Shown here in pieces: positions 1-64,000 of a DNA stretch of 64,000 nt; positions within the stretch are counted from its first letter, which is position 1; every line of letters begins with the position of its first letter. The position numbers and the translations under genes are program-made. The notes beneath the pieces are model-generated. The model saw only the letters and a program-made list of their open reading frames with translations. It did not search any database and was not told where the DNA came from. The stretch comes from an uncultured Prochlorococcus sp. (GTDB taxonomy: Bacteria > Cyanobacteriota > Cyanobacteriia > PCC-6307 > Cyanobiaceae), in contig CABYTO010000006.1 in NCBI GenBank assembly GCA_902521995.1, positions 1 to 64,000 of the forward strand, read 5' to 3'.

Positions 1-25
1 TTATAGGTAGGAATATAACCTTCTA

Positions 26-2554
26 ATGTTTGAAAGATTTACAGAAAAGGCTATAAAAGTCATTATGCTTGCTCAAGAGGAAGCTAGAAGACTTGGTCAT
101 AATTTTGTTGGAACTGAGCAAATTCTTTTAGGGTTAATTGGAGAAGGAACAGGGGTTGCAGCAAAAGTACTTAAATCACTAGGTGTTAATTTAAAAGACT
201 CAAGAATAGAAGTTGAAAAGATAATTGGTAGAGGTTCTGGTTTCGTAGCTGTTGAAATCCCTTTTACTCCTAGGGCTAAAAGAGTTTTAGAACTATCTCT
301 AGAAGAGGCTCGTCAACTTGGTCATAATTATATCGGTACAGAACATTTATTACTAGGCTTAATAAGAGAAGGAGAGGGTGTTGCTGCAAGAGTTCTTGAA
401 AACCTTAACATTGACCTTACTAAAGTAAGAACTCAAGTCATAAGGATGCTAGGTGAAACAGCCGATGTTGGCACAGGGGCTAGTACAAATAAGGGTAACT
501 TAAAAACAGCTACTCTTGATGAATTCGGAACTAACTTAACAAAATTAGCTAGTGAATCAAAATTAGATCCAGTAGTTGGCCGCCATTCAGAAATAGATCG
601 TGTAGTTCAAATATTAGGCAGGAGGACAAAAAATAATCCTGTCCTCATTGGGGAGCCAGGTGTTGGTAAAACAGCTATTGCTGAAGGTTTGGCTCAAAGA
701 ATTCAAACTGGAGATATTCCAGACATACTCGAAGATAAAAGAGTTTTGACACTTGATATAGGACTTTTGGTTGCTGGAACAAAATATAGAGGCGAATTTG
801 AAGAAAGGTTAAAAAAAATAATGGAAGAAATTAAAGCAGCCGGTAATGTAATTCTCGTTATAGATGAAGTGCATACTTTAATTGGTGCTGGGGCTGCTGA
901 GGGGGCTATAGACGCAGCAAATATTTTGAAGCCAGCGTTAGCAAGAGGTGAACTTCAATGTATTGGAGCAACAACTCTCGATGAATATAGAAAACATATT
1001 GAGAGAGATGCTGCTTTAGAAAGGAGATTTCAACCAGTAATGGTAGGGGAGCCATCTATTGAAGATACAATTGAAATTTTAAAAGGCCTTAGAGAGCGTT
1101 ATGAACAACATCATCGTTTAAAAATTACTGATGATGCATTAGAGGCAGCAGCTCATTTAGGAGATCGTTATATATCTGATAGATTTTTGCCTGATAAGGC
1201 TATTGATTTAATTGATGAGGCTGGAAGCAGAGTTCGTTTGATAAATTCTAAACTTCCTCCAGAAGCTAAACAAATAGATAAAGAACTAAGGCAAGTGCAA
1301 AAACAGAAAGAAGAATCTGTAAGAGACCAAAATTTTGATCAAGCAGGTCAATTACGCGAAAAAGAAATGGAATTGTCTGCGAAAATTAAAGAGGTATTGG
1401 ATAACAAAAAAGAGTCTGCAGCAGTAGATCCAACTGATGCTGATAATAAGTCCCTAAAAAGTGATTCAAATCTCTTACAAAGTCCCCTTGTTAGTGAAGA
1501 GGATGTTGCACATATTGTAGCTTCATGGACAGGTGTACCAGTTCAAAAATTAACAGAAACTGAATCAGTTAAATTACTTAATATGGAAGAAACGCTTCAC
1601 CAAAGGTTAATCGGACAAGATGAAGCTGTAAAGGCTGTTTCTAGAGCTATAAGAAGAGCAAGAGTTGGATTAAAAAATCCTAATAGACCCATTGCAAGTT
1701 TTATCTTTTCTGGTCCTACCGGTGTTGGCAAAACTGAATTGACTAAATCATTAGCTTCATATTTCTTCGGGAGTGAAGAAGCAATGATCAGGTTAGACAT
1801 GTCAGAATTTATGGAAAGACATACAGTTAGTAAACTTATAGGCTCACCTCCTGGCTACGTTGGCTTTAATGAAGGTGGCCAGCTTACTGAAGCAGTCAGA
1901 AGACGTCCTTATACTGTTGTTTTATTTGATGAAGTTGAAAAAGCTCATCCAGATGTGTTCAATTTATTATTGCAGCTACTCGAGGACGGTAGATTAACAG
2001 ATTCCAAAGGTAGAACTGTAGATTTTAAAAATACCTTGCTAATAATGACTTCTAATATTGGCTCTAAAGTGATTGAGAAAGGTGGTGGTGGTCTAGGATT
2101 TGAATTTTCTGGTAATTCAGTTGAAGATAGCCAATACAATAGAATAAAGTCTTTAGTGAATGAAGAACTAAAACAATACTTTAGACCTGAATTTCTGAAT
2201 AGGCTTGATGAAATAATTGTATTCAGACAGCTAACCAAAAATGAAGTTAAAGAGATTGCTGAAATAATGTTGCAAGAAGTTTTTGCACGATTACAAGACA
2301 AAGGCATTACATTAAACGTCACAGATGCTTTCAAAGAAAGACTTGTTGAAGAAGGTTATAATCCTAGCTATGGTGCAAGACCTCTAAGAAGGGCTGTTAT
2401 GCGTCTACTAGAAGATAGTTTGGCTGAAGAAGTTCTATCAGGAAGAATAAAAGACGGAGATAAGGCTTTGGTTGATATAGATAATGATAAAAAAGTCACA
2501 ATAAATATATCTTCTGAAGAATCTTCACAAGAATTAGCAAGTGCTAACTTCTAG
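26..2554 (+). CDS. clpC: ClpC, Hsp100 ATPase subunit of the Clp protease
   Basis: AAA+ unfoldase that feeds proteins to ClpP; in cyanobacteria ClpC is the main housekeeping Hsp100. The 842-residue protein has two Clp-N repeats (about 3-140), a first AAA domain with Walker A GEPGVGKT at 209-216 and VIDEVHTL from 278, a middle domain with a UVR-like stretch (about 433-455), and a second AAA domain with GPTGVGKT at 563-570 and VLFDE at 632-636. LGF at 690-692 fits the ClpP-docking loop. Length and order are those of full-length ClpC rather than ClpB, which has a longer middle domain. Only 25 bases precede the ATG, so its promoter lies outside the window. The next gene follows after 15 bases. Confidence 0.97.
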
Positions 2555-2569
2555 CCATTCCAAGTAAAT

Positions 2570-3661
2570 ATGCAGTCAATCTCTCCAGAAACTATATTTA
2601 GGGGGAATAGTGCTTGGCAAAAATCTTTACCTCAAATTATTAAATTAACTAAACGTCCATTAATTTTAGGTAGAGGGATTACTACGAATAAGCTTAGAAA
2701 TAAAATTTTTAATGATTTAAAAAATAAAGATCTTAATGTTAATTTTGCTAATTTAAAATTTGATTGTTGTTATGAAGACATTTTAAGAGTTAAAGATATC
2801 ATTTTAAAGAATAATAATGATTCTGTTATCGCAGCTGGAGGTGGCAAAGTTCTAGATTCTGGAAAATATATAGCAGATTCTCTTAATATTCATTGTATTA
2901 CAGTGCCCCTTAGCGCTTCTACATGTGCAGGTTGGACAGCCTTATCTAATATTTATACAAAAGATGGTAAATTCATAAAGGATGTTGCATTGGAATCTTG
3001 TCCAAAAATACTAGTTTATGATCATAAATTTATTCAAACAGCTCCATCTAGAACACTCGCTAGTGGAGTGGCAGATGCTTTGGCAAAATGGTACGAATCC
3101 TCAATTACAAGTTCAACAATAGATGATGGTCTTGTTCAACAAGCAATTCAGATATCACGAGTTTTAAGAGATCAACTACTAATAGATGGAGAAAAAGCAT
3201 TTAAGGGTCAATTTGAAAATAATCCTTCTTGGCGAAATACTGTAGAAGCATGTGGACTTACAGCAGGTTTAGTTGGTGGTATTGGTGGAGAAAAGTGTAG
3301 GACTGCAGCAGCACATGCTATTCATAATGCCATTACTCAGATAATTGCCCCTAATAAATTCTTACATGGTGAGATTGTTGGGGTTGGATTATTATTGCAA
3401 CTAAGACTAGAAGAAATGAAAAATAATAATAAATTAGCGGATCAATCAATTAAACAATTACTTCTACTAATGAAAGAATTGAATTTGCCAACTACTATTG
3501 CACAACTTGGAATAAATGTTTTTGAAAATGACAATTTAGAGAAAATTGCTGATTTTACTTGCAGAGATAAATCTGAGATTCACTTTTTGCCTTTTGAAAT
3601 TCATAAACGGGACATAAAAGAGGTCATTGCAAATTTTGAACAACAAAAAATTAAAATATAA
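2570..3661 (+). CDS. iron-containing alcohol dehydrogenase / glycerol dehydrogenase family protein
   Basis: NAD(P)-dependent polyol or alcohol dehydrogenase fold, 363 residues. Seen in the sequence: the dinucleotide-binding GGGK at 90-93, the conserved TVPLSASTCAGWTALS block from 111, an Asp in SGVADALAKW near 169 and His residues in AAHAIHNAI and HGEIVGVG that match metal ligands of the glycerol dehydrogenase branch. The substrate cannot be told from sequence; glycerol dehydrogenase is the nearest named family, and glycerol-1-phosphate or dehydroquinate-synthase-like activities are alternatives. It follows clpC by 15 bases and precedes an alpha/beta hydrolase by 8, so it is probably co-transcribed with both. 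Confidence 0.8.
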   Translation: MQSISPETIFRGNSAWQKSLPQIIKLTKRPLILGRGITTNKLRNKIFNDLKNKDLNVNFANLKFDCCYEDILRVKDIILKNNNDSVIAAGGGKVLDSGKYIADSLNIHCITVPLSASTCAGWTALSNIYTKDGKFIKDVALESCPKILVYDHKFIQTAPSRTLASGVADALAKWYESSITSSTIDDGLVQQAIQISRVLRDQLLIDGEKAFKGQFENNPSWRNTVEACGLTAGLVGGIGGEKCRTAAAHAIHNAITQIIAPNKFLHGEIVGVGLLLQLRLEEMKNNNKLADQSIKQLLLLMKELNLPTTIAQLGINVFENDNLEKIADFTCRDKSEIHFLPFEIHKRDIKEVIANFEQQKIKI

Positions 3662-3669
3662 ATATTTTT

Positions 3670-4569
3670 TTGACTAAAAACAATTTCGAACAATTGAGTG
3701 ATTTAAATATGGAATACTTTGAAAGTGCCAAATTGTCACTCTTAGACCCTTTAGGTCTTTATTTAGCTAATGATGTTAAGTGGATAAAACTCAATCAAAA
3801 CTGGAACTCTTTAAAATTTCCTGTAGTTATAGGAGGGAAAGGTCAACCTATACTTCTTCTTCATGGCTTTGACAGTAGTTTTTTAGAATTCAGGAGAATA
3901 TATAAATCACTAAAAAGAAATTTTCAAGTTATTGTTCCTGATCTTTTAGGTTTTGGTTTCAGTCCTAGATGCGCAACAAATGAATACAATTCCTCGAAAA
4001 TAATTTCGCATTTAATTGATCTTCTTAAGAATTTAAAGATAACAAAAAATCTAAAAATTATTGGTGCCTCTATGGGAGGCTCAACAGCTTTAAAACTTGC
4101 TTTTGAGATTCCTGATTCTATTGATAAAATTATCCTTTTGTCTCCCGCTGGATTGTTTGGAGAACCTAAAAGTATCCCTTTTCCTCTTAATCAAATTGGC
4201 GCATCATTTCTTGGATTTTCTCAGGTTAGGAAAAGTCTTTGTAGGCAAGCATTTGCTTTTCCCGATGAGTGTGTTGGGGAGATGGAAGAGCAAATTGCTT
4301 CAATTCATCTAGGTTGTATGGGATGGAGGAATTCACTTGCATCATTTGCAAAAAGTGGAGGTTTTGCTGGAACTCATAAATATATCCAAAATATCCCAAC
4401 TAAAACATTATGTGGAGAAAATGATCGAATTCTTGGAAAAAAAGAGATTAAAAAAATAAGAAATATTGAAAAATTAAATTTTGTGGGGTTGCAAAATTGT
4501 GGTCATCTTCCGCATGTAGATCTCCCATTATTATCAAGTAAAATTATCCAAGATTATTTTTTGGAATAA
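3670..4569 (+). CDS. alpha/beta hydrolase fold protein
   Basis: 299-residue alpha/beta hydrolase. The oxyanion-hole motif LLLHGFDSS lies at 62-70 and the nucleophile elbow GASMGG at 132-137, with Ser134 as nucleophile; an Asp in CGENDR and a His in NCGHLPHVD complete a plausible triad. The substrate is unknown. The start used is TTG, 8 bases after the previous stop; an ATG 13 codons downstream (3709) is a reasonable alternative that would leave the domain intact. It converges on cdsA with 11 bases between stop codons. Confidence 0.85.
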   Translation: MTKNNFEQLSDLNMEYFESAKLSLLDPLGLYLANDVKWIKLNQNWNSLKFPVVIGGKGQPILLLHGFDSSFLEFRRIYKSLKRNFQVIVPDLLGFGFSPRCATNEYNSSKIISHLIDLLKNLKITKNLKIIGASMGGSTALKLAFEIPDSIDKIILLSPAGLFGEPKSIPFPLNQIGASFLGFSQVRKSLCRQAFAFPDECVGEMEEQIASIHLGCMGWRNSLASFAKSGGFAGTHKYIQNIPTKTLCGENDRILGKKEIKKIRNIEKLNFVGLQNCGHLPHVDLPLLSSKIIQDYFLE

Positions 4570-4580
4570 AAGATTTTTAA

Positions 4581-5438
4581 TCAATTTAGATATTTGATAA
4601 TTATAAAAATGTAATACATAACAGATGGGGTGAAAATGTAGCTGTCAATTCTGTCAAGAATCCCTCCATGACCCGGTAAAAAAGTTCCAGAATCTTTTAT
4701 TTTTGCATCTCTCTTCATCATAGATTCAATTAAATCTCCAACTAATGCCATAAGAGAAATTGAAATTCCATATATGATTCCAATAAATAATGGATTTTCC
4801 CAATTCATTAAAAATGCGAAAAATATTGCTAGTAAAATTGAACAGGATATTCCTCCAATTAAACCTTCTATAGTTTTGCTCGGAGATATTGGAGATAGAG
4901 ATGTTTTACCAAACGACTTCCCAATGAAATAAGAACCAATATCACTAGCTACAATTAAAAAACAGGAAGTTAAAGTTAAATGAAGACCTGGAGTATTTGA
5001 TAGGTTCTCAAACGAGATAAAACCCTGACTTGAACTTATTATCACTGAATCTAATCCCCTTAACTTAATCCAGTAACTAGGTAAAAATCCTAAATAGAAT
5101 AATCCAAAAATAGAGGCTGCAATATCTGAAATTGTTCCAGGTTTTGGTTGCAAAAGTAACCAAGTACATATCCCAACTGAACAGATTGGCAAAATTGAAT
5201 TTGAAATTTCTCCTTCAATCAAACCAATAGTCTCAAGATAAGTAGAAATAATAATAATAAAGGATGAAAATAATGTGGTTTTTGTAGCTGGTCTTATTCC
5301 TTTAAATTCTGCCATTCTAAAAAATTCTAATAATGCTAAATATGTAAGCAAAGCAGTTGCCAATGTAAAAAACCATCCTCCTAACAAAACAACAATTAAA
5401 CCAAAAATTCCTATAAGTAATCCGCTTTTTAATCTCAT
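4581..5438 (-). CDS. cdsA: phosphatidate cytidylyltransferase
   Basis: Makes CDP-diacylglycerol from phosphatidate and CTP, the precursor of phosphatidylglycerol, which is the only phospholipid of cyanobacterial thylakoids. The 285-residue protein is strongly hydrophobic with about seven to eight membrane segments, and the C-terminus carries the CdsA signature at about 239-266 (SMMKRDAKIKDSG, then GHGGILDRID). Length is typical for the family. It follows the PLP decarboxylase on the same strand with only 9 bases between them, so the two are probably one transcript. Confidence 0.95.
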   Translation of the reverse strand: MRLKSGLLIGIFGLIVVLLGGWFFTLATALLTYLALLEFFRMAEFKGIRPATKTTLFSSFIIIISTYLETIGLIEGEISNSILPICSVGICTWLLLQPKPGTISDIAASIFGLFYLGFLPSYWIKLRGLDSVIISSSQGFISFENLSNTPGLHLTLTSCFLIVASDIGSYFIGKSFGKTSLSPISPSKTIEGLIGGISCSILLAIFFAFLMNWENPLFIGIIYGISISLMALVGDLIESMMKRDAKIKDSGTFLPGHGGILDRIDSYIFTPSVMYYIFIIIKYLN

Positions 5439-5447
5439 ATGAAATTG

Positions 5448-6845
5448 CTATATTTTTAAGACTCTTATATTAAAATTTATCAGATCTTTGTTGCATAAAC
5501 TTTGATTATTTATCCAATTAAACCTATCTAAATCAATTTTTTCGCCAGGAATTATTAGAGGTATCCCAGGAGGATAAGGGCAAATAATATCTGCAGATAT
5601 TTTATTTAATGAATGTGAGAAAGCAATACTCCGAGTCTCACTTCTCCAAGCAATTCCAATTTCGATTTCGGGAGCTTGAACTAATTTAAAAGGCGATTTA
5701 AGCATTTCTAAACTTTTTGATTTTTTGGAATTTAATAGTAATTTTTCCCATAACTTTTCAAATAAATTAAGAAAATCTTTTTGATTGCCAAATCCTAAGC
5801 AAAAAGTGAGAGTCATCATTTCTGGTAATTCGGCAATAAGGCCATTTTTATAAAAAAAATTATCAGCAGTAAAACCATCAATCCCAGCCTTTGAGGTATT
5901 TACTACAATTTTTAAGGGGTCTTGAGTTTCTATGAGGGGTATATTTTTTTGAATTAATTTTTTATAAATACTTTTTGCTTCTAAAATTCTTTTTTGATAT
6001 TTTGATAAGCTTTTCTTGTTAAGCCAATCTCTAATAGACTCTTCACAAGAAGAAAGTAATAAGGAACTCGGACTGGTAGTTTGCAGCAAATTAATACTTT
6101 TGATTAAATTAACTTCATTTATTAAATTCCCTTTGTACCAAAGTACTGCTGTTTGAGTTAATCCATTAAGCGACTTATGCAATGAATTAACTACTAAATC
6201 AGCGTTTGATGATAAGGCCGGTTTTGGTAAATTAAGGTTTTCACAAAAAAGGAAATATGAACCATGGGCTTCATCAACTAAAACAGGTAGATTTTTTTGA
6301 TGACAACAATCTATTAAAGGCTCTAAATCTCCTGCATAACCATGATAAGTGGGATTTACAAGAATAACCCCTGCAATTTTATTCTCATCAAAATTTAATT
6401 TTTTAAATACATTTTCCAACCAAATTTTTGTAATTGGTTTGTAATGCCCCGTTACGGTTGAAAATTCTAGGTCAAAAAAAATTGGATTTATATTCTGCAT
6501 AGCACAGATTTTTATAACACTTATATGAACATTTCTAGGCATCAGGATATTTTCGCCTGGGTTTGCCATTGCAATTACTGCTGATTGAATTAATCCTGAA
6601 GCTCCATTAACTCCAAAAAAACATCTTTTAGCCCCAAATTTGTCGGAGAATTCTCTTTGAGATTTAGCAATTAATCCGCTTTGGGTAAGTGGGGACCCTA
6701 TTTCTGGTAGTTCGGGCAAGTCCCAATACCCAGGTGGATATTTTAATAACTTCACTAATTTCTCTGGTAAAGCTGCCCCTCTGTTATGAGCGGGAAAGAA
6801 TAAGGACTTTAAAAACTTTTTAGTTAGAAAAGATGAAATGCTCAT
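5448..6845 (-). CDS. Orn/Lys/Arg decarboxylase family PLP enzyme
   Basis: Fold-type I PLP-dependent decarboxylase of the Orn/Lys/Arg family. The 465-residue protein shows the DEAHG motif at 191-195 (Asp pairs with the PLP ring nitrogen) and SLHK at 221-224, where Lys224 should form the Schiff base. A C-terminal segment with PYPPGIPLIIPGE is typical of the group. The short length matches the small (about 450-490 residue) bacterial lysine/arginine decarboxylases, not the long inducible enterobacterial ones. Substrate (arginine, lysine or ornithine) cannot be assigned. It lies directly upstream of cdsA and is divergent from the ABC1 kinase gene across 64 bases. Confidence 0.88.
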   Translation of the reverse strand: MSISSFLTKKFLKSLFFPAHNRGAALPEKLVKLLKYPPGYWDLPELPEIGSPLTQSGLIAKSQREFSDKFGAKRCFFGVNGASGLIQSAVIAMANPGENILMPRNVHISVIKICAMQNINPIFFDLEFSTVTGHYKPITKIWLENVFKKLNFDENKIAGVILVNPTYHGYAGDLEPLIDCCHQKNLPVLVDEAHGSYFLFCENLNLPKPALSSNADLVVNSLHKSLNGLTQTAVLWYKGNLINEVNLIKSINLLQTTSPSSLLLSSCEESIRDWLNKKSLSKYQKRILEAKSIYKKLIQKNIPLIETQDPLKIVVNTSKAGIDGFTADNFFYKNGLIAELPEMMTLTFCLGFGNQKDFLNLFEKLWEKLLLNSKKSKSLEMLKSPFKLVQAPEIEIGIAWRSETRSIAFSHSLNKISADIICPYPPGIPLIIPGEKIDLDRFNWINNQSLCNKDLINFNIRVLKI

Positions 6846-6909
6846 AAAGTATTATTGACATATATAGAATGAATTAAATGATAATCTTTTTTGATATTTT
6901 TTAATTTTA

Positions 6910-8565
6910 ATGAAAAGATCTTATTCGAAATATTCAGCAAAAGATGACTTACTTTGGTTGATTTTGAGACCATGGATTTTTATCCCGAGAATTTTATATA
7001 TCCTTTTAACTTTTATTTTTCTTTTTTTAAGAATACTTTTTCAAGGTAACAGTAAAAATAAAAATGTACAAAAAAATCTATCGAAATATCTTTTTGATGT
7101 AATAACTGATTTAGGCCCTTGTTTTATCAAATTAGGCCAAGCACTCTCAACTAGACCAGATCTTATTAGACAAGATTGGCTTACAGAACTTACAAAATTA
7201 CAAGATAATCTCCCAGCATTTGATCAAAAAATTGCTTTAAAAATCATTGAAGAGGAACTTGGATCCCCTGCTAATGAATTATTTGAAGAGTTCCCAGATA
7301 GTCCTATTGCTTCAGCAAGCTTAGGTCAAGTTTATAAAGCAAAAATAAATAATACTTATTTAGCTGTGAAAGTACAGAGGCCAAATTTATACTTTCTCAT
7401 AAGAAGGGATATTGTAATCTTAAGGTTTTTAGGTACTTTTTTATCCCCACTTTTGCCATTAAATATTGGTGTTGGAATTGGAGAAATAATAGATGAATTT
7501 GGTAAGGCACTTTTTGATGAAATTGACTATCAAAAAGAGGCCCAAAATGCTTTGAGGTTTGCAAATTTATTCAAAGAAAACCCAAATATTTTTATTCCAA
7601 AATTAGAAAAACAGTTTTCATCCAAAAGGGTAATCACAACTTCTTGGATTGATGGAGTTAAGTTAAGAGATCGAGCTTTGCTAGAGGAAAATAACTTGAT
7701 ACCTGCTTCGTTTATAAAAACATGTGTCATCAGTGGTCTGCAGCAATTATTTGAATTTGGATATTTTCATGCAGACCCACATCCAGGAAATATGTTTGCT
7801 CTCAAAGGAGGAAATGCAGATTATGGAAATTTAGCTTATGTTGATTTCGGAATGATGGATACTATTACAAATTCAGATAGACTTACTCTTATTAAGGCAA
7901 TTGTTCACATAATAAATGAAGAATATTATCTTCTCGCAGAAGATTTCCAGAAATTAGGTTTTTTAACCAAAGAACAAGATCTTAAAAAACTTGTTGAACC
8001 ACTAAAAGAAGTTCTAGGAGGATCTTTTGGCGCTGAGGTTGGTAATTTTAATCTTAAAAATGTAACTGATAAATTCTCAAAGCTAATGTATTCCTATCCC
8101 TTCAGAGTTCCCAGTAGGTTTGCCTTAATAATCAGAGCTGTTGTTAGTCAAGAAGGTTTAGCACTAAGGTTAGATCCTGAATTTAAAATTTTAAAAATAG
8201 CTTATCCATATATTGCTAAAAAACTACTGACCGATAATTCTGAAGAGATTATAGAAATCCTTTTAGAAGTCGTTTTTGATAAAAAAGGCCATATTCAAAT
8301 AGAGAAAGTTGAAAGTTTGTTAAATATTTTATTTAAAGATCCAGAAAATATTAATTCAGATCTCATACCAGTTGCGAACGCGGGATTGAAATTATTTGTC
8401 AGTAAAAAAGGATCCGAAGTTAGGAAGAATCTCCTTTTAAGTCTTATAAAAGATGAAAAATTAGAATTTACTGATGCGAAAAAACTATTAACTTTAATTA
8501 GAGATACTTTTAGTCCAGTGAATATCGCAAAAAGCGCAGTGCAAAATATTATTTCTACAGTTTAA
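6910..8565 (+). CDS. ABC1/AarF/UbiB atypical kinase
   Basis: 551-residue member of the UbiB/ABC1 atypical kinase family, linked in cyanobacteria and plastids to prenylquinone metabolism. The family hallmark KLGQ is at 74-77, followed by the Ala-rich nucleotide loop SPIASASLGQVYKAK, the VKVQRP lysine motif, the catalytic-type HADPHPGN at 287-294 and YVDFGMMD. An N-terminal hydrophobic stretch (about 15-45) suggests membrane association. Cyanobacteria usually carry several paralogs and the exact role of this one cannot be inferred. Confidence 0.9.
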   Translation: MKRSYSKYSAKDDLLWLILRPWIFIPRILYILLTFIFLFLRILFQGNSKNKNVQKNLSKYLFDVITDLGPCFIKLGQALSTRPDLIRQDWLTELTKLQDNLPAFDQKIALKIIEEELGSPANELFEEFPDSPIASASLGQVYKAKINNTYLAVKVQRPNLYFLIRRDIVILRFLGTFLSPLLPLNIGVGIGEIIDEFGKALFDEIDYQKEAQNALRFANLFKENPNIFIPKLEKQFSSKRVITTSWIDGVKLRDRALLEENNLIPASFIKTCVISGLQQLFEFGYFHADPHPGNMFALKGGNADYGNLAYVDFGMMDTITNSDRLTLIKAIVHIINEEYYLLAEDFQKLGFLTKEQDLKKLVEPLKEVLGGSFGAEVGNFNLKNVTDKFSKLMYSYPFRVPSRFALIIRAVVSQEGLALRLDPEFKILKIAYPYIAKKLLTDNSEEIIEILLEVVFDKKGHIQIEKVESLLNILFKDPENINSDLIPVANAGLKLFVSKKGSEVRKNLLLSLIKDEKLEFTDAKKLLTLIRDTFSPVNIAKSAVQNIISTV

Positions 8566-8665
8566 TTTTAATATTTATATCTAATAAACTTACTAATTAT
8601 TTCAATTCTATTAGTATTGTTTTTAAAATTAGAAGTAAAAGGATTATTTAGCTTTGGAAGATTAA

Positions 8666-9157
8666 ATGAATATTTTGAAAAATCTTTTTTTATTTAATAA
8701 AAAATCTGAAAAAAATAAAGAATTTAGCCCTGAATTGGTTGACCAATATTTAGAAATTGCAAAGTTAGTAAAAGAAGCAAGAATTCAACAAAACCTTACA
8801 ATTCAAGAACTTTCATACATTTCAAAAATTCCTGAACGAATAATAAACTCTATTGAGAATAATAATAAAAATATTAGGCCAGAGTATCCTTTTATAAGAT
8901 CTATATTAATTAAATTAGAGGAATGCCTAGTATTAAAAAAAAATACATTATTAAATTTAGCAGTTAAAGAAAAAAAAATTTTAAAGAAAAAGGGAAAGGA
9001 TTTTATGTTCAGGAAATTCGATCTTATAAATACATGGCAAGGAAGTCTTTTTTATTTTTTTATATTAGTTCTAACTATATTTATTTTAAAGAGATACTTT
9101 ATTTTAAATGTAAATGTTATTGAGATTCAAAATATTGAAAATCAAATCATTGATTAA
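8666..9157 (+). CDS. RodZ-like helix-turn-helix membrane protein
   Basis: 163-residue protein with a cytoplasmic helix-turn-helix of the RodZ/Xre type (about residues 28-80, VKEARIQQNLTIQELSYISK then IPERIINSIE) followed by a Lys-rich linker and one transmembrane helix (about 122-142). This HTH plus single-TM layout is that of RodZ, which couples MreB to cell shape, but the periplasmic part here is only about 20 residues, so it is a reduced form. A DNA-binding role cannot be excluded. It is separated by 100 A+T-rich bases from the gene upstream. Confidence 0.65.
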   Translation: MNILKNLFLFNKKSEKNKEFSPELVDQYLEIAKLVKEARIQQNLTIQELSYISKIPERIINSIENNNKNIRPEYPFIRSILIKLEECLVLKKNTLLNLAVKEKKILKKKGKDFMFRKFDLINTWQGSLFYFFILVLTIFILKRYFILNVNVIEIQNIENQIID

Positions 9158-9174
9158 TAATTTTTTAATATACT

Positions 9175-10695
9175 CTACCTTCGAGTTCTCTCAAAATTAT
9201 TTCCAAGCTTACTAAAGATTTTTATATTATTTTCTATTTCTTCTAAAGATCGATTTAACTTCCATTTCCAGTTATTTTTTGTTGTCCCAGGTTTGTTTAA
9301 TCTACTTGAATCATCTAGAGATAATATATCTTGTATTGGAGCGATAAAGAGATTAGCATTTGTCTTCATGCCAATTTCTATTAAATCCCAAGAAGGATTT
9401 TCTGAAAATTTATACTCATCTTTTATTCTTTTTTTGGATTCATAATCTAAATTTTCCCACCATGAAACAGAAGTTGAGTTGTCGTGAGTACCTGTATAAA
9501 CGACCCAATTTTCTCCTTCAATATTCTTAGGTAAATAAGGATTATCTTCATTGCCATCAAAAGCGAATTGTAATATTTTCATGCCAGGCAGTTCAAAATT
9601 TTTCCTTAATTTCTCTACATCTGGAGTTATTACCCCCAGATCCTCCGCAATAATTGGTAGAGATTTAACTCCTAGATCCTTTTTTACTTTTTTTAATAAT
9701 GTTCTACCTGGAGAATTTATCCATTTTCCAATAATTGCCGATTTAGAACTGCCATTAACCCTCCAGTAGCCTGCTAATCCCCTAAAGTGATCAAATCTCA
9801 ATATATCAACTAGTTCAAATTGCCTTTGAAATCTTTTTCTCCACCAATCGAAATTAGTTCTCTTATGTTTTGACCAAAAGTAAGTTGGGGTACCCCATAA
9901 TTGTCCAGTTGATGAAAAATAATCAGGTGGAACACCACTTTGAAAGATCAAATCTCCATTTTTAAAAATTGAAAATAATGACTTATTACTCCATACATCT
10001 GCGCTGTCCCTAGAGACATAAAAAGGCAAATCTCCTATTAGCTTAATATTTCTTGATTTCGCAAGGTTTTTAATTGCACTCCATTGCTCATCAAGATGCC
10101 ACTGTATTAATTTTTTAATAAGAATCTCTTCGCTTTTTTTCTTGATCCATGATTTTAAAAACTTATTATTTTTTATTTTAAATTCTTTAGGCCATTCCCA
10201 CCAAGGCAACATATTAAACTCCTCCCTGATAACAACGAATGTTGCATAATCTTCAACCCAAGAATTCCTACTGATCCATTTTTTAAAATTAATTTTTCTT
10301 TCTTCTGATTGTGAACTCCAACCTTGCAAAAGGAGGTGACCTAATTTTGTTGTTAAATTATCCGCAAAACCAAAATCAAAATGATCTTTATTCTGATTTG
10401 TTGGACCTAGATCTTCTTTATTTGAAATGAAGATAAAACCTTTTTCGATTAAATCATCTAGATCCAAAAACCATGGGTTTAGAGCGAAACTAGATGGTGA
10501 ACTATATGGAGAACCTGTAGAGTCAGTAGGTGTAAGAGGTAAAAATTGCCAGTACTCAATTCCATGCTTATGAAGTTTTTTTATCCACTCTTTAGCTCCT
10601 CTACCAAATGTTCCACAGACTGGTCCTCCTGGAATAGATGATGGATGCATAAGTACGCCTAATGATTTTTTTTTAAGAATTGACTCTATAGGCAT
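9175..10695 (-). CDS. malQ: 4-alpha-glucanotransferase (amylomaltase, GH77)
   Basis: Transfers alpha-1,4-glucan segments between malto-oligosaccharides, used in glycogen turnover at night. The 506-residue protein shows GH77 motifs in order: HPSSIPGGPVCGTFG near the N-terminus, YWQFLPLTPTDSTGSPYSSP, FDHFRGL with the nucleophile Asp, IIAEDLGVITPDV with the acid/base Glu, and YTGTHDNSTS with the third carboxylate. Length is that of bacterial and plant DPE1-type enzymes. It is divergent from prsA across 245 A+T-rich bases. Confidence 0.96.
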   Translation of the reverse strand: MPIESILKKKSLGVLMHPSSIPGGPVCGTFGRGAKEWIKKLHKHGIEYWQFLPLTPTDSTGSPYSSPSSFALNPWFLDLDDLIEKGFIFISNKEDLGPTNQNKDHFDFGFADNLTTKLGHLLLQGWSSQSEERKINFKKWISRNSWVEDYATFVVIREEFNMLPWWEWPKEFKIKNNKFLKSWIKKKSEEILIKKLIQWHLDEQWSAIKNLAKSRNIKLIGDLPFYVSRDSADVWSNKSLFSIFKNGDLIFQSGVPPDYFSSTGQLWGTPTYFWSKHKRTNFDWWRKRFQRQFELVDILRFDHFRGLAGYWRVNGSSKSAIIGKWINSPGRTLLKKVKKDLGVKSLPIIAEDLGVITPDVEKLRKNFELPGMKILQFAFDGNEDNPYLPKNIEGENWVVYTGTHDNSTSVSWWENLDYESKKRIKDEYKFSENPSWDLIEIGMKTNANLFIAPIQDILSLDDSSRLNKPGTTKNNWKWKLNRSLEEIENNIKIFSKLGNNFERTRR

Positions 10696-10940
10696 GTCTT
10701 AATTATATTTGATTCTTTACAATTAAATTGTTTTTAATTCTCTAAATTCAACCATATACAAATTTTTTTTAATTGACAAATATTATTCCTGGTTTTCAAG
10801 ACTAAAAAAATATAAGTTCTTATTTTTAATAAAAGATATTTAGCTTTATTGATATAACTTTTGAAAAGATATAGATATTATTTTTTGCGAAATTCACATA
10901 AACGACTACGATAAGAATATAGTTTTATGGTGCAAATTTC

Positions 10941-11936
10941 GTGACAAGTTTTATCACGGCAATGCAGAGTAAAGAGTCAAACTTTAATCTAACTAATAGT
11001 AGATTAAGGTTAGTAAGTGGTACAACAAATCCTAAATTAGCTGAAGAAATTGCATCATACTTAGGGATTGAAAATGTACCTTTGGTATCCAAAAGATTTG
11101 CTGATGGAGAAATTTATGTCCAGATTCAGCAATCTATTAGAGGTTGTGATGTATTCCTTATACAACCTACATGTGCTCCTGTAAACGATAGTTTAATGGA
11201 ACTTATGATAATGGTTGACGCATGCAAGAGAGCGTCTGCAAGACAAATAACGGCTGTAATTCCCTATTTTGGATATGCAAGGGCAGATAGAAAGACCTCA
11301 GGTAGAGAATCTATAACTGCAAAATTAACTGCTAATTTGCTTGAAAAATCAGGGGTTGATAGGGTCCTTGCTATGGACTTACACTCAGCTCAAATACAAG
11401 GTTATTTTGACATACCATGCGATCATATTTACGGCTCACCGGTATTAATTGATTATCTGGAAACGTTAGATTTAGAAGAAATAGTTGTCGTCTCTCCTGA
11501 TGTAGGTGGAGTTGCTAGAGCAAGAGCATTTGCAAAATTAATGAAAGATGCTCCTTTGGCTATAATCGATAAGAGAAGATCGGCACATAATATCTCCGAA
11601 AGTCTAACAGTTATTGGTGAAGTTAAAGGTAAAACAGCTATTCTCATAGACGATATGATAGACACTGGAGGCACAATTTGTTCTGGAGCTAATTTATTAA
11701 AACAAGAAGGAGCTAATAGAATATTCGCATGTGCCTCACATGCTGTATTTTCTCCACCTTCTCATGAAAGATTAAGTACTAAGAATCTATTCGAACAAGT
11801 TATAGTGACAAATAGCATACCTGTTTTGAATAAAGATAATTTTGCACAGTTAAAAGTACTGTCTGTCGCAAATATGCTGGGGGAAGCTATTTGGAGAATT
11901 CACGAAGAAAGTTCAGTTAGTTCTATGTTTAGATAA
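10941..11936 (+). CDS. prsA: ribose-phosphate pyrophosphokinase (PRPP synthetase)
   Basis: Makes PRPP from ribose-5-phosphate and ATP for purine, pyrimidine, His and Trp synthesis. Conserved family blocks are visible: FADGEIYVQI, the pyrophosphate/ATP loop ending in GYARADRK, the divalent-metal block DLHSAQIQGYFDIP, and the PRPP loop DDMIDTGGT at 237-245. 331 residues, class I length plus a short N-terminal extension. The GTG at 10941 is used; an ATG seven codons later (10962) also precedes the conserved region. It converges on the next gene with 11 bases between stops. Confidence 0.97.
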   Translation: MTSFITAMQSKESNFNLTNSRLRLVSGTTNPKLAEEIASYLGIENVPLVSKRFADGEIYVQIQQSIRGCDVFLIQPTCAPVNDSLMELMIMVDACKRASARQITAVIPYFGYARADRKTSGRESITAKLTANLLEKSGVDRVLAMDLHSAQIQGYFDIPCDHIYGSPVLIDYLETLDLEEIVVVSPDVGGVARARAFAKLMKDAPLAIIDKRRSAHNISESLTVIGEVKGKTAILIDDMIDTGGTICSGANLLKQEGANRIFACASHAVFSPPSHERLSTKNLFEQVIVTNSIPVLNKDNFAQLKVLSVANMLGEAIWRIHEESSVSSMFR

Positions 11937-11947
11937 AAGAAAAATTT

Positions 11948-12403
11948 TTACAATCCTCGTAATTTCTTAAGTCTCTCAGTTTCAATTTTAAATTGTTTTT
12001 CGACTTTTTCCGGGACATTATCTGGGCACACCTTAAGAGCTGATTCAATTAATTGCAGAGATGCAATAAATTGTAGTTGTTTAATATTAACTGTTTGTTC
12101 TTTCTTTTTTTCTATTATTTTTCCTCTATGTTTTTGTTCAATTACTGATGCGAAAGTTGCTGAGGCAACGTTTAATGTTTTTGGGAAATCTAAATCAAAT
12201 CCTTTTCTTGTCGCATTACATAAAAATGAAACACCCATCCCATGATATAAATCTAAATCATTTTTATTAGCAGGCGAATTTTTAACATTTGCATATATAT
12301 TTTTAAATTCATTATTTATATCTAACAAGAGAGATGAAAAAATTAGAGGGATTGCAAAAATTTTAAAATTTTTAAAACCCATATTTGATTTTTTAAAATT
12401 CAT
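11948..12403 (-). CDS. conserved picocyanobacterial protein with N-terminal hydrophobic segment
   Basis: 151 residues with a probable signal peptide or anchor (about 10-30), then a soluble helical domain containing YHGMGVSFLCNATRKG and VASATFASVIEQKH, a Lys/Glu-rich stretch and two C-terminal helices with one Cys (KVCPDNV). The FLCNA and ...VIEQKHxGKI pattern matches a conserved family in marine cyanobacteria that is sometimes labelled a cAMP phosphodiesterase class II, a name the sequence does not support: no metallo-hydrolase motif is visible. Probable export to periplasm or lumen. Function unknown. Confidence 0.7.
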   Translation of the reverse strand: MNFKKSNMGFKNFKIFAIPLIFSSLLLDINNEFKNIYANVKNSPANKNDLDLYHGMGVSFLCNATRKGFDLDFPKTLNVASATFASVIEQKHRGKIIEKKKEQTVNIKQLQFIASLQLIESALKVCPDNVPEKVEKQFKIETERLKKLRGL

Positions 12404-12453
12404 ATACTAAACATAACATTTTTTACTTTTTAAACTAAATGTGACAACAGAAT

Positions 12454-12993
12454 TTATTCAATAATTTTAATTTCGTGATGATTTTCTACTATTTTCAGTT
12501 TATTTTTGTTCCATGAATATATAACCCTAAATCTGAATTTATCAGAATCTACAAGTCTTGTATGTTCGAGAATATACCAATCTTCGTAAGAAGATTCAAA
12601 AATCATTTCGTGTTCGTCAACCTGTTTAATATTTGAAATACCTCCATCATTACTTAAATAAAAATTTTCTCTCTTAAGTTGATGGCCTTTTAATAATGCA
12701 CGCATTTCTCCTCGTTCTTTATACTGGGGATTTTCATCAAAGAAATTATATTTTTTTTCTGGGTACCAAGTGAATTTATAATGAGACTCCCATTCTGACT
12801 TACTCTCGAGAGCTTGAATATTTATATTCATACTTAAATTATAAGTTTTTTGTGCTTCTTCAAGAAAATACGTTCTATTAGATTTCCACGATCCAATGTT
12901 CCTCGAAAACCACCTTTTTAAATTACTATTCAAATTTATTTCAGGAGGGTTTGCACCAAAATGTAAATTTTTCTTTGGATTAATAGCAACCAT
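12454..12993 (-). CDS. CpeS/CpcS-like (phycobiliprotein-lyase-type lipocalin) protein, tentative
   Basis: 179 residues with alternating beta-strand character. The pattern RNIGSWKSNRTYF near the N-terminus, a central GEMRALLKGHQLKRENFYL and a C-terminal SSYEDWYILEHTRLV...FRFRVIYSW resembles the ten-stranded lipocalin fold of CpcS/CpeS chromophore lyases (W/S/R start, E-Y-x-E-R strand, RxR strand). High-light Prochlorococcus has no phycobilisomes, so a substrate would have to be a residual phycoerythrin subunit or something else. The family call is mine by pattern and could be wrong; the gene itself is solid. Confidence 0.55.
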   Translation of the reverse strand: MVAINPKKNLHFGANPPEINLNSNLKRWFSRNIGSWKSNRTYFLEEAQKTYNLSMNINIQALESKSEWESHYKFTWYPEKKYNFFDENPQYKERGEMRALLKGHQLKRENFYLSNDGGISNIKQVDEHEMIFESSYEDWYILEHTRLVDSDKFRFRVIYSWNKNKLKIVENHHEIKIIE

Positions 12994-13099
12994 ATATAAA
13001 TAAGTCCTATTTATTTCATAGCTTATCTGTAAAATAAAAAAATATATCTTAAGGTGTTTATAAGGATTAACAGCTTTTCAACACTTCAGAGGGAATCAT

Positions 13100-14218
13100 T
13101 TGAATGATAAAAAAGAGCTAAAATTAATACTTGTGGCAGCTAGAAATCAACTTTCTAGTAATGACATTAAGTCCCTAATAGCTTATTTAGAATCAGATGA
13201 TTGTGAATTTGAGATATCTCTCCAGATTTCTGAGCCCACAGAGCAGCCAGAGTTACTTGAATTGCATAGATTAGTCGCTATTCCTGCCCTTATAAAAGTT
13301 TCCCCAGCGCCAAAACAAATATTTGCTGGAAGTAATATTTTTTCTCAGTTGCAAAAATGGTTGCCAAGGTGGACACAGGAAGGCTTAACAAAAAATCTTG
13401 GAATTAATTTGCAACCATCTAAAATTGATTCAATAAGGACTCAAAAAGAATTCCTATTGGAGGACGAACTTCTCGTTTTAAGACAAGAAAATGAGACATT
13501 AACAAAAAGAATAGAGTCTCAGGAAAGATTATTAAGAATGGTGGCGCATGAATTAAGAACACCTTTAACGGCGGCTACTTTGGCTGTTCAAAGTCAAAAA
13601 CTCGGACAAATAGATATTTCAAAATTGCAAGAGGTGATTAAAAGACGTCTTGAAGAGATAGAACTCTTATCTCAGGACCTTTTGGAGGTTGGAACAACTA
13701 AATGGGAAGCGTTATTTAATCCTCAGAAAATTGATTTAGGTAATATTAGTGCTGAAGTAATACTCGAATTAGAAAAATTCTGGAGATTAAGAAATATTGA
13801 AATCGATACTGATATTCCTTCTGATCTGCCGAGTGTATTTGCAGACCAAAGAAGAATGAGGCAAGTATTTTTAAACTTGATTGAAAATGCTATTAAATTT
13901 TCTAAAGACTCTGGATCTATAAAAATCACTATGATTCATAAGACAAATCAATGGGTAGAAATAACAATTTGTGACAAAGGTGCAGGGATACCTTTGAGCG
14001 AACAAAAAAGAATTTTTCTAGATAGAGTTAGACTTCCACAGACTTCTGAAGGAACTTCAGGATTTGGGATAGGGTTATCAGTATGTAGGAGAATAGTACA
14101 AGTCCATGGAGGGAGAATATGGGTGGTATCTGAAATTGGTGTAGGTTCCTGCTTCCATTTCACAGTTCCTGTGTGGCAAGGACAAAATAAAGAGCAACAA
14201 TACTTGACGAAAGGCTAG
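13100..14218 (+). CDS. sasA: SasA, KaiC-interacting circadian sensor histidine kinase
   Basis: Clock-output kinase that reads KaiC and phosphorylates RpaA. The 372-residue protein has an N-terminal KaiB-like thioredoxin-fold domain (about 7-95), a coiled linker (122-145), a HisKA domain with H-box [13 protein letters not shown] (His150), then N box [11 protein letters not shown]1 DKGAGI, an F region and G2 [13 protein letters not shown]. The TTG at 13100 is preceded by a good ribosome site (GAGGG around 13089-13093); the ATG at 13104 is out of frame. It is divergent from the lipocalin-like gene and followed by tRNA-Glu. Confidence 0.95.
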
Positions 14219-14259
14219 CCTTACTCTTAGTTTTTAATAAGCTGATGCGCTAATTTCCT

Positions 14260-14332
14260 GGCCCCATCGTCTAGAGGCCTAGGACACCTCCCTTTCACGG
14301 AGGCGACAGGGGTTCGAATCCCCTTGGGGCTA
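14260..14332 (+). tRNA. trnE: tRNA-Glu (anticodon UUC)
   Basis: Full cloverleaf can be drawn. Acceptor GGCCCCA pairs with UGGGGCU with a G1-U72 wobble and A73 discriminator; the D arm starts TCGTCTAGAGG; the anticodon stem CCTCC/GGAGG encloses CTTTCAC with anticodon TTC at 14294-14296; the T arm is AGGGG/CCCCT around TTCGAAT. CCA is not encoded. The G1-U72 plus A73 end is usual for cyanobacterial and plastid tRNA-Glu, which also feeds tetrapyrrole synthesis through glutamyl-tRNA reductase. Confidence 0.97.
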
Positions 14333-14349
14333 TTAATTTAAATTTATAA

Positions 14350-14886
14350 TTATCTTTTTGAAGATTTTGCTTGCTTATCTACGGCCAGTAAATTTTCAGA
14401 AAGATCCTTTTTTAGTCTTTTCTCAATCATACCTATTGGCATCCACTGACAACCTTGAACAGTAAGGTCATAAATTAGTGAATTTTTTGAAGTATTTTTA
14501 ATGTTTTGGATTTTCCAACTACCTTCAAATTTTCTGAAATCTCCTTTTATCAAATTAAATTTTAAGAGTCCAAGCTCCTTATCTTCAAATAAGTCGATAG
14601 TTACTTCAGCAGAAAATTTCATGCCAAGGAAATCCTGAGCTCCAACTTGTTTAAGGTGGACATTATTTCCCTTCTGAAATATTTTTTTGCTCGATAAAAG
14701 ATTTGGTATGTATAGATTTAGCCGATCATAATCTGTTAAAACACTCCATAAAGAATCGAAACTTGCAGAAGTTGTAAGTTGAGCTGCCAATCGTCTTGTT
14801 CCGCTTGAAAGCTTTTCCATAGTCTGCTCAATTGTCCTGTAATCATTGCTTTTAGAATGATCTACTGATTCTTGAGGATTATTCAT
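14350..14886 (-). CDS. SRPBCC (START/polyketide-cyclase-like) family protein
   Basis: 178 residues. After a polar N-terminus, RRLAAQLTTSASFDSLWSVL begins a helix-grip SRPBCC domain with the typical TDYDRLNLYIPNL block, central beta strands (VTIDLFEDKELGLLKFNL) and a long C-terminal helix (MIEKRLKKDLSENLLAVDKQ). These proteins bind hydrophobic ligands. Cyanobacterial and plastid members of this subfamily are common, but the ligand is not known. Its start is 183 bases from petH on the other strand, so the two could share a divergent control region. Confidence 0.85.
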   Translation of the reverse strand: MNNPQESVDHSKSNDYRTIEQTMEKLSSGTRRLAAQLTTSASFDSLWSVLTDYDRLNLYIPNLLSSKKIFQKGNNVHLKQVGAQDFLGMKFSAEVTIDLFEDKELGLLKFNLIKGDFRKFEGSWKIQNIKNTSKNSLIYDLTVQGCQWMPIGMIEKRLKKDLSENLLAVDKQAKSSKR

Positions 14887-15059
14887 AAATGAATTTTTTA
14901 ATTTGATAAAAAATTATTTCTGTGTAACTATACCGATAAAAACAATAAATACTGAAAAATAAAAATAATTTCATTGAATTATTCCGATCTCAAAACGTAA
15001 CCATTTTTGTGAAATCACAACAAATTAAACTACAAATTGATAGTCTTTTATATAAATAA

Positions 15060-16178
<1,119 letters not shown>

Positions 16179-16289
16179 ATCTTTAATTTTTAAATTTAAG
16201 TTGTACGTGTTAAATACTTTTTGGTTTAGACACAATTTGTAGCTAATATTAGAAAAAAAGAGGATTTTAAAAAAAGGAATACTAAAAAT

Positions 16290-17813
16290 ATGCCTTCAAC
16301 TCTAAGTAATCCTCTAAGATTAGGTTTACGGCAGGAAAGAGTCATATCTCCACAATGCTTAGTAATATTTGGTGCTAGTGGAGATCTTACTCATAGAAAA
16401 TTAATACCAGCATTATTTGAACTCTATTTGCAAAGAAGAATTCCTAGTGAATTTGGAATAGTTGGTTGTGCTAGAAGACCTTGGACTGATTATGAGTTTA
16501 GGGAAAAGATGAAAGTAAAGCTATCCAATCTTATATCTGGTAAAGAAAGGGAGTGGGAACAATTTTCTAATTATCTTTTCTACGAACCTGTTGATTTGCA
16601 ACAAAGTGATCATGTCGTAAGGCTTTCTAAAAGATTAAATGAAATTGATAAAACACAAGCTACTCATGGTAATAGAACATTTTATTTATCAGTATCTCCG
16701 AATTTCTATGCAAGTGGATGTAAAGCTCTTAAAGCAGCTGGCCTTTTAGATGACCCTAAGAAAAGTCGTTTAGTGATTGAAAAACCTTTTGGAAGAGATT
16801 ATTCAAGTGCAAAAAAATTGAATAAGATCGTTCAAAGTTGTGCTGAAGAAAGTCAGATTTATAGGATTGATCATTATTTAGGTAAAGAGACAGTTCAAAA
16901 TATTCTTGTTTTGAGGTTTGCTAACACTATTTTTGAACCAATCTGGAACAGAAATTATATATCAAATATTCAAATTACTTCATCTGAAACAGTGGGTGTT
17001 GAAGATAGAGCCGGCTATTACGAAAGCTCGGGAGCTTTAAGAGATATGCTTCAAAATCATATGACCCAAATGCTTGCTGTTACTGCTATGGAACCCCCTG
17101 GGAAGTTTGAGCCTGAAGCGATAAGAAATGAAAAGGCTAAGGTTCTTCAAGCTTCAAAACTTGCTGACGAAAATGAACCTTGGAATTGTTGCATTAGAGG
17201 TCAATATGGAGAGGGAGGGAATATTTCAAATCGACTAAAAGGATATAGGCAGGAAGATGGTGTTAATTGCAACAGTACAACAGAAACTTATATCGCGACA
17301 AAAGTTTTTGTTGATAACTGGCGTTGGCAAGGTGTTCCATTTTATTTGAGAACAGGGAAAAGATTACCTAAAAGAATTGGAGAAATAGTCTTGACTTTTA
17401 AAGACGTTCCTGTTCATTTATTTGAATCAACAATAATAAATCCTGCCCCAAATCAACTTATCCTTAGAATTCAGCCAAATGAGGGGGCTACTTTCAAGTT
17501 TGAGGTTAAATCTCCTGGTTCTGGAATGAAATCAAGACCTGTTGAAATGGAATTTTCTTATGATGAATCATTTGGAGAACCCTCAGATGAAGGCTATGTA
17601 AGATTATTAGCGGATGCAATGCTTTCTGACCCAACCTTATTTACTCGAAGCGATGAAGTAGAGGCAGCCTGGAAACTTTATACGCCATTAATTGAATTGA
17701 TGGATAATTCTCCTTGGAAGTTACCTATTTATAATTATGAATCTATGACGTGGGGACCTCCTGAATCTGATCAATTACTCTCAAAAGATAATATTTTCTG
17801 GCGTAGACCTTAA
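16290..17813 (+). CDS. zwf: glucose-6-phosphate 1-dehydrogenase
   Basis: First enzyme of the oxidative pentose phosphate pathway, the main source of NADPH in the dark. Seen: the NADP-binding GASGDLTHRK at 28-37, the active-site signature RIDHYLGKE at 192-200 and the substrate block YESSGALRDMLQNHMTQ. 507 residues, normal length. It is followed 2 bases later by opcA, its activator, and then by cobB, making a tight three-gene unit. In picocyanobacteria this pair is dark-associated and is often carried by cyanophages; nothing here suggests phage origin. Confidence 0.97.
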   Translation: MPSTLSNPLRLGLRQERVISPQCLVIFGASGDLTHRKLIPALFELYLQRRIPSEFGIVGCARRPWTDYEFREKMKVKLSNLISGKEREWEQFSNYLFYEPVDLQQSDHVVRLSKRLNEIDKTQATHGNRTFYLSVSPNFYASGCKALKAAGLLDDPKKSRLVIEKPFGRDYSSAKKLNKIVQSCAEESQIYRIDHYLGKETVQNILVLRFANTIFEPIWNRNYISNIQITSSETVGVEDRAGYYESSGALRDMLQNHMTQMLAVTAMEPPGKFEPEAIRNEKAKVLQASKLADENEPWNCCIRGQYGEGGNISNRLKGYRQEDGVNCNSTTETYIATKVFVDNWRWQGVPFYLRTGKRLPKRIGEIVLTFKDVPVHLFESTIINPAPNQLILRIQPNEGATFKFEVKSPGSGMKSRPVEMEFSYDESFGEPSDEGYVRLLADAMLSDPTLFTRSDEVEAAWKLYTPLIELMDNSPWKLPIYNYESMTWGPPESDQLLSKDNIFWRRP

Positions 17814-17815
17814 AA

Positions 17816-19117
17816 ATGAAACCTCAACTTACACTACAAACTCCGTTAGAGCTGCCTTATCAGGAGATTTCTAATTACCTTAATAAATTGTGGATTTCAG
17901 AAGATAAAGATAATACTGGAGCTAACACTTTTACATTAATGGTCTGGCAGCCTGCTTGGCTAGAACAATGTTTGGTTCAAAAAGGATTAGTAGATGGGCC
18001 AATTACTGGGAACTTAAGTCCTGAGATAATTGAAGTTGCTAAAAAATTTATATTAGATCAGGGACTTCCAATAACTACTTCTTTAAATAGTGAAGAATTA
18101 TTGAATTTATTGAAGGAAAATTTATCTAACAAAGACTTTGAAGACTTTAGAGGACAATTTTTTGAATCATCAATAAGTACATTGAATCCAAGAAGATTAA
18201 TAACTCTAGCGCCAACGTTAAATAAAAATTCAGATATCAAAACTTTTGTATCCGCTTACTGTCCATTAAGTGATACTCCAGCTGCGCAACCTATTTGTGG
18301 GGATTTAGTCGTTATTCGGGGAGACGCAGCCTCAATATCAAATAAAGGATTAAAAATAATTGATGAATTATCTATTGATGAATTGCCTTCGTGGTTGTGG
18401 TGGAATGGAAGCTTGGATGAATCACCTGAAATCTTTGAATATTTTAGTAATTATGGCCTAAGGTTAATAATTGATTCTGCTCTTGGATCGCCATTCAGAT
18501 GTTTAAAAGTTTTAGATCAATTAAATAATTCAGACAAAGCTATTAATGATTTGAATTGGGTTAGGTTGAAAAATTGGAGGGAATCATTGGCAATGATTTT
18601 TGATCCACCTTCGAGGAGACCAATCTTAGATCATATTACTGATGTTGATATTGATATCGCAGGAGATCATATGATTCAAGCTTTGTTTTTGATCTCATGG
18701 ATCAGCGATAAACTTGGTTGGTCTTTTCTAAGTGTTGAAAGGGATACAGAATCAACAAAAATAGAGTTTGAAAGAATTAATGGCGAAATAATTTCTGCGT
18801 CAATTAATCCCTTATCTTTGGGAAATCCAAGTATTCATTTAGGACAAGTTATTGGATTGAGGTTGATTTCAAGAATTAGTGAGGTTCAAAAAAATAATAC
18901 TTGTGTAATACTTGGCTGTGAATCAGTGGAATGTATGAGACTTGAAGCAGGGGGAATGGCTAATATGGAATTAATAGAACAAGTTGTTCCAAATTCTTTC
19001 TCTTCATCAGAGTATGACGTTAGTAAATTATTGGGAAGTAGTAGAGGAAATACAAGCCCTCTTTTTGAAAATTCTATTAAAATAGCACTTCAAATATTTA
19101 ATGGTTTTAATAACTAA
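17816..19117 (+). CDS. opcA: OpcA, glucose-6-phosphate dehydrogenase assembly/activator protein
   Basis: OpcA binds and redox-activates G6PDH in cyanobacteria. The 433-residue protein has no classical enzyme motif; family recognition rests on the N-terminal LELPYQEISNYLNKLW, the middle RGDAASISNKGLKIIDEL and GLRLIIDSA segments, the C-terminal CVILGCESVECMRLEAGG block, and its invariant position directly after zwf (2-base spacing). Cys residues in the last block are candidates for redox control. cobB starts 3 bases downstream. Confidence 0.93.
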   Translation: MKPQLTLQTPLELPYQEISNYLNKLWISEDKDNTGANTFTLMVWQPAWLEQCLVQKGLVDGPITGNLSPEIIEVAKKFILDQGLPITTSLNSEELLNLLKENLSNKDFEDFRGQFFESSISTLNPRRLITLAPTLNKNSDIKTFVSAYCPLSDTPAAQPICGDLVVIRGDAASISNKGLKIIDELSIDELPSWLWWNGSLDESPEIFEYFSNYGLRLIIDSALGSPFRCLKVLDQLNNSDKAINDLNWVRLKNWRESLAMIFDPPSRRPILDHITDVDIDIAGDHMIQALFLISWISDKLGWSFLSVERDTESTKIEFERINGEIISASINPLSLGNPSIHLGQVIGLRLISRISEVQKNNTCVILGCESVECMRLEAGGMANMELIEQVVPNSFSSSEYDVSKLLGSSRGNTSPLFENSIKIALQIFNGFNN

Positions 19118-19120
19118 TAA

Positions 19121-20500
19121 ATGTCTTGTGTAATATCTTCTCCTTCAACTGATAGTGGGAAAACCACATTATCCCTTTTGATATCTTGTTGGGCGTTCTC
19201 AAAAGGCAGAAAGATACAAACTTTCAAGGTTGGCCCAGATTATCTTGATCAACAACAACTTAGCTCCATTGGCCAACCTATTTGTAGGAATTTAGATATT
19301 TTTTTAAGTGGTGAGGAATGGGTTCAAGAAAGTTTTTTTAAACATTCTATGAAATATGAATTCTCATTAATTGAAGGAGCAATGGGGCTATTTGATGGAT
19401 TGGGGGCAACAACCTATTCAAGCACAGCAAATATCTCTAAACTTCTCAATGCTCCAGTAATTTTTATTGTTAATGCGAGAGGTCAAGTAGCTTCTCTTCT
19501 GGCAACTATTCAAGGTTTTAGGAATTTCGATAGTGAATTGTCAATAGCAGGGATTTTATTTAATCACGTTAATTCAGAAAGACATAAAAAATTAATCGAA
19601 GAAGTTTTTAAAAATGAAGATATCGAAATTCTTGGTTTTTTACCGTCTGATTCAAAAATAACTTTAAACAAATCTAATTTAGGGTTGATTTCTCCATTGG
19701 ATAATGGAAAACAAATTGATGTTGAATATTTTGCAAATTACGCCGAAAGAAATATTGATTTATTTTCTCTCATTAAATTTCTGAAATCTCCCCAAAAGAA
19801 AATGTTTAATTCTGATAATTTTGAAGATTTTAAAATAGAAAAGAGCAAACCTATCGCAATTGCAGAAGATAAGATCTTTCATTTTCAATACCCAGAAACA
19901 AAGGAGTTTTTGAGTGACTTAGGTATCCCATTAATTTCATGGAGTATTTATGATGATGAAGAAATACCTAACGAGGCTTCTTCTTTAATTATTCCTGGAG
20001 GGTTCCCCGAAAAATATGCTGAGCATATAAGTAACTCTATAAAAAGCTTAAATTCGTTGAGGAAATTCCGCGAAAATGGATTTATATATGCTGAGTGTGG
20101 AGGGATGATGATTTTAGGAGACTTTATAAAAGATGAAAATGGTAATAATCATAAAATGAGTGGTATCCTTCCTTTTAGATCAAAAAAAAGTAAACTTTCA
20201 GTAGGTTATAGATACATTAAAGGTCTAAAAGATACTCCGATTATTAAACAAAATCAATCAATTAGAGGACATGAATTTCATTATTGGGAAATTGAAAATA
20301 ATTTATCTGAACTTGATTTAAGAAAAACTGAGTATCAGAAGAAACTTTCTTCCCCATGGAAAATTAAATCTTGGGAAACTGAATATAAAAATGAAGGTTT
20401 TTTCGATCAAAAATTACATGCAAGTTGGATTCACTTACATTTGCCAAGTTCTCCAAAAGTCTCAAAAAACTTTATAGATGCCACCCAAATTAGTTTTTAA
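19121..20500 (+). CDS. cobB: cobyrinic acid a,c-diamide synthase
   Basis: Amidates cobyrinic acid at the a and c side chains during cobalamin (pseudocobalamin in picocyanobacteria) synthesis. N-terminal P-loop-like SPSTDSGKTTLSLL, then EGAMGLFDG, and a C-terminal class I glutamine amidotransferase domain with GGFPEKYAEHI and AECGGMMIL, Cys326 being the probable nucleophile; His in ASWIHLHLP is the partner. 459 residues, usual length. Its 3-base spacing from opcA suggests translational coupling to the pentose-phosphate genes; no cobalamin riboswitch is visible upstream. Confidence 0.94.
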   Translation: MSCVISSPSTDSGKTTLSLLISCWAFSKGRKIQTFKVGPDYLDQQQLSSIGQPICRNLDIFLSGEEWVQESFFKHSMKYEFSLIEGAMGLFDGLGATTYSSTANISKLLNAPVIFIVNARGQVASLLATIQGFRNFDSELSIAGILFNHVNSERHKKLIEEVFKNEDIEILGFLPSDSKITLNKSNLGLISPLDNGKQIDVEYFANYAERNIDLFSLIKFLKSPQKKMFNSDNFEDFKIEKSKPIAIAEDKIFHFQYPETKEFLSDLGIPLISWSIYDDEEIPNEASSLIIPGGFPEKYAEHISNSIKSLNSLRKFRENGFIYAECGGMMILGDFIKDENGNNHKMSGILPFRSKKSKLSVGYRYIKGLKDTPIIKQNQSIRGHEFHYWEIENNLSELDLRKTEYQKKLSSPWKIKSWETEYKNEGFFDQKLHASWIHLHLPSSPKVSKNFIDATQISF

Positions 20501-20508
20501 TAGGATTC

Positions 20509-20988
20509 TTAATTTATTATCAAATCAAATATTTTTAAAGGTGAACCTAAAAAATACATACCAGGCAGAGTAATTAATGGTCCTAAAAAACTCCCCACCA
20601 TGACTTCAATTTTTGTATGGCCCAAGGTTTCTTTTAATAGTAATTCAGATTTAGGGTCTAGTTTTTTTGAAAGTTTATTGATTTCTGCAGCTTGAATTCC
20701 AGCTGATTTTCGCACTCCACTAGCGTCATACATAACAATTAGTGCTATGGCTACTGATAATGCGAATATTGGACTATCAAATCCCAATTCATAACCTATA
20801 CCAGATGTAACACCAGTTATTAATGCGGAATGACTTGAAGGCATACCACCCGTCTCGAACATAATTCCAAATCTTATCTCTCCATTTGATAAAAAATTGA
20901 ATATGATTTTGAAAATTTGAGCAATTAAACAGGATAATAAGCTCCAGAAAAGAACTGAATTGTTAAAAAAGGCAATAAACTCAGACAT
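20509..20988 (-). CDS. divergent PAP2 / YuiD-like membrane protein
   Basis: 159 residues, mostly membrane helices. The block GGMPSSHSALITGVTSGIGY and VIMYDASGVRKSAG identify the divergent PAP2 (YuiD/VTC-like) family, distantly related to acid phosphatases and haloperoxidases. Substrate not known; a lipid or prenyl phosphate is plausible because it sits 11 bases downstream of crtE on the same strand. It converges on cobB with 8 bases between stops. Confidence 0.88.
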   Translation of the reverse strand: MSEFIAFFNNSVLFWSLLSCLIAQIFKIIFNFLSNGEIRFGIMFETGGMPSSHSALITGVTSGIGYELGFDSPIFALSVAIALIVMYDASGVRKSAGIQAAEINKLSKKLDPKSELLLKETLGHTKIEVMVGSFLGPLITLPGMYFLGSPLKIFDLIIN

Positions 20989-20999
20989 AAATTAAACTT

Positions 21000-21902
21000 T
21001 TATCTGTCTCTATTTGTAATAAAGTCGGCTAAAGATACTAGATATTTTGCATCTGTACCCCAAGGTTCAATTGCTTTTTTTGCTTTTTCAACTAAATCAA
21101 ATGCTCTTTTCTTTGACTCCTCCATTCCAAGTAATTTAGGGTAAGTAGTTTTGTCAGCTAAAAGATCTTTACCGGCAGTTTTACCAAGCTTTTCACTGCT
21201 GGAAGTTAAATCAAGAATATCATCTATTATTTGGAAAGCTAAACCAATTCCCTCTGCATATATTGTTAGAGCTTTTAATAGTTTTTTGTTAGCGCCTGCG
21301 ATCATCGCGCCTGTTCTTACGCAAGCCTTTAATAAAGCCCCAGTCTTATGAAGATGAATATATTCAAGAGTTTCAAGGTCGACCTCTTTACCTTCGCATT
21401 CTAAATCAACAACTTGTCCCCCGACTAGGCCTGGTGCGCCAGCAACTAGTGATAATTCTCCAACTACATTTAATAATCTATCTGGATCGACTCCAGGGCT
21501 TCTTAAAGAGACCATTTCAAAGGCCCTGGTTAATAATGCATCGCCTGCAAGGATAGCTATTGCATCTCCATATACTTTATGATTTGTGGGCCTACCTCTC
21601 CTCAAGTCATCATTATCCATCGCGGGCAGATCATCATGAATCAAGGACATTGTATGGATCATTTCTATCGCTACTGCTGTAGGAACAGCAAGAGAGGGAT
21701 CTCCTCCAGCAAGTGAGCAAGATGCTAAACATAAAATTGGACGTATTCTTTTCCCTCCAGCTAAAAGGGAATATCGCATTGATTCTCTCAATGTTGCTGG
21801 TTTCTCAGGGCCCAATGAAAAATCAAGTGCTTCTTCTACAATTTTTTTTGTGTTTTTTAGATATTTTTCAAAATCAGAAATATTATTTATAACTTCAGTC
21901 AT
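21000..21902 (-). CDS. crtE: geranylgeranyl diphosphate synthase
   Basis: Builds the C20 precursor of carotenoids, phytol and quinones. 300 residues with the first Asp-rich motif [10 protein letters not shown] at 90-99 (bacterial type, DDx4D) and the second DDILD at 227-231, plus GGKRIRP at 49-55. The enzyme class (farnesyl versus geranylgeranyl) is inferred from cyanobacterial orthology. Gene order folD-crtE-YuiD with gaps of 36 and 11 bases looks like one transcript. Confidence 0.94.
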
Positions 21903-21938
21903 TTTATCCCTTTAGTAAAAATTTTTTCATCTTGGAGT

Positions 21939-22835
21939 TTATGGCAAAAGGTCATTAAGAGTTGATGATAAACCAAATTGTTTTTGCCAGCTAATAATAG
22001 TATTTACAAGTAACATTGTTACTGTCATTGGTCCAACACCTCCTGGCACAGGTGTGTAAGCAAATACTTTAGAAATGACATCTTCTAATAATACATCGCC
22101 ACATAATCTGGTTTGATTTTTATCAGAACTTTTTAATCTATGTATTCCAACATCAATAATTACTGCGCCTTCTTTTACAAAACTCGAATCAATAAGATTG
22201 GGTTTTCCTGCAGCCGCAATTAGAATATCAGCCTCTCTACAGACTTTATTCAAATTCAACGTTTTTGAATGAGTCATTGTTACAGTGCCATTTAGATTCA
22301 ACAACATAAGTGATAGGGGCTTCCCAACAAGCAAACTTCTTCCAATAACAACAATTTTCTTACCTTCAATTGGTATATTTTGGGATCTTAATAAATTAAT
22401 AATTCCTGCTGGTGTGCATGATCTCATCGCAGGCTCATTTTTCACTAATTTGCCGATGTTTATCTCATTTAATCCATCTACATCTTTGCTTGGATTAATA
22501 TGGCTGATAAGTTTCTGCTCATCAAACTTTTTTGGGATGGGAAGTTGTAGCAACATGCCATCTATATCCTTATCAGAATTAAGTTTGATTATTAATTGTT
22601 CAACTTCTTTTTGCTCTACACTATCTCTTAGATGAAAGATAAAGCTCTTTATTCCAATCCTTGAGCATGCTTTTTCCTTGTTATTAACGTAAACACCACT
22701 TGCAGGGTCATCACCTATTCTTATTACAGCTAAACCGGGAGCTCTTTTTGCAAATTTCTTATTACTAGAGATATAGTCATTTAATCTTTCTTCAATTTCA
22801 AGAGATAATTTTTTACCGTCTAATTTTAATGACAT
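21939..22835 (-). CDS. folD: bifunctional methylenetetrahydrofolate dehydrogenase / cyclohydrolase
   Basis: Interconverts methylene-, methenyl- and formyl-tetrahydrofolate. 298 residues with the catalytic Tyr49-x3-Lys53 (YVNNK), the PGxxxDGLNxxN-type substrate block ([15 protein letters not shown]), the NADP site [14 protein letters not shown] and the C-terminal [12 protein letters not shown]. Start ATG at 22835 faces the GTG of the HD-domain gene across 75 bases. Confidence 0.97.
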
Positions 22836-22910
22836 TTAGAAAAACATCTCCTTTTTTACACCTAGCATGCCTATAATTTTAATTTATTCAAATAGATTTA
22901 TTTATATTCT

Positions 22911-24383
22911 GTGCAAAACATCACAACTACCTTTAAGAAATTGTTTTATCTGTGGAGGCGAAGTCAAGTTCCAGTAAAACAACCAATTAAGATTTCAAGG
23001 ATAGATAATCTCATAATTTTTTTAGTATGTATCTTAATTTCAATAATTTCTTCTTATAAACTTCTACTTATCTCGCCATTAAATGTCGAAGATATTTTTT
23101 CATGGCTTTTGACCTTTACTGAAATACTTATTAGTTCCGGAATTTTGATATTAGTTTCAAAAAAAGAGAATCCTACAATTTCTTCAAGACAAATCTTCTT
23201 GATCATTACTCTTCTTTTAGCAGCACAAGCTACGAAATTAGCCTTAGCTTCAACAATAAGTCCATTATCTATTATTATCCCGCCGGCATTAATAATATCT
23301 CAAGGAATGGGAAGCATAACAGCTTTAACTTGGGTATCAATAGCAAGTTTTAGTTGGCCAGACCCAACAGTTGATATAAATAATAATTTATTTTTTATTA
23401 TATTAGTTTGCTCTTCAGTAGTATCTCTACTTGGAGGAAGAATAAGAAGTAGAGCTCAGTTACTTCAACTATCAATTTTTGTCCCCATAGGATCGTTCTT
23501 GAGTCAATGGATATTGATAGGTAGAGATAAAATAACTCTTATTGATAACCAAGATTTTGTTTTAGCTAATGGGAATATAGTCTCTGATTCCTTCTTATTG
23601 GCAGTAGTAATGCTTTTTACTATTTTGTTTATTCCTATTTTTGAATCGATATTCGGATTATTAACTAAAGCAAGATTACTCGAATTAGCTGATAAGGAGA
23701 AACCTTTAATTAGAAGATTATCTCTTGAAGCTCCAGGTACTTTTGAACATACCTTACTTATATGTGGTTTAGCAGAGGAAGCAACAAGAATGATTGGTGG
23801 TGATATTGATCTAATTAAAACTGGAGCCTTATATCATGATGTTGGTAAATTACATGCACCTAATTGGTTTATCGAAAATCAGGATGGTTTAAGAAATCCG
23901 CATGACGAATTAGATGATCCGATTAAAAGTGCAGAAGTATTACAGGCACACGTAGATGAAGGATTGAAATTTGCAAGAAAAAATAGACTACCTAAGTTGA
24001 TAGCTAATTTTATCCCTGAACACCAAGGTACCCTAAAAATGGGATATTTTTTTCAAAAAGCTAAAGAAAAAAATCATGACATTAATGAATATTATTTTAG
24101 ATATAAAGGGCCTATTCCTCAGTCAAAAGAAACAGCTATTTTAATGCTTGCAGATGGATGTGAAGCAGCACTAAGAGCTATGAATATTAATGCAACTGAT
24201 AAAGAAGCCTTGCAAACAATATCTAACATTATCTACTCGCGTCAAAAAGATGGGCAATTAAAAAATAGTAATTTATCATATGGAGAAATTTTCCTTATTA
24301 AAAGAGCATTTTTAAATGTTTGGAGAAGAATTAGACATAGAAGAATTCAGTATCCAACCAGCAAGAATAATACTTTTTCTTGA
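22911..24383 (+). CDS. 7TM-HD family metal-dependent phosphohydrolase
   Basis: 490 residues: about seven membrane helices in the first 260 residues, then a cytoplasmic HD domain with HTLLICG and HDVGK (His309-Asp310) plus NPHDE and IPEHQGT, which supply further metal ligands. Family members (PgpH-like) hydrolyse cyclic di-AMP. Unlike longer members it has almost no extracytoplasmic domain before the helices. GTG start with no good alternative. It converges on the next gene with 9 bases between stops. Confidence 0.88.
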   Translation: MQNITTTFKKLFYLWRRSQVPVKQPIKISRIDNLIIFLVCILISIISSYKLLLISPLNVEDIFSWLLTFTEILISSGILILVSKKENPTISSRQIFLIITLLLAAQATKLALASTISPLSIIIPPALIISQGMGSITALTWVSIASFSWPDPTVDINNNLFFIILVCSSVVSLLGGRIRSRAQLLQLSIFVPIGSFLSQWILIGRDKITLIDNQDFVLANGNIVSDSFLLAVVMLFTILFIPIFESIFGLLTKARLLELADKEKPLIRRLSLEAPGTFEHTLLICGLAEEATRMIGGDIDLIKTGALYHDVGKLHAPNWFIENQDGLRNPHDELDDPIKSAEVLQAHVDEGLKFARKNRLPKLIANFIPEHQGTLKMGYFFQKAKEKNHDINEYYFRYKGPIPQSKETAILMLADGCEAALRAMNINATDKEALQTISNIIYSRQKDGQLKNSNLSYGEIFLIKRAFLNVWRRIRHRRIQYPTSKNNTFS

Positions 24384-24392
24384 TTTTAAATT

Positions 24393-24797
24393 TTATAGCC
24401 TAATACTTCTTCGATGTTTTGGATTACACCAATATATCAGAGCTAATGTACTTAATAATGTTGTTAAAAGAGTAAACCCACCAATTCCAAAAATGTCTTT
24501 AAGAGTTATGAGTCTCACCACTGAATAAGGTCCTGTCCCAGAAATCACCATTGATAGAGATACTAAAGTTAAAGTTACGCCCCATTTTCTCTCTGCCAGA
24601 AGAGCTGCTGAAGAAACTATTCCAACTATTGCAGCAGGCCAACCAAGACTAATGGCAAGAGTTATATTAGCAACTTTTAGTGGAGGACCATAACTAATTA
24701 TTAACGCGATTATTGGAAGTGCAATTATATTGCTGATTAATCCAACCCATGAAAGCGCCCAATATCCTAGTAACCTTTCTCTCATTATTAACATCAT
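24393..24797 (-). CDS. small conserved membrane protein, unknown function
   Basis: 134 residues with about four transmembrane helices separated by short loops and a basic C-terminus (WCNPKHRRSIRL). No catalytic motif is visible and I do not recognise a named family, although proteins of this size and spacing are conserved in cyanobacteria. M4 (MRERLLGYWALSW) is an alternative start three codons in. It lies between the HD phosphohydrolase and leuA. Confidence 0.75.
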   Translation of the reverse strand: MMLIMRERLLGYWALSWVGLISNIIALPIIALIISYGPPLKVANITLAISLGWPAAIVGIVSSAALLAERKWGVTLTLVSLSMVISGTGPYSVVRLITLKDIFGIGGFTLLTTLLSTLALIYWCNPKHRRSIRL

Positions 24798-24864
24798 AAA
24801 ATATTAGATTAATTTACAATATTGAGTGACGATTTTTATTGCTACTTAATATTCCTAAAAGAAT

Positions 24865-26505
24865 TTAATTTGCTCGATTAGAAAGAAATGTACTACCCGA
24901 ATTTTCTAAATTATCAAATTGTGGGTGAATTGAATTTTTTTTCTGAGAAAAGACAAGCCTATTTAAAGCATTAACGTATGCATTTGCTGCAGCAACTACA
25001 ACATCTGTATCAGCAGAATGACCAGAATATATTTTATTATCCCTTCTTATTCTTATTGTTACTTCGCCTAAAGCATCAATTCCTTCTGTTACAGACTTAA
25101 CAGAAAATTCAATTAATTCATTAGGAACTTTAGCTAATTTATTTAAAGCTTCGCATACAGCATCAACGGGTCCAGTCCCAATTGATACGGCAGTATCCTC
25201 AGTATTATCTTCCGTGTTCAGAAGCGAGATGGTGGCAGTAGGTTTAGATGCGTTACCGCAACTTACTTGTACAAGACTTAATTGAAATTTAGCTTCTGGG
25301 AGTTGCACCTGTTCACTAACGATTGCTTCTAAATCTCGATCAGTAATTTCTCTTTTCCTGTCAGCTAAATCCTTGAAACGAGCAAAAGCATCATTTAAAT
25401 CTTCTCTGCTCAAGTCATATCCCATCTCTTCTAATCTTGCTCTTACAGCACTTCTTCCACTAAGTTTCCCCAAAGATATTTTGTTGTCACTCAACCCAAC
25501 AGTTTTTGCATCGATAATTTCATAGGTTAGTCTATTTTTTAAAACCCCATCCTGATGAATGCCTGACTCATGTGCAAAAGCGTTGGCGCCCACAATTGCT
25601 TTATTAGGCTGAACTGTCATTCCAGTTAGGTTGGAAACAAGTCTAGAGGTTTTTGTTATTTCTTCTGTCCTTATAGCGGTAAGAGGAGTTGGTGAATCTG
25701 GATTTCTTTTGAAAAAACTATTAAAAAAACTTTTCCTAACATGCAGTGCCATTACTAATTCCTCTAGCGAGGCATTCCCTGCTCTTTCACCAATTCCATT
25801 AATTGTACATTCTAGTTGTCTCGCTCCATTTTTTACTGCCTCTAGAAAATTGGCTACTGCTAAACCTAAATCATTATGACCATGAACCGAGATTACTGCT
25901 TCATCAATATTTGGAACATTTTTATTTATATCAGCAATTAGTTTGCCAAATTCACTAGGAGTTGTAAATCCAACAGTATCAGGAATATTTATTGTTGTCG
26001 CTCCTGCAGAAATTGCTAGTTGTATCACTTCGTATAAAAAATCAGGATCACTCCTCGAGGCATCTTCACAAGAAAACTCAATATCATCTACCAACGATTT
26101 TGCATAGTTAACCATTTCTGGAACTATTTGAAGAACGTCTTTTCTGGATTTTTTAAGTTTATGTTTAAGATGAATATCACTTGTAGCAATAAAAGTATGT
26201 ATTCTTTTTCTGGGAGCTGGACTTACAGCTTCGTAACAAGCTTTTATATCTCCTTGAGACGCTCTAGCTAAACCACATATTATGGGACCATTTTCTTTCC
26301 CTACAGCATTGGCAATTTTATTAACAGCTTTAAAATCTCCTGGACTTGCGAAAGGGAATCCAGCCTCAATAACATCTACACCTAGTCTTGCTAATTGATG
26401 AGCGATAGCAAGTTTTTCTTCAAGATTTAAACTGGCACCAGGCGACTGCTCTCCATCTCGAAGAGTTGTATCAAATATCAAAATTCTTCCAGGATCTTTT
26501 GACAT
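24865..26505 (-). CDS. leuA: 2-isopropylmalate synthase
   Basis: First committed step of leucine synthesis. 546 residues: a TIM-barrel with [16 protein letters not shown] from residue 11, the [12 protein letters not shown] metal/catalytic motif near 214, [10 protein letters not shown], and a C-terminal LeuA regulatory domain (from about 395, with [12 protein letters not shown] and [20 protein letters not shown]) that gives leucine feedback control. Single gene with 225 A+T-rich bases upstream in which I see no leader peptide or riboswitch. Confidence 0.96.
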
Positions 26506-26730
26506 TTCAAGACTTACCTTAACTCATAATAAGCTAATTAAAAAAAATTGACTAGATTTAGTTCAATTAAAATTTGCTGTAATTTTATAACTTAAACAAT
26601 ATTGGTTAAAATTCTGAAGAAAACAATGAAATACTCAAATTATTAAAGTATTCTTTTAAGATCAAAGTTTCCTTTTATAAAAGCTTAATTTTGATTTTTT
26701 ATAGAATTTCAGGCATAAATTATAAAAAGT

Positions 26731-28314
26731 ATGAATGGGCGATACTCCCAAAAAAATGTTTTAGGTCAGTTAGCGATAGTTTTACATGCTCATTTACCTT
26801 ATGTCAGAAAAAATGAAAAAAACTCCTTAGAAGAGGATTGGTTATTTCAGGCGATTCTGGAATGTTATATACCACTACTTCAATCAATAGAATCTTCCAA
26901 AAATGAAAATCCAGAAAATACAAAACTTACTATTAGTTTGTCTCCTACATTATTATCACTTCTAAACAATAAACAAATTCAAGAAACTTTCCCAAACTGG
27001 ATTAAAACAAGGAATGATTTCCTAAACGAACTACCACCAGAAGAAAAAAATGCCTCTGCATTTTTAATGAATAATCTTAATGATAAATACTTATACTGGC
27101 AAAAATGTTCCGGAAATTTAATAGAGAAGTTTAGGGTTTTAAATAAATCTGGAAATTTGGATATTCTTACTTGTGCTGCTACTCACGGATATCTGCCAAT
27201 TTTAAGGGAGAATCCTGAAACTGTAAAAGGACAAATCAATACAGCCATCAGGAGCCATGAAAATATTTTTGAAACAAAGCCCTTAGGTATTTGGTTACCT
27301 GAATGTGCATATTATGAGGGTTTAGATGAATTACTATTTAATTGTGGAATTAGATATACAATCTTAGACGGACACGGGATTTTAAACTCCACTCCAAGGC
27401 CTAGGTATGGTGTATATGCTCCAATATGCTCGAAAAAAGGAGTGGCATTTTTCGGGAGAGATAGTGAGTCAACCTTGCCCGTTTGGTCTGCTAAGGATGG
27501 GTTCCCGGGTGATAAAGTTTATAGGGAATTTCATAAAGATTTGGGGTGGGAATTACCTCTCTCAAAACTCCAAAAGAAGGGTATTTCAACAAAAAGACCT
27601 TTGGGGTTAAAGTTTCATAAGATTACAGATGAAAATATTTCTTTAGGGGGAAAAGAGTTTTACCTTGAAAATGAAGCAAAAAATAAGGCAGCAAAACATG
27701 CTGATGAATTTCTTCTAGCCAGATCCAAACAACTAGAAAAATTAACTTTATCCTCCTCCTTTAAGCCTTTATTGGTTGCTCCATTTGATGCAGAGTTATT
27801 TGGTCATTGGTGGTATGAGGGACCTTTTTTTATTGAAAATATACTAAAGAAATCTAGTAAATATTCTATTAGGCTTACAAATTTAAAAGAATTCTTAATG
27901 CAAAAACCAAATCTTCAGATTTGTGATCCATCGCCATCAAGCTGGGGGCAAGGTGGTTACCATAATTACTGGATTAATGATGCAAATGCATGGATTGTTC
28001 CAGAAATCACAAAGGCAGGTTCAACATTTGTAGATTTGTGCTTGGAAAATTTTAATAATGATTTATCTCTAAGACTCTTCAAGCAAGCGGCAAGAGAACT
28101 ACTTCTTTCTGAGTCATCTGATTGGAGTTTTATTCTAAGAGCTGGAACTACTACTAAGCTCGCAAAAGAGAGAATAGAAAGACACTTATTCAGGTTCTGG
28201 AAATTGGTTGAAATGATTAAAAATAATTCTAATATTAATTTAAAATTTCTTGAAGATATTGAGGAAGAGGATAAAGTATTCCCAAATATTAATATTGATG
28301 ATTGGCGAAAATAA
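26731..28314 (+). CDS. GH57 family glucan enzyme with DUF1957-type C-terminus
   Basis: 527 residues. N-terminal LAIVLHAHLPYVR is the GH57 start motif; GIWLPECAYYEG has the probable nucleophile Glu191 and APFDAELFGHWWYEG the acid/base Asp353. The C-terminal segment with SSDWSFILRAG and a helical tail matches the DUF1957 domain of GH57 1,4-alpha-glucan branching enzymes. A glycogen-branching role is therefore likely but other glucanotransferases share this layout. It converges on crtL with 5 bases between stops. Confidence 0.87.
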   Translation: MNGRYSQKNVLGQLAIVLHAHLPYVRKNEKNSLEEDWLFQAILECYIPLLQSIESSKNENPENTKLTISLSPTLLSLLNNKQIQETFPNWIKTRNDFLNELPPEEKNASAFLMNNLNDKYLYWQKCSGNLIEKFRVLNKSGNLDILTCAATHGYLPILRENPETVKGQINTAIRSHENIFETKPLGIWLPECAYYEGLDELLFNCGIRYTILDGHGILNSTPRPRYGVYAPICSKKGVAFFGRDSESTLPVWSAKDGFPGDKVYREFHKDLGWELPLSKLQKKGISTKRPLGLKFHKITDENISLGGKEFYLENEAKNKAAKHADEFLLARSKQLEKLTLSSSFKPLLVAPFDAELFGHWWYEGPFFIENILKKSSKYSIRLTNLKEFLMQKPNLQICDPSPSSWGQGGYHNYWINDANAWIVPEITKAGSTFVDLCLENFNNDLSLRLFKQAARELLLSESSDWSFILRAGTTTKLAKERIERHLFRFWKLVEMIKNNSNINLKFLEDIEEEDKVFPNINIDDWRK

Positions 28315-28319
28315 AAATT

Positions 28320-29531
28320 CTAATTTAACTTGAGCATTCCTAGTTTTACTTTTAAAGGTGAATTTATAAACATCTTACTCATCACGTAAATTAATTTTGG
28401 AAGTGGAAGTGTATTAGTAAGAAAACCAACCCATTCATTGGTTGATAATCTAAAGAAATTTGAGAAAAAGCTTCTTAATCTACTTTCGTCAAAACTCATC
28501 AATCTTCTTAGACCGTATTGGTAAAGTTTATGCCTTTGTGTTAACTCGTAAGGCCATAGGATTTCCCAACCTTTTGAAGCTAACTCTAGTGAACTTAGGT
28601 GAGGTTCTTTTAAAAAGATTGCTAATTTTTGTGCAAGGAGTGGAGCCCTTCTTAATAAAGATCCAACCATGTATCCTGATGCAGGATGAACCATACTTGC
28701 AGCTCCTCCGAAACCAAGTACAAATTGTTTTTTAAATGGGAGGGGTAAATTCATAGGGAAAAGGCAATTCTCTTCATGAAAAATTTCACTTACCTCAATA
28801 CCCTTACTATTAAGTCTTTTATAAAGTCTTTTTTTAAGATTTTCTTGGGATAATGCAGGATAACTAGCTAATGAAGTTTCTTCAACAAAAAAAGTCTCGT
28901 TGCCAAGATCCATTGCATAAAGAAAGGAAGGAGATGATAACTTTTCTTCATTGTTTAAATGATTTGGACGAAAATCCATCAGAACAAATTGTTCTTTATT
29001 AACAGGTGGTGATGTAAATTTACCTACAATTCCATAAGCAGCTTGTTGTGCGATTTCATTTTGAACTGGTCTTTTTACAAAATTACTTTTATGACCACTT
29101 GCGTCAATAACTAATCTCGCCTTTATTTTTAGACCTGAAAAACAAATTACCTCAGATAGTTTATTTTTTTCTTTAATGTCTTTTGCTGTTTCATTCAGCC
29201 ATTCAATCCCTTTACATTTTTTTAAAAGTTCATTTTGAAAGGCTTCTTGATTTATTAAACCATAATCGTAGTTGTGTTTTGTCGGAGTGTCCCCTTTTTT
29301 ATTTTCCCCGTCTCCAAAAAAACTAACTGTTTTACACCATCGGTGAGATAACAGGGACTCTAATCCTAATTCTTCTAACTCAGATGCCCAGATACCATAT
29401 GTATTTTCCCATTTTTCATTTGGAGATTTTGTTGATATTCCCTTAATATTTAGTTCCTGCTTGGCTAATTCTGAAGCTAAACATAATGCTGCAGGACCTG
29501 AACCTAAAATTAAAATATCAAGTATTTCCAT
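28320..29531 (-). CDS. crtL: lycopene beta-cyclase, plant-like CrtL type
   Basis: Cyclises lycopene ends to beta-ionone rings on the way to beta-carotene and zeaxanthin. 403 residues with the FAD-binding LGSGPAALCLASEL (9-22), WENTYGIW, the DASGH block, VLMDFRPNH, SFLYAMDLGNETFFVEETSL and the GFGGAASMVHPASGYM cyclase block. The close match to CrtL of freshwater Synechococcus supports the beta-type; a CrtL-e (epsilon) paralog is an alternative because Prochlorococcus has both. It is 24 bases after gyrA on the same strand. Confidence 0.92.
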   Translation of the reverse strand: MEILDILILGSGPAALCLASELAKQELNIKGISTKSPNEKWENTYGIWASELEELGLESLLSHRWCKTVSFFGDGENKKGDTPTKHNYDYGLINQEAFQNELLKKCKGIEWLNETAKDIKEKNKLSEVICFSGLKIKARLVIDASGHKSNFVKRPVQNEIAQQAAYGIVGKFTSPPVNKEQFVLMDFRPNHLNNEEKLSSPSFLYAMDLGNETFFVEETSLASYPALSQENLKKRLYKRLNSKGIEVSEIFHEENCLFPMNLPLPFKKQFVLGFGGAASMVHPASGYMVGSLLRRAPLLAQKLAIFLKEPHLSSLELASKGWEILWPYELTQRHKLYQYGLRRLMSFDESRLRSFFSNFFRLSTNEWVGFLTNTLPLPKLIYVMSKMFINSPLKVKLGMLKLN

Positions 29532-29555
29532 ATTATTTAGCTAACCATAAGGCTT

Positions 29556-32153
29556 TTAATTTTGTTCAATTGAGCTAGGTTGGGCTTCTCCCTCTATTTG
29601 TTCACGAGGTACCAATACCACTTCAGATAGATGATCACCGTCATCTAATCTTTGTAATTTTACTCCTGTAGCTGCCCTGGATTGCTGAGAGATTTTATCT
29701 GCGTTTGTTCTTACTATTACGCCTTTTTCGGTCACAAGTAGTAGTTCTTCTCCCTTGCCAAGGACCTTCAAACAAACTAGCTGATCATCTTTAATTCTAA
29801 ATTTTATTGCTCTCAAACCCATGCCTGCTCTTTTTTGTAATCTAAACTGAGCTACAGGAACTCTCTTACCTAGTCCAAATGCACTGGCTATTAATACCCA
29901 TGGACCATCTGAAGAATTCCCCTCAACATTATCATCAAGATCTTCGGTGAGATCTTCAATTTTAGCCAATTGATCAACCAAATTAGATGTTAAGACATCC
30001 ATAGAAACAAGATTGTCTCCTTCTCTCAAGTTCATTGATTTAACCCCTCTAGCTGTTCTACCAAGTGGTCTTAATTCATTGATATCTAGTCTGAAATGGA
30101 TCGCCATTCCTGTTTTAGATCCTATTAAAACACTATCACTTTCTTTTGATAATCTAACCCAGGTTAGTGCATCTCCATCCTCAAGATGGATTGCTATTAG
30201 TCCATTTGAGCGAATTTTTGAGAAAGCAGAAAGTGCAGTTCTTTTTATAAAGCCAGCTTTGGTTAGCATTAATAAATAATGATCGTCAAAAAAAGAATCC
30301 ACTGCAACTAGTGAAGTTATTTTTTCTTCTCTTGGAATTGGGAGAAGTTGAACTGATGGAGTCCCTTTTGCTGTTCTGCTACTCATAGGAACCCTATATG
30401 CTGGGAGAGCATAAGCTACTCCTCTATCACTGAAAAGCAAAAGAGTATCATGATCGTTACAACTTATAAATAATTTCACGTCATCATCTTCTTTGGTTTT
30501 TGTGCCAGCTTTACCCCTAGAACCACGACTGGTAGATTCAAAATCATTAACAGGCATTCTTTTTAAATAACCAGCTTCAGTTAATAGAACTACGGATCTG
30601 TCATTAGCTATGAGATCAATATCATCTAATCCGCCGCCTAAATCTAGTATTTCTGTTTTCCTAGGAGAAGAGAATCTTTCATCGATTTTATTAAGTTCTT
30701 CAAGGATAATTTCAAAAATTCTTTCTTTACTATTTAATATCTGTTGATATAAATTGATTTTTCGGGTTAACTCATTATGTTCCCCTTTGATTTTATCTGC
30801 TTCAAGTGCTGTTAACCTTCTTAATTGCATTTGTAGAATTGCATCTGCCTGTAAGGAAGATAATTTATGGTCGATTTGCAATTTTTCTCGAGCTGATATT
30901 GAATCTTTCGCTGATCTTATTAGATTAATAATCTCATCCATAGCATCTAAGGCCAATAAAAGACCCTTTACAATATGATCTCTTTCTTCTGCCTTTTTTA
31001 ATAAAAATGTTGTTCTTCGCCTTATTGTCTCAACCCTAAAATCTAGAAAAACGTCTAACATTTTCCTGAGTGAAAGTGTTGTGGGCTCTCCTTTTACTAA
31101 AGCAAGGATATTTGCACTAAAGTTGTTTTGTAGAGGTGTTAACTTGAATAAATTATTTAAAACTACTTGTGGGTAGGCATCTCTTTTTAGTTCAATAACA
31201 ATCCTCATCCCATCTCGATCACTTTCATCTCTAATATCAGAAATACCCTCTAATTTTTTTTCATTAACCAAGTCAGCAATTCTCTCTATCAATGCCGCTT
31301 TATTGGTTTGAAATGGAAGCTCTGTAATTATTACTGCATCTTTCTCTGCTCTACCAATGGATTTAATTTGCTCAATATTTGCTACCCCTCTCATGGTTAT
31401 TGACCCTCTTCCTGTTTTGAAAGTTTCTCTAATACCCTCTCTGCCTAATATTTGACCACCTGTGGGAAAATCAGGACCCTTAATTATTTCAAAAAGTTCA
31501 CGATCTTCAATTGAATGGTTTTTGATTATTGATTTAAGACCATTTATTAATTCTCCTAGGTTATGAGGTGGAATATTAGTTGCCATTCCTACTGCTATCC
31601 CAGATGATCCATTTAGAAGAAGTTGAGGGATCCTAGCAGGTAAAACTGTTGGCTCTTGCTGAGAACCGTCAAAATTATCGGCGAAATCTACAGTTTCAGA
31701 TTCAATATCCTCTAATAAACTTTCATCCGTAAGAGACTGTAAACGAGATTCTGTATATCTCATTGCGGCAGGAGGGTCGTTATCAACAGAACCAAAGTTT
31801 CCATGGCCATCTATGAGTGGCATCCTCATAGAGAAATCCTGAGCCATCCTAACCAATGCATCATAAACAGCAGTATCACCATGAGGGTGATATTTACCAA
31901 GTACTTCTCCTACAACTCTTGCACATTTTCTGTATGGTCTACCGCTAGTTAAACCAAGTTCATACATCGCATAAAGAATTCTTCTGTGAACAGGTTTTAA
32001 TCCATCTCTTGCATCTGGAAGCGCTCGACCAACTATAACGCTCATTGCATACTCAAGGTATGAACGAGACATCTCATTCCTTAAATCAGTCTGAATAATT
32101 CGGTCGTTATCTTCACTTAATCCTGAGTTATCGGAATCTAAAATATCAGACAT
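29556..32153 (-). CDS. gyrA: DNA gyrase subunit A
   Basis: Type II topoisomerase breakage-reunion subunit, 865 residues. Catalytic Tyr133 is in [10 protein letters not shown]; the quinolone-pocket helix reads [13 protein letters not shown] with Thr where E. coli has Ser83. A long coiled coil (about 360-490) and a C-terminal beta-pinwheel follow. The position of the canonical GyrA box (QRRGGKG) reads TSRGSRG, a degenerate version, so a topoisomerase IV-like activity is a minor alternative. Acidic C-terminal tail is short. crtL follows 24 bases downstream. Confidence 0.93.
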
Positions 32154-32332
32154 ACAAAAATCCTTTCTTTAATAATAATCGCTGATTGTCATAATGAATT
32201 AAAAAAAAGATTTATTTAATTCCCAAATACTCACATTTACACACAAATCAAAATAAAACCTGTTGTTTTTGAATAAACCTTGGCTTATTACCCCTTTAGT
32301 TGTTAATTTAATCAGAATAAAATAAAACTATC

Positions 32333-33496
32333 GTGAATATTGAACTTGGTTTAAATAAAAAAGTCAGACGGGCTTATGGCATCGATGAAATAGCTTTAGT
32401 CCCTGGAAATAGAACACTTGATTACGATTTGACTGATCCCTCTTGGTCAATAGGTGATTTCAAAAGAGAAGTTCCGATCGTTGCTAGTGCCATGGATAGT
32501 GTTGTCGATGTCAATACGGCTGTAGAGCTCACAAAATTAGGTTCCCTAGGAGTCATTAATATGGAGGGCATTCAGACACGATATGAAAACCCTGATGAAA
32601 TATTGATCCAAATAGCATCAGTCGGAAAGAATGATTTTGTTCCATTAATGCAAAAAATATACAGTGAACCGGTTAAGGAGGGATTGATTGTACAAAGAAT
32701 AAATGAGGTGAAAGAAAGAGGAGGTATAGCTGCTTTTAGTGGAACTCCTCAGGCTGCCATTAATTTTAAAGAAACACTTAATAATTCCAAAATAGATTTA
32801 TTTTTTCTTCAAGGAACAGTTGTTTCCACTGAACATCTTGGTATGGAAGGTAAGGAAACCTTAAATATTAAAGATCTCTGTCAATCTATGAATATCCCAG
32901 TTATAGCCGGTAATTGTGTTACTTACGAAGTTGCAAAACTTCTCATGGATGCTGGAGTTGCAGGATTGATGGTCGGGATAGGACCTGGAGCAGCATGTAC
33001 ATCAAGAGGAGTATTGGGAATTGGAATTCCTCAAGCAACTGCAATTGCTGATTGTAGTGCGGCAAGAAATGATTACTTTAAAGAAAGTGGTCGATATATC
33101 CCTATTATTGGTGATGGAGGAATTGTTACTGGCGGAGATATCTGTAAATGTTTAGCATGTGGAGCAGATGCTGTAATGATTGGATCCCCAATAGCTAAAT
33201 CCTCAAACGCTCCAGGGAAAGGATTTCACTGGGGTATGGCTACTCCCAGTCCAGTATTACCACGGGGCACAAGAATTGAAGTTGGTTCTACAGGATCCTT
33301 AGAAAGAATAATTAAAGGCCCTGCCTTACTTGATGATGGGACACATAATTTATTAGGAGCCATTAGAACCTCAATGAGTACTCTTGGAGCAAAAAATATT
33401 AAAGAAATGCAAGAAGTTGAAATAGTTATCGCACCATCGCTTCTTACAGAAGGTAAGGTTTATCAAAAAGCTCAGCAGCTTGGGATGGGTAAGTAG
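32333..33496 (+). CDS. guaB: GuaB3-type IMP dehydrogenase family protein
   Basis: 387-residue IMP dehydrogenase fold without the CBS pair found in classical GuaB. Visible: the N-terminal KVRRAYGIDEIALVPG, ASAMDSVV (50-57), the catalytic loop GIGPGAACTSRG with Cys222, GDGGIVTGGDI and a flap region. The shorter length and Ser in CTSR place it in the GuaB3 group known from cyanobacteria and actinobacteria, active as an IMP dehydrogenase at least in cyanobacteria. GTG start. It is followed by Yfr1 and trxA, the order known around yfr1 in Prochlorococcus. Confidence 0.9.
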   Translation: MNIELGLNKKVRRAYGIDEIALVPGNRTLDYDLTDPSWSIGDFKREVPIVASAMDSVVDVNTAVELTKLGSLGVINMEGIQTRYENPDEILIQIASVGKNDFVPLMQKIYSEPVKEGLIVQRINEVKERGGIAAFSGTPQAAINFKETLNNSKIDLFFLQGTVVSTEHLGMEGKETLNIKDLCQSMNIPVIAGNCVTYEVAKLLMDAGVAGLMVGIGPGAACTSRGVLGIGIPQATAIADCSAARNDYFKESGRYIPIIGDGGIVTGGDICKCLACGADAVMIGSPIAKSSNAPGKGFHWGMATPSPVLPRGTRIEVGSTGSLERIIKGPALLDDGTHNLLGAIRTSMSTLGAKNIKEMQEVEIVIAPSLLTEGKVYQKAQQLGMGK

Positions 33497-33580
33497 TTCA
33501 CTTAGAGCAAAATTATAAATCCTTAGTGAATTAAGTATTTATTTGAAAAAATTTCTAATTTGGAGTTATTATAAAATGAT

Positions 33581-33635
33581 GGGGGAAACCCCATACTCCT
33601 CACACACTAAATCGCCCGATTAATCGGGCTTTTTT
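33581..33635 (+). ncRNA. yfr1: Yfr1 small regulatory RNA
   Basis: Contains the ultra-conserved Yfr1 motif ACTCCTCACAC at 33595-33605 in a single-stranded stretch between two hairpins: a 5' stem GGGG-GAAA-CCCC (33581-33592) and a 3' perfect palindrome GCCCGATT/AATCGGGC (33614-33629) followed by six T, a Rho-independent terminator. A TATAAA at 33570-33575 is well placed as a -10 box. Length about 54 nt and position between guaB and trxA match the described Prochlorococcus gene. Yfr1 acts by antisense pairing with mRNAs through the central motif. Confidence 0.95.
33614..33635 (+). terminator. Rho-independent terminator of yfr1
   Basis: Perfect 16-base palindrome (33614-33629) with a six-T tract at 33630-33635. 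It forms the 3' hairpin of Yfr1 and would also stop any transcript from guaB, insulating trxA. Confidence 0.9.
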
Positions 33636-33726
33636 AGATATTTTGTTACTTATATTATTTAATCTGTAATGAAATCATCACTTAAAAGAATTGCCTGCTA
33701 AATTTTCAAAAAGGAATACTTAAATT

Positions 33727-34050
33727 ATGTCATCAGCTCCAGCCGTAACTGATTCTTCATTTGACAAGGATGTACTGCAAAGTGATCTACCTGTATTGGT
33801 TGATTTTTGGGCACCATGGTGCGGTCCATGTAGGATGGTCGCTCCAGTTGTAGAAGAAATCTCAAAAGACTTTGAAGGGAAAATTAAAGTTTTTAAATTA
33901 AACACAGATGAGAATCCAAATGTAGCCAGTCAATACGGAATTAGAAGTATTCCAACATTAATGATCTTTAAAGGAGGTCAAAAAGTTGATACCGTTGTTG
34001 GTGCTGTACCAAAAGCAACTCTTTCGAGCACTTTAACAAAGCATTTATAG
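33727..34050 (+). CDS. trxA: thioredoxin (m/TrxA type)
   Basis: 107-residue thioredoxin with the canonical active site WCGPCR (Cys32, Cys35), the buried Asp in VDFWAP, and the cis-Pro segment [12 protein letters not shown]. It reduces disulfides of Calvin-cycle and other enzymes using ferredoxin- or NADPH-thioredoxin reductase. It follows Yfr1 by about 90 bases and precedes hisH by 11. Confidence 0.97.
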
Positions 34051-34061
34051 ATTTAAAAGTT

Positions 34062-34679
34062 TTGCATAAAATTGGACTTATAGACTATGGAATGGGGAAT
34101 ATTCATTCTGTAACAAAATCTCTAGAAAGTCTTGGAGAAGAAATTATATTAATTAAAAACTTTAATGATTCCAAGCTATGTAAGGCGATAATACTTCCTG
34201 GCGTTGGAGCATTTGATCCAGCGATGAATAATCTCTTAAATACTGATTTGATAAATGATTTGAAAAATTGGATTAAAAGTGGGAAATCCTTTTTTGGGAT
34301 ATGTTTAGGTCTCCAACTCCTTTTTGAATCTAGTGATGAAGGAAAAGTTCAAGGTCTTGGAATTTTAAAAGGAAAAATACAAAAAATACCTAATATTGTT
34401 AACCAAAGAATCCCACACATGGGTTGGTGCAAACTTTTACCTACAAAAAAAAATACTTTATTTGGGATTGAAGAATTAAATAATTGGGTCTATTTTGTTC
34501 ATTCCTATCATGCAATCCCAGATGACTTAAATATTATTGCAGCTCAAGTTGATTATGGTTCTGAAAAATTAACTGCAATGATTGAGAATGATAATTTATT
34601 GGCCTGTCAATTTCATCCGGAAAAATCTGGAAAAACCGGTGAAAAACTTTTGAGAAGATGGCTGAGTAATATTCAATAA
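34062..34679 (+). CDS. hisH: imidazole glycerol phosphate synthase subunit HisH
   Basis: Glutaminase subunit that supplies ammonia to HisF in histidine synthesis. 205 residues with IDYGMGNIHSV (7-17), the GxCxG nucleophile elbow GICLGLQLL (Cys81) and CQFHPEKSG with His/Glu of the triad. TTG start, 11 bases after trxA; no in-frame ATG lies before the conserved IDYGMGN, so TTG is well supported. hisF is not in the window. Confidence 0.95.
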   Translation: MHKIGLIDYGMGNIHSVTKSLESLGEEIILIKNFNDSKLCKAIILPGVGAFDPAMNNLLNTDLINDLKNWIKSGKSFFGICLGLQLLFESSDEGKVQGLGILKGKIQKIPNIVNQRIPHMGWCKLLPTKKNTLFGIEELNNWVYFVHSYHAIPDDLNIIAAQVDYGSEKLTAMIENDNLLACQFHPEKSGKTGEKLLRRWLSNIQ

Positions 34680-34692
34680 CAGATGTTTAGGG

Positions 34693-35292
34693 ATGAAGAC
34701 TAACTTAAGATTAATAGGTGGTAAAAAAATCCAAAGTCCAAATAATTCTTATACCAGACCTACAACTTTGAGAGTGAGAGAGGCCATATTTAATATATTG
34801 AATAAAAGAGTTGAAAATAGTAACTGGTTAGATTTATTTAGTGGAACAGGGACCATGTCTTGTGAAGCCTATAATCACGGGGCAAGCAAAATAGTTGCAA
34901 TTGAAAAAAACAAAATCAACTCAAAAATTTGCTTAGAAAATATACTCTCGTTAGAGAATATAGAGAATAGGAGAAATGATGTCGAAGTAATTTGTAAAGA
35001 CGTTTTGAAATGGACAAAACCTAATTATGAGAGAAACTTATTATCTAGAAATATGGATTTCAACAAATTAAAATTTGATTTTGTTTATCTAGATCCCCCA
35101 TACGATGTGGATTTTCATGAATTAGTCTTAAATCAATTATTTAATTGTAATTTTTTAAAAAAAGATTCAACAGTTATTTGTGAACATTCTCCAAATCTAT
35201 TAATTAAAAAAAGTACTTTATGGGAAACTATAGATATAAGAAATTATGGGCAGTCAAAATTAACATTTTTAATCAATGTCCAACATCCCTGA
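34693..35292 (+). CDS. rsmD: 16S rRNA (guanine966-N2)-methyltransferase RsmD family
   Basis: SAM-dependent methyltransferase, 199 residues. Motif [14 protein letters not shown] begins at 47 and the N-methyltransferase motif [10 protein letters not shown] begins at 134; [16 protein letters not shown] at 21-36 is the usual RsmD N-terminus. Its 3' end overlaps the 3' end of petG on the other strand by 24 bases. Confidence 0.9.
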
Positions 35293-35388
35293 ACCTCTTC
35301 TGTATTGATTCCATGCACTTACGAATAATCCAAGAAGAGTTATTGGAACTAAACCTAAAACAATTCCACATAGAAGAGGCTCGATCAT
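35269..35388 (-). CDS. petG: cytochrome b6f complex subunit PetG (subunit 5)
   Basis: A 39-residue single-helix subunit of the cytochrome b6f complex that an ordinary length cut-off misses. Reading the minus strand from ATG at 35388 gives [15 protein letters not shown], then [19 protein letters not shown] before TAA at 35269, an almost canonical cyanobacterial/plastid PetG. Its last eight codons overlap the end of rsmD antiparallel. It is divergent from cytM (55 bases between starts). A plus-strand reading frame over the same bases (35220-35405) is its shadow. Confidence 0.95.
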
Positions 35389-35443
35389 TTTTTTGCATAT
35401 TTTGAAATTCTTATCCACAATTGTTACATAGAGACTATTTTTT

Positions 35444-35830
35444 GTGTCAACATCTTCATCAACTGCAGCAGAAAGAGACTCTAAAAGAGAATTCTTAAAA
35501 ATTGTTTTTGTTGTATTTGGAGTTTTATTGATTTGTTTTTCAATATTTTTTGTAAATCATCATGAAAATAATAAATATATTATTGAAACTCTTGAGCTTA
35601 ATGGCTCTGCTGAGGAAGGAGATGCTCTTTTTAAGATAAATTGTGTTGGATGTCATGGAATTACAGCAAGAGGATTAGTGGGCCCAGACTTACACTTAAT
35701 AACTCACCGTTTGAATGATAAAGAGATAATAAAACAAGTTACTGGAGGCCTGACTCCTCCAATGCCAAGTTTTGAAATTGATCCTGAAAATATGTCGAAT
35801 TTATTAAAATATCTTCATAGCCTTGAATGA
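35444..35830 (+). CDS. cytM: cytochrome cM, membrane-anchored c-type cytochrome
   Basis: 128 residues: a positively charged N-terminus, one hydrophobic helix (about 19-37) that acts as uncleaved anchor or signal, then a class I cytochrome c domain with CVGCH at 67-71 and the axial Met107 in PPMPSF. CytM modulates electron flow between photosynthesis and respiration under stress. GTG start at 35444. The stop overlaps the start of the next gene by four bases (ATGA), so the pair is translationally coupled. Confidence 0.92.
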
Positions 35831-36585
35831 TTTTGGGAAAAAATTTTTCTAATTTAAAAGTGATTTTAGTTGAACCAAATGGTCCTTTAAATGTAGGAAG
35901 CGTTGCTAGATTATGCAGTAATTTTGAAGTTGATGAATTAAGAATTGTTTCTCCTAAATGCGACATATTTTCTTTAGAAGCAAAAAAAATGGCTCTTAAA
36001 GGTCAAAAATTTCTTAAGCATTGTAGGGTTTATGATGATCTTCAAACAGCAATTTTTGATTGTGATTTGGTTCTAGCCTCTTGTGGAAGAATTGACGTAA
36101 ATAAGGATTCATTTTTTGTATCTTCTGAAGATATATTTGATTGGACTTTATCCTTTAAGAAGATAAATAATTTAGCAATTATATTTGGAAGAGAAGATAG
36201 AGGTTTAACTAACAGTGAATTGCTTCTAGCAAATAAAACTTTTAATATTCCAACTTCTCAGAATAATCCTTCATTAAATCTTTCTCACGCTGTTTCAATA
36301 GTTTTGTATGAATTGAATAAGTCTTCTAAAAAGAATTTAAATAATGAATTAAAAGTTTTTAACTTGGCATCATCGAAAGAAGTACATGATACATTTATGG
36401 AGATAGAGGAAATGCTTTTGCGAGTTGGATATCTCTTAAAACATACATCCAGGGCAAAAATTAGTAAATTTAAGAATTTTATTTTGAGGGCAAATACATC
36501 AATGCATGAAATTAATGTTTTAAGAGGAATTGTCCATCAAATAAACTGGTTTTTAAACAATTCCAAAAAAAATAAGTCAGTATAA
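35827..36585 (+). CDS. SPOUT-class tRNA/rRNA methyltransferase (TrmJ/SpoU-like)
   Basis: 252 residues. The three SPOUT motifs are present: NVGSVARL at 22-29, IFGREDRGLTNSEL in the middle, and PSLNLSHAVSIVLYEL, forming the trefoil-knot SAM site. A helical C-terminal extension (residues 175-245) is TrmJ-like, which would 2'-O-methylate position 32 of tRNA; an rRNA target is equally possible. Starts inside the last codons of cytM. Confidence 0.88.
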   Translation: MILGKNFSNLKVILVEPNGPLNVGSVARLCSNFEVDELRIVSPKCDIFSLEAKKMALKGQKFLKHCRVYDDLQTAIFDCDLVLASCGRIDVNKDSFFVSSEDIFDWTLSFKKINNLAIIFGREDRGLTNSELLLANKTFNIPTSQNNPSLNLSHAVSIVLYELNKSSKKNLNNELKVFNLASSKEVHDTFMEIEEMLLRVGYLLKHTSRAKISKFKNFILRANTSMHEINVLRGIVHQINWFLNNSKKNKSV

Positions 36586-36696
36586 ATTTGATTAGTTATT
36601 ATTCACTTCCTGTTTTAATTTGATAGGGATATTTACTAAAAACATTTTCTGAAGTAGCATCTATTGATTATTTGAATATTTAAGAAAACTAAAACT

Positions 36697-37785
36697 GTGC
36701 CTACAACAAAGAAAAGAAGAGTTTTTCCTTTTACAGCCGTAATTGGTCAAGAAGAAATGAAATTGGCTCTCTTGTTAAATGTTATTGATCCAAGAATTGG
36801 AGGAGTGATGATAATGGGTGATAGAGGGACTGGAAAGTCCACTACAATAAGAGCCTTAGCTGATTTGTTACCTGCAATCGACGTTGTTAAAGACGATCCA
36901 TATAATAGTTCACTATTCGATCCTGATTTACAAAGTAAAGAAGTTTTGGAAAAAATCACTCAAGGAGAAAATCTAGAGAGTATTCAAAAACAAGTACCTA
37001 TGGTTGACTTACCTTTAGGGGCTACTGAGGACAGGCTTTGTGGAACCATAGATATAGAGAAGGCTTTGAGCGAAGGTGTTAAGGCATTTGAACCAGGTCT
37101 ATTAGCAAAAGCTAATAGGGGGTTACTATACGTTGATGAAGTGAATTTACTTGATGATCATTTAGTTGATGTACTTTTAGATTCGGCTGCTTCAGGATGG
37201 AATACGGTTGAAAGGGAGGGCGTCTCAGTTCGACATCCTGCTAGGTTTGTCTTAATTGGTTCAGGAAATCCTGAAGAAGGTGAATTAAGGCCTCAATTAT
37301 TGGATAGGTTTGGAATGAGTGTTGAAGTTAAGACAGTTAGAGATGCTGAATTAAGAGTTCAAGTGGTTGATCAAAGAACTTCTTTTGATGATAATCCTGA
37401 TGAGTTTTCATTGAGCGTTGAGAAACAACAAGATGAACTTCAACAAAAAGTTATTAAAGCACAAGAAATATTAAATTCTGTTCAAATGGACGATGACTTA
37501 AGGTTAAATATTTCTGCAATTTGCGGAGAACTAGATGTAGATGGTTTACGTGGAGATATTGTTACCAATCGATCAGCAAGAGCAATTGCAGCATTTGAGG
37601 GCAGAACTGAAGTGCAAGAAGATGACATAGCTAGGGTTATTTCTTGTTCTTTAAGACATAGACTTAGAAAAGATCCCTTAGAACAAGTTGATTCAGGTGA
37701 AAGAGTTATTCAAGCTTTTTGTAAAGTATTTGATTTAGATGAAAAAGAAAATCTATCAAAATTTCAATTATCTGCTGAAGCTTAA
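36697..37785 (+). CDS. chlI: magnesium chelatase subunit ChlI
   Basis: AAA+ motor subunit that drives Mg insertion into protoporphyrin IX, first step of the chlorophyll branch. 362 residues: Walker A GDRGTGKS at 41-48, Walker [21 protein letters not shown], sensor [20 protein letters not shown] and the C-terminal helical lid with [17 protein letters not shown] start is used ([12 protein letters not shown]). ruvC follows after 5 bases. Confidence 0.97.
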
Positions 37786-37790
37786 TAACA

Positions 37791-38264
37791 GTGAGAATAA
37801 TTGGGATTGACCCTGGATTGGCTAGAGTTGGTTATGGAATAATTGAGATAGAAAATGAAAAAAAGATATTATTAGATTGTGGCGTTATTGAGACAGGTAA
37901 AGATAAAAAAGAAGAAGATAGACTTTATGAGATATTCCAAGATCTTAATCAATTAATAAATCATTGGAAGCCAACTACAGCTGCAGTAGAAAAATTTTTC
38001 TTTTACAGGTCAAGCACTACCATTAGTGTGGTCCAGGCCAGAGGCGTGATTATGATGGTATTGGCCTCTAAAAAAATTCATGTTAGTGAGTATTCACCTG
38101 CTCAGATAAAATTAACAATTGCTGGATCTGGAAAGGCATCTAAGAAAGATATTCTTGATGCTGTTATGTATAACTTAGATCTTGACAAACCTCCAAAACC
38201 TGATGATTCAGCAGATGCATTGGCTATAGCACTCACAAAACTAAATGAGGATGGTTTTAACTGA
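37791..38264 (+). CDS. ruvC: crossover junction endodeoxyribonuclease RuvC
   Basis: Holliday-junction resolvase, 157 residues. RNase-H-fold catalytic acids are visible: Asp7 in [12 protein letters not shown], Glu in AAVEKFFFY, and the C-terminal [12 protein letters not shown] and [13 protein letters not shown] start 5 bases after chlI; the next gene starts 9 bases downstream. Confidence 0.95.
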
Positions 38265-38273
38265 AAATTTAAT

Positions 38274-38831
38274 ATGACGATCTTTGAAAATAAGAAATTG
38301 GAGAGGGATACTTTTAGAAAACTAAGAGATGGGATTTCTCTTAATCAAAGAGAAAATGTAGAAAAGAATGTAAGATTATATATTGATTCATTTGTTAAGG
38401 GATATAAAAATATTGGTTATATAGGCATATATTGGCCTCTAAAAAATGAAGTTGATATAAGAAGTCTTAAAGAAAATTTTAGTTTAGCTTTGCCTAGATG
38501 TAAAGATAAAAAAGAGTTGTTATTTTATCCTTGGGACGAAAAACCTCTTTCCAAAGATTCTGAGGGGATACTAAGTCCAAATAACTCTTCCCCATTAAGT
38601 TATTTGCAGATAAGCATGATATTCGTACCATGTCTTTCCGTAGATAAAAATTTAACAAGATTAGGTTATGGAGGAGGTTATTTTGATAAATTAAGGAGAT
38701 ATAATGATTGGAGAAATGTCCCATGCATTGGAGTTTTAACTTCTAATTGTGTAAGTACGATTCCATTAACCAGAGCTGAGTGGGATATTCCTTTATCGGG
38801 CTTTATCACAGAAAAAGAAATATTTGTATAA
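38274..38831 (+). CDS. 5-formyltetrahydrofolate cyclo-ligase
   Basis: Returns 5-formyl-THF to the active one-carbon pool as methenyl-THF. 185 residues with an N-terminal Arg-rich helix (KLERDTFRKLR), the substrate block YWPLKNEVDI and the phosphate-binding loop RLGYGGGYFDKLRR, all diagnostic for the YgfA/MTHFS family. It lies in a packed run ruvC, this gene, sufE, hom. Confidence 0.93.
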   Translation: MTIFENKKLERDTFRKLRDGISLNQRENVEKNVRLYIDSFVKGYKNIGYIGIYWPLKNEVDIRSLKENFSLALPRCKDKKELLFYPWDEKPLSKDSEGILSPNNSSPLSYLQISMIFVPCLSVDKNLTRLGYGGGYFDKLRRYNDWRNVPCIGVLTSNCVSTIPLTRAEWDIPLSGFITEKEIFV

Positions 38832-38869
38832 TAGAAGATTAATAAAGTGATTAATTTATAGTTTTAAAA

Positions 38870-39289
38870 ATGGAAAATCAGGAAAGATACAATAATTTAT
38901 CAAAACTAGTACAAAAGTTGAAGAAATCAGAAGATCCAAAAAGGAAATACGAATACATTTTGTGGTTAGGCAAAAAATTGAAAGAACCAGATAGTGAAAT
39001 CCTTATTGAAGAAAATAAAGTTAAGGGATGCGTTTCAGAAGTTTTTGTTAAGGCAAATATTAAAGCTGGTAAATTATTTTGGGAAGGATATTCTGATGCT
39101 CTCATAACAAAGGGTTTATTGGCCTTTCTGATAAGTGGATTAAATGAGTTAACACCAAATGAAGTTGTTGAAATAGATAAGAAATTTATAGAAGATACTG
39201 GTTTGAAAGCAAGCTTAACCCCTTCACGATCAAATGGTTTTTTAAATATTTTATTGAAAATGCAGTCTCAAGCAAATGAATTTTTGTAG
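38870..39289 (+). CDS. sufE: SufE, cysteine-desulfurase sulfur acceptor
   Basis: 139 residues. The active Cys54 lies in KVKGCVSEVFVKA, preceded by the RKYEYILWLGKKL helix typical of SufE. It takes persulfide sulfur from SufS and stimulates iron-sulfur cluster assembly, needed in quantity for photosystem I and ferredoxin. suf cluster genes themselves are not in this window. Confidence 0.95.
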   Translation: MENQERYNNLSKLVQKLKKSEDPKRKYEYILWLGKKLKEPDSEILIEENKVKGCVSEVFVKANIKAGKLFWEGYSDALITKGLLAFLISGLNELTPNEVVEIDKKFIEDTGLKASLTPSRSNGFLNILLKMQSQANEFL

Positions 39290-39333
39290 GCCCAATAATA
39301 TAAAATTAAACTCAAAGTTAAAAGAAATAAAAA

Positions 39334-40635
39334 ATGAGAAAATGCAAAATTGGGATTGTAGGTTTTGGAACTGTAGGTTCAGGGATTTATAAAATATTAA
39401 CTTCTGAAGTTGATTCACATCCAATTATTAAAGAAATAGAAATTGCAAAAATAGCAGTTAAAGACCTTAATAAAAAAAGGGATATTGAGCTAGATAATAA
39501 TTTATTAACTGATGATCCATTTAAACTAATTAATGACCACTCTATAGATGTAATTGTTGAAGTAATGGGTGGGGTTGATTTAGCGAAAGATATTATTCTG
39601 CAATCATTAAAATCAGGTAAATCTGTTGTTACAGCGAATAAAGCAGTCATTGCAAGATATGGAGAAGAAATATATAGAACTGCATCTAAAGAAGGAGTTT
39701 ATATATTGTCAGAGGCGGCAGTTTGCGGGGGGATTCCTATAATTGAACCCTTAAAAAGATCATTAAAAAGTAACAGCATAAAAAAAATGGTTGGGATAAT
39801 AAATGGCACAACAAATTTTATTCTTTCAAAGATGACAAATGAAAAAGCTGATTACAAGGAAACCTTAAAATTGGCCCAAAGCCTTGGTTATGCAGAATTT
39901 GATCCAACTGCAGATGTTGAGGGCCATGATGCTGCTGATAAGATCTCAATTCTTAGTGAACTTGCATTTGGAGGGAAAATCAAAAGAGGGGAGATTCATT
40001 CAGAGGGCATTAGTAAAATTAATCTAAAGGATATCGAATATGCCAATAAATTAGGGTTTGAAATAAAACTTTTAGCGCTCTCCGAAAGAGGAGAAATAAA
40101 TAGTAATGATTCACTTGCTTTGAATATTTGGGTAGGCCCTTCTTTGATTCCAAAATCTCATCCATTGGCAACAGTTAAGGGAGTTAACAATGCCTTATTG
40201 ATAGAGGCTGATCCTCTAGGAGAGATAATGTTGTATGGTCCAGGTGCAGGGAGTGGTCCAACTGCTGCATCTGTAGTATCAGATATATTAAATCTGCATG
40301 CCGCATCAGTAAAAAATAATAATTCAGTCGATCCATTGTTATCTTTTGATTTCTGGAGAACCTGTCATATCATAGAATCTTCACAAATAAACAAAAAAAA
40401 TTACCTTAGAATAATTTGTCTTGATAGTCCAGGCGTCATAGGAAAGATTGGAGATATTTTTGGAAATAATAATGTATCAATCGAATCAATTGTTCAACTT
40501 GATGCAAGTGAGGACAAAGCAGAAATTGTCGTTATTACTCATGAGGTGAATAATGGTGATTTTGAGAAATCGAAAGATGAAATAAATTCCCTAAATGAAG
40601 TCAAAATTATTGCAAGTCAATTAAGTTGTATTTAA
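39334..40635 (+). CDS. hom: homoserine dehydrogenase
   Basis: Reduces aspartate semialdehyde to homoserine on the way to Thr and Met. 433 residues: NAD(P) loop GFGTVGSGI at 9-17, VVTANKAVIARYG, the signature GIINGTTNFILSKM and AEFDPTADVEGHDAADKISIL, then a C-terminal ACT domain (about 350-430, RIICLDSPGVIGKIGDIFG) for threonine feedback. Monofunctional form without an aspartokinase domain. Confidence 0.96.
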   Translation: MRKCKIGIVGFGTVGSGIYKILTSEVDSHPIIKEIEIAKIAVKDLNKKRDIELDNNLLTDDPFKLINDHSIDVIVEVMGGVDLAKDIILQSLKSGKSVVTANKAVIARYGEEIYRTASKEGVYILSEAAVCGGIPIIEPLKRSLKSNSIKKMVGIINGTTNFILSKMTNEKADYKETLKLAQSLGYAEFDPTADVEGHDAADKISILSELAFGGKIKRGEIHSEGISKINLKDIEYANKLGFEIKLLALSERGEINSNDSLALNIWVGPSLIPKSHPLATVKGVNNALLIEADPLGEIMLYGPGAGSGPTAASVVSDILNLHAASVKNNNSVDPLLSFDFWRTCHIIESSQINKKNYLRIICLDSPGVIGKIGDIFGNNNVSIESIVQLDASEDKAEIVVITHEVNNGDFEKSKDEINSLNEVKIIASQLSCI

Positions 40636-40684
40636 AAAAATAGTTTGCAAATTTCTTTATAGCTTGGTAAACCGAAGAAAGTAA

Positions 40685-40972
40685 GTGTTTGGTTTTAGAA
40701 CCTTAATGATTCATTCAAAACTATTAGACAGTGAAAATAATAATTTAATTTCTTCTGAAAACCTTTATAAAGGAGCTTGTGTAAAAATTAAAAATAGCGA
40801 TAAGACTTTTCAAGTAATTGGTTTAAATATAAGTAAAGAAATTTGTTGGGTGAGAGAGTGGCCTTTTGCCTGCAATTCTAAAAAAACATTTGCTTTAGAA
40901 ATAAATCAAATAACCTTACAAATTTTCTGCTCAAATAATTCTTCAGAAAAACTTAGTAATTATGAAATATGA
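40685..40972 (+). CDS. small conserved protein, possible SH3-like beta domain
   Basis: 95 residues from a GTG at 40685; an ATG at 40706 (MIHSKLLDSE) is a more likely start and would give 88 residues. The core YKGACVKIKNSDKTFQVIGLN and CWVREWPFACNSKKTFALEINQI looks like a small all-beta (KOW/SH3-like) domain. Function unknown. Its stop overlaps the ATG of the next gene by four bases, so it is translationally coupled to the ABC binding protein. Confidence 0.7.
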   Translation: MFGFRTLMIHSKLLDSENNNLISSENLYKGACVKIKNSDKTFQVIGLNISKEICWVREWPFACNSKKTFALEINQITLQIFCSNNSSEKLSNYEI

Positions 40973-42540
40973 AAAAAAAAGTTGTTTTATCAATATTTAT
41001 TATTTTAATTTCTTTTTTACAGAATTCTTGCGGCTCAAAAAGAATATCTAAAAAAATCATAGTAGCAAGTTCTGGAAAAATTGAATCTTTAGATCCAGCT
41101 AGAGCAAATACTCTTAAAGCAATTCAATTAATCAGTTCTCTTGGAGACACATTATATGAATTAAATTCTGATGGAGAATTAATACCTCAATTAGCCTCCG
41201 GGATGCCAATTATTTCAAAGGATAGACTTCAAATAACTATCAATTTAAGAAAGAATGTTTTTTTTCACGATGGAACTGCATTTAACTCAAATGCTATGAA
41301 GTTTACCTTTGATAGATTCAAAAGAATTGGAACAATGAACTATATTTTAGGAAATAAGATTAAATCAATAGAAACGCCAAGTGAATATTCAGTCATAATA
41401 AATTTGAATAAACCATCAAGTTCTTTAAATGGTTTACTCACATCAGTAAATTTAACTCCAATATCTCCCACCTTTTACAAACAATATTCTGATAAGTTTC
41501 TAAATGAAAAATTCGTTGGTACTGGCAAGTATGTGCTTACCAGTTTTTCTAATGAAGTTCAATCAATTGATCCTTATTTAAATTATTGGGGTGATAAGCC
41601 CTTGAATAAGGGAGTTGATTTTGTGGGATATTCAAATTCATCTTCTCTTTTTGGTGCTTTAAAAAGTAAACAAATTGACGTTCTTTTATCAAATTCAATT
41701 GATGATAGTCAGAGAAAAAGTTTAAATAATTTAAGTAAAAATAAACAGTTTAATGAAGGTAATAGCCCTTTAACTGAATTAAGTTTTATTAGCCTTAAAA
41801 CTAGTTCTTATCCCTTAAATAATCTTAATTTAAGACTGGCTTTGGCAAAAAGTCTGAATAGAAAATTGATTAGTGAGAAAGCAAGTTATGGATTAAGAAA
41901 GCCATCTAGATCGATTATCCCTCCGATATTAAAAAAAGATAATCAAAAACTTTGGCCTAAATATGATTATTTAGAAGCGAGAAGGTTATTGCAAAAAGAA
42001 AATTATTGCAATGGAAATATTCTAAAAATACCCCTTACTTATAGATCGAATGTACCAGCTGACAAGCTTATTGCTCTGACATGGCAGGAAGAAATTAAAA
42101 ATTCTTTGAAAGATTGTATTGATATCGAACTTAATGGGGTTGAATCTACAACAGTTTATAAGAATCTAAGTTTAGGAATTTATACAGCAGTTATTCTCGA
42201 TTGGACTGGAGCTTATTCAGATCCAGAAGCATATCTCACCCCTCTATTAAGTTGTAATGAAATAGTTGATGGCATATGTAAAAAAGGAGAATCAGTTTAC
42301 AGCGGTAGTTTTTGGGGATCAAATAAAGTGGAAAGTTTATTTCTTGAGAGTGAAAAAATAAGTGGAATTAAAAGATTAGAAAAACTTGTTGAAATTGAAA
42401 AAATAGCAGCAAATGCAATCCCTTATATTCCTATTTGGATATCCTCTCAAAAAGCATGGTCTCAAAATAAAATATCAAAACCTATTTTTAATGGTGCAGG
42501 AATAATTTCATTGAGTGATCTAGAGTTAATTGATGAGTAG
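40969..42540 (+). CDS. family 5 ABC transporter substrate-binding protein (peptide/nickel type)
   Basis: 523-residue extracytoplasmic binding protein of the DppA/OppA/NikA family. A signal peptide (1-20) ends in LQNSC, an imperfect lipobox that may give a lipid anchor at Cys21. The SLDPARANTLKA segment, RKNVFFHDGTAFNS and YLNYWGDKPLNKGVD are family hallmarks. The ligand (oligopeptide, metal or other) is not predictable. It overlaps the permease gene at its 3' end; no second permease or ATPase gene is adjacent. Confidence 0.9.
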   Translation: MKKKVVLSIFIILISFLQNSCGSKRISKKIIVASSGKIESLDPARANTLKAIQLISSLGDTLYELNSDGELIPQLASGMPIISKDRLQITINLRKNVFFHDGTAFNSNAMKFTFDRFKRIGTMNYILGNKIKSIETPSEYSVIINLNKPSSSLNGLLTSVNLTPISPTFYKQYSDKFLNEKFVGTGKYVLTSFSNEVQSIDPYLNYWGDKPLNKGVDFVGYSNSSSLFGALKSKQIDVLLSNSIDDSQRKSLNNLSKNKQFNEGNSPLTELSFISLKTSSYPLNNLNLRLALAKSLNRKLISEKASYGLRKPSRSIIPPILKKDNQKLWPKYDYLEARRLLQKENYCNGNILKIPLTYRSNVPADKLIALTWQEEIKNSLKDCIDIELNGVESTTVYKNLSLGIYTAVILDWTGAYSDPEAYLTPLLSCNEIVDGICKKGESVYSGSFWGSNKVESLFLESEKISGIKRLEKLVEIEKIAANAIPYIPIWISSQKAWSQNKISKPIFNGAGIISLSDLELIDE

Positions 42541-43555
42541 AAATTTCAATAAATTACTAAATTATTCCTTATTAAAAATTTCATTAATACCGATAATGCT
42601 ATGGATAATTTCTTCATTAGTATTTATTTTATTGAGAGTTGCCCCCGGTGATCCTGTCGATGCCATACTTGGATCTGGTGCAGATGAGGTTTCAAGAGAA
42701 TTTCTAAGAAATAAATTGGGGCTAAATGAACCTTTAATAAGTCAATATTTTTCATATATTAAAAATATATTGCACTTAGATTTTGGCCAATCTCTTAGTA
42801 CCCAGGAGTCAGTCCTCAATATTATTATTAAGTCATTGCCTGCAAGTCTTGAGCTTGGATTCTTTTCAATATTAAGTGCCACACTAATAGGATTCCCATT
42901 GGGATTAATTGGCTTAAGAAATAAAGGTAAAAAGACTGATTATATCGCGAGAATATTAGGAATTGCTACATATGCGGTCCCTCCTTTTTGGGGTGCAATG
43001 TTAGCGCAATTATTATTTTCTGTATTCTTTAACATTTCCCCAATTGGAGGTAGATTTCCAATATTTCAACAACAACCTCAAATTACAGGTTTTCTAGTTT
43101 TAGATAGTATTCTTTCAAATAATATTATTGCTTTGAAAGATAGTCTTTATCATCTCGCACTTCCTTCTATTACCCTTGGCTTTTTATTAAGTGGTATATT
43201 CAGCCGCTCATTAAGAGTAAATTTGGATAAGACATTAAAAAGTGATTATGTAAATGCTGCTATATGTAGAGGAATATCAAGTAAAAAAATATTTTTAAAC
43301 CATGCATTGCCTAATGCTCTATTACCAATTGTCACTATTTCTGGCTTGACTATGGCCTCATTAGCAGGAGGTGCTTTATTGTTCGAGGTAACTTTTTCAT
43401 GGCCAGGTATAGCTTTAAGATTACATGAAGCTATTTCTCAAAGAGACTATACCTTGGTTCAAGGAATTGTAATTTTTACCTCTATGCTCATAGTTTCTTT
43501 AAATCTCTTCGTGGATATCTTAATCGCATATTTAGATCCACGAATAGAATACTAA
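42533..43555 (+). CDS. DppB-type ABC transporter permease
   Basis: 340 residues with six membrane helices and the binding-protein-dependent transport (EAA-type) region at ADYVNAAICRGISSKKIFLNHALPNALLPIV-like positions 235-265. The N-terminal LLRVAPGDPVDAILG is the classic DppB/GsiC motif. The ATG at 42533 is preferred; a TTG codon immediately before it (42530) is also in frame. It overlaps the end of the binding-protein gene, and its stop overlaps the stop of the convergent hydrolase by four bases. Confidence 0.92.
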   Translation: MSRNFNKLLNYSLLKISLIPIMLWIISSLVFILLRVAPGDPVDAILGSGADEVSREFLRNKLGLNEPLISQYFSYIKNILHLDFGQSLSTQESVLNIIIKSLPASLELGFFSILSATLIGFPLGLIGLRNKGKKTDYIARILGIATYAVPPFWGAMLAQLLFSVFFNISPIGGRFPIFQQQPQITGFLVLDSILSNNIIALKDSLYHLALPSITLGFLLSGIFSRSLRVNLDKTLKSDYVNAAICRGISSKKIFLNHALPNALLPIVTISGLTMASLAGGALLFEVTFSWPGIALRLHEAISQRDYTLVQGIVIFTSMLIVSLNLFVDILIAYLDPRIEY

Positions 43556-45102
43556 TTTTCGGAAATTTTTTTTATTGTTTCAAGATCTAAAAGATGGAAA
43601 TCAATTCCCAAATCCCTTTGATTTTTAATTACTGTGGGGATCTTTTGATCTTTAATATTTTTTAAAAATTCAACTATAAATTTCGTAGATAAATCTTGTA
43701 CTAATATTGGCTCTAAACCGATAAAAGGTTCACTTATTTTGAATACGTCATTCTTTTCTTCATAGTTATTATTAATTCTTATTGGAGAGAAATGACTTGC
43801 CCCTTCAATAACTAAAAATCTATTTGATGGATTATTTAAAGCAGAAAAAACTCTAAATTGTTCATTAATTAATGGTGTGATAAGGTCATACGTACCACCT
43901 ATTAGAAGAGTTGGTGTTTTAATGCCAGCACTATTTTCTTTTGGCCATACTAAACTGCCAAATGAATTAAAACCTATAATCGCACTGGCTTTATTAGAGT
44001 TATTTTTCTTAGGGAATGGTATTTCGCTCAACTGACATTGAAGTAATTTAGATAAATTTGTTAACGCAAAGTCTTTTAATGCCGAATCACATTTGTCCTC
44101 TAGTTGATCAGTAGGTTTATTGCCTTCATATAAAAGTGCAATTAGAGCACCAAGTGAATGCCCCATTAAAATATAAGAATCATTAGGCAAACCAAATTCT
44201 CCATTTTCATGAGTTTTCACTACAGCATCTAAATCTTTAATTCTATATGAGAAAAAGTCAGCACTTCCTGGTATTGCTTCCTTACCTTCGAGTACTTCTT
44301 TGAATGATTCTAAATTACTCCCTTTATGATCTATGAATAATATTGGCCAACCTCTTCTAGCCAATTCATTGCCTATCCATTTGAAATTATTAATTTCGCC
44401 TCCAAGTCCTGGCATAAAAATTATCAATTCTTTATCATCATTTCTTTTATTGCTTTTCCATATTTCAATTTCAAAAGCTTTCACTCGGTGAGGAGCATAA
44501 ATTTTTTTAACAATTTTTATTAGATCTTGAGTTGATTTTTTTTCAGAATTTTTAAAGGAATTTTGGTTCGTTCTTTCAAGTTTATTTAATTTGGATAAAA
44601 GTTCTTGTTGCATTGATAATTCATTTTTCCAAGATGAAATTATTAAAATTAAATTATCAATATCTAGTGAAATTTCTTCTGATGGTAATGCTTTGATGAT
44701 GTCTAAAGTTGAAACTTCTTTTTTTTGATCTAATAAATTTTCTATAGTGTTATATATTTCTGTTCCATTATTGTCATTTGGAACTTGAATGCTTTTGCTT
44801 AATTCTGTAAGAATTTTACGACCTATCCAACTTCTTAATATTTCTCTATTTAATCCCTCTTCTTTGAAAACTGGAAATTCTAAAAATTTTGATAATTCAA
44901 AAACTCTTATAAATCCATTTTTTTTAAACCAATCTATTAATTCTGTTGAATCATCTTTGTAATTTTCTAATTTTGATAATTGTTCTATAGTAAGAGGGAT
45001 TTCCATCTCTTCAAACTTAATATTTATCTTTTCAGCAGCCTTTAAACCATTATTAAAAAATAAACCACAAAAACTAAAAAAAATTATAAAAATGTATTTC
45101 AC
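43552..45102 (-). CDS. DUF1400-containing exported alpha/beta hydrolase
   Basis: 516 residues. A signal peptide (about 1-21) precedes a cyanobacterial DUF1400 region (about 25-160, with PLTIEQLSKLENY and STLDIIKALPSEEISLD) and an alpha/beta hydrolase domain with FMPGLGGEINNF, the nucleophile elbow LMGHSLGALIALL and a late GASHFSP His. Probably a periplasmic lipase or esterase; substrate unknown. GTG start lies just 2 bases from the GTG of the divergent MFS gene, so the two promoters must lie inside each other's coding region. Confidence 0.85.
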   Translation of the reverse strand: MKYIFIIFFSFCGLFFNNGLKAAEKINIKFEEMEIPLTIEQLSKLENYKDDSTELIDWFKKNGFIRVFELSKFLEFPVFKEEGLNREILRSWIGRKILTELSKSIQVPNDNNGTEIYNTIENLLDQKKEVSTLDIIKALPSEEISLDIDNLILIISSWKNELSMQQELLSKLNKLERTNQNSFKNSEKKSTQDLIKIVKKIYAPHRVKAFEIEIWKSNKRNDDKELIIFMPGLGGEINNFKWIGNELARRGWPILFIDHKGSNLESFKEVLEGKEAIPGSADFFSYRIKDLDAVVKTHENGEFGLPNDSYILMGHSLGALIALLYEGNKPTDQLEDKCDSALKDFALTNLSKLLQCQLSEIPFPKKNNSNKASAIIGFNSFGSLVWPKENSAGIKTPTLLIGGTYDLITPLINEQFRVFSALNNPSNRFLVIEGASHFSPIRINNNYEEKNDVFKISEPFIGLEPILVQDLSTKFIVEFLKNIKDQKIPTVIKNQRDLGIDFHLLDLETIKKISEN

Positions 45103-45104
45103 TA

Positions 45105-46334
45105 GTGATTAGTCCAAATAGTTTACAAATTAGCAAAAATTGGTGGATTCAATTTCCTTATCATTTAAGGTTAATAACCAAGATAAGATTTTTCGCTGCA
45201 TTTGGAGCAGGAGGTGTTATTTATTTAACATCACTTATTTTTAATAACCTAGGATTGTCGGCGACAGATATTGGTCTGGGATTTACCATTTCAGCAATAA
45301 TTGGAACCGTAACAAGACTCTTTACAGGTAATTATCTTAATAAAACGGGAAAAATACAATTTCCGATTATTACTTCTTCAATACTAAGTATTGCCGCTAG
45401 CTTATGCCTCATTTTTTCAAGAGATACTTTTTTGTACATAATTGGACAATCATTTGTTGGAGCTGCTGCAGGAATATATTGGCCTGCTGCCGAATTTGGG
45501 GTGCCCTATTTTTGTCATCCTATCGAAACACGTAAGGCTTATGCCCTTGTTAGAAGTTCGGAAGCTTTAGGAATATTTCTAGGGGTATTCTTAGGAGGGT
45601 ATATGACGAATTTTTTGTATTCTAAATCAATATTTATAAATGATATATTTTGCATGTTATCTATCACGTATTTAATATCTAGAAATAGTTTTTCTATAAA
45701 AAGAAACTTAGAAAATTTTCAAAAAAAATTAGTAGATCCAATTAATCAGGGACAATTGAATTGGAATAAAAATTCAACAATAATAATTTTATCTATTTTA
45801 TTGATAACTACCTCTTTAGCCCTGATACAAGTAACTTTGCCTCTGGATCTTGTCAAAGGTGGAGTATATCGCACTGCATTAAGCAAAGAAATTATCAGTC
45901 TTATAATTTCTATTCAGTTAATTTTATTGTTGTTTTTACAATGGCCTGTCGGTTCTTGGATATCTAAGAAAGAAAGATTATTTGGCTTGAAATTTAGTTT
46001 AATAAATTTCTCTTTCGCTTCATTTTTATTATTTATTTCTAGTTATTTAAATATCCCAGCGTTTTATTTAATTTCTTTGGCATTGATTCTAGTAAGTTTG
46101 GGGACTGCTTCATTTCTTCCAACATCAACAGATGTCGTTTTCAGAATAGCTCCTTCAAATAAAAAAGGGTTTGCACTTGCGCTACTATCACAATGTTTCG
46201 CTATGGGTTATTTTTTTGGACCATTTATTTCAGGACGCATATTAGATCTATTTGGTTATGCTTCAATAATCTGGCTTTCAATTTCTTGTTGTTGCTTTAT
46301 TGCATTTACAATTCTATTTAAGAGATTATTTTAA
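45105..46334 (+). CDS. major facilitator superfamily transporter
   Basis: 409 residues with about twelve membrane helices in two halves. RLFTGNYLNKTGK in the first cytoplasmic loop resembles the MFS loop 2-3 motif and SFVGAAAGIYWPAAEFG lies in helix 4-5. Substrate unknown. The GTG start has no in-frame alternative before the conserved FAAFGAG. Its stop overlaps the convergent DUF2834 gene by four bases. Confidence 0.88.
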   Translation: MISPNSLQISKNWWIQFPYHLRLITKIRFFAAFGAGGVIYLTSLIFNNLGLSATDIGLGFTISAIIGTVTRLFTGNYLNKTGKIQFPIITSSILSIAASLCLIFSRDTFLYIIGQSFVGAAAGIYWPAAEFGVPYFCHPIETRKAYALVRSSEALGIFLGVFLGGYMTNFLYSKSIFINDIFCMLSITYLISRNSFSIKRNLENFQKKLVDPINQGQLNWNKNSTIIILSILLITTSLALIQVTLPLDLVKGGVYRTALSKEIISLIISIQLILLLFLQWPVGSWISKKERLFGLKFSLINFSFASFLLFISSYLNIPAFYLISLALILVSLGTASFLPTSTDVVFRIAPSNKKGFALALLSQCFAMGYFFGPFISGRILDLFGYASIIWLSISCCCFIAFTILFKRLF

Positions 46335-46702
46335 TTAATCTTTTCTAATTCAATAATTCTTCTCTCTCTTAGAAATAAGAAAAAAGGTGCAGAGAATGCG
46401 AATGCTATAAGAAAAGTTCCAATGTATACAACCCACATATTCTTCATGTTTAGTTTTTTTGATTCATTTACTATCCATATAAAAATAGCGCTTGCACCTA
46501 TTAATAAGTCTCTAGAAATTGACTGAGCTGCAGGATTTGCATTCGCTAAAGAAATGAAGTTATTTATATCAAAGCTGTTTCCATATTCCCTAGCAAATTC
46601 GAAATTTGCCATCATTGGCAGTACAGCACCCAAAATTGATAGAAAAAGGTAAAGATAAGATAGTATCTGTTTATTATCTTTTAAAATGTTAAATGAATTC
46701 AC
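46331..46702 (-). CDS. DUF2834 family membrane protein
   Basis: 123 residues with three membrane helices. The arrangement LYLFLSILGAVLPM, then DLLIGASAIFIWIVNESKKL and a final helix ending in FFLFLRERR is that of the DUF2834 family of cyanobacteria, which has no known function. It lies between an MFS transporter and a PfkB kinase. Confidence 0.8.
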   Translation of the reverse strand: MNSFNILKDNKQILSYLYLFLSILGAVLPMMANFEFAREYGNSFDINNFISLANANPAAQSISRDLLIGASAIFIWIVNESKKLNMKNMWVVYIGTFLIAFAFSAPFFLFLRERRIIELEKIN

Positions 46703-46743
46703 TAGTCAAAAATATTTCTTTTAATAATAGTATTTAAAAGCTT

Positions 46744-47613
46744 ATGGTTGTTGAAAAGAATAATAAAGTTGAAGACTATAAATTTAAAAAAGGAAATTTA
46801 AATTTTGCTGTGGTTGGTCATGTTGAGTGGATAAATTTCTTAATGGTTGATCAATTACCAAAACCGGGAGTCATTTCTCATTCTGAAAAGTCCCTTGAGT
46901 ATCCAGCTGGTGGTGGCTCTATTATCGCAAAAATACTTTCTGATTTAACTTTCAACCAAATTCATTTTTTTACGTCATTAGGTAATGATGAATATGGAGA
47001 TAAGTGTTTCAAGATTCTCTCAAATATGGGAATTAAGATGCATGTAGCTTGGCGAGATAAACCAACTAGAAGAGGATTTAGTTTAATAGACTCTCAAGGT
47101 GAAAGAGCAATAACAGTTATTGGTGAAAGGTTAGCTCCAACTCATAAAGACAAGTTGGAATGGAACATTTTAAAAAAAATGGACGGAATTTTTATTACGG
47201 CATCTGATTCAGAGATTTTTAAAATGGCTAGATCAGCTTCAATACTGTGTACGACACCAAGGGTAGGATTAAACACAATTAATAAATCAAATGTTTTTTT
47301 AGATGGATTAATAGGCAGTAATCTTGATCCAGGGGAAGTTTTTTCTTTTTCTGATTTATCGTTAAAACCCAAATATACTATTAAAACCGAGGGAGATAAG
47401 GGAGGCATAATATTCCCAGGAGGAAGATATAAGGCTCTTAAAAACAAAAAATTAAAGGTTGATTCTTATGGATGTGGCGATTCTTTTGCTGCTGGTATTC
47501 TTTATGGAATGGCATCTAAATGGGATATAGATAAAAGTTTAAATCTTGCTAAAGTGATAGGTAGAAACGCTAGTGAATTTTTCGGGCCATATGCAAATAA
47601 TGATGAAATATAA
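46744..47613 (+). CDS. PfkB/ribokinase-family sugar kinase
   Basis: 289 residues. An N-terminal GHVEW replaces the usual GE/GD start, followed by the first signature AGGGSIIAKILSDL, HFFTSLGNDEYG, and the second signature DSYGCGDSFAAGILYG with catalytic base Asp246. Ribokinase-like fold, substrate unknown; ribose, fructose and nucleoside kinases share these motifs. A short gene for a membrane protein follows after 16 bases. Confidence 0.88.
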   Translation: MVVEKNNKVEDYKFKKGNLNFAVVGHVEWINFLMVDQLPKPGVISHSEKSLEYPAGGGSIIAKILSDLTFNQIHFFTSLGNDEYGDKCFKILSNMGIKMHVAWRDKPTRRGFSLIDSQGERAITVIGERLAPTHKDKLEWNILKKMDGIFITASDSEIFKMARSASILCTTPRVGLNTINKSNVFLDGLIGSNLDPGEVFSFSDLSLKPKYTIKTEGDKGGIIFPGGRYKALKNKKLKVDSYGCGDSFAAGILYGMASKWDIDKSLNLAKVIGRNASEFFGPYANNDEI

Positions 47614-47629
47614 TTGAATTAACACTTAT

Positions 47630-47821
47630 ATGAGCAACTTAGATAATAAAAATAAAAATATTCTTGTAGAAAACCTTATTGTTTTCTTTTTATTTACTGT
47701 TTTTTTATTTTTTAAATCTTTGAAAACTTTATTTAGAATTTTTACTTACGGAATCTTAAAAAAAGAAATATTAACTACTAAAAGTAACTTAGGAGTAGAT
47801 ATTAAAATAAAAATTAAATAG
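47630..47821 (+). CDS. small single-helix membrane protein, unknown
   Basis: 63 residues with one membrane helix (about 14-30, LIVFFLFTVFLFF) and a basic C-terminal half. No family recognised. Only 3 bases separate it from the next ORF, which also starts with a helix and has a basic tail, so the two may work together. Confidence 0.5.
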   Translation: MSNLDNKNKNILVENLIVFFLFTVFLFFKSLKTLFRIFTYGILKKEILTTKSNLGVDIKIKIK

Positions 47822-47824
47822 GTA

Positions 47825-48178
47825 ATGAATATATTTTTAGTTTTCCTAATTTTAGGAGTTATTTTTTTTATCTACAAAATAATTAAATCTAAAAAACCAA
47901 AGAACTTAAAATTAAACAAATTTAAAAAAAAACATCAGAGTACGCAAACAAATATTGAAAGAATTTTTTTAAGAGAGGAAGAAAAAACCTTTTCAAACCC
48001 TAATATAAATATCTATATTGGGAGTTATGATAACGAAGAAAATATTAATAGGAAATCTAATATTCACAGAGCAAGGCTTTCAAAATTTAAGAAATCCAGA
48101 TTAAATGATGAAATGATTTTTCAAGATGAGGAACAAAGGATTTATAAAATTAAAAATGGAAAAAAAGTTTACTTATAG
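47825..48178 (+). CDS. small membrane-anchored basic protein, unknown
   Basis: 117 residues: an N-terminal anchor (3-20), then a strongly Lys/Asn-rich cytoplasmic or periplasmic part (KPKNLKLNKFKKKHQS) ending in FQDEEQRIYKIKNGKKVYL. No catalytic motif. It converges on the pentapeptide-repeat gene with 8 bases between stops. Confidence 0.5.
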   Translation: MNIFLVFLILGVIFFIYKIIKSKKPKNLKLNKFKKKHQSTQTNIERIFLREEEKTFSNPNINIYIGSYDNEENINRKSNIHRARLSKFKKSRLNDEMIFQDEEQRIYKIKNGKKVYL

Positions 48179-48186
48179 TTTTTGTT

Positions 48187-48705
48187 CTAACTACACTCAA
48201 GACTTTCTCTTGTTGAAACACCTGTTGTGGGATTGATCCCATCAGCAATTTCACAAAGATTTCTTTGATCTTCGCTGTCAAGAATAGCGTAAGAAAAATC
48301 TGCTCCTTCTATTTGAGCTCCTGCAAAACTGCTACCTGATGCGATCATATTTATTAAAACGGCATTTCTAAGATCTGTTTTTTGGAAATTAACTCGATCA
48401 GAAAGAGTATCGGTCAGGTCGATTCCATTTAAATTAGAACCTTTTAAATCAGATAGGGTTAAGGTTGTCCCATGTAAATCAACGTCACTAAAATCTGCAT
48501 CTCTTGCAACTGCTCCAGCTATAGATGACAAATGAAGATCCTCTCCATGGAAATCAAATCCTGTAATATTAGATCTTACATAACTTGGAACTTCATCTCC
48601 CTCGCCCTTAACAGCTACATTTGCTCCAGCAAAAACTGGAGAGGATAAAACTAAGAAAGAAAAAATTATGCATAAAAGATATTTTAAAAACCTAAAAAAT
48701 TTCAT
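48187..48705 (-). CDS. exported pentapeptide-repeat protein (probable thylakoid lumen)
   Basis: 172 residues: a cleavable signal peptide ending in SSPVFAGA (about 1-27), then pentapeptide repeats of the A(D/N)LXX type (FDFHGEDLHLSSIAGA, ADFSDVDLHGTTLTLSDLKG, GIDLTD, ADFSYA), which fold into a right-handed quadrilateral beta-helix. Close to the lumenal pentapeptide proteins of cyanobacteria and plastids (TL15/TL17-like). Function not established. Confidence 0.9.
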   Translation of the reverse strand: MKFFRFLKYLLCIIFSFLVLSSPVFAGANVAVKGEGDEVPSYVRSNITGFDFHGEDLHLSSIAGAVARDADFSDVDLHGTTLTLSDLKGSNLNGIDLTDTLSDRVNFQKTDLRNAVLINMIASGSSFAGAQIEGADFSYAILDSEDQRNLCEIADGINPTTGVSTRESLECS

Positions 48706-48788
48706 ACTAGTTAATTCGAATATTATTATTTTATAACAATTAGATAATTTTTAAAATTGATATATAAATTTGGAATACCTTTTTAAGA

Positions 48789-49310
48789 TTATTTAACACT
48801 ATAAATTTTAAATCTAGGTTCTAGATTAGTTATACAATCTAGGAGTTTTTTATTATCTTTGCTATTCGTTACCTTAAATTCAGATTCAACTGTACCGCCT
48901 TCATCTCTAATGGCTTGATTTAAAACTATGGAACCGTTTTCGTCAGATACGGATCTATGAAAAGTTCCTCTAGGTATCCTTAAAATATATCCGCAAGATT
49001 CTAATCTAACTTTATAAAAAGGATAATCCCAACCAAAATTGACAAGGAAAAATGTTCTACCTCCAGAGATAGCTAATAGATTATCTTCTTGATTGTGATG
49101 TATGTAAAATTGCCAATTATTAAAATCTTCATCATTTGGAGGGCTGATAGCAGGACCACTGTGAATAACTAGATCTCTATAATTTGATTCATTAACACTA
49201 ATATCAAAAAATCTGACATCTTTTGTATCGCGAAATTTTTCATAACTTATCAATTCAAACATTTTTGATTTATTTGATTTGATAACTGGAATTTCTAAAC
49301 TTGAGTTCAA
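48789..49310 (-). CDS. cupin-like conserved protein, unknown
   Basis: 173 residues, mostly beta. The segments WQFYIHHNQEDNLLAISGGRTFFLVN, split here as a HHN pair and a glycine turn, and ILRIPRGTFHRSVSD with PxGxxH look like the two halves of a cupin metal site, which would suit an isomerase or sugar-nucleotide epimerase-like protein. Activity unknown. It lies 126 bases downstream of the transglutaminase-like gene on the same strand and might be the last gene of that cassette. Confidence 0.65.
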   Translation of the reverse strand: MNSSLEIPVIKSNKSKMFELISYEKFRDTKDVRFFDISVNESNYRDLVIHSGPAISPPNDEDFNNWQFYIHHNQEDNLLAISGGRTFFLVNFGWDYPFYKVRLESCGYILRIPRGTFHRSVSDENGSIVLNQAIRDEGGTVESEFKVTNSKDNKKLLDCITNLEPRFKIYSVK

Positions 49311-49436
49311 TTTTCTTTAAGAATTAAACAAATGAAAACAGATATATATGTCTAAGAACGTATCAATTAACACTAAAAAAGAAACATATTATTATTTATG
49401 TTTTTTTGTCATTTTAAAAGATTAAAAATAGTGTGT

Positions 49437-50294
49437 TTAATTAATTTCAAGGGGTTTGATTTCCCAAGATAAAGTATTTTCTAAATTATTTTTTCCTATA
49501 AAGTTTCCTGTAATTACGGAGGTTAAATTAGATTTTGAAGAGGATACCAATGTTAAATATCTATCATCTATTAATCCTTTTCCGCTTGGATCAAAACCTC
49601 TCCAACCTGCACCTGGAATATATAATTCAGCCCAAGCGTGTAAATCCAACTCAGAGGGTAAGGGATCTTCAAAATGATAACCACTTACAAACCTACTTGG
49701 GATACCTATAGACCTGCAAGCTTCAACCATTAGCATTGCTAAATCTCTGCATGAACCTATACGTTCTCTAAGCGTTCTGCTAGCCGGCCATGCTGGACCA
49801 GTATGTCTTTTGGTATATTTAACCCGATCTTGAATAATCTCTATTAGTTGGTAGGTAAATGATAATGCGTTATTAATGCTTCCTGCTAAGGCTTCTTGAG
49901 CAAGTTCTACTGCAGAGGGATCGTGTTGTCCATTTGGCATCCATCCCTCTAATGCTCCCTGTAAATCTCTGTTAATAATGCTTCTACAAAAAGGTAATGT
50001 TAAATCTCTATTTTTAACTCCATCAATAATGTTTGGATGTTTAATAGTTTCAACTTCACTGACTGATTCAATAATTAAATTATCTGTTAATCCATTAAAT
50101 CTGATTCTATTAATCTCTTCCCCGCTGGCCGCAAGTAATGGATAAATAATTTCTGGTTCTGGGGTTATTTTTAATTCAAAATTCTTTAGCTTTTGGAATC
50201 CATTTGACCTTGGCTTTATACATAATCTATGCTCGCCTAATTGAACAGGGTCTTCGTATTTATATTCAAGTTTGTGAATGTATTTAATTCTCAT
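49437..50294 (-). CDS. transglutaminase-like protease/ligase domain protein
   Basis: 285 residues: an N-terminal beta domain typical of bacterial transglutaminase-like proteins (1-95) and a core with Cys182 (IGSCRDLAML), His219 (LDLHAWAEL) and Asp235 (RGFDPSG), the complete triad. Family members hydrolyse or form amide bonds. It is the third gene of a minus-strand cassette after the ATP-grasp and alpha-E genes (11-base gap from the latter), the conserved trio predicted to make or modify peptides. Confidence 0.9.
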   Translation of the reverse strand: MRIKYIHKLEYKYEDPVQLGEHRLCIKPRSNGFQKLKNFELKITPEPEIIYPLLAASGEEINRIRFNGLTDNLIIESVSEVETIKHPNIIDGVKNRDLTLPFCRSIINRDLQGALEGWMPNGQHDPSAVELAQEALAGSINNALSFTYQLIEIIQDRVKYTKRHTGPAWPASRTLRERIGSCRDLAMLMVEACRSIGIPSRFVSGYHFEDPLPSELDLHAWAELYIPGAGWRGFDPSGKGLIDDRYLTLVSSSKSNLTSVITGNFIGKNNLENTLSWEIKPLEIN

Positions 50295-50305
50295 TAATAA
50301 ACTTA

Positions 50306-51247
50306 TTAATTAATAAAATATTTTTCTTGAATGAGATCATTTAATTTATTTAAATCCATTTGCAATGAATCAATCGCCTCATGTAAACCATCATTTATTA
50401 TATCTTCAATTCTGATATAACTCCACTTTGCTTTAAGTAAACCTCTCATGCATTCTAATTCTGAAGGATTTTCAGTAGATGGTGAGGTATCTATCATTTT
50501 AAGTGTATTGCTTATCCCATCAAGACAGTATCTTACTGATCTAGGGAAAATTGGATCAAGTAAAAGAAATCTCGCAACTGAATTAGGCTTTATAGAATTT
50601 TGCACTGCTTTCCTAAACATTTGATAAGCTCCAGCTGAACGTAAAAGTGCAATCCATTGCAGCTCATCAAGAACTCCTCCAAGTTCATCTAAGCTGGGTA
50701 GGAGTAAATAATATTTAACATCTAAAATTCTTGATGTTTTGTCAGCTCTTTCAATTAATCTTCCAAGAATGCTAAATCTCCAGGCAAGATCTTTGCTTAG
50801 AGTCGCATCTGTAATTCCATAAAAAAGCTGACATTCCCTCCTTATTTCACTTAATTGTTCTTGTCTTGGTTTATTCCATATTGCCTCTCCTTCTTGCATA
50901 TTCCAATATAAAATATTAATCTGTTCCCACATTTCTGTGGTCATGACATCTCTGATTTGTCTTGCATTTTCTCTTGCCATTTGGATGCAAGAAATTATGC
51001 TATTTGGGTTTAAACGATCTCTTATTAAAAAATTAATAACGTCATCAGGCTTTTTCTCCGGGAATCTTTTATCAAAAGATTCTCTGTCACTGGAGGCATC
51101 AATTAATGGTAGCCAAGGTTCTGCACTTCCTGGCGGACAATCTAATGACATTGCTTCGCTTACTTCCACGAAACGAGATATGTTTTCCGCACGTTCTAAA
51201 TAACGATTGATCCAATAAAGAGACTCTGCTACACGACTTAAAAGCAT
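50306..51247 (-). CDS. alpha-E domain protein (DUF403)
   Basis: 313 residues, almost all alpha-helical. The start LLSRVAESLYWINRYLERAENISRF is diagnostic of the alpha-E family (seen here at 2-26), and REECQLFYGITDATLSKDLAWRF-type segments follow. The domain has no known catalytic activity and is found beside circularly permuted ATP-grasp enzymes. One base separates it from the ATP-grasp stop, so the two are surely co-translated. Confidence 0.92.
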   Translation of the reverse strand: MLLSRVAESLYWINRYLERAENISRFVEVSEAMSLDCPPGSAEPWLPLIDASSDRESFDKRFPEKKPDDVINFLIRDRLNPNSIISCIQMARENARQIRDVMTTEMWEQINILYWNMQEGEAIWNKPRQEQLSEIRRECQLFYGITDATLSKDLAWRFSILGRLIERADKTSRILDVKYYLLLPSLDELGGVLDELQWIALLRSAGAYQMFRKAVQNSIKPNSVARFLLLDPIFPRSVRYCLDGISNTLKMIDTSPSTENPSELECMRGLLKAKWSYIRIEDIINDGLHEAIDSLQMDLNKLNDLIQEKYFIN

Positions 51248-51248
51248 A

Positions 51249-52691
51249 TTATTTACCTACAACCCATGTATCTTTGCATCCTCCACCTTGAGAAGAATTA
51301 ACAACCAATGATCCTTTTTTTAATGCTACTCTCGTAAGCCCGCCTGGGCTAACCCATGAATCTTTTCCTCTTAAAATATATGGTCTTAAATCAACATGAC
51401 ATGGATATAGTTCTCCATCACATAAAGATGGCACAGTAGATAATTCTAATGTTGGTTGTGCTATGAAATTTCTGGGATTATTTTTAATTTTATTAGCGAA
51501 TTCTTCTATCTCACTTGTTGTTGAGTGAGGGCCAATTAACATTCCATAACCCCCAGCTTCTGCGACAGATTTAACAACAAGTTTTGATAAATTTTCAAGA
51601 ACATATTCTCGATCCTTTTGATAATGACAAATATAAGTTTCTACATTTTTGATAATAATTTCTTCATCAAGATAATATTTAATCATTTTTGGTACAAAAG
51701 AATAAATCATTTTGTCATCTGCTATTCCAGTACCAGGTGCATTTGCTAAAGCAACATGTCCTGCCTTAAAAACATCAAGTAATCCGCTAACACCAAGGCA
51801 GGAATCTTTTCTGAAATTAAGAGGATCTAAGAAATCATCATCAATTCGTCTGTAAATAACATCTACTCTTTTTAATCCAGAGGTAGTTTTTAAATATACA
51901 TAATCATCATTACAAACTAAGTCATGACCTTGAACTAGTTGGATGCCCATTTCTTGAGCTAAATAACTATGTTCAAAATAAGCACTATTAAAAATTCCTG
52001 GAGTTAGTAGAACTATCTTTGGAGTGTCAGTCCAAACAGCAAGTTCTTGAAGCGTTTTTAAAAGATATGATGGATATTCATCAATTGGTTTTACAATTCT
52101 TCCTGAGAAAAGATTAGGAAAAATATTTTTCATAACTAATCTATTTTCTAAAAAATAAGCAACCCCAGAAGGGCACCTTAAATTATCTTCTAAAACATGC
52201 CAATCTCCTTTTCTATCCCTTATTAAATCAAGTCCTGAAATTTGACACCATTTATTAAGTGGAGGTTTGAAACCTATCATCTGAGGTCTCCAACCTTCTG
52301 AACTCTCTATTAGTTCTCTTGGAATTATTCCATCATTTATTATTTTTTGAGAATTGTAAATATCATCTAGGAATAAATCAATTGCCTCAAGCCTTTGTTT
52401 TAGACCTTTTTCTAACGTTACCCAATCATCTTTACTAATTATTCTAGGAAGTGGATCAAAAGGTAATATTCTCTCAGTACCTTTTAAACCAGTATCGTTT
52501 AATCTAAAAGTTGCACCATGTCTTAGTAATAATTTTTTTGCGGCAGAATGATTCCTGTTTAATTCTTCAAGTCCCATATTATCTAAAGAGGAAAGAAGTG
52601 GAATCAATATTTCTCTAGCAGAGTTAACATTATCCTTAAAATATTCATCAAAACTATTTTTAGGCTGATAACTTGAAAACATATATTTCAT
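51249..52691 (-). CDS. circularly permuted ATP-grasp type 2 protein
   Basis: 480 residues of the DUF404/DUF407 family. Visible are NRHSAAKKLLLRHGATFR, the RILPFDPLPRII block, QISGLDLIRDRKGDWHVLEDN with LRCPSGVAYFLENR, VVKSVAEAGGYGMLIGP and the C-terminal SQGGGCKDTWVV. Members are predicted carboxylate-amine ligases that use ATP to join an amino compound to a carboxylate. First gene of the three-gene cassette; 127 bases of A+T-rich DNA lie upstream. Substrate unknown. Confidence 0.92.
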   Translation of the reverse strand: MKYMFSSYQPKNSFDEYFKDNVNSAREILIPLLSSLDNMGLEELNRNHSAAKKLLLRHGATFRLNDTGLKGTERILPFDPLPRIISKDDWVTLEKGLKQRLEAIDLFLDDIYNSQKIINDGIIPRELIESSEGWRPQMIGFKPPLNKWCQISGLDLIRDRKGDWHVLEDNLRCPSGVAYFLENRLVMKNIFPNLFSGRIVKPIDEYPSYLLKTLQELAVWTDTPKIVLLTPGIFNSAYFEHSYLAQEMGIQLVQGHDLVCNDDYVYLKTTSGLKRVDVIYRRIDDDFLDPLNFRKDSCLGVSGLLDVFKAGHVALANAPGTGIADDKMIYSFVPKMIKYYLDEEIIIKNVETYICHYQKDREYVLENLSKLVVKSVAEAGGYGMLIGPHSTTSEIEEFANKIKNNPRNFIAQPTLELSTVPSLCDGELYPCHVDLRPYILRGKDSWVSPGGLTRVALKKGSLVVNSSQGGGCKDTWVVGK

Positions 52692-52818
52692 CGTTTAGTA
52701 ACTTTTACTTTAGCTTTATATCTTTATTCGTATTTATGGCTACCAAAAATAATATCTCTTGCCTCTATCTATGTCATTTTTTTAATCATTGAAGTATATT
52801 TCTTAAAAATCTAAAGGC

Positions 52819-53055
52819 ATGAGTTCTAGTAATTGGCAGTTTGTTTTTTTTAGATATTTCGCAAGCTTTCTTTTTATCCTCTCTCACAGTTTGCTGGTTC
52901 TTGATCATCTTCCAGTAGGGGCGGCACTTCACGGGCTTGGAGAAGTTTTTATTGCACCTTGGGCTTTTAGGGAAAGAGCATGGGATCTTGTTGTAATTGC
53001 AGTTTTGTTTTTCTTCTTCGATATCTGGGGACTGATAAACACTCCTTGGAATTAA
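52819..53055 (+). CDS. small conserved membrane protein
   Basis: 78 residues with two membrane helices (about 10-30 and 56-72) joined by HLPVGAALHGLGEVFIAPWAFRE, split here as a loop rich in His/Gly. I know similar short proteins from marine cyanobacteria but no function. It opens the spacer region between the ATP-grasp cassette and the zinc locus. Confidence 0.6.
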   Translation: MSSSNWQFVFFRYFASFLFILSHSLLVLDHLPVGAALHGLGEVFIAPWAFRERAWDLVVIAVLFFFFDIWGLINTPWN

Positions 53056-53098
53056 CTGATATTATTTATTTACTGATTCTGAGGAAATCATATTAAAA

Positions 53099-53320
53099 AT
53101 GAAGTCTTATTTTAATCAAATTTATAAAATAATTTTTCTTTTATTACTTTCGAGTATTTCAAATTTATATGCACATAATTTATTTAATGGTGGTTGCAAA
53201 GACCATTGTGGGCAAAAAGTTAAAGTAACAATTAAAAAAAATAATTTAAAAAATATTGATGATCAAATAAATGTTGAAAGTAAAAATTCTTGTTTAAATA
53301 AATCACTATGTAGAGGTTAA
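53099..53320 (+). CDS. exported Cys-rich small protein, unknown
   Basis: 73 residues: a signal peptide (about 1-25, ending in SNLYA) and a short mature part with four Cys residues in two pairs (GGCKDHCGQK and NSCLNKSLCRG) linked by a Lys/Asn-rich stretch. The spacing suggests two disulfides or a metal site. No family recognised. Confidence 0.5.
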   Translation: MKSYFNQIYKIIFLLLLSSISNLYAHNLFNGGCKDHCGQKVKVTIKKNNLKNIDDQINVESKNSCLNKSLCRG

Positions 53321-53344
53321 CCTCTTGATATTTTTTTAATTGTT

Positions 53345-53620
53345 TTATGAAAGTGTTTCTTTGATTATTATCATTAAAGTACTATTTGCTTGATAATTTT
53401 TATTAGGAGGATTTATTTGATTTTTAATTAAAAAAATAAAAGTATATATTAACGGTAGAAGTAATGATGATGCGGCAACTAAAGCAATTATCTGGTTCAA
53501 CCTAATAAATGGTTTTTTTATAAGTTCCTCTCCGCACAAGCCACAAATCAAAGTACCTTTTGAGGATTGTTTTTGAAATTGATATTTAGGATTGCAATAT
53601 GGGCAATAATATCGAACCAT
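53345..53620 (-). CDS. zinc-ribbon membrane protein
   Basis: 91 residues: an N-terminal zinc ribbon with two CxxC knuckles (YYCPYCNP and LICGLCGEE, 17 residues apart) followed by one membrane helix (about 46-68). Probably binds zinc on the cytoplasmic side of the membrane. Function unknown. Its position near a zinc-uptake locus may be a coincidence. Confidence 0.65.
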   Translation of the reverse strand: MVRYYCPYCNPKYQFQKQSSKGTLICGLCGEELIKKPFIRLNQIIALVAASSLLLPLIYTFIFLIKNQINPPNKNYQANSTLMIIIKETLS

Positions 53621-53680
53621 TTTTAAATTTTATTGTTTTAATCATTATCTATAAAACTGGAAGAAAGTCATCTTAATAAA

Positions 53681-53706
53681 AAAGAGGGCTCATTTAAGCC
53701 CTCTTT
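53681..53706. terminator. bidirectional hairpin terminator
   Basis: AAAGAGGGCT at 53681-53690 pairs perfectly with AGCCCTCTTT at 53697-53706 around a six-base loop. T-tracts follow on both strands; the minus-strand one is stronger (T4 of the stem plus further T to about 53676). It would stop minus-strand read-through from the zinc operon or plus-strand transcripts entering the spacer. Confidence 0.75.
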
Positions 53707-54177
53707 TATCTCTTACTTATATTTTTTCTGAAGTTAATAACGCACCTAAATCATGTATCCTTGTTGCTAACTTCTATTAAGCTAATTCTCACTAAAATTA
53801 ACTAATTGTCTTTAACTGGGGCAAAAACTCTAGAATTAAGCTTGTTTCTTAAAGGGCACCTAAACGATGCAGAAGAAGGAAGCTTAGACATTAATAAAAA
53901 ATAATTGGAGCAGTTAATTAAATTAGTTCGGTTTATCCCGAAATTTCAGGCAGGCTATCGATCATTTTGAAAGACCTCCTAGAACTCAACAATATAAAAT
54001 TAGGAAAATATTTCTCTAAAGACAATCCGTTTTTATACGCATTGCTTTTTAATTAAAAATGTCCGAGAGTAGTAATCAATCGTTCAAATTTTTTTGAGAT
54101 ATTTTTAGTAAGTTTTGCTTATTTCTTTTGATATTTAATTCAACTATCTTAATTTTAAGTAATTGAGGAACTCTTTT
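53707..54177. other. gene-poor spacer of about 470 bases with short ORFs only
   Basis: No gene I can support. Two short plus-strand frames read like protein: TTG at 53806 to 53904 (32 codons, beginning MSLTGAKTLELSLFLKGHL) and a frame open from about 53920 to 54056 that ends in KLGKYFSKDNPFLYALLFN. Neither has a clear ribosome site and they may be remnants or an unknown sRNA. A weak hairpin TTCGG/CCGAA lies around 53927-53942. Confidence 0.35.
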
Positions 54178-54333
54178 ATGAAGCAGTCGAAAGAAGTTAG
54201 TAAAACTGATAAATCTAATCCTATAGACGAATATTTTCAATGTCTCTCATATTGCGATATTCACCCTAAAGGAATAGATAATGACTGTGAGGTCATTTGT
54301 ATGGAAAGACATTTAAAAGCTAACTATTGGTAA
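54178..54333 (+). CDS. 51-residue conserved small protein, unknown
   Basis: ATG at 54178, 10 to 14 bases after GAGGAAC, a good ribosome site; stop TAA at 54331-54333. The 51-residue product has a polar start and a Cys-rich core (QCLSYCDIH and DCEVICMERHLK, four Cys) with an amphipathic C-terminal helix. Its size and shape are typical of small Prochlorococcus proteins. It converges on the WD40 gene with 19 bases between stops. Confidence 0.6.
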   Translation: MKQSKEVSKTDKSNPIDEYFQCLSYCDIHPKGIDNDCEVICMERHLKANYW

Positions 54334-54352
54334 TTTTATAAATTTATAATTT

Positions 54353-55426
54353 TTATTTAAATCCTTTAGAAAAAAGATTAGTACGGACTTTAAATTTCCA
54401 TACATTTACCACACCTTTTGCATTAACTGCTGCAAGTGCACAATCATCAGGTCTCCAGGATATTGCCCCTACTAAATCTCCTGCGAATGCTGCCCCAACT
54501 GGGTCTCCATTTCCGTCTTTTTTTAGAAAACTTGCGACAACAGAACCATCTCTAGATCCTGAGGCTACGAGCATACCTTTATTTGAAAAGGCTAGGCTCG
54601 AAATAGGTTCGGTATGGTGACAAAGCTCTCCTGGCATAGTCCCTTCTGGACCATTGCCTATAAAGCTCCATACTGTAATTCTTTCACTGCCGCTAGTCGC
54701 TAATAATTTTCCGCTGTCATCAAAAGAAAGGTGACTTGGTTTCCCAGGGTATCCAGTCATTTCAGCATCCATTCCTGTTGATCTTCTCCAAAAATGAACT
54801 GAATTGTCTTGACTCCCACAGGCTACTATATCTCCATCAGGGCTTAATTCCATAGAGACCAATGATCCTTGCCACTCGAGTTTTTGATTCGTTTTATTAT
54901 TAACAATGTCAAAGAATGTCACTCTGCCGTAGCATGCAGTGGCTAGCTCATTTTTATTTGACCATGTTATTGCACTTACTGTGCTTGGATGGTCTTCTGA
55001 GATCCATTTCTCTTCTCCAATTTCATTGAAAACATATACTTTTTTTGAGGAAGCTATCGCTAGAAATAAACCGTCATTAGACCACTTGAGGTGTTCTGCC
55101 CAACCCTCACCAAGATTAAGTGTTTTAATTACTTTTCCGTCTTGGCAATTACAAATTTGAACATTTCCATCCTGACCTGATGTTGCAAAAATATCACCCT
55201 CTGGATGAATGGCCATTGCTAATAGACCACCGGAGTGTGTATTTTCTTTTTTCCAAATAATTTTTCCAGTATCTCCTTCGAACGAAAAAAGACCTCCTGA
55301 AACGTCGCCAACAATAAATTGTTTTCCTTTGAGAGCCCAGCCACATGCTATAGCGTAATCGTTAACTTCAGCAGTCCATCCCTCATGGAACATGCCTCTT
55401 GGGCTAAATGGTTCTATATCAGGCAT
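54353..55426 (-). CDS. WD40-repeat beta-propeller protein in the zinc operon
   Basis: 357 residues made of about seven WD40-like blades (for example GGLLAMAIHPEGDIFATSGQ, EPISSLAFSNKGMLVASGSR, SRDGSV). It should form a propeller that scaffolds protein contacts; no enzyme motif. Its start overlaps the end of the CobW gene by 13 bases, so the two are translationally coupled and it is probably a working partner of the CobW GTPase. No signal peptide: cytoplasmic. Confidence 0.9.
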   Translation of the reverse strand: MPDIEPFSPRGMFHEGWTAEVNDYAIACGWALKGKQFIVGDVSGGLFSFEGDTGKIIWKKENTHSGGLLAMAIHPEGDIFATSGQDGNVQICNCQDGKVIKTLNLGEGWAEHLKWSNDGLFLAIASSKKVYVFNEIGEEKWISEDHPSTVSAITWSNKNELATACYGRVTFFDIVNNKTNQKLEWQGSLVSMELSPDGDIVACGSQDNSVHFWRRSTGMDAEMTGYPGKPSHLSFDDSGKLLATSGSERITVWSFIGNGPEGTMPGELCHHTEPISSLAFSNKGMLVASGSRDGSVVASFLKKDGNGDPVGAAFAGDLVGAISWRPDDCALAAVNAKGVVNVWKFKVRTNLFSKGFK

Positions 55427-56763
55427 TTATCAAAGCCTTCTTGCATCTCTTTCTCATTTAAATTTCTACCGATAAAAACAAGTTGATTTCTACGAGGTTC
55501 GTTACCCCATTCTTTATCAGGTTGTGCAGTAAATAACATGTGAACTCCTTGGAAAACTATTCTCCTTGGGTTACCTGAGTAACTTATGAAACCTTTAGTT
55601 CTGAATATATCCACTCCTTTTTCTGATAGAAGTCTTCCCATCCAAGTATTTAGTTTTTCTGGGTCAACATCTCCAAAACGCTCTATGGCAATTGAGCCTA
55701 CTTCATCATCATGTTCGTGCTCTGCTTGCCAGAATCTTTCAGTATTAAATGGAATCTCTTTATTTTCGTCACTTTTAATGACTTTCATATTGAATTCTTC
55801 AGCGGTGTGCTGTGTAAATAATCCTATTTTTATTGGTTTTTCTATGTTCAAGATGAAGGATTTATTTCCTTTATCCTCCAATTTGAGATTTATATGTTCT
55901 CTATATGGGATGGTATCCCCAGGATCTAAACTATTAGCTTTTTCTGCATAAAGTCTCACGGAGGATTCAGCACCATCTTTAAGTTCCTCTTCACTCTCTC
56001 CTTGGTTAGCGAGGGCTACTAAGGACATTTCTGGATCGGGTCCTTCTTCTAGCATTAATTCATATTTACCTGCATCAAGATCGTAAACACCTGTCCATTC
56101 AAAAGGATATTCTGGTTCAAGGAATGTTGGCCTGCGTTTAAGGATCTGATCAAGATCAAATGCACTAAGATTTAAAACTGTTTCAATTGGTACTTTGGCA
56201 TTCTCGGCTCTAATAATTCGGGTCATTCTGTTCATATCTCTCAATCTCGATTCAAGAGTATCTAGTGCATCATTAGAGACTAAATCAGTTTTATTAAGGA
56301 CAATAACATCTGCAAATGCCACTTGTTCTGAACTTTCATCACTCCTTCCTAGCTGCTGATCAATATGAGCAGCATCAACTAAAGTTACAATTCCATCAAG
56401 AGTAAATTCAGAACTAATTTCTTCGTCCATGAAAAATGTCTGAGCAACTGGCCCTGGATCTGCTAATCCTGTCGTTTCTACTAAAACATAGTCAAACTTA
56501 TCTCTTCTTTTCATAAGGTTGCCAAGGACTCTTATTAAATCACCGCGAACAGTACAGCAAATGCACCCGTTTGACATCTCAAACACTTCTTCATCGGCAT
56601 TAATTACGAGCCCTTGATCTATACCTACTTCACCGTATTCATTCTCAATTACGGCTATTCTTTTTCCGTGCTCTTCACTTAGTATTCTATTAAGCAAAGT
56701 AGTCTTCCCTGAACCTAAGAATCCAGTGAGGATGGTTACGGGAACTTTATCTTTGATGCTCAT
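55414..56763 (-). CDS. CobW/COG0523 family GTPase, probable zinc metallochaperone, with inserted FEW domain
   Basis: 449 residues: Walker A GFLGSGKT at 14-21, the metal-binding CICC at 67-70, VETTGLADPGP, the NKTDL base-recognition motif near 157-161, and a C-terminal CobW domain (about 345-445). Between them lies an extra domain (about 221-330, beginning FEWTG and including DPEM and FTQHTAEEF) that resembles a segment of ZnuA in this locus. Context (77 bases after znuA, near zur) points to zinc rather than cobalt. The HEHDDE stretch at 349-354 is a possible extra metal site. Confidence 0.92.
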   Translation of the reverse strand: MSIKDKVPVTILTGFLGSGKTTLLNRILSEEHGKRIAVIENEYGEVGIDQGLVINADEEVFEMSNGCICCTVRGDLIRVLGNLMKRRDKFDYVLVETTGLADPGPVAQTFFMDEEISSEFTLDGIVTLVDAAHIDQQLGRSDESSEQVAFADVIVLNKTDLVSNDALDTLESRLRDMNRMTRIIRAENAKVPIETVLNLSAFDLDQILKRRPTFLEPEYPFEWTGVYDLDAGKYELMLEEGPDPEMSLVALANQGESEEELKDGAESSVRLYAEKANSLDPGDTIPYREHINLKLEDKGNKSFILNIEKPIKIGLFTQHTAEEFNMKVIKSDENKEIPFNTERFWQAEHEHDDEVGSIAIERFGDVDPEKLNTWMGRLLSEKGVDIFRTKGFISYSGNPRRIVFQGVHMLFTAQPDKEWGNEPRRNQLVFIGRNLNEKEMQEGFDKCLI

Positions 56764-56840
56764 TTACTGATTTTTACTAAATAAACAATAGTTTAATAAT
56801 AGTAATAATAAGAAATGAAAACCGTTTTTATTAGAAAAAT

Positions 56841-58355
56841 TTAATCTGAAAGTTTGTACCATTCAGACTCAAGATTGGAGCCAGATTCTTTATCACAGCT
56901 TCCACCTAATGAGTCAACAATTGTACAAGTATTGTGAACAGCTACTGAAACCGTATTACCATCCATCATTAATCCATCAACGAATATTTGATTAGAAGCT
57001 AAAGGAACTGAACTTTGTCTACTTAAGTTCCTTAATAACTTAGATGCTGGAATTTGTTCAGGAAATATTGCCTGAACTTTCTCTTCATCTAACATTTTTA
57101 AAGTAGAACTTATGTTGTCTGGCCTTAAGCTTGAGGAGTCTCCAAGAAAGTCAAGTAAACTAATGGTTTCAAAACCAAATGCATCCCCGTAGTATTCCAA
57201 CGCTTTGTGTTTAGAGACAATTACTCTGTTTTCCTCAGGAATAGTACTTACTTGTTCGACGATCCAACTATCTAAGCCTTCTAAGAGAGAATCAGCTTTT
57301 TCAAATTTTTCATTAATTAGTTTTCTGTCACCTCTATTAAAAACTGAAATATCTTTCTTTAAACTTTTGCTTATAAGATCTCCCATTTTTATGATGTTAT
57401 GCGGATCATGCCAAACATGTGGATCTAGTCCTCCATGGTCATGATGATGATGCCCCTCACCTTCGTCTGGAAATTGTGCTATTGGTTCTACATCACTATT
57501 TGAAACGTCCTTAAAGAAGTGTTGAGTTGCTTCAAACTCAAAAGGCATGTGTTCAGTAAAAAATATATATTGACCATCTTCTTTGATATCCACGTTAAAA
57601 ACAGTACTTTCTTTTCTTTGATCAAAGTTAAGAACAAAAGCTTTATTACTTGCTATCAAAGTACCATCATTTTTTCTGCTTATTGAGTCTTTAGATCCTA
57701 ATAATTCTTTAGCTAAATCTTCAGACCCTTCTATGTCATTAGATTTGAGAATCACCATCTTCATTGCAGGATCTGCATATTCTCCATCGACTTTTTCAAA
57801 TGACCATTTGTAAGAACCCTTAGAAAGCTGGAATTTGCCTGCCCATTCAAAAGCACCTTCAGCATGATCATCATGACCTCCATGATCAGAATGATCATCT
57901 ACTTTAGCTGAAAGTTCAGAATGATCGTCATGTCCACCATGGTCTGAGTGATCATCATGACCCCCATGATCAGAATGATCATCTACGTCTATTGCACTAA
58001 CACCTACAACAACAGTATTCTTTTTATTTTCCCAATTTCTCATACTTGGAGTCATTTCTTTACCAAGAGTAAATACTTTATCTGCGCTATTTAGTAATTG
58101 AGCTTGCCTTGGATTGATCTTTAAGTCATGAACATCTTGTTTTCTATCTACTAAGCATGTAACTTCGTCAGATGGTAATGCAATTGATTTAACTAAATCA
58201 CAAACTAGTGGCTCTACTGCTACATATGACTTTCCTTTAGCCATGACATCCTGCCCAAAACCAGAAAATATAATTGTTCCTGCGATTACGGAATTTTTAA
58301 TAATTGACTTACTCGAACCTTTTTTATTTGTTAAAAGTCTTTTAAAAATTGACAT
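56841..58355 (-). CDS. znuA: ZnuA, zinc ABC transporter substrate-binding protein with His-rich and inserted domains
   Basis: 504 residues, much longer than usual ZnuA (about 300). After a long signal region (1-40) the TroA-like fold is interrupted by a His/Asp-rich tandem repeat (125-166, units such as DDHSDHGGH) and by a domain at about 168-280 starting FEWAG, with DPAM and FFTEHMPFEFE, similar to part of the CobW protein. A second His run (HHHHDHGG, 302-309) leads into the ligand motif DPHVWHDPHN (311-320). Later VSKHKALEYYGDAFG and LFPEQIPAS-type segments complete the fold. Divergent from znuC with a Zur-like box between. Confidence 0.95.
   Translation of the reverse strand: MSIFKRLLTNKKGSSKSIIKNSVIAGTIIFSGFGQDVMAKGKSYVAVEPLVCDLVKSIALPSDEVTCLVDRKQDVHDLKINPRQAQLLNSADKVFTLGKEMTPSMRNWENKKNTVVVGVSAIDVDDHSDHGGHDDHSDHGGHDDHSELSAKVDDHSDHGGHDDHAEGAFEWAGKFQLSKGSYKWSFEKVDGEYADPAMKMVILKSNDIEGSEDLAKELLGSKDSISRKNDGTLIASNKAFVLNFDQRKESTVFNVDIKEDGQYIFFTEHMPFEFEATQHFFKDVSNSDVEPIAQFPDEGEGHHHHDHGGLDPHVWHDPHNIIKMGDLISKSLKKDISVFNRGDRKLINEKFEKADSLLEGLDSWIVEQVSTIPEENRVIVSKHKALEYYGDAFGFETISLLDFLGDSSSLRPDNISSTLKMLDEEKVQAIFPEQIPASKLLRNLSRQSSVPLASNQIFVDGLMMDGNTVSVAVHNTCTIVDSLGGSCDKESGSNLESEWYKLSD
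57850..57985 (-). repeat. tandem repeat encoding the His/Asp-rich loop of ZnuA
   Basis: A short imperfect tandem repeat inside znuA: units of about 27-30 bases specifying D-D-H-S-D-H-G-G-H occur four times between residues 125 and 163. It is in frame and coding. Repeat number may vary between strains by slippage. Purpose is presumably zinc buffering next to the binding pocket. Confidence 0.8.
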
Positions 58356-58379
58356 GAAAAATAATTAAATACTTAAAAA

Positions 58380-58400
58380 TGATAATCATTTTCATTATCT
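58380..58400. promoter_or_regulatory. Zur-box-like operator between znuA and znuC
   Basis: TGATAAT-C-ATTTTCA (58380-58394) is a 7-1-7 inverted repeat with one mismatch, the form reported for cyanobacterial Zur boxes; it continues as GATAAT-N7-ATTATC through 58399. It lies 25 bases before the znuA start on the minus strand and about 90 bases before znuC on the plus strand, so one repressor could silence both when zinc is sufficient. Confidence 0.75.
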
Positions 58401-58430
58401 CTGACAAGTAAAGGTATCAAATATTATGGA

Positions 58431-58453
58431 AATAATACACAACTGGTATTATT
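58431..58453. promoter_or_regulatory. second inverted repeat upstream of znuC
   Basis: AATAATAC (58431-58438) and GTATTATT (58446-58453) form a perfect 8-base inverted repeat around seven bases, 38 bases before the znuC ATG. It could be a second regulator site or a leader hairpin. It does not match the TGATAAT Zur core. Confidence 0.45.
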
Positions 58454-58491
58454 GGTAAGCTTGTAAAGTGACTTTTTTGAAAGATTAATTA

Positions 58492-59262
58492 ATGGCTACT
58501 TTAGTCGCTGAAAATTTAACCTTTGCATACGCAAAAAAAAGTAAGCCAGTTTTGAATAAGGTATCGGTTGAGATTAAACCTGGAACTCTAACAGCGTTAG
58601 TTGGCCCAAATGGCGCAGGTAAATCAACTCTTTTGAGAATTTTGCAAGGACAAAATACTCCAGATAAAGGCGAAATAAAAATTGATGGTGAAAATTTATA
58701 TAGATCTAGAGCTCTTGTGGCACTTATGCCTCAAAGAAGTTCTATGAATTGGAAGTTCCCCATCACAGTTGAAAAATTGGTATCTCTTGGTCAAATAAAA
58801 TATTCAAAATCAAGAAGTAATAACCCATTTCAAATTAAGACTCTTCTAGCATATCCTAATTCTTGGATTAATAAATGTTGTGAATTAGAGGCGACAATGC
58901 AGAGAGTAGGCATTGCAAGTTTGGCGAATAGAAGACTCGATTCTCTTTCAGGAGGACAGCAGCAAAGAGCTCTATTAGCAAAAACTCTTATGTCCCCGGC
59001 AAAAATATTTCTTTTAGATGAACCTTGTGCAGCTTTGGACCCACCTGCAAAGGAGGATTTTCTTAAAATTGTTCGTCAACTTGCCGATGCCGGACTTTCT
59101 TTGCTCGTAAGTAGCCATGATTGGGGCGATACTTTAAATAACTATGATCAAGTAATTGTTCTTGATAAAAGTGTTTTGGCAGTTGGTAGTCCTGACCAAA
59201 TACAAGATAAATTAGAGGCAATAAACATTAGCTCTATAAACGAAAATAATTTCTGTGATTAG
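58492..59262 (+). CDS. znuC: ZnuC, zinc ABC transporter ATPase
   Basis: 256 residues: Walker A GPNGAGKST at 38-46, an unusual insert around 105-125 (RSNNPFQIKTLLAYPNSW), signature LSGGQQQR at 152-159, Walker B ILLLDEPCAALDP-like segment and the switch His in SSHDWGD. Powers zinc import with ZnuA and ZnuB. The znuB gene is on the same strand but separated by the antiparallel zur gene. Confidence 0.95.
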   Translation: MATLVAENLTFAYAKKSKPVLNKVSVEIKPGTLTALVGPNGAGKSTLLRILQGQNTPDKGEIKIDGENLYRSRALVALMPQRSSMNWKFPITVEKLVSLGQIKYSKSRSNNPFQIKTLLAYPNSWINKCCELEATMQRVGIASLANRRLDSLSGGQQQRALLAKTLMSPAKIFLLDEPCAALDPPAKEDFLKIVRQLADAGLSLLVSSHDWGDTLNNYDQVIVLDKSVLAVGSPDQIQDKLEAINISSINENNFCD

Positions 59263-59275
59263 AGAATGTTCCTTT

Positions 59276-59710
59276 TTAATTCTGAGCTTGATAACAGTTT
59301 TGGCAAAGCCCGAAATATTCGAGGGTATGAAACAACAATTGGAATTTCTTTGGATTTGTTTTGGGTGTATGAATATCTTTTACCGGGCATCCTTCCATTT
59401 TTGATGTCTCACCACATTGAACACAGGTCAAATGATGAATATCTCTATCTACGGGAGTGTACAGAACCTCTCCAGTTGGGAGATGTCTAGAACGTATTAA
59501 GCCATGCTTTATCAGAACTTGAAGATTCCTGTAAACAGTCGTCAGTCCCATAGCCTTTCCGCTTTCTATCAATTGTCTATGCAACTCTTGACCAGTCAAT
59601 TCATCCTCGCATTTATTAAGTTCTTCAAGAAGTTGTTCTTGTCTTTTGGTAATGTCAGACTTAGTTACCATCGTTTCCGAAATCTTTTTTTGTCCCGTAT
59701 TTTTGATCAT
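59276..59710 (-). CDS. zur: Zur, Fur-family zinc uptake regulator
   Basis: 144 residues of the Fur family: winged helix (QEQLLEELNKCEDELTGQELHRQL then TVYRNLQVLIKHGLIRSRHL), linker HHLTCVQCGETSKMEG with CxxC, and a C-terminal CQNC, together a structural Cys4 zinc site. M14 (MVTKSDITKRQ) is an alternative start. Assignment as Zur rather than Fur or PerR rests on position inside the znu locus. It lies antiparallel between znuC and znuB: 13 bases from znuC's stop and 17 between its ATG and znuB's. Confidence 0.93.
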   Translation of the reverse strand: MIKNTGQKKISETMVTKSDITKRQEQLLEELNKCEDELTGQELHRQLIESGKAMGLTTVYRNLQVLIKHGLIRSRHLPTGEVLYTPVDRDIHHLTCVQCGETSKMEGCPVKDIHTPKTNPKKFQLLFHTLEYFGLCQNCYQAQN

Positions 59711-59727
59711 ACCGAATCATTTGAATA

Positions 59728-60513
59728 ATGTCTTTTATTAATAACAACTGGTGGCTGGTTCCATTAATAATAACTATATTCTCCGGGATTTTATGCCCAG
59801 CTATGGGAACTGTATTAATCACTCATAAGAGATTATTACAAGTTAATTTAATCTCTCATTGTGTGTTGCCTGGACTTGCTCTCGCATTAGCGCTTGGAAT
59901 TCATCCTTCAATTGGTGGTGTTATAAGTGGTCTTCTGGGCTCAGTAATTGCGGAAAGTTTAACTAATAGAAAAAGTGAAAATTATGAAGCAGTTATGAAT
60001 ACTATTCTCGCTGGAATGCTTGGATTTGGAGTCCTTATAATCCCTTTACTCGGAATAAGGATTGATTTGGAGGCAGTATTATTTGGCGATTTATTGACAG
60101 CAAATTTTGGAGATTTACTTAGAACAATAATTGCTTTTTTAGTATTTATACTTTTAATGACTTTTGGATATGAAAAGGTTGTTTATGTGGGATTGGATCC
60201 AGAAGGTGCATCCGCGAGCGGTATAAACGTTTCTTTATTAAATCTTGCTTTGAGTTTTACAACGGCATTAGTAATTGTTAGTTCAATGTCAGCAGTGGGA
60301 GTAATTCTTGTTATTGCTCTTCTTTCTACCCCAACTCTGTTAGGGCTAAATAAGGCTCATAGTTTAAGAATTGCAATGATAAGGTCCTCACTTTTTGGGT
60401 TATGCATATCACTTCTGGGCTTTATTCTCTCTATAGTCTTTAATTTGTCGCCAGGACCTGCAATTAGTGTTATTTGTGTCGCATCTCTTTTGATTCCTAA
60501 ACTTCGCAAATAA
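59728..60513 (+). CDS. znuB: ZnuB, zinc ABC transporter permease
   Basis: 261-residue ABC-3 family permease with about eight membrane helices. CPAMGTVLITHKRLLQVNLISHC, split here as helix 1-2, contains the family pattern, and GLDPEGASASGINV is the conserved coupling region. It starts 17 bases from zur on the other strand and its stop is directly followed by a convergent small gene. Confidence 0.94.
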   Translation: MSFINNNWWLVPLIITIFSGILCPAMGTVLITHKRLLQVNLISHCVLPGLALALALGIHPSIGGVISGLLGSVIAESLTNRKSENYEAVMNTILAGMLGFGVLIIPLLGIRIDLEAVLFGDLLTANFGDLLRTIIAFLVFILLMTFGYEKVVYVGLDPEGASASGINVSLLNLALSFTTALVIVSSMSAVGVILVIALLSTPTLLGLNKAHSLRIAMIRSSLFGLCISLLGFILSIVFNLSPGPAISVICVASLLIPKLRK

Positions 60514-60660
60514 TTAAATCTTAAATGTCCAATCAGAGTTTAATGCTTGAGCTTCTGGATTGTTTTTTAAAGCTACTTCCATAGCTTCTTTTTTATTATT
60601 AGCTATAACAACTTCATCAAATTCCTTTCCATTTTTTTTGAGACTTACTTTGAAACGCAT
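60514..60660 (-). CDS. 48-residue conserved small protein, unknown
   Basis: ATG at 60660 reading to TAA at 60514, which abuts the znuB stop. The product begins MRFKVSLKKNGKEFDEVVI and continues through a helix (NNKKEAMEVALKNNPEAQAL) to DWTFKI: a beta-alpha-beta mini-domain. Codon use and composition are coding-like, and I recall similar tiny proteins in picocyanobacteria. Function unknown. Confidence 0.6.
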   Translation of the reverse strand: MRFKVSLKKNGKEFDEVVIANNKKEAMEVALKNNPEAQALNSDWTFKI

Positions 60661-60743
60661 AAAAATTTTTTAATTAATCAAAAGTTAACCACTAGGCCAC
60701 TAGATTTAAATACTTTTAAAAGTTAATTGATGAAATAGAAACT

Positions 60744-60992
60744 TTAGTTATTTTGAAGTTTTTCAACTACAGATTCTTTCTCAATCTTAGCTACATCCTG
60801 TAATCCATTAGCATCAAACCAAGGAGCGTTTTCCCAATTAAATCCTTCCCCAAATGTATTATCGGGAGCAGCTACGTACCAGTGACATGATGAATCTGGT
60901 ACATCTACAGCACATTTTGACCAGTCAGCTTCCCATTGTGGAACTTGTACCCACATTACAGATGCTAATAAAAAAGAAAAAATAAAATTCAT
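60744..60992 (-). CDS. exported small protein, conserved in marine picocyanobacteria
   Basis: 82 residues: a signal peptide (about 1-17) and a Trp- and Asp-rich mature part (QVPQWEADWSKCAVDV, SSCHWYVAAPDNTFG, NWENAPWFDANG) with two Cys that could pair. Family not named; function unknown. Confidence 0.65.
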   Translation of the reverse strand: MNFIFSFLLASVMWVQVPQWEADWSKCAVDVPDSSCHWYVAAPDNTFGEGFNWENAPWFDANGLQDVAKIEKESVVEKLQNN

Positions 60993-61001
60993 AATTATCG
61001 G

Positions 61002-61145
61002 TTAGCAAAATTTTGAAAGATTCTTTTCACATTCTTTCTTTCTTTTCTTCCAGTAATTCTCAAGTATTTGATTTTTATGCTTATTTTTAAATTGACTTAA
61101 ATGAATATTATTCTGATTAAGAACCGAATTATTTTTGATTTTCAT
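61002..61145 (-). CDS. 47-residue basic small protein, tentative
   Basis: ATG at 61145 to TAA at 61002. Polar and basic (MKIKNNSVLNQNNIHLSQF start, ENYWKKRKKECEKNLSKFC end), probably helical with two Cys near the C-terminus. No membrane segment. It lies between two other tiny minus-strand genes. Support is composition and an intact frame only. Confidence 0.45.
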   Translation of the reverse strand: MKIKNNSVLNQNNIHLSQFKNKHKNQILENYWKKRKKECEKNLSKFC

Positions 61146-61222
61146 TACTAAAGCTGTCTTTGTAGAACATATTTAAGACACTTTATAGATTTTTTGAAGT
61201 GAATTTATACTTAATTTTTGTC

Positions 61223-61357
61223 TTACTTTTGTGTAGGTAAGTATTTTTCGGGATTATTTTCAATATAAGTAAGCGAATATTTGACAACACCCACTATTAC
61301 TGAAAAAAGAGCAATTGCCGAAATAATAAAAATGATTTTTTTGTAAATGCTTTTCAT
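61223..61357 (-). CDS. 44-residue single-helix membrane protein, tentative
   Basis: ATG at 61357 to TAA at 61223. One clear membrane helix (IIFIISAIALFSVIVGVV) after a basic start MKSIYKK, then a short polar tail ending NPEKYLPTQK. The positive-inside pattern is convincing. Function unknown. Confidence 0.5.
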   Translation of the reverse strand: MKSIYKKIIFIISAIALFSVIVGVVKYSLTYIENNPEKYLPTQK

Positions 61358-61442
61358 GAATTGTTTATGTTTTTGATTATTTTTTTCATCAACGACCAAT
61401 TTTTCTGAAAGATTTAAATATTTAGTAATTTATACTGTAGCC

Positions 61443-61520
61443 TTTTAAATTACCTACGGAGTAGATTAAAAAAATCAGAAACTCCTCACACACTTTTTTC
61501 TGATAACTTTAAAAGTTCTC
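61443..61520 (+). ncRNA. Yfr10-like small RNA carrying the Yfr1 motif
   Basis: The motif ACTCCTCACAC (61481-61491) appears a second time in the window. Here it sits in the loop of a hairpin with stem ATCAGAA/TTCTGAT (61474-61480 and 61498-61504), enclosed by an outer stem CTTTTAAA/TTTAAAAG (61442-61449 and 61508-61515). TATACT at 61431-61436 is a plausible -10. The Yfr10 family shares the Yfr1 motif but not its structure, and this fits. The 3' end is unclear: T-rich DNA follows and a 9-base inverted repeat begins at 61521. Confidence 0.7.
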
Positions 61521-61579
61521 GACCTCTATGTTTGAGTACTTTTTGTATTTTTTACGATGTGACAGTTAAGATAGAGGTC
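61521..61579. repeat. 9-base inverted repeat GACCTCTAT / ATAGAGGTC
   Basis: Perfect arms at 61521-61529 and 61571-61579 with a 41-base A+T-rich spacer. They lie between the Yfr10-like and Yfr2-like RNAs. The left arm could also pair with AGAGGTC in the Yfr2 terminator stem (61704-61710). May be a structural part of a longer Yfr10 transcript. Confidence 0.6.
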
Positions 61580-61624
61580 TATTAAGCATTACATATTTAG
61601 AATTTAGGTGTGATATTTAGTATG

Positions 61625-61719
61625 TGTGTAGGAGGAATTGATTTATTTAAGTGGGAACAAGGAAACACTTGATATAAGTCAATTTTAAAAAGATCTCTCT
61701 CTGAGAGGTCTTTTTTTTT
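61625..61719 (+). ncRNA. Yfr2-family small RNA
   Basis: A hairpin AAGTG/CACTT (61649-61653, 61666-61670) holds the loop GGAACAAGGAAA, matching the GGAAACA-type loop motif of the Yfr2 family; outer pairing AATTGA/TCAATT (61636-61641, 61679-61684) extends it. A terminator hairpin (61691-61711) with nine T ends the gene. Near the 5' end GTGTGTAGGAGG (61624-61635) could pair with the Yfr1/Yfr10 motif with one bulged C. Start is approximate. Confidence 0.8.
61691..61719 (+). terminator. Rho-independent terminator of the Yfr2-like RNA
   Basis: AGATCTCTC/GAGAGGTCT stem of nine pairs (one G-U) with a three-base loop, followed by a run of nine T at 61711-61719. Confidence 0.9.
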
Positions 61720-61846
61720 GGGAGATTATTAGAAATATTAAATTCTGAATATAAAAACATATATGCTTTCTTCCAAAATAATTAGTTCCTCATTTCAAAT
61801 TAGTATTTTAATTCGTTAGATTATGTGTTGTTAAATTCTTCTGTTA

Positions 61847-62230
61847 ATGCAAATACTTTTTTTAGCAATTTTAATTTGTTCAAGCTTTTTATTCCCTTCT
61901 TCATCATTTGCCTCCCATATAGAACTAAAACCTTGTGTAGAGATTGCTCATTGTGTAAGAGAAGAATGGGAGGTTCACAATATTGAGAAACCTTTTGAAG
62001 AGATTAAAACATTTATCGAAAACACTCCAAGAACTGAGATTGTAGAAATTGATGACGATTATCTTCATGCTGAGGCAACCAGTAAATGGATGAAGTATGT
62101 AGACGACTTAGAAGTATCCTTTCTACCTGAATCAAACATTTTATCAATAAGATCAGAATCAAGAGTTGGAGAAAGTGATTTGGGAGTGAATCAAAAAAGG
62201 GTTGATTTACTAAAATCGAAAATGTTTTAA
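61847..62230 (+). CDS. exported DUF1499 family protein
   Basis: 127 residues: a signal peptide (about 1-22, ending FASHIE) and a DUF1499 core with CVEIAHCVREEW, TPRTEIVEIDDDYLHAEATS and the ending RSESRVGESDLGVNQKR, the family's most conserved block. Probably lumenal or periplasmic; function unknown though the family is widespread in cyanobacteria and plants. Confidence 0.88.
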   Translation: MQILFLAILICSSFLFPSSSFASHIELKPCVEIAHCVREEWEVHNIEKPFEEIKTFIENTPRTEIVEIDDDYLHAEATSKWMKYVDDLEVSFLPESNILSIRSESRVGESDLGVNQKRVDLLKSKMF

Positions 62231-62364
62231 GATAAAAAGTAAAAAATTTGTTTTTATTGTTTTTTGTATAACTTTTCCATTTTTAAAAAAAATTAGTAGA
62301 TAAAAAAGTGATAATTGTCATAATGCCTTTATTTTGGCAAATTTATTAGATTTTCTCTAAAAAG

Positions 62365-62649
62365 ATGATCATAAATTTTATATATTTATTGTTATCTAGT
62401 TTTGTTTTTTTCTGGATTTATATAAACATTAAAAAAAATGGACTTAAATGGATAATCAAAGGTCTTTTTCAAATTGGAATATTGGTATTATTCATCGGAG
62501 TGTTTTTCAAAATATTTTTCACCTTACCCCCTAATTTATTTATAAAAATATTATTTCTTATTATTTATACATGGTGCACTGTTGGAATAAATGTAAATTT
62601 CATGATCCCTTTGATTAGTTTGATTGACCAAAAAATAGTGAAAAAATAA
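62365..62649 (+). CDS. small membrane protein, unknown
   Basis: 94 residues with three predicted membrane helices (about 4-20, 32-52, 58-85) and a charged tail. No motif. Likely a real gene on composition and length; function unknown. Confidence 0.5.
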   Translation: MIINFIYLLLSSFVFFWIYINIKKNGLKWIIKGLFQIGILVLFIGVFFKIFFTLPPNLFIKILFLIIYTWCTVGINVNFMIPLISLIDQKIVKK

Positions 62650-62724
62650 AACTAAAATATGCCTTAATTGTCAGTACAAAAACAAATCTATTTCCTTAAT
62701 CTGCAATATTAAAATTTATAAGAA

Positions 62725-62835
62725 TTATTTTTTCCCTTTTGAAAGTCTTTTTCTTGTATACCTAGTCTTTAATGCCAAAACTGTATTTATATATATTCCA
62801 AATAAAAGAATGACTATTCCAATAATATATTTCAT
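62725..62835 (-). CDS. 36-residue single-helix membrane protein, tentative
   Basis: ATG at 62835 to TAA at 62725. A single helix (YIIGIVILLFGIYINTVLAL) followed by a strongly basic tail (KTRYTRKRLSKGKK), a layout common among tiny photosynthetic-membrane proteins. Function unknown. Confidence 0.45.
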   Translation of the reverse strand: MKYIIGIVILLFGIYINTVLALKTRYTRKRLSKGKK

Positions 62836-62865
62836 TATCTTTTATGTAATTACTATGTTTGAGAT

Positions 62866-63273
62866 TTATTCATGATGCCAACTAATTTTAATATCAATTT
62901 CTTGAGATAAATTTCTTGTAACTGGACATTCTTTGGAAGCTTTTATCAAAAAATCAATAGTTTCATTAGAACTGCTCTCTGGTATAAAAATATCTATTAT
63001 TAGTTCTTTTATCTTCCTCTCACTATTTTGTGTCATTACTTTTTCAATATTTAAATATATACCTTTCAAATCAAATCCTTTCGATTCAGCTTTGATTGCC
63101 ATAATGGTTAGCAGGCAAGTACCTAGAGATGTTGCTAATAAATCAGTTGGGGAAAAACTTTCGCCTTTACCGCAGTGATCTAAAGGTGCATCAGTTCTAA
63201 TAAGACTTCCAGATTGTAGATGAATAGCCTCACAGTTTAATTTTCCTAAATAAGAACATTTAACTTTAGTCAT
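62866..63273 (-). CDS. OsmC/Ohr family protein
   Basis: 135 residues with the OsmC fold: GESFSPTDLLATSLGTCLLTIMAIKAESKG holds the first redox Cys in helix 2 (seen as LGTC), and the second, ASKECPVTRNLS, follows near the C-terminus. OsmC/Ohr proteins reduce organic hydroperoxides with this Cys pair. Which peroxide or partner is not known. Confidence 0.9.
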   Translation of the reverse strand: MTKVKCSYLGKLNCEAIHLQSGSLIRTDAPLDHCGKGESFSPTDLLATSLGTCLLTIMAIKAESKGFDLKGIYLNIEKVMTQNSERKIKELIIDIFIPESSSNETIDFLIKASKECPVTRNLSQEIDIKISWHHE

Positions 63274-63400
63274 TTTAAAAAAATTAAATTAGAAAAATAT
63301 TATTAATAAAAAATTATGGAACATAACAAGATTATTGATGAGAAATTTTTATTTGCATATTAGTGGAGTATTAAGGAAATTCATCCTTCAAGTTATGAAA

Positions 63401-63643
63401 TCAGTTTTTATATCCATATTCCTCTAAGCAATACTCAATTAATTCAATTGATTTATTAAGAGTTCTTTTATTTTTATTTTCTAGATCGAAACATTCATTT
63501 AAAACACGTATAGATTCATTTAAAAATGATTCCTCTTTATTTTTTATATCTTTAACTTGATTTATATAAATTAATTTTTTAATCCCAATTAGGGAAAATA
63601 TGATTATTGATATTGTAAAAATTGCTATTTTGAGTTTATTCAT
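63401..63643 (-). CDS. small membrane-anchored protein, unknown
   Basis: 80 residues: one membrane helix near the N-terminus (about 6-24) followed by a charged helical part (VKDIKNKEESFLNESIRVLN) with two Cys (NECFD and IEYCLEEYG). Function unknown. Confidence 0.45.
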   Translation of the reverse strand: MNKLKIAIFTISIIIFSLIGIKKLIYINQVKDIKNKEESFLNESIRVLNECFDLENKNKRTLNKSIELIEYCLEEYGYKN

Positions 63644-63707
63644 ACAATTAGTTCTTACAAATATTTTAATTTATTTAATATATAAAAACTTTACATAGCT
63701 TGTAGAA

Positions 63708-63809
63708 CTAAGTAATTACATATGTAGCTGCTGTTATTGCTATGGCAGTAATTGAAATGAAGATGTATGGAACAACCTTTAAAGGTATATATAGATTATT
63801 TTTAGACAT
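63708..63809 (-). CDS. 33-residue single-helix membrane protein, tentative
   Basis: ATG at 63809 to TAG at 63708. The product starts MSKNNLYIPLKVVPYIFISI and is one membrane helix almost throughout. No match to a known photosystem subunit that I can recall. The remaining 191 bases to the window end show no gene. Confidence 0.35.
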   Translation of the reverse strand: MSKNNLYIPLKVVPYIFISITAIAITAATYVIT

Positions 63810-64000
63810 AACTAGAGCATTTATATAAATAATTACATTCCCTATTAACTTTATAAGTCTTCAAATATACAAATTAATTTTCTTTGCATAAATTCAATCC
63901 TTTTAAAGATTAACAAATTTATATTCATTGAATTTTCATTAAATAAAGTATTTCTAAATCTTGTCTTGAGTCCGATATTTTTCTTTTTAAAAAGATTAAT

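Follow-up and report, generated by a model that had tools for sequence, protein, structure and literature searches.

The zinc-binding protein ZnuA and the CobW-like GTPase encoded side by side in the genome of an uncultured Prochlorococcus sp. were found to carry homologous domains of ~112 residues. Both genes lie in the window, the stretch of 64,000 nucleotides of contig CABYTO010000006.1 that was analysed. The znuA gene (56841–58355, minus strand), which encodes a zinc ABC transporter substrate-binding protein of 504 aa, was identified by its translation and by PF01297 (E=1.6e-41; 143 bits against a curated cut-off of 29). The cobW-like gene (55414–56763, minus strand) encodes a COG0523 GTPase of 449 aa that matches PF02492 at residues 8–184 (E=2.5e-61, 206.9 bits) and PF07683 at residues 356–448 (E=1.7e-24, 85.9 bits), both above the Pfam cut-offs, with the residues in between covered by neither, and its translation includes GCICC, an instance of the CxCC metal motif of COG0523 proteins. 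ORF coordinates and translations placed both genes where the first-pass annotation had located them.

Homology of the ZnuA and CobW inserts

Using BLASTP, the ZnuA insert (residues 166–278; 57522–57860, minus strand) was aligned with the CobW insert (residues 218–328; 55780–56112, minus strand) at E=3e-7, with 28% identity over 113 columns. This pair had a Smith-Waterman score of 77; shuffled sequences averaged 30.2 (sd 5.4), and 1 of 5000 shuffles reached 77. A profile of 59 ZnuA rows, free of CobW, retrieved CobW copies at independent E-values down to 3.6e-9, and one of 82 CobW rows, free of ZnuA, retrieved ZnuA copies down to 3.2e-15; the window's own pair was recovered at 2.5e-5 with the ZnuA profile and at 1.1e-11 with the CobW profile, and the 2805 reversed-ORF decoys gave no match at E≤1. 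Comparing 8 ZnuA with 19 CobW copies, hhalign returned a probability of 99.1% and an E-value of 1.1e-18 over 104 columns. The ZnuA/CobW pairwise identity of just 28–32% might suggest that two unrelated inserts came to look alike by chance or convergence, but this reading is ruled out for practical purposes by the profile-profile E-value, the empty decoy search, the same order of main elements in both structural models, and the relatives in other proteins that match ZnuA and CobW inserts alike.

The resemblance had been noticed by eye in the first-pass annotation at residues ~169–276 of ZnuA and 221–326 of the CobW protein, and it was borne out by the BLASTP result and by the profile-profile comparison suggested there as a check; these ranges fit the profile bounds, and the motif pairs FEWAG/FEWTG, LSKGSY/LDAGKY, DPAM/DPEM and FFTEHMPFEFE/LFTQHTAEEF are all present in the sequences. 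The accompanying view that classical members of the two families lack the segment also held as far as it was tested, in that Pfam leaves the CobW segment uncovered and the ZnuA segment nearly so, and the segment is absent from the genome's second COG0523 protein and from three related Prochlorococcus ZnuA proteins.

Invariant residues, predicted fold and His-rich surroundings

Domain copies were gathered by similarity, and the 196 full-length, distinct copies have just four fully invariant positions, a Glu, an Asp, a His and a Glu (196/196 each); because of this way of collecting, copies without the invariant residues may be missed. The four correspond to E170, D195, H269 and E273 in ZnuA and to E222, D243, H319 and E323 in the CobW protein, while a Gly (195/196) and a Trp (193/196) are nearly invariant but not fixed. 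Residues of the FTxH and EF motifs had been put forward as metal-ligand candidates; the FTxH His and the EF Glu proved invariant in all 196 copies, whereas the Thr (168/196) and the Phe after the Glu (195/196) did not, and the invariant first Glu and the Asp had not been named. One fragmentary CobW copy (L151), which covers part of the domain and lies outside the 196, has Arg in place of the His and Asp in place of the second Glu and is probably decaying.

The two segments were modelled from a ZnuA-only alignment of 29 rows and a CobW-only alignment of 46 rows, with zero rows shared. Both models, with pLDDT values of 84.0 for the ZnuA domain and 91.8 for the CobW domain, show a small beta-sandwich with the main order of strands and helices in common, so that the structure prediction likewise upheld the proposed resemblance. 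In these models the Glu-Asp-His-Glu set, the candidate metal site, would be placed close to the termini of three sandwich strands, the first, the second and the last, and the four residues may cluster in space, given the strand order and because the ends of a loop insertion must lie close together. To our knowledge, zinc sites are not typically made up of Glu/Asp/His/Glu; the set might instead bind Ca, Mn, Fe or Ni, or have a structural role.

Foldseek searches of the PDB with both models returned nothing at E≤0.001; copper-binding CorA (4bz4) ranked tenth with the ZnuA model (E 0.076), amid unrelated rows. The best VIA-align Z scores, 4.4 for EphA4 with the ZnuA model and 5.5 for 1nc7 (Thermotoga maritima 1070) with the CobW model, were within the common background, and neither structure search placed a metal protein above it. 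We claim no fold family for the modelled domain, which may still share a known fold outside the rows listed. Searches of Pfam-A and NCBIfam with the inserts (n=27 members; in Pfam also as single inserts) gave no family above cut-off, and the scattered weak matches, each in 1 or 2 of the 27 members, were to unrelated families (best E 0.0094 and 0.0046, respectively). No domain family was found among PDB sequences, where the best match was a proteasome subunit at E 0.62, and keyword searches of open-licence papers turned up no description of the domain. Judged by Pfam, NCBIfam and PDB sequences, the domain appears to be previously unnamed.

The domain sits in or beside His-rich stretches of its hosts. 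In ZnuA, in Prochlorococcus and haloarchaea alike, it is located within the His-rich loop, which in the window's protein lies ahead of the DPHxW motif. There the domain is placed between HHHHDHGGLDPHVW and a 41-residue His-rich stretch (residues 125–165; 57861–57983, minus strand) directly N-terminal to it, with 11 His in the 40 residues preceding the domain, and an HHHHDH stretch (residues 302–307; 57435–57452, minus strand) follows past the domain, just ahead of DPHVW. In the CobW protein the domain lies between the GTPase and CobW_C; the other COG0523 protein of the genome carries a long run of His at this place instead. An HEHDD motif (residues 349–353; 55705–55719, minus strand) follows, and an HxH motif is present ≤70 residues past the domain in 136/136 distinct CobW copies. 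Haloarchaeal putative lipoproteins and an Alicyclobacillus protein carry the domain flanked by His-rich stretches.

Hosts, locus context and origin of the ZnuA copy

Searching other proteins, which had also been suggested, revealed the domain in several bacterial phyla as part of COG0523 GTPases, in haloarchaea as part of zinc-transporter binding proteins and of small putative lipoproteins rich in His, and in an apparent membrane protein of Alicyclobacillus; the hosts of known type are metal proteins. One haloarchaeal copy adjoins a urease operon. The Alicyclobacillus protein has an HX4DH-like motif of the kind expected in a nickel/cobalt permease, but Pfam gave no support for the whole protein or its two flanks, and we do not make this assignment. 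None of the 41 stretches of viral contigs that matched a pattern encoded a relative, and phage records yielded no match. Related Prochlorococcus ZnuA proteins carry 0, 1 or 2 copies, and ZnuA-like ORFs near domain-bearing cobW genes lack the domain in six loci of non-Prochlorococcus type (L055, L057, L062, L072, L076 and L077). Because the ORFs of these six loci and the three Prochlorococcus ZnuA proteins do without it, the domain is not essential to ZnuA. Four types of host protein in Bacteria and Archaea, together with the copy number varying among related strains, give good support to a widely redistributed domain, in line with the mobile shared domain envisaged in the first-pass annotation.

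In the window, a WD40 beta-propeller gene (54353–55426, minus strand; Pfam WD40) overlaps the end of cobW, and a WD40 gene lies directly downstream on the same strand in 80/80 loci with a domain-bearing CobW; the gene pair is also found in Paraburkholderia. The window contains znuABC, and znuA-, znuB- and znuC-like ORFs are all present in 46 of the 80 loci. Divergent from znuA is znuC, an ABC transporter ATPase gene (58492–59262, plus strand; PF00005, E=9.3e-31), followed by a Fur-family regulator gene (59276–59710, minus strand; PF01475, E=3.9e-19), whose product is probably Zur, and by the permease gene znuB (59728–60513, plus strand; PF00950, E=4.7e-43). Between znuA and znuC, the inverted repeat GATAAT-N7-ATTATC (58381–58399), picked out by its sequence rather than by a scored operator model, may be a Zur operator. 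In Synechococcus WH8102, the available part of one report describes a Zur response of znuC and znuA together with two neighbouring genes whose function is unknown (PMC9337993). The neighbourhood, with WD40 and znuABC genes and predicted Zur control, likens the cobW-like gene to COG0523 subfamily 5 of Haas et al. 2009 (PMC2770081), the available text of which does not mention an inserted domain.

How ZnuA acquired its copy was considered from the domain tree. In the best tree, Prochlorococcus ZnuA copies group with haloarchaeal copies (97/83) and Prochlorococcus CobW copies with other CobW copies, and the ZnuA rows of loci L109 and L041 also branch with ZnuA copies. This disfavours local copying, whereby Prochlorococcus znuA would have acquired the domain from the adjoining cobW; the two genes are neighbours, and a joint clade of the Prochlorococcus ZnuA and CobW copies was not rejected (AU p 0.268), but the two Prochlorococcus copies score just 77 against each other, and the loop that holds the domain is the same in haloarchaeal ZnuA. 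The domain of haloarchaeal ZnuA scores much alike against the Prochlorococcus CobW domain (157) and the Prochlorococcus ZnuA domain (150), so that haloarchaea are not marked out as the donor by pairwise comparison. Taken together, we regard local copying as quite unlikely.

Proposed functions of the domain

The most likely explanation, in which we place moderate confidence, is that the domain binds metal as an accessory module, supplementing or replacing the flexible His-rich loop of its host; metal binding, zinc as the metal, and hand-over by the domain are what we infer for it. In ZnuA, the domain within the periplasmic His-rich loop would catch or hold zinc and then pass it to the transport site, and in the CobW protein, the domain between the GTPase and CobW_C would hold zinc for transfer to an intracellular client. 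Counted in support were the homology, the main-element order common to the two models, the invariant residues, the His-rich location and the metal-protein hosts. A Zur-type context, made up of znuABC, the Fur-family gene and the candidate operator, was counted as well.

Alternatively, the domain could be a docking module that binds a partner, the WD40 protein of the adjacent gene for CobW and the permease or an outer-membrane donor for ZnuA, with the invariant residues forming the interface. The constant WD40 neighbour, found also in Paraburkholderia, is consistent with this, as are beta-sandwiches being common binding folds. However, extracytoplasmic copies cannot meet the WD40 protein if that protein is cytoplasmic, yet they keep the four residues, which are charged or His and form no hydrophobic patch, and the annotated stretches examined around haloarchaeal copies list no adjacent WD40 gene. 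With hosts both inside and outside the membrane, it is more difficult to picture one docking function shared by every copy, and we consider docking unlikely.

Less probable still is a jelly roll of the CBM35 or GOLD kind, ligand-binding or stabilised by calcium, that would bind an organic zinc complex or a glycan and in which the four residues would be a structural metal site. CBM35 and GOLD rows do occur in VIA-align with both models (Z 3.3–5.0), indicating a similar general sandwich arrangement, and a weak Pfam CBM_35 match was found in 2/27 members (best E 0.088), but every Z was <8 and level with unrelated beta-sandwich proteins, neither sequence nor Foldseek gave a significant match, and a cytoplasmic GTPase would be an unlikely home for a glycan binder.

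Extending the metal-binding module to its full distribution, we tentatively suggest, at somewhat less than even likelihood, a new domain family of Bacteria and Archaea that works as an exchangeable metal hand-over cassette. The same fold and Glu-Asp-His-Glu site would have been put more than once into the His-rich loops of proteins that are unrelated and encounter the metal one after the other, a capture protein outside the membrane and a GTPase chaperone inside it, with a putative stand-alone lipoprotein in some lineages.

AdcA-type zinc-binding proteins carry a C-terminal ZinT domain of a separate Pfam family and likewise combine a zinc substrate-binding protein with a folded zinc domain; no ZinT match was listed by Pfam for the ZnuA and CobW inserts. 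The domain resembles the His-rich loop of ZnuA and the His-stretch of COG0523 and HypB proteins in host position, in His-rich surroundings and in the presumed capture or storage of zinc near the transport or transfer site (PMC8786288, PMC2770081). Those stretches are flexible and foldless, whereas the ZnuA and CobW domain is folded, has a fixed Glu-Asp-His-Glu set, and either interrupts such a stretch or takes its place. By description, ZepA of Anabaena is likewise a Zur-regulated extracellular zinc protein with a beta-sandwich part and, in some genomes, ZnuA and COG0523 genes nearby, but the portion of the report available presents it as a PEP-CTERM exoprotein with a His pocket (PMC10957091).

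The domain bears on how COG0523 GTPases receive zinc and on what His-rich loops do, and, unlike disordered His runs, a folded and alignable domain with four fixed residues is a target for mutation. Prochlorococcus lives in the zinc-poor open ocean, and its strains with 0, 1 and 2 ZnuA copies form a natural series. The domain also offers a handle for unannotated metal proteins, such as the haloarchaeal putative lipoproteins annotated as hypothetical.

The domain common to ZnuA and the CobW-type GTPase

The zinc locus of the window, a stretch of a Prochlorococcus genome, comprises znuA (56841-58355), a cobW-like COG0523 gene (55414-56763) and a WD40 gene (54353-55426), all on the minus strand and each assigned by its ORF and a profile match, while znuC, a Fur-family gene and znuB are annotated divergent from or near them. 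Because only 77 bases separate znuA from cobW, which in turn overlaps the WD40 gene, the three genes are probably cotranscribed. The znuA-znuC intergenic region contains a candidate Zur operator, the inverted repeat GATAAT-N7-ATTATC (58381-58399). The same region also carries a small ORF of 73 aa on the plus strand (53099-53320), with a signal-like start and several cysteines.

The first-pass annotation had proposed that ZnuA and the CobW protein share an inserted domain, and that this is a mobile metal-sensing or docking module. Using BLASTP, the ZnuA insert (residues 166-278) matched the CobW insert (218-328) with an E value of 3e-7, and their Smith-Waterman score of 77 was equalled by one of 5000 shuffles. 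Two separate profiles, of 59 ZnuA copies and 82 CobW copies, respectively, were then searched reciprocally; the best independent E values were 3.6e-9 and 3.2e-15, the window's own pair gave 2.5e-5 and 1.1e-11, and none of 2805 reversed-ORF decoys matched. Profile-profile comparison by hhalign gave a probability of 99.1% (E 1.1e-18). AlphaFold2 models were built from separate alignments, 29 ZnuA rows (pLDDT 84.0, pTM 0.79) and 46 CobW rows (pLDDT 91.8, pTM 0.83), and compared by order of elements. The main elements follow one order in both predicted folds, with three strands leading into a helix and a short strand and then three more strands; the ZnuA model adds a second short strand (70-72), and the CobW model three short strands after the sandwich. 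Profile comparison and predicted folds were the checks named in the first-pass annotation, and both agreed with its proposal of homologous inserts. These results confirmed the shared domain, and the wider interpretation placed on it is partly supported, as set out below. Neither Pfam-A nor NCBIfam yielded a family for it, PDB sequences gave no match at E below 0.6, and structure searches with the models returned only a general beta-sandwich resemblance; it is an unnamed domain within known zinc proteins.

Hosts, distribution and history

Seven genome scans were performed with a profile of 27 domain copies, each recovering its domain-positive centre genome; as only part of the first-look candidates was scored in some genomes, the counts are lower bounds. 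The domain was found in at least 23 of 292 cyanobacterial genomes and at least 64 of 251 in the taxonomic family, and, in the phyla of five further records, in at least 2 of 398 (G310, gammaproteobacterial), 9 of 188 (G304, Sorangium), 12 of 199 (G301, Acidobacteria), 12 of 201 (G299, SAR202) and 1 of 149 (G307, Spirochaetaceae) genomes. Because many of these records were assembled from single cells or metagenomes, isolated placements such as SAR86 may be contamination. CobW loci led to 20 non-cyanobacterial genomes, of which 19 carried a single copy; the exception, G311, carried two, both within COG0523-type ORFs. Apart from Alicyclobacillus, all bacterial hosts among the distinct full-length copies read as protein were COG0523-type or Prochlorococcus-type ZnuA ORFs.

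A plasmid search yielded 8 records with the ZnuA copy as query and 11 with the CobW copy. Haloarcula, Halorubrum and Halorientalis have zinc-type binding proteins in which the domain lies between His-rich stretches, ahead of a DPHFW motif; in Halosolutus, Halomontanus and Natrinema it occurs, His-rich on both sides, in small putative lipoproteins annotated as hypothetical (lipobox assigned by eye), the Natrinema gene following a urease operon. In Alicyclobacillus it lies between HGQSHDH and GSEHDH of what appears, from hydrophobic stretches judged by eye, to be a membrane protein, and this copy is 37% identical to the Halomontanus one (E 2e-16). Pantoea and Paraburkholderia contributed COG0523 proteins. 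No relatives were found among the phage and viral sequences searched. The domain is wider than the first-pass annotation could see.

In a 78-row tree, a short alignment with a long branch to Prochlorococcus ZnuA, copies outside the cytoplasm formed one group (94/85), Prochlorococcus ZnuA grouped with haloarchaea (97/83), and Prochlorococcus CobW copies fell among other CobW; a joint clade of Prochlorococcus ZnuA and CobW was not rejected (p 0.268). Between Prochlorococcus and haloarchaeal ZnuA, identity was 35% (score 150) in the domain vs. 27% (score 79) in the C-terminal lobe. The Prochlorococcus CobW domain was equally close to the haloarchaeal ZnuA domain (34%, score 157); compared with each other, the ZnuA and CobW domains of Prochlorococcus scored 77. 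Taken together, the tree and these scores favour spread of the domain independently of its hosts.

Several plasmid loci had further features. On the Haloarcula halophila plasmid, a second zinc-transporter binding protein gene (361759-362475) is broken within the domain into two frames, and a longer copy (63875-65464) matched without a break over 98% of the query. In one Halorubrum (L193) and one Haloarcula (L202) locus, genes for two GTP-binding proteins and for a cobalt-factor II methyltransferase lie upstream of the domain-bearing binding protein gene; at L193, no further ORF was listed by the domain profile. The hypothetical, apparently membrane-bound protein on the Alicyclobacillus curvatus plasmid (5788-6699) has genes for a cation transporter and a metal-sensitive regulator nearby, and matched no Pfam family outside the domain.

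Position in the host and invariant residues

In the window's ZnuA, the domain lies inside the His-rich loop, with 11 His in the preceding 40 residues and HHHHDH afterwards; in the COG0523 protein it separates the GTPase domain from CobW_C, at the place where the genome's second, domain-free COG0523 protein has a long His/Ser run. Therefore, it takes a His-loop position in two unrelated hosts. All 136 distinct CobW copies carry HxH, mostly HEHDD, 18-47 residues past the domain. Within 45 residues past it, HxH was present in 126 of 136 CobW, 45 of 53 ZnuA and 7 of 7 other copies; in the 40 residues ahead, it was present in none of the CobW copies, in none of the ZnuA copies in this strict form (the window's ZnuA has HxxH spacing) and in all seven others. 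Two-sided His-rich stretches are therefore a feature of copies outside the cytoplasm, and CobW has His on one side only.

From 278 aligned rows, 20 with at least 20 gaps were removed, and the remaining 258 gave 196 copies distinct over 112 profile columns (136 CobW, 53 Prochlorococcus-type ZnuA, 3 haloarchaeal binding proteins, 3 haloarchaeal putative lipoproteins and 1 Alicyclobacillus). Only four positions were invariant in 196/196, E5, D26, H103 and E107 (E170, D195, H269 and E273 in ZnuA; E222, D243, H319 and E323 in CobW), although copies that lost them may be under-collected by sampling on similarity. F108 (195), G8 (195), G15 (194) and W6 (193) followed. A partial CobW copy not counted among the 196 (L151) carries Arg in place of the His and Asp in place of the second Glu; its gene, which lacks the domain's first half and some of the GTPase, looks decayed. 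By strand order, the four residues map immediately ahead of strand 1, to the segment joining strands 2 and 3, and past the last sandwich strand, and, as a loop-inserted domain must have close ends, this Glu-Asp-His-Glu set could form a single site.

With ORFs taken stop to stop, domain-bearing cobW is followed by a co-oriented WD40 gene in 80/80 loci, the two overlapping or lying 4 bases apart. The closest competing idea, a docking module, would account for this constant partner of CobW, but fails to explain why copies outside the cytoplasm have these four residues as well. We take the domain as a metal-binding accessory domain, because its hosts of known type handle metals, it lies in or beside metal loops, and its sole invariant residues are potential ligands; such a domain may bind zinc and could pass it on.

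Neighbouring genes and ZnuA copy number

ORFs resembling znuA, znuB, znuC and Zur occurred all together in 42 of the 80 loci, some of which are short contigs. In their passages on COG0523 subfamily 5, Haas et al. (PMC2770081) describe its genes as clustered with znuABC and with genes for WD40 proteins and creatinase, and report predicted Zur sites ahead of Prochlorococcus COG0523 genes; no extra domain is mentioned there. For Synechococcus WH8102 lacking Zur, PMC9337993 reports znuC, znuA and two adjacent genes of unknown function as upregulated.

Across the 80 loci and the window, domain-bearing ZnuA ORFs had one copy in 40 cases and two in nine. At three Prochlorococcus loci, L006 (4801-5913), L014 (4801-5913) and L082 (4699-5913), ZnuA at the same place keeps its long His/Asp-rich loop without the domain, and CobW is 97-99% identical to the window's. 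Together with their one- and two-copy relatives, these form a natural series of ZnuA copy number. As the C-terminal lobe of L082 ZnuA is 70% identical to that of the window, whole-gene exchange is as possible as domain loss. Six loci outside the Prochlorococcus type also have a domain-free ZnuA-like ORF, and at one more (L045) the ORF is cut by the contig end. At one further locus (L110, genome G223), an apparent ZnuA ORF of 839-873 aa repeats its own sequence after a run of unread residues (X), which is probably an artefact of assembly.
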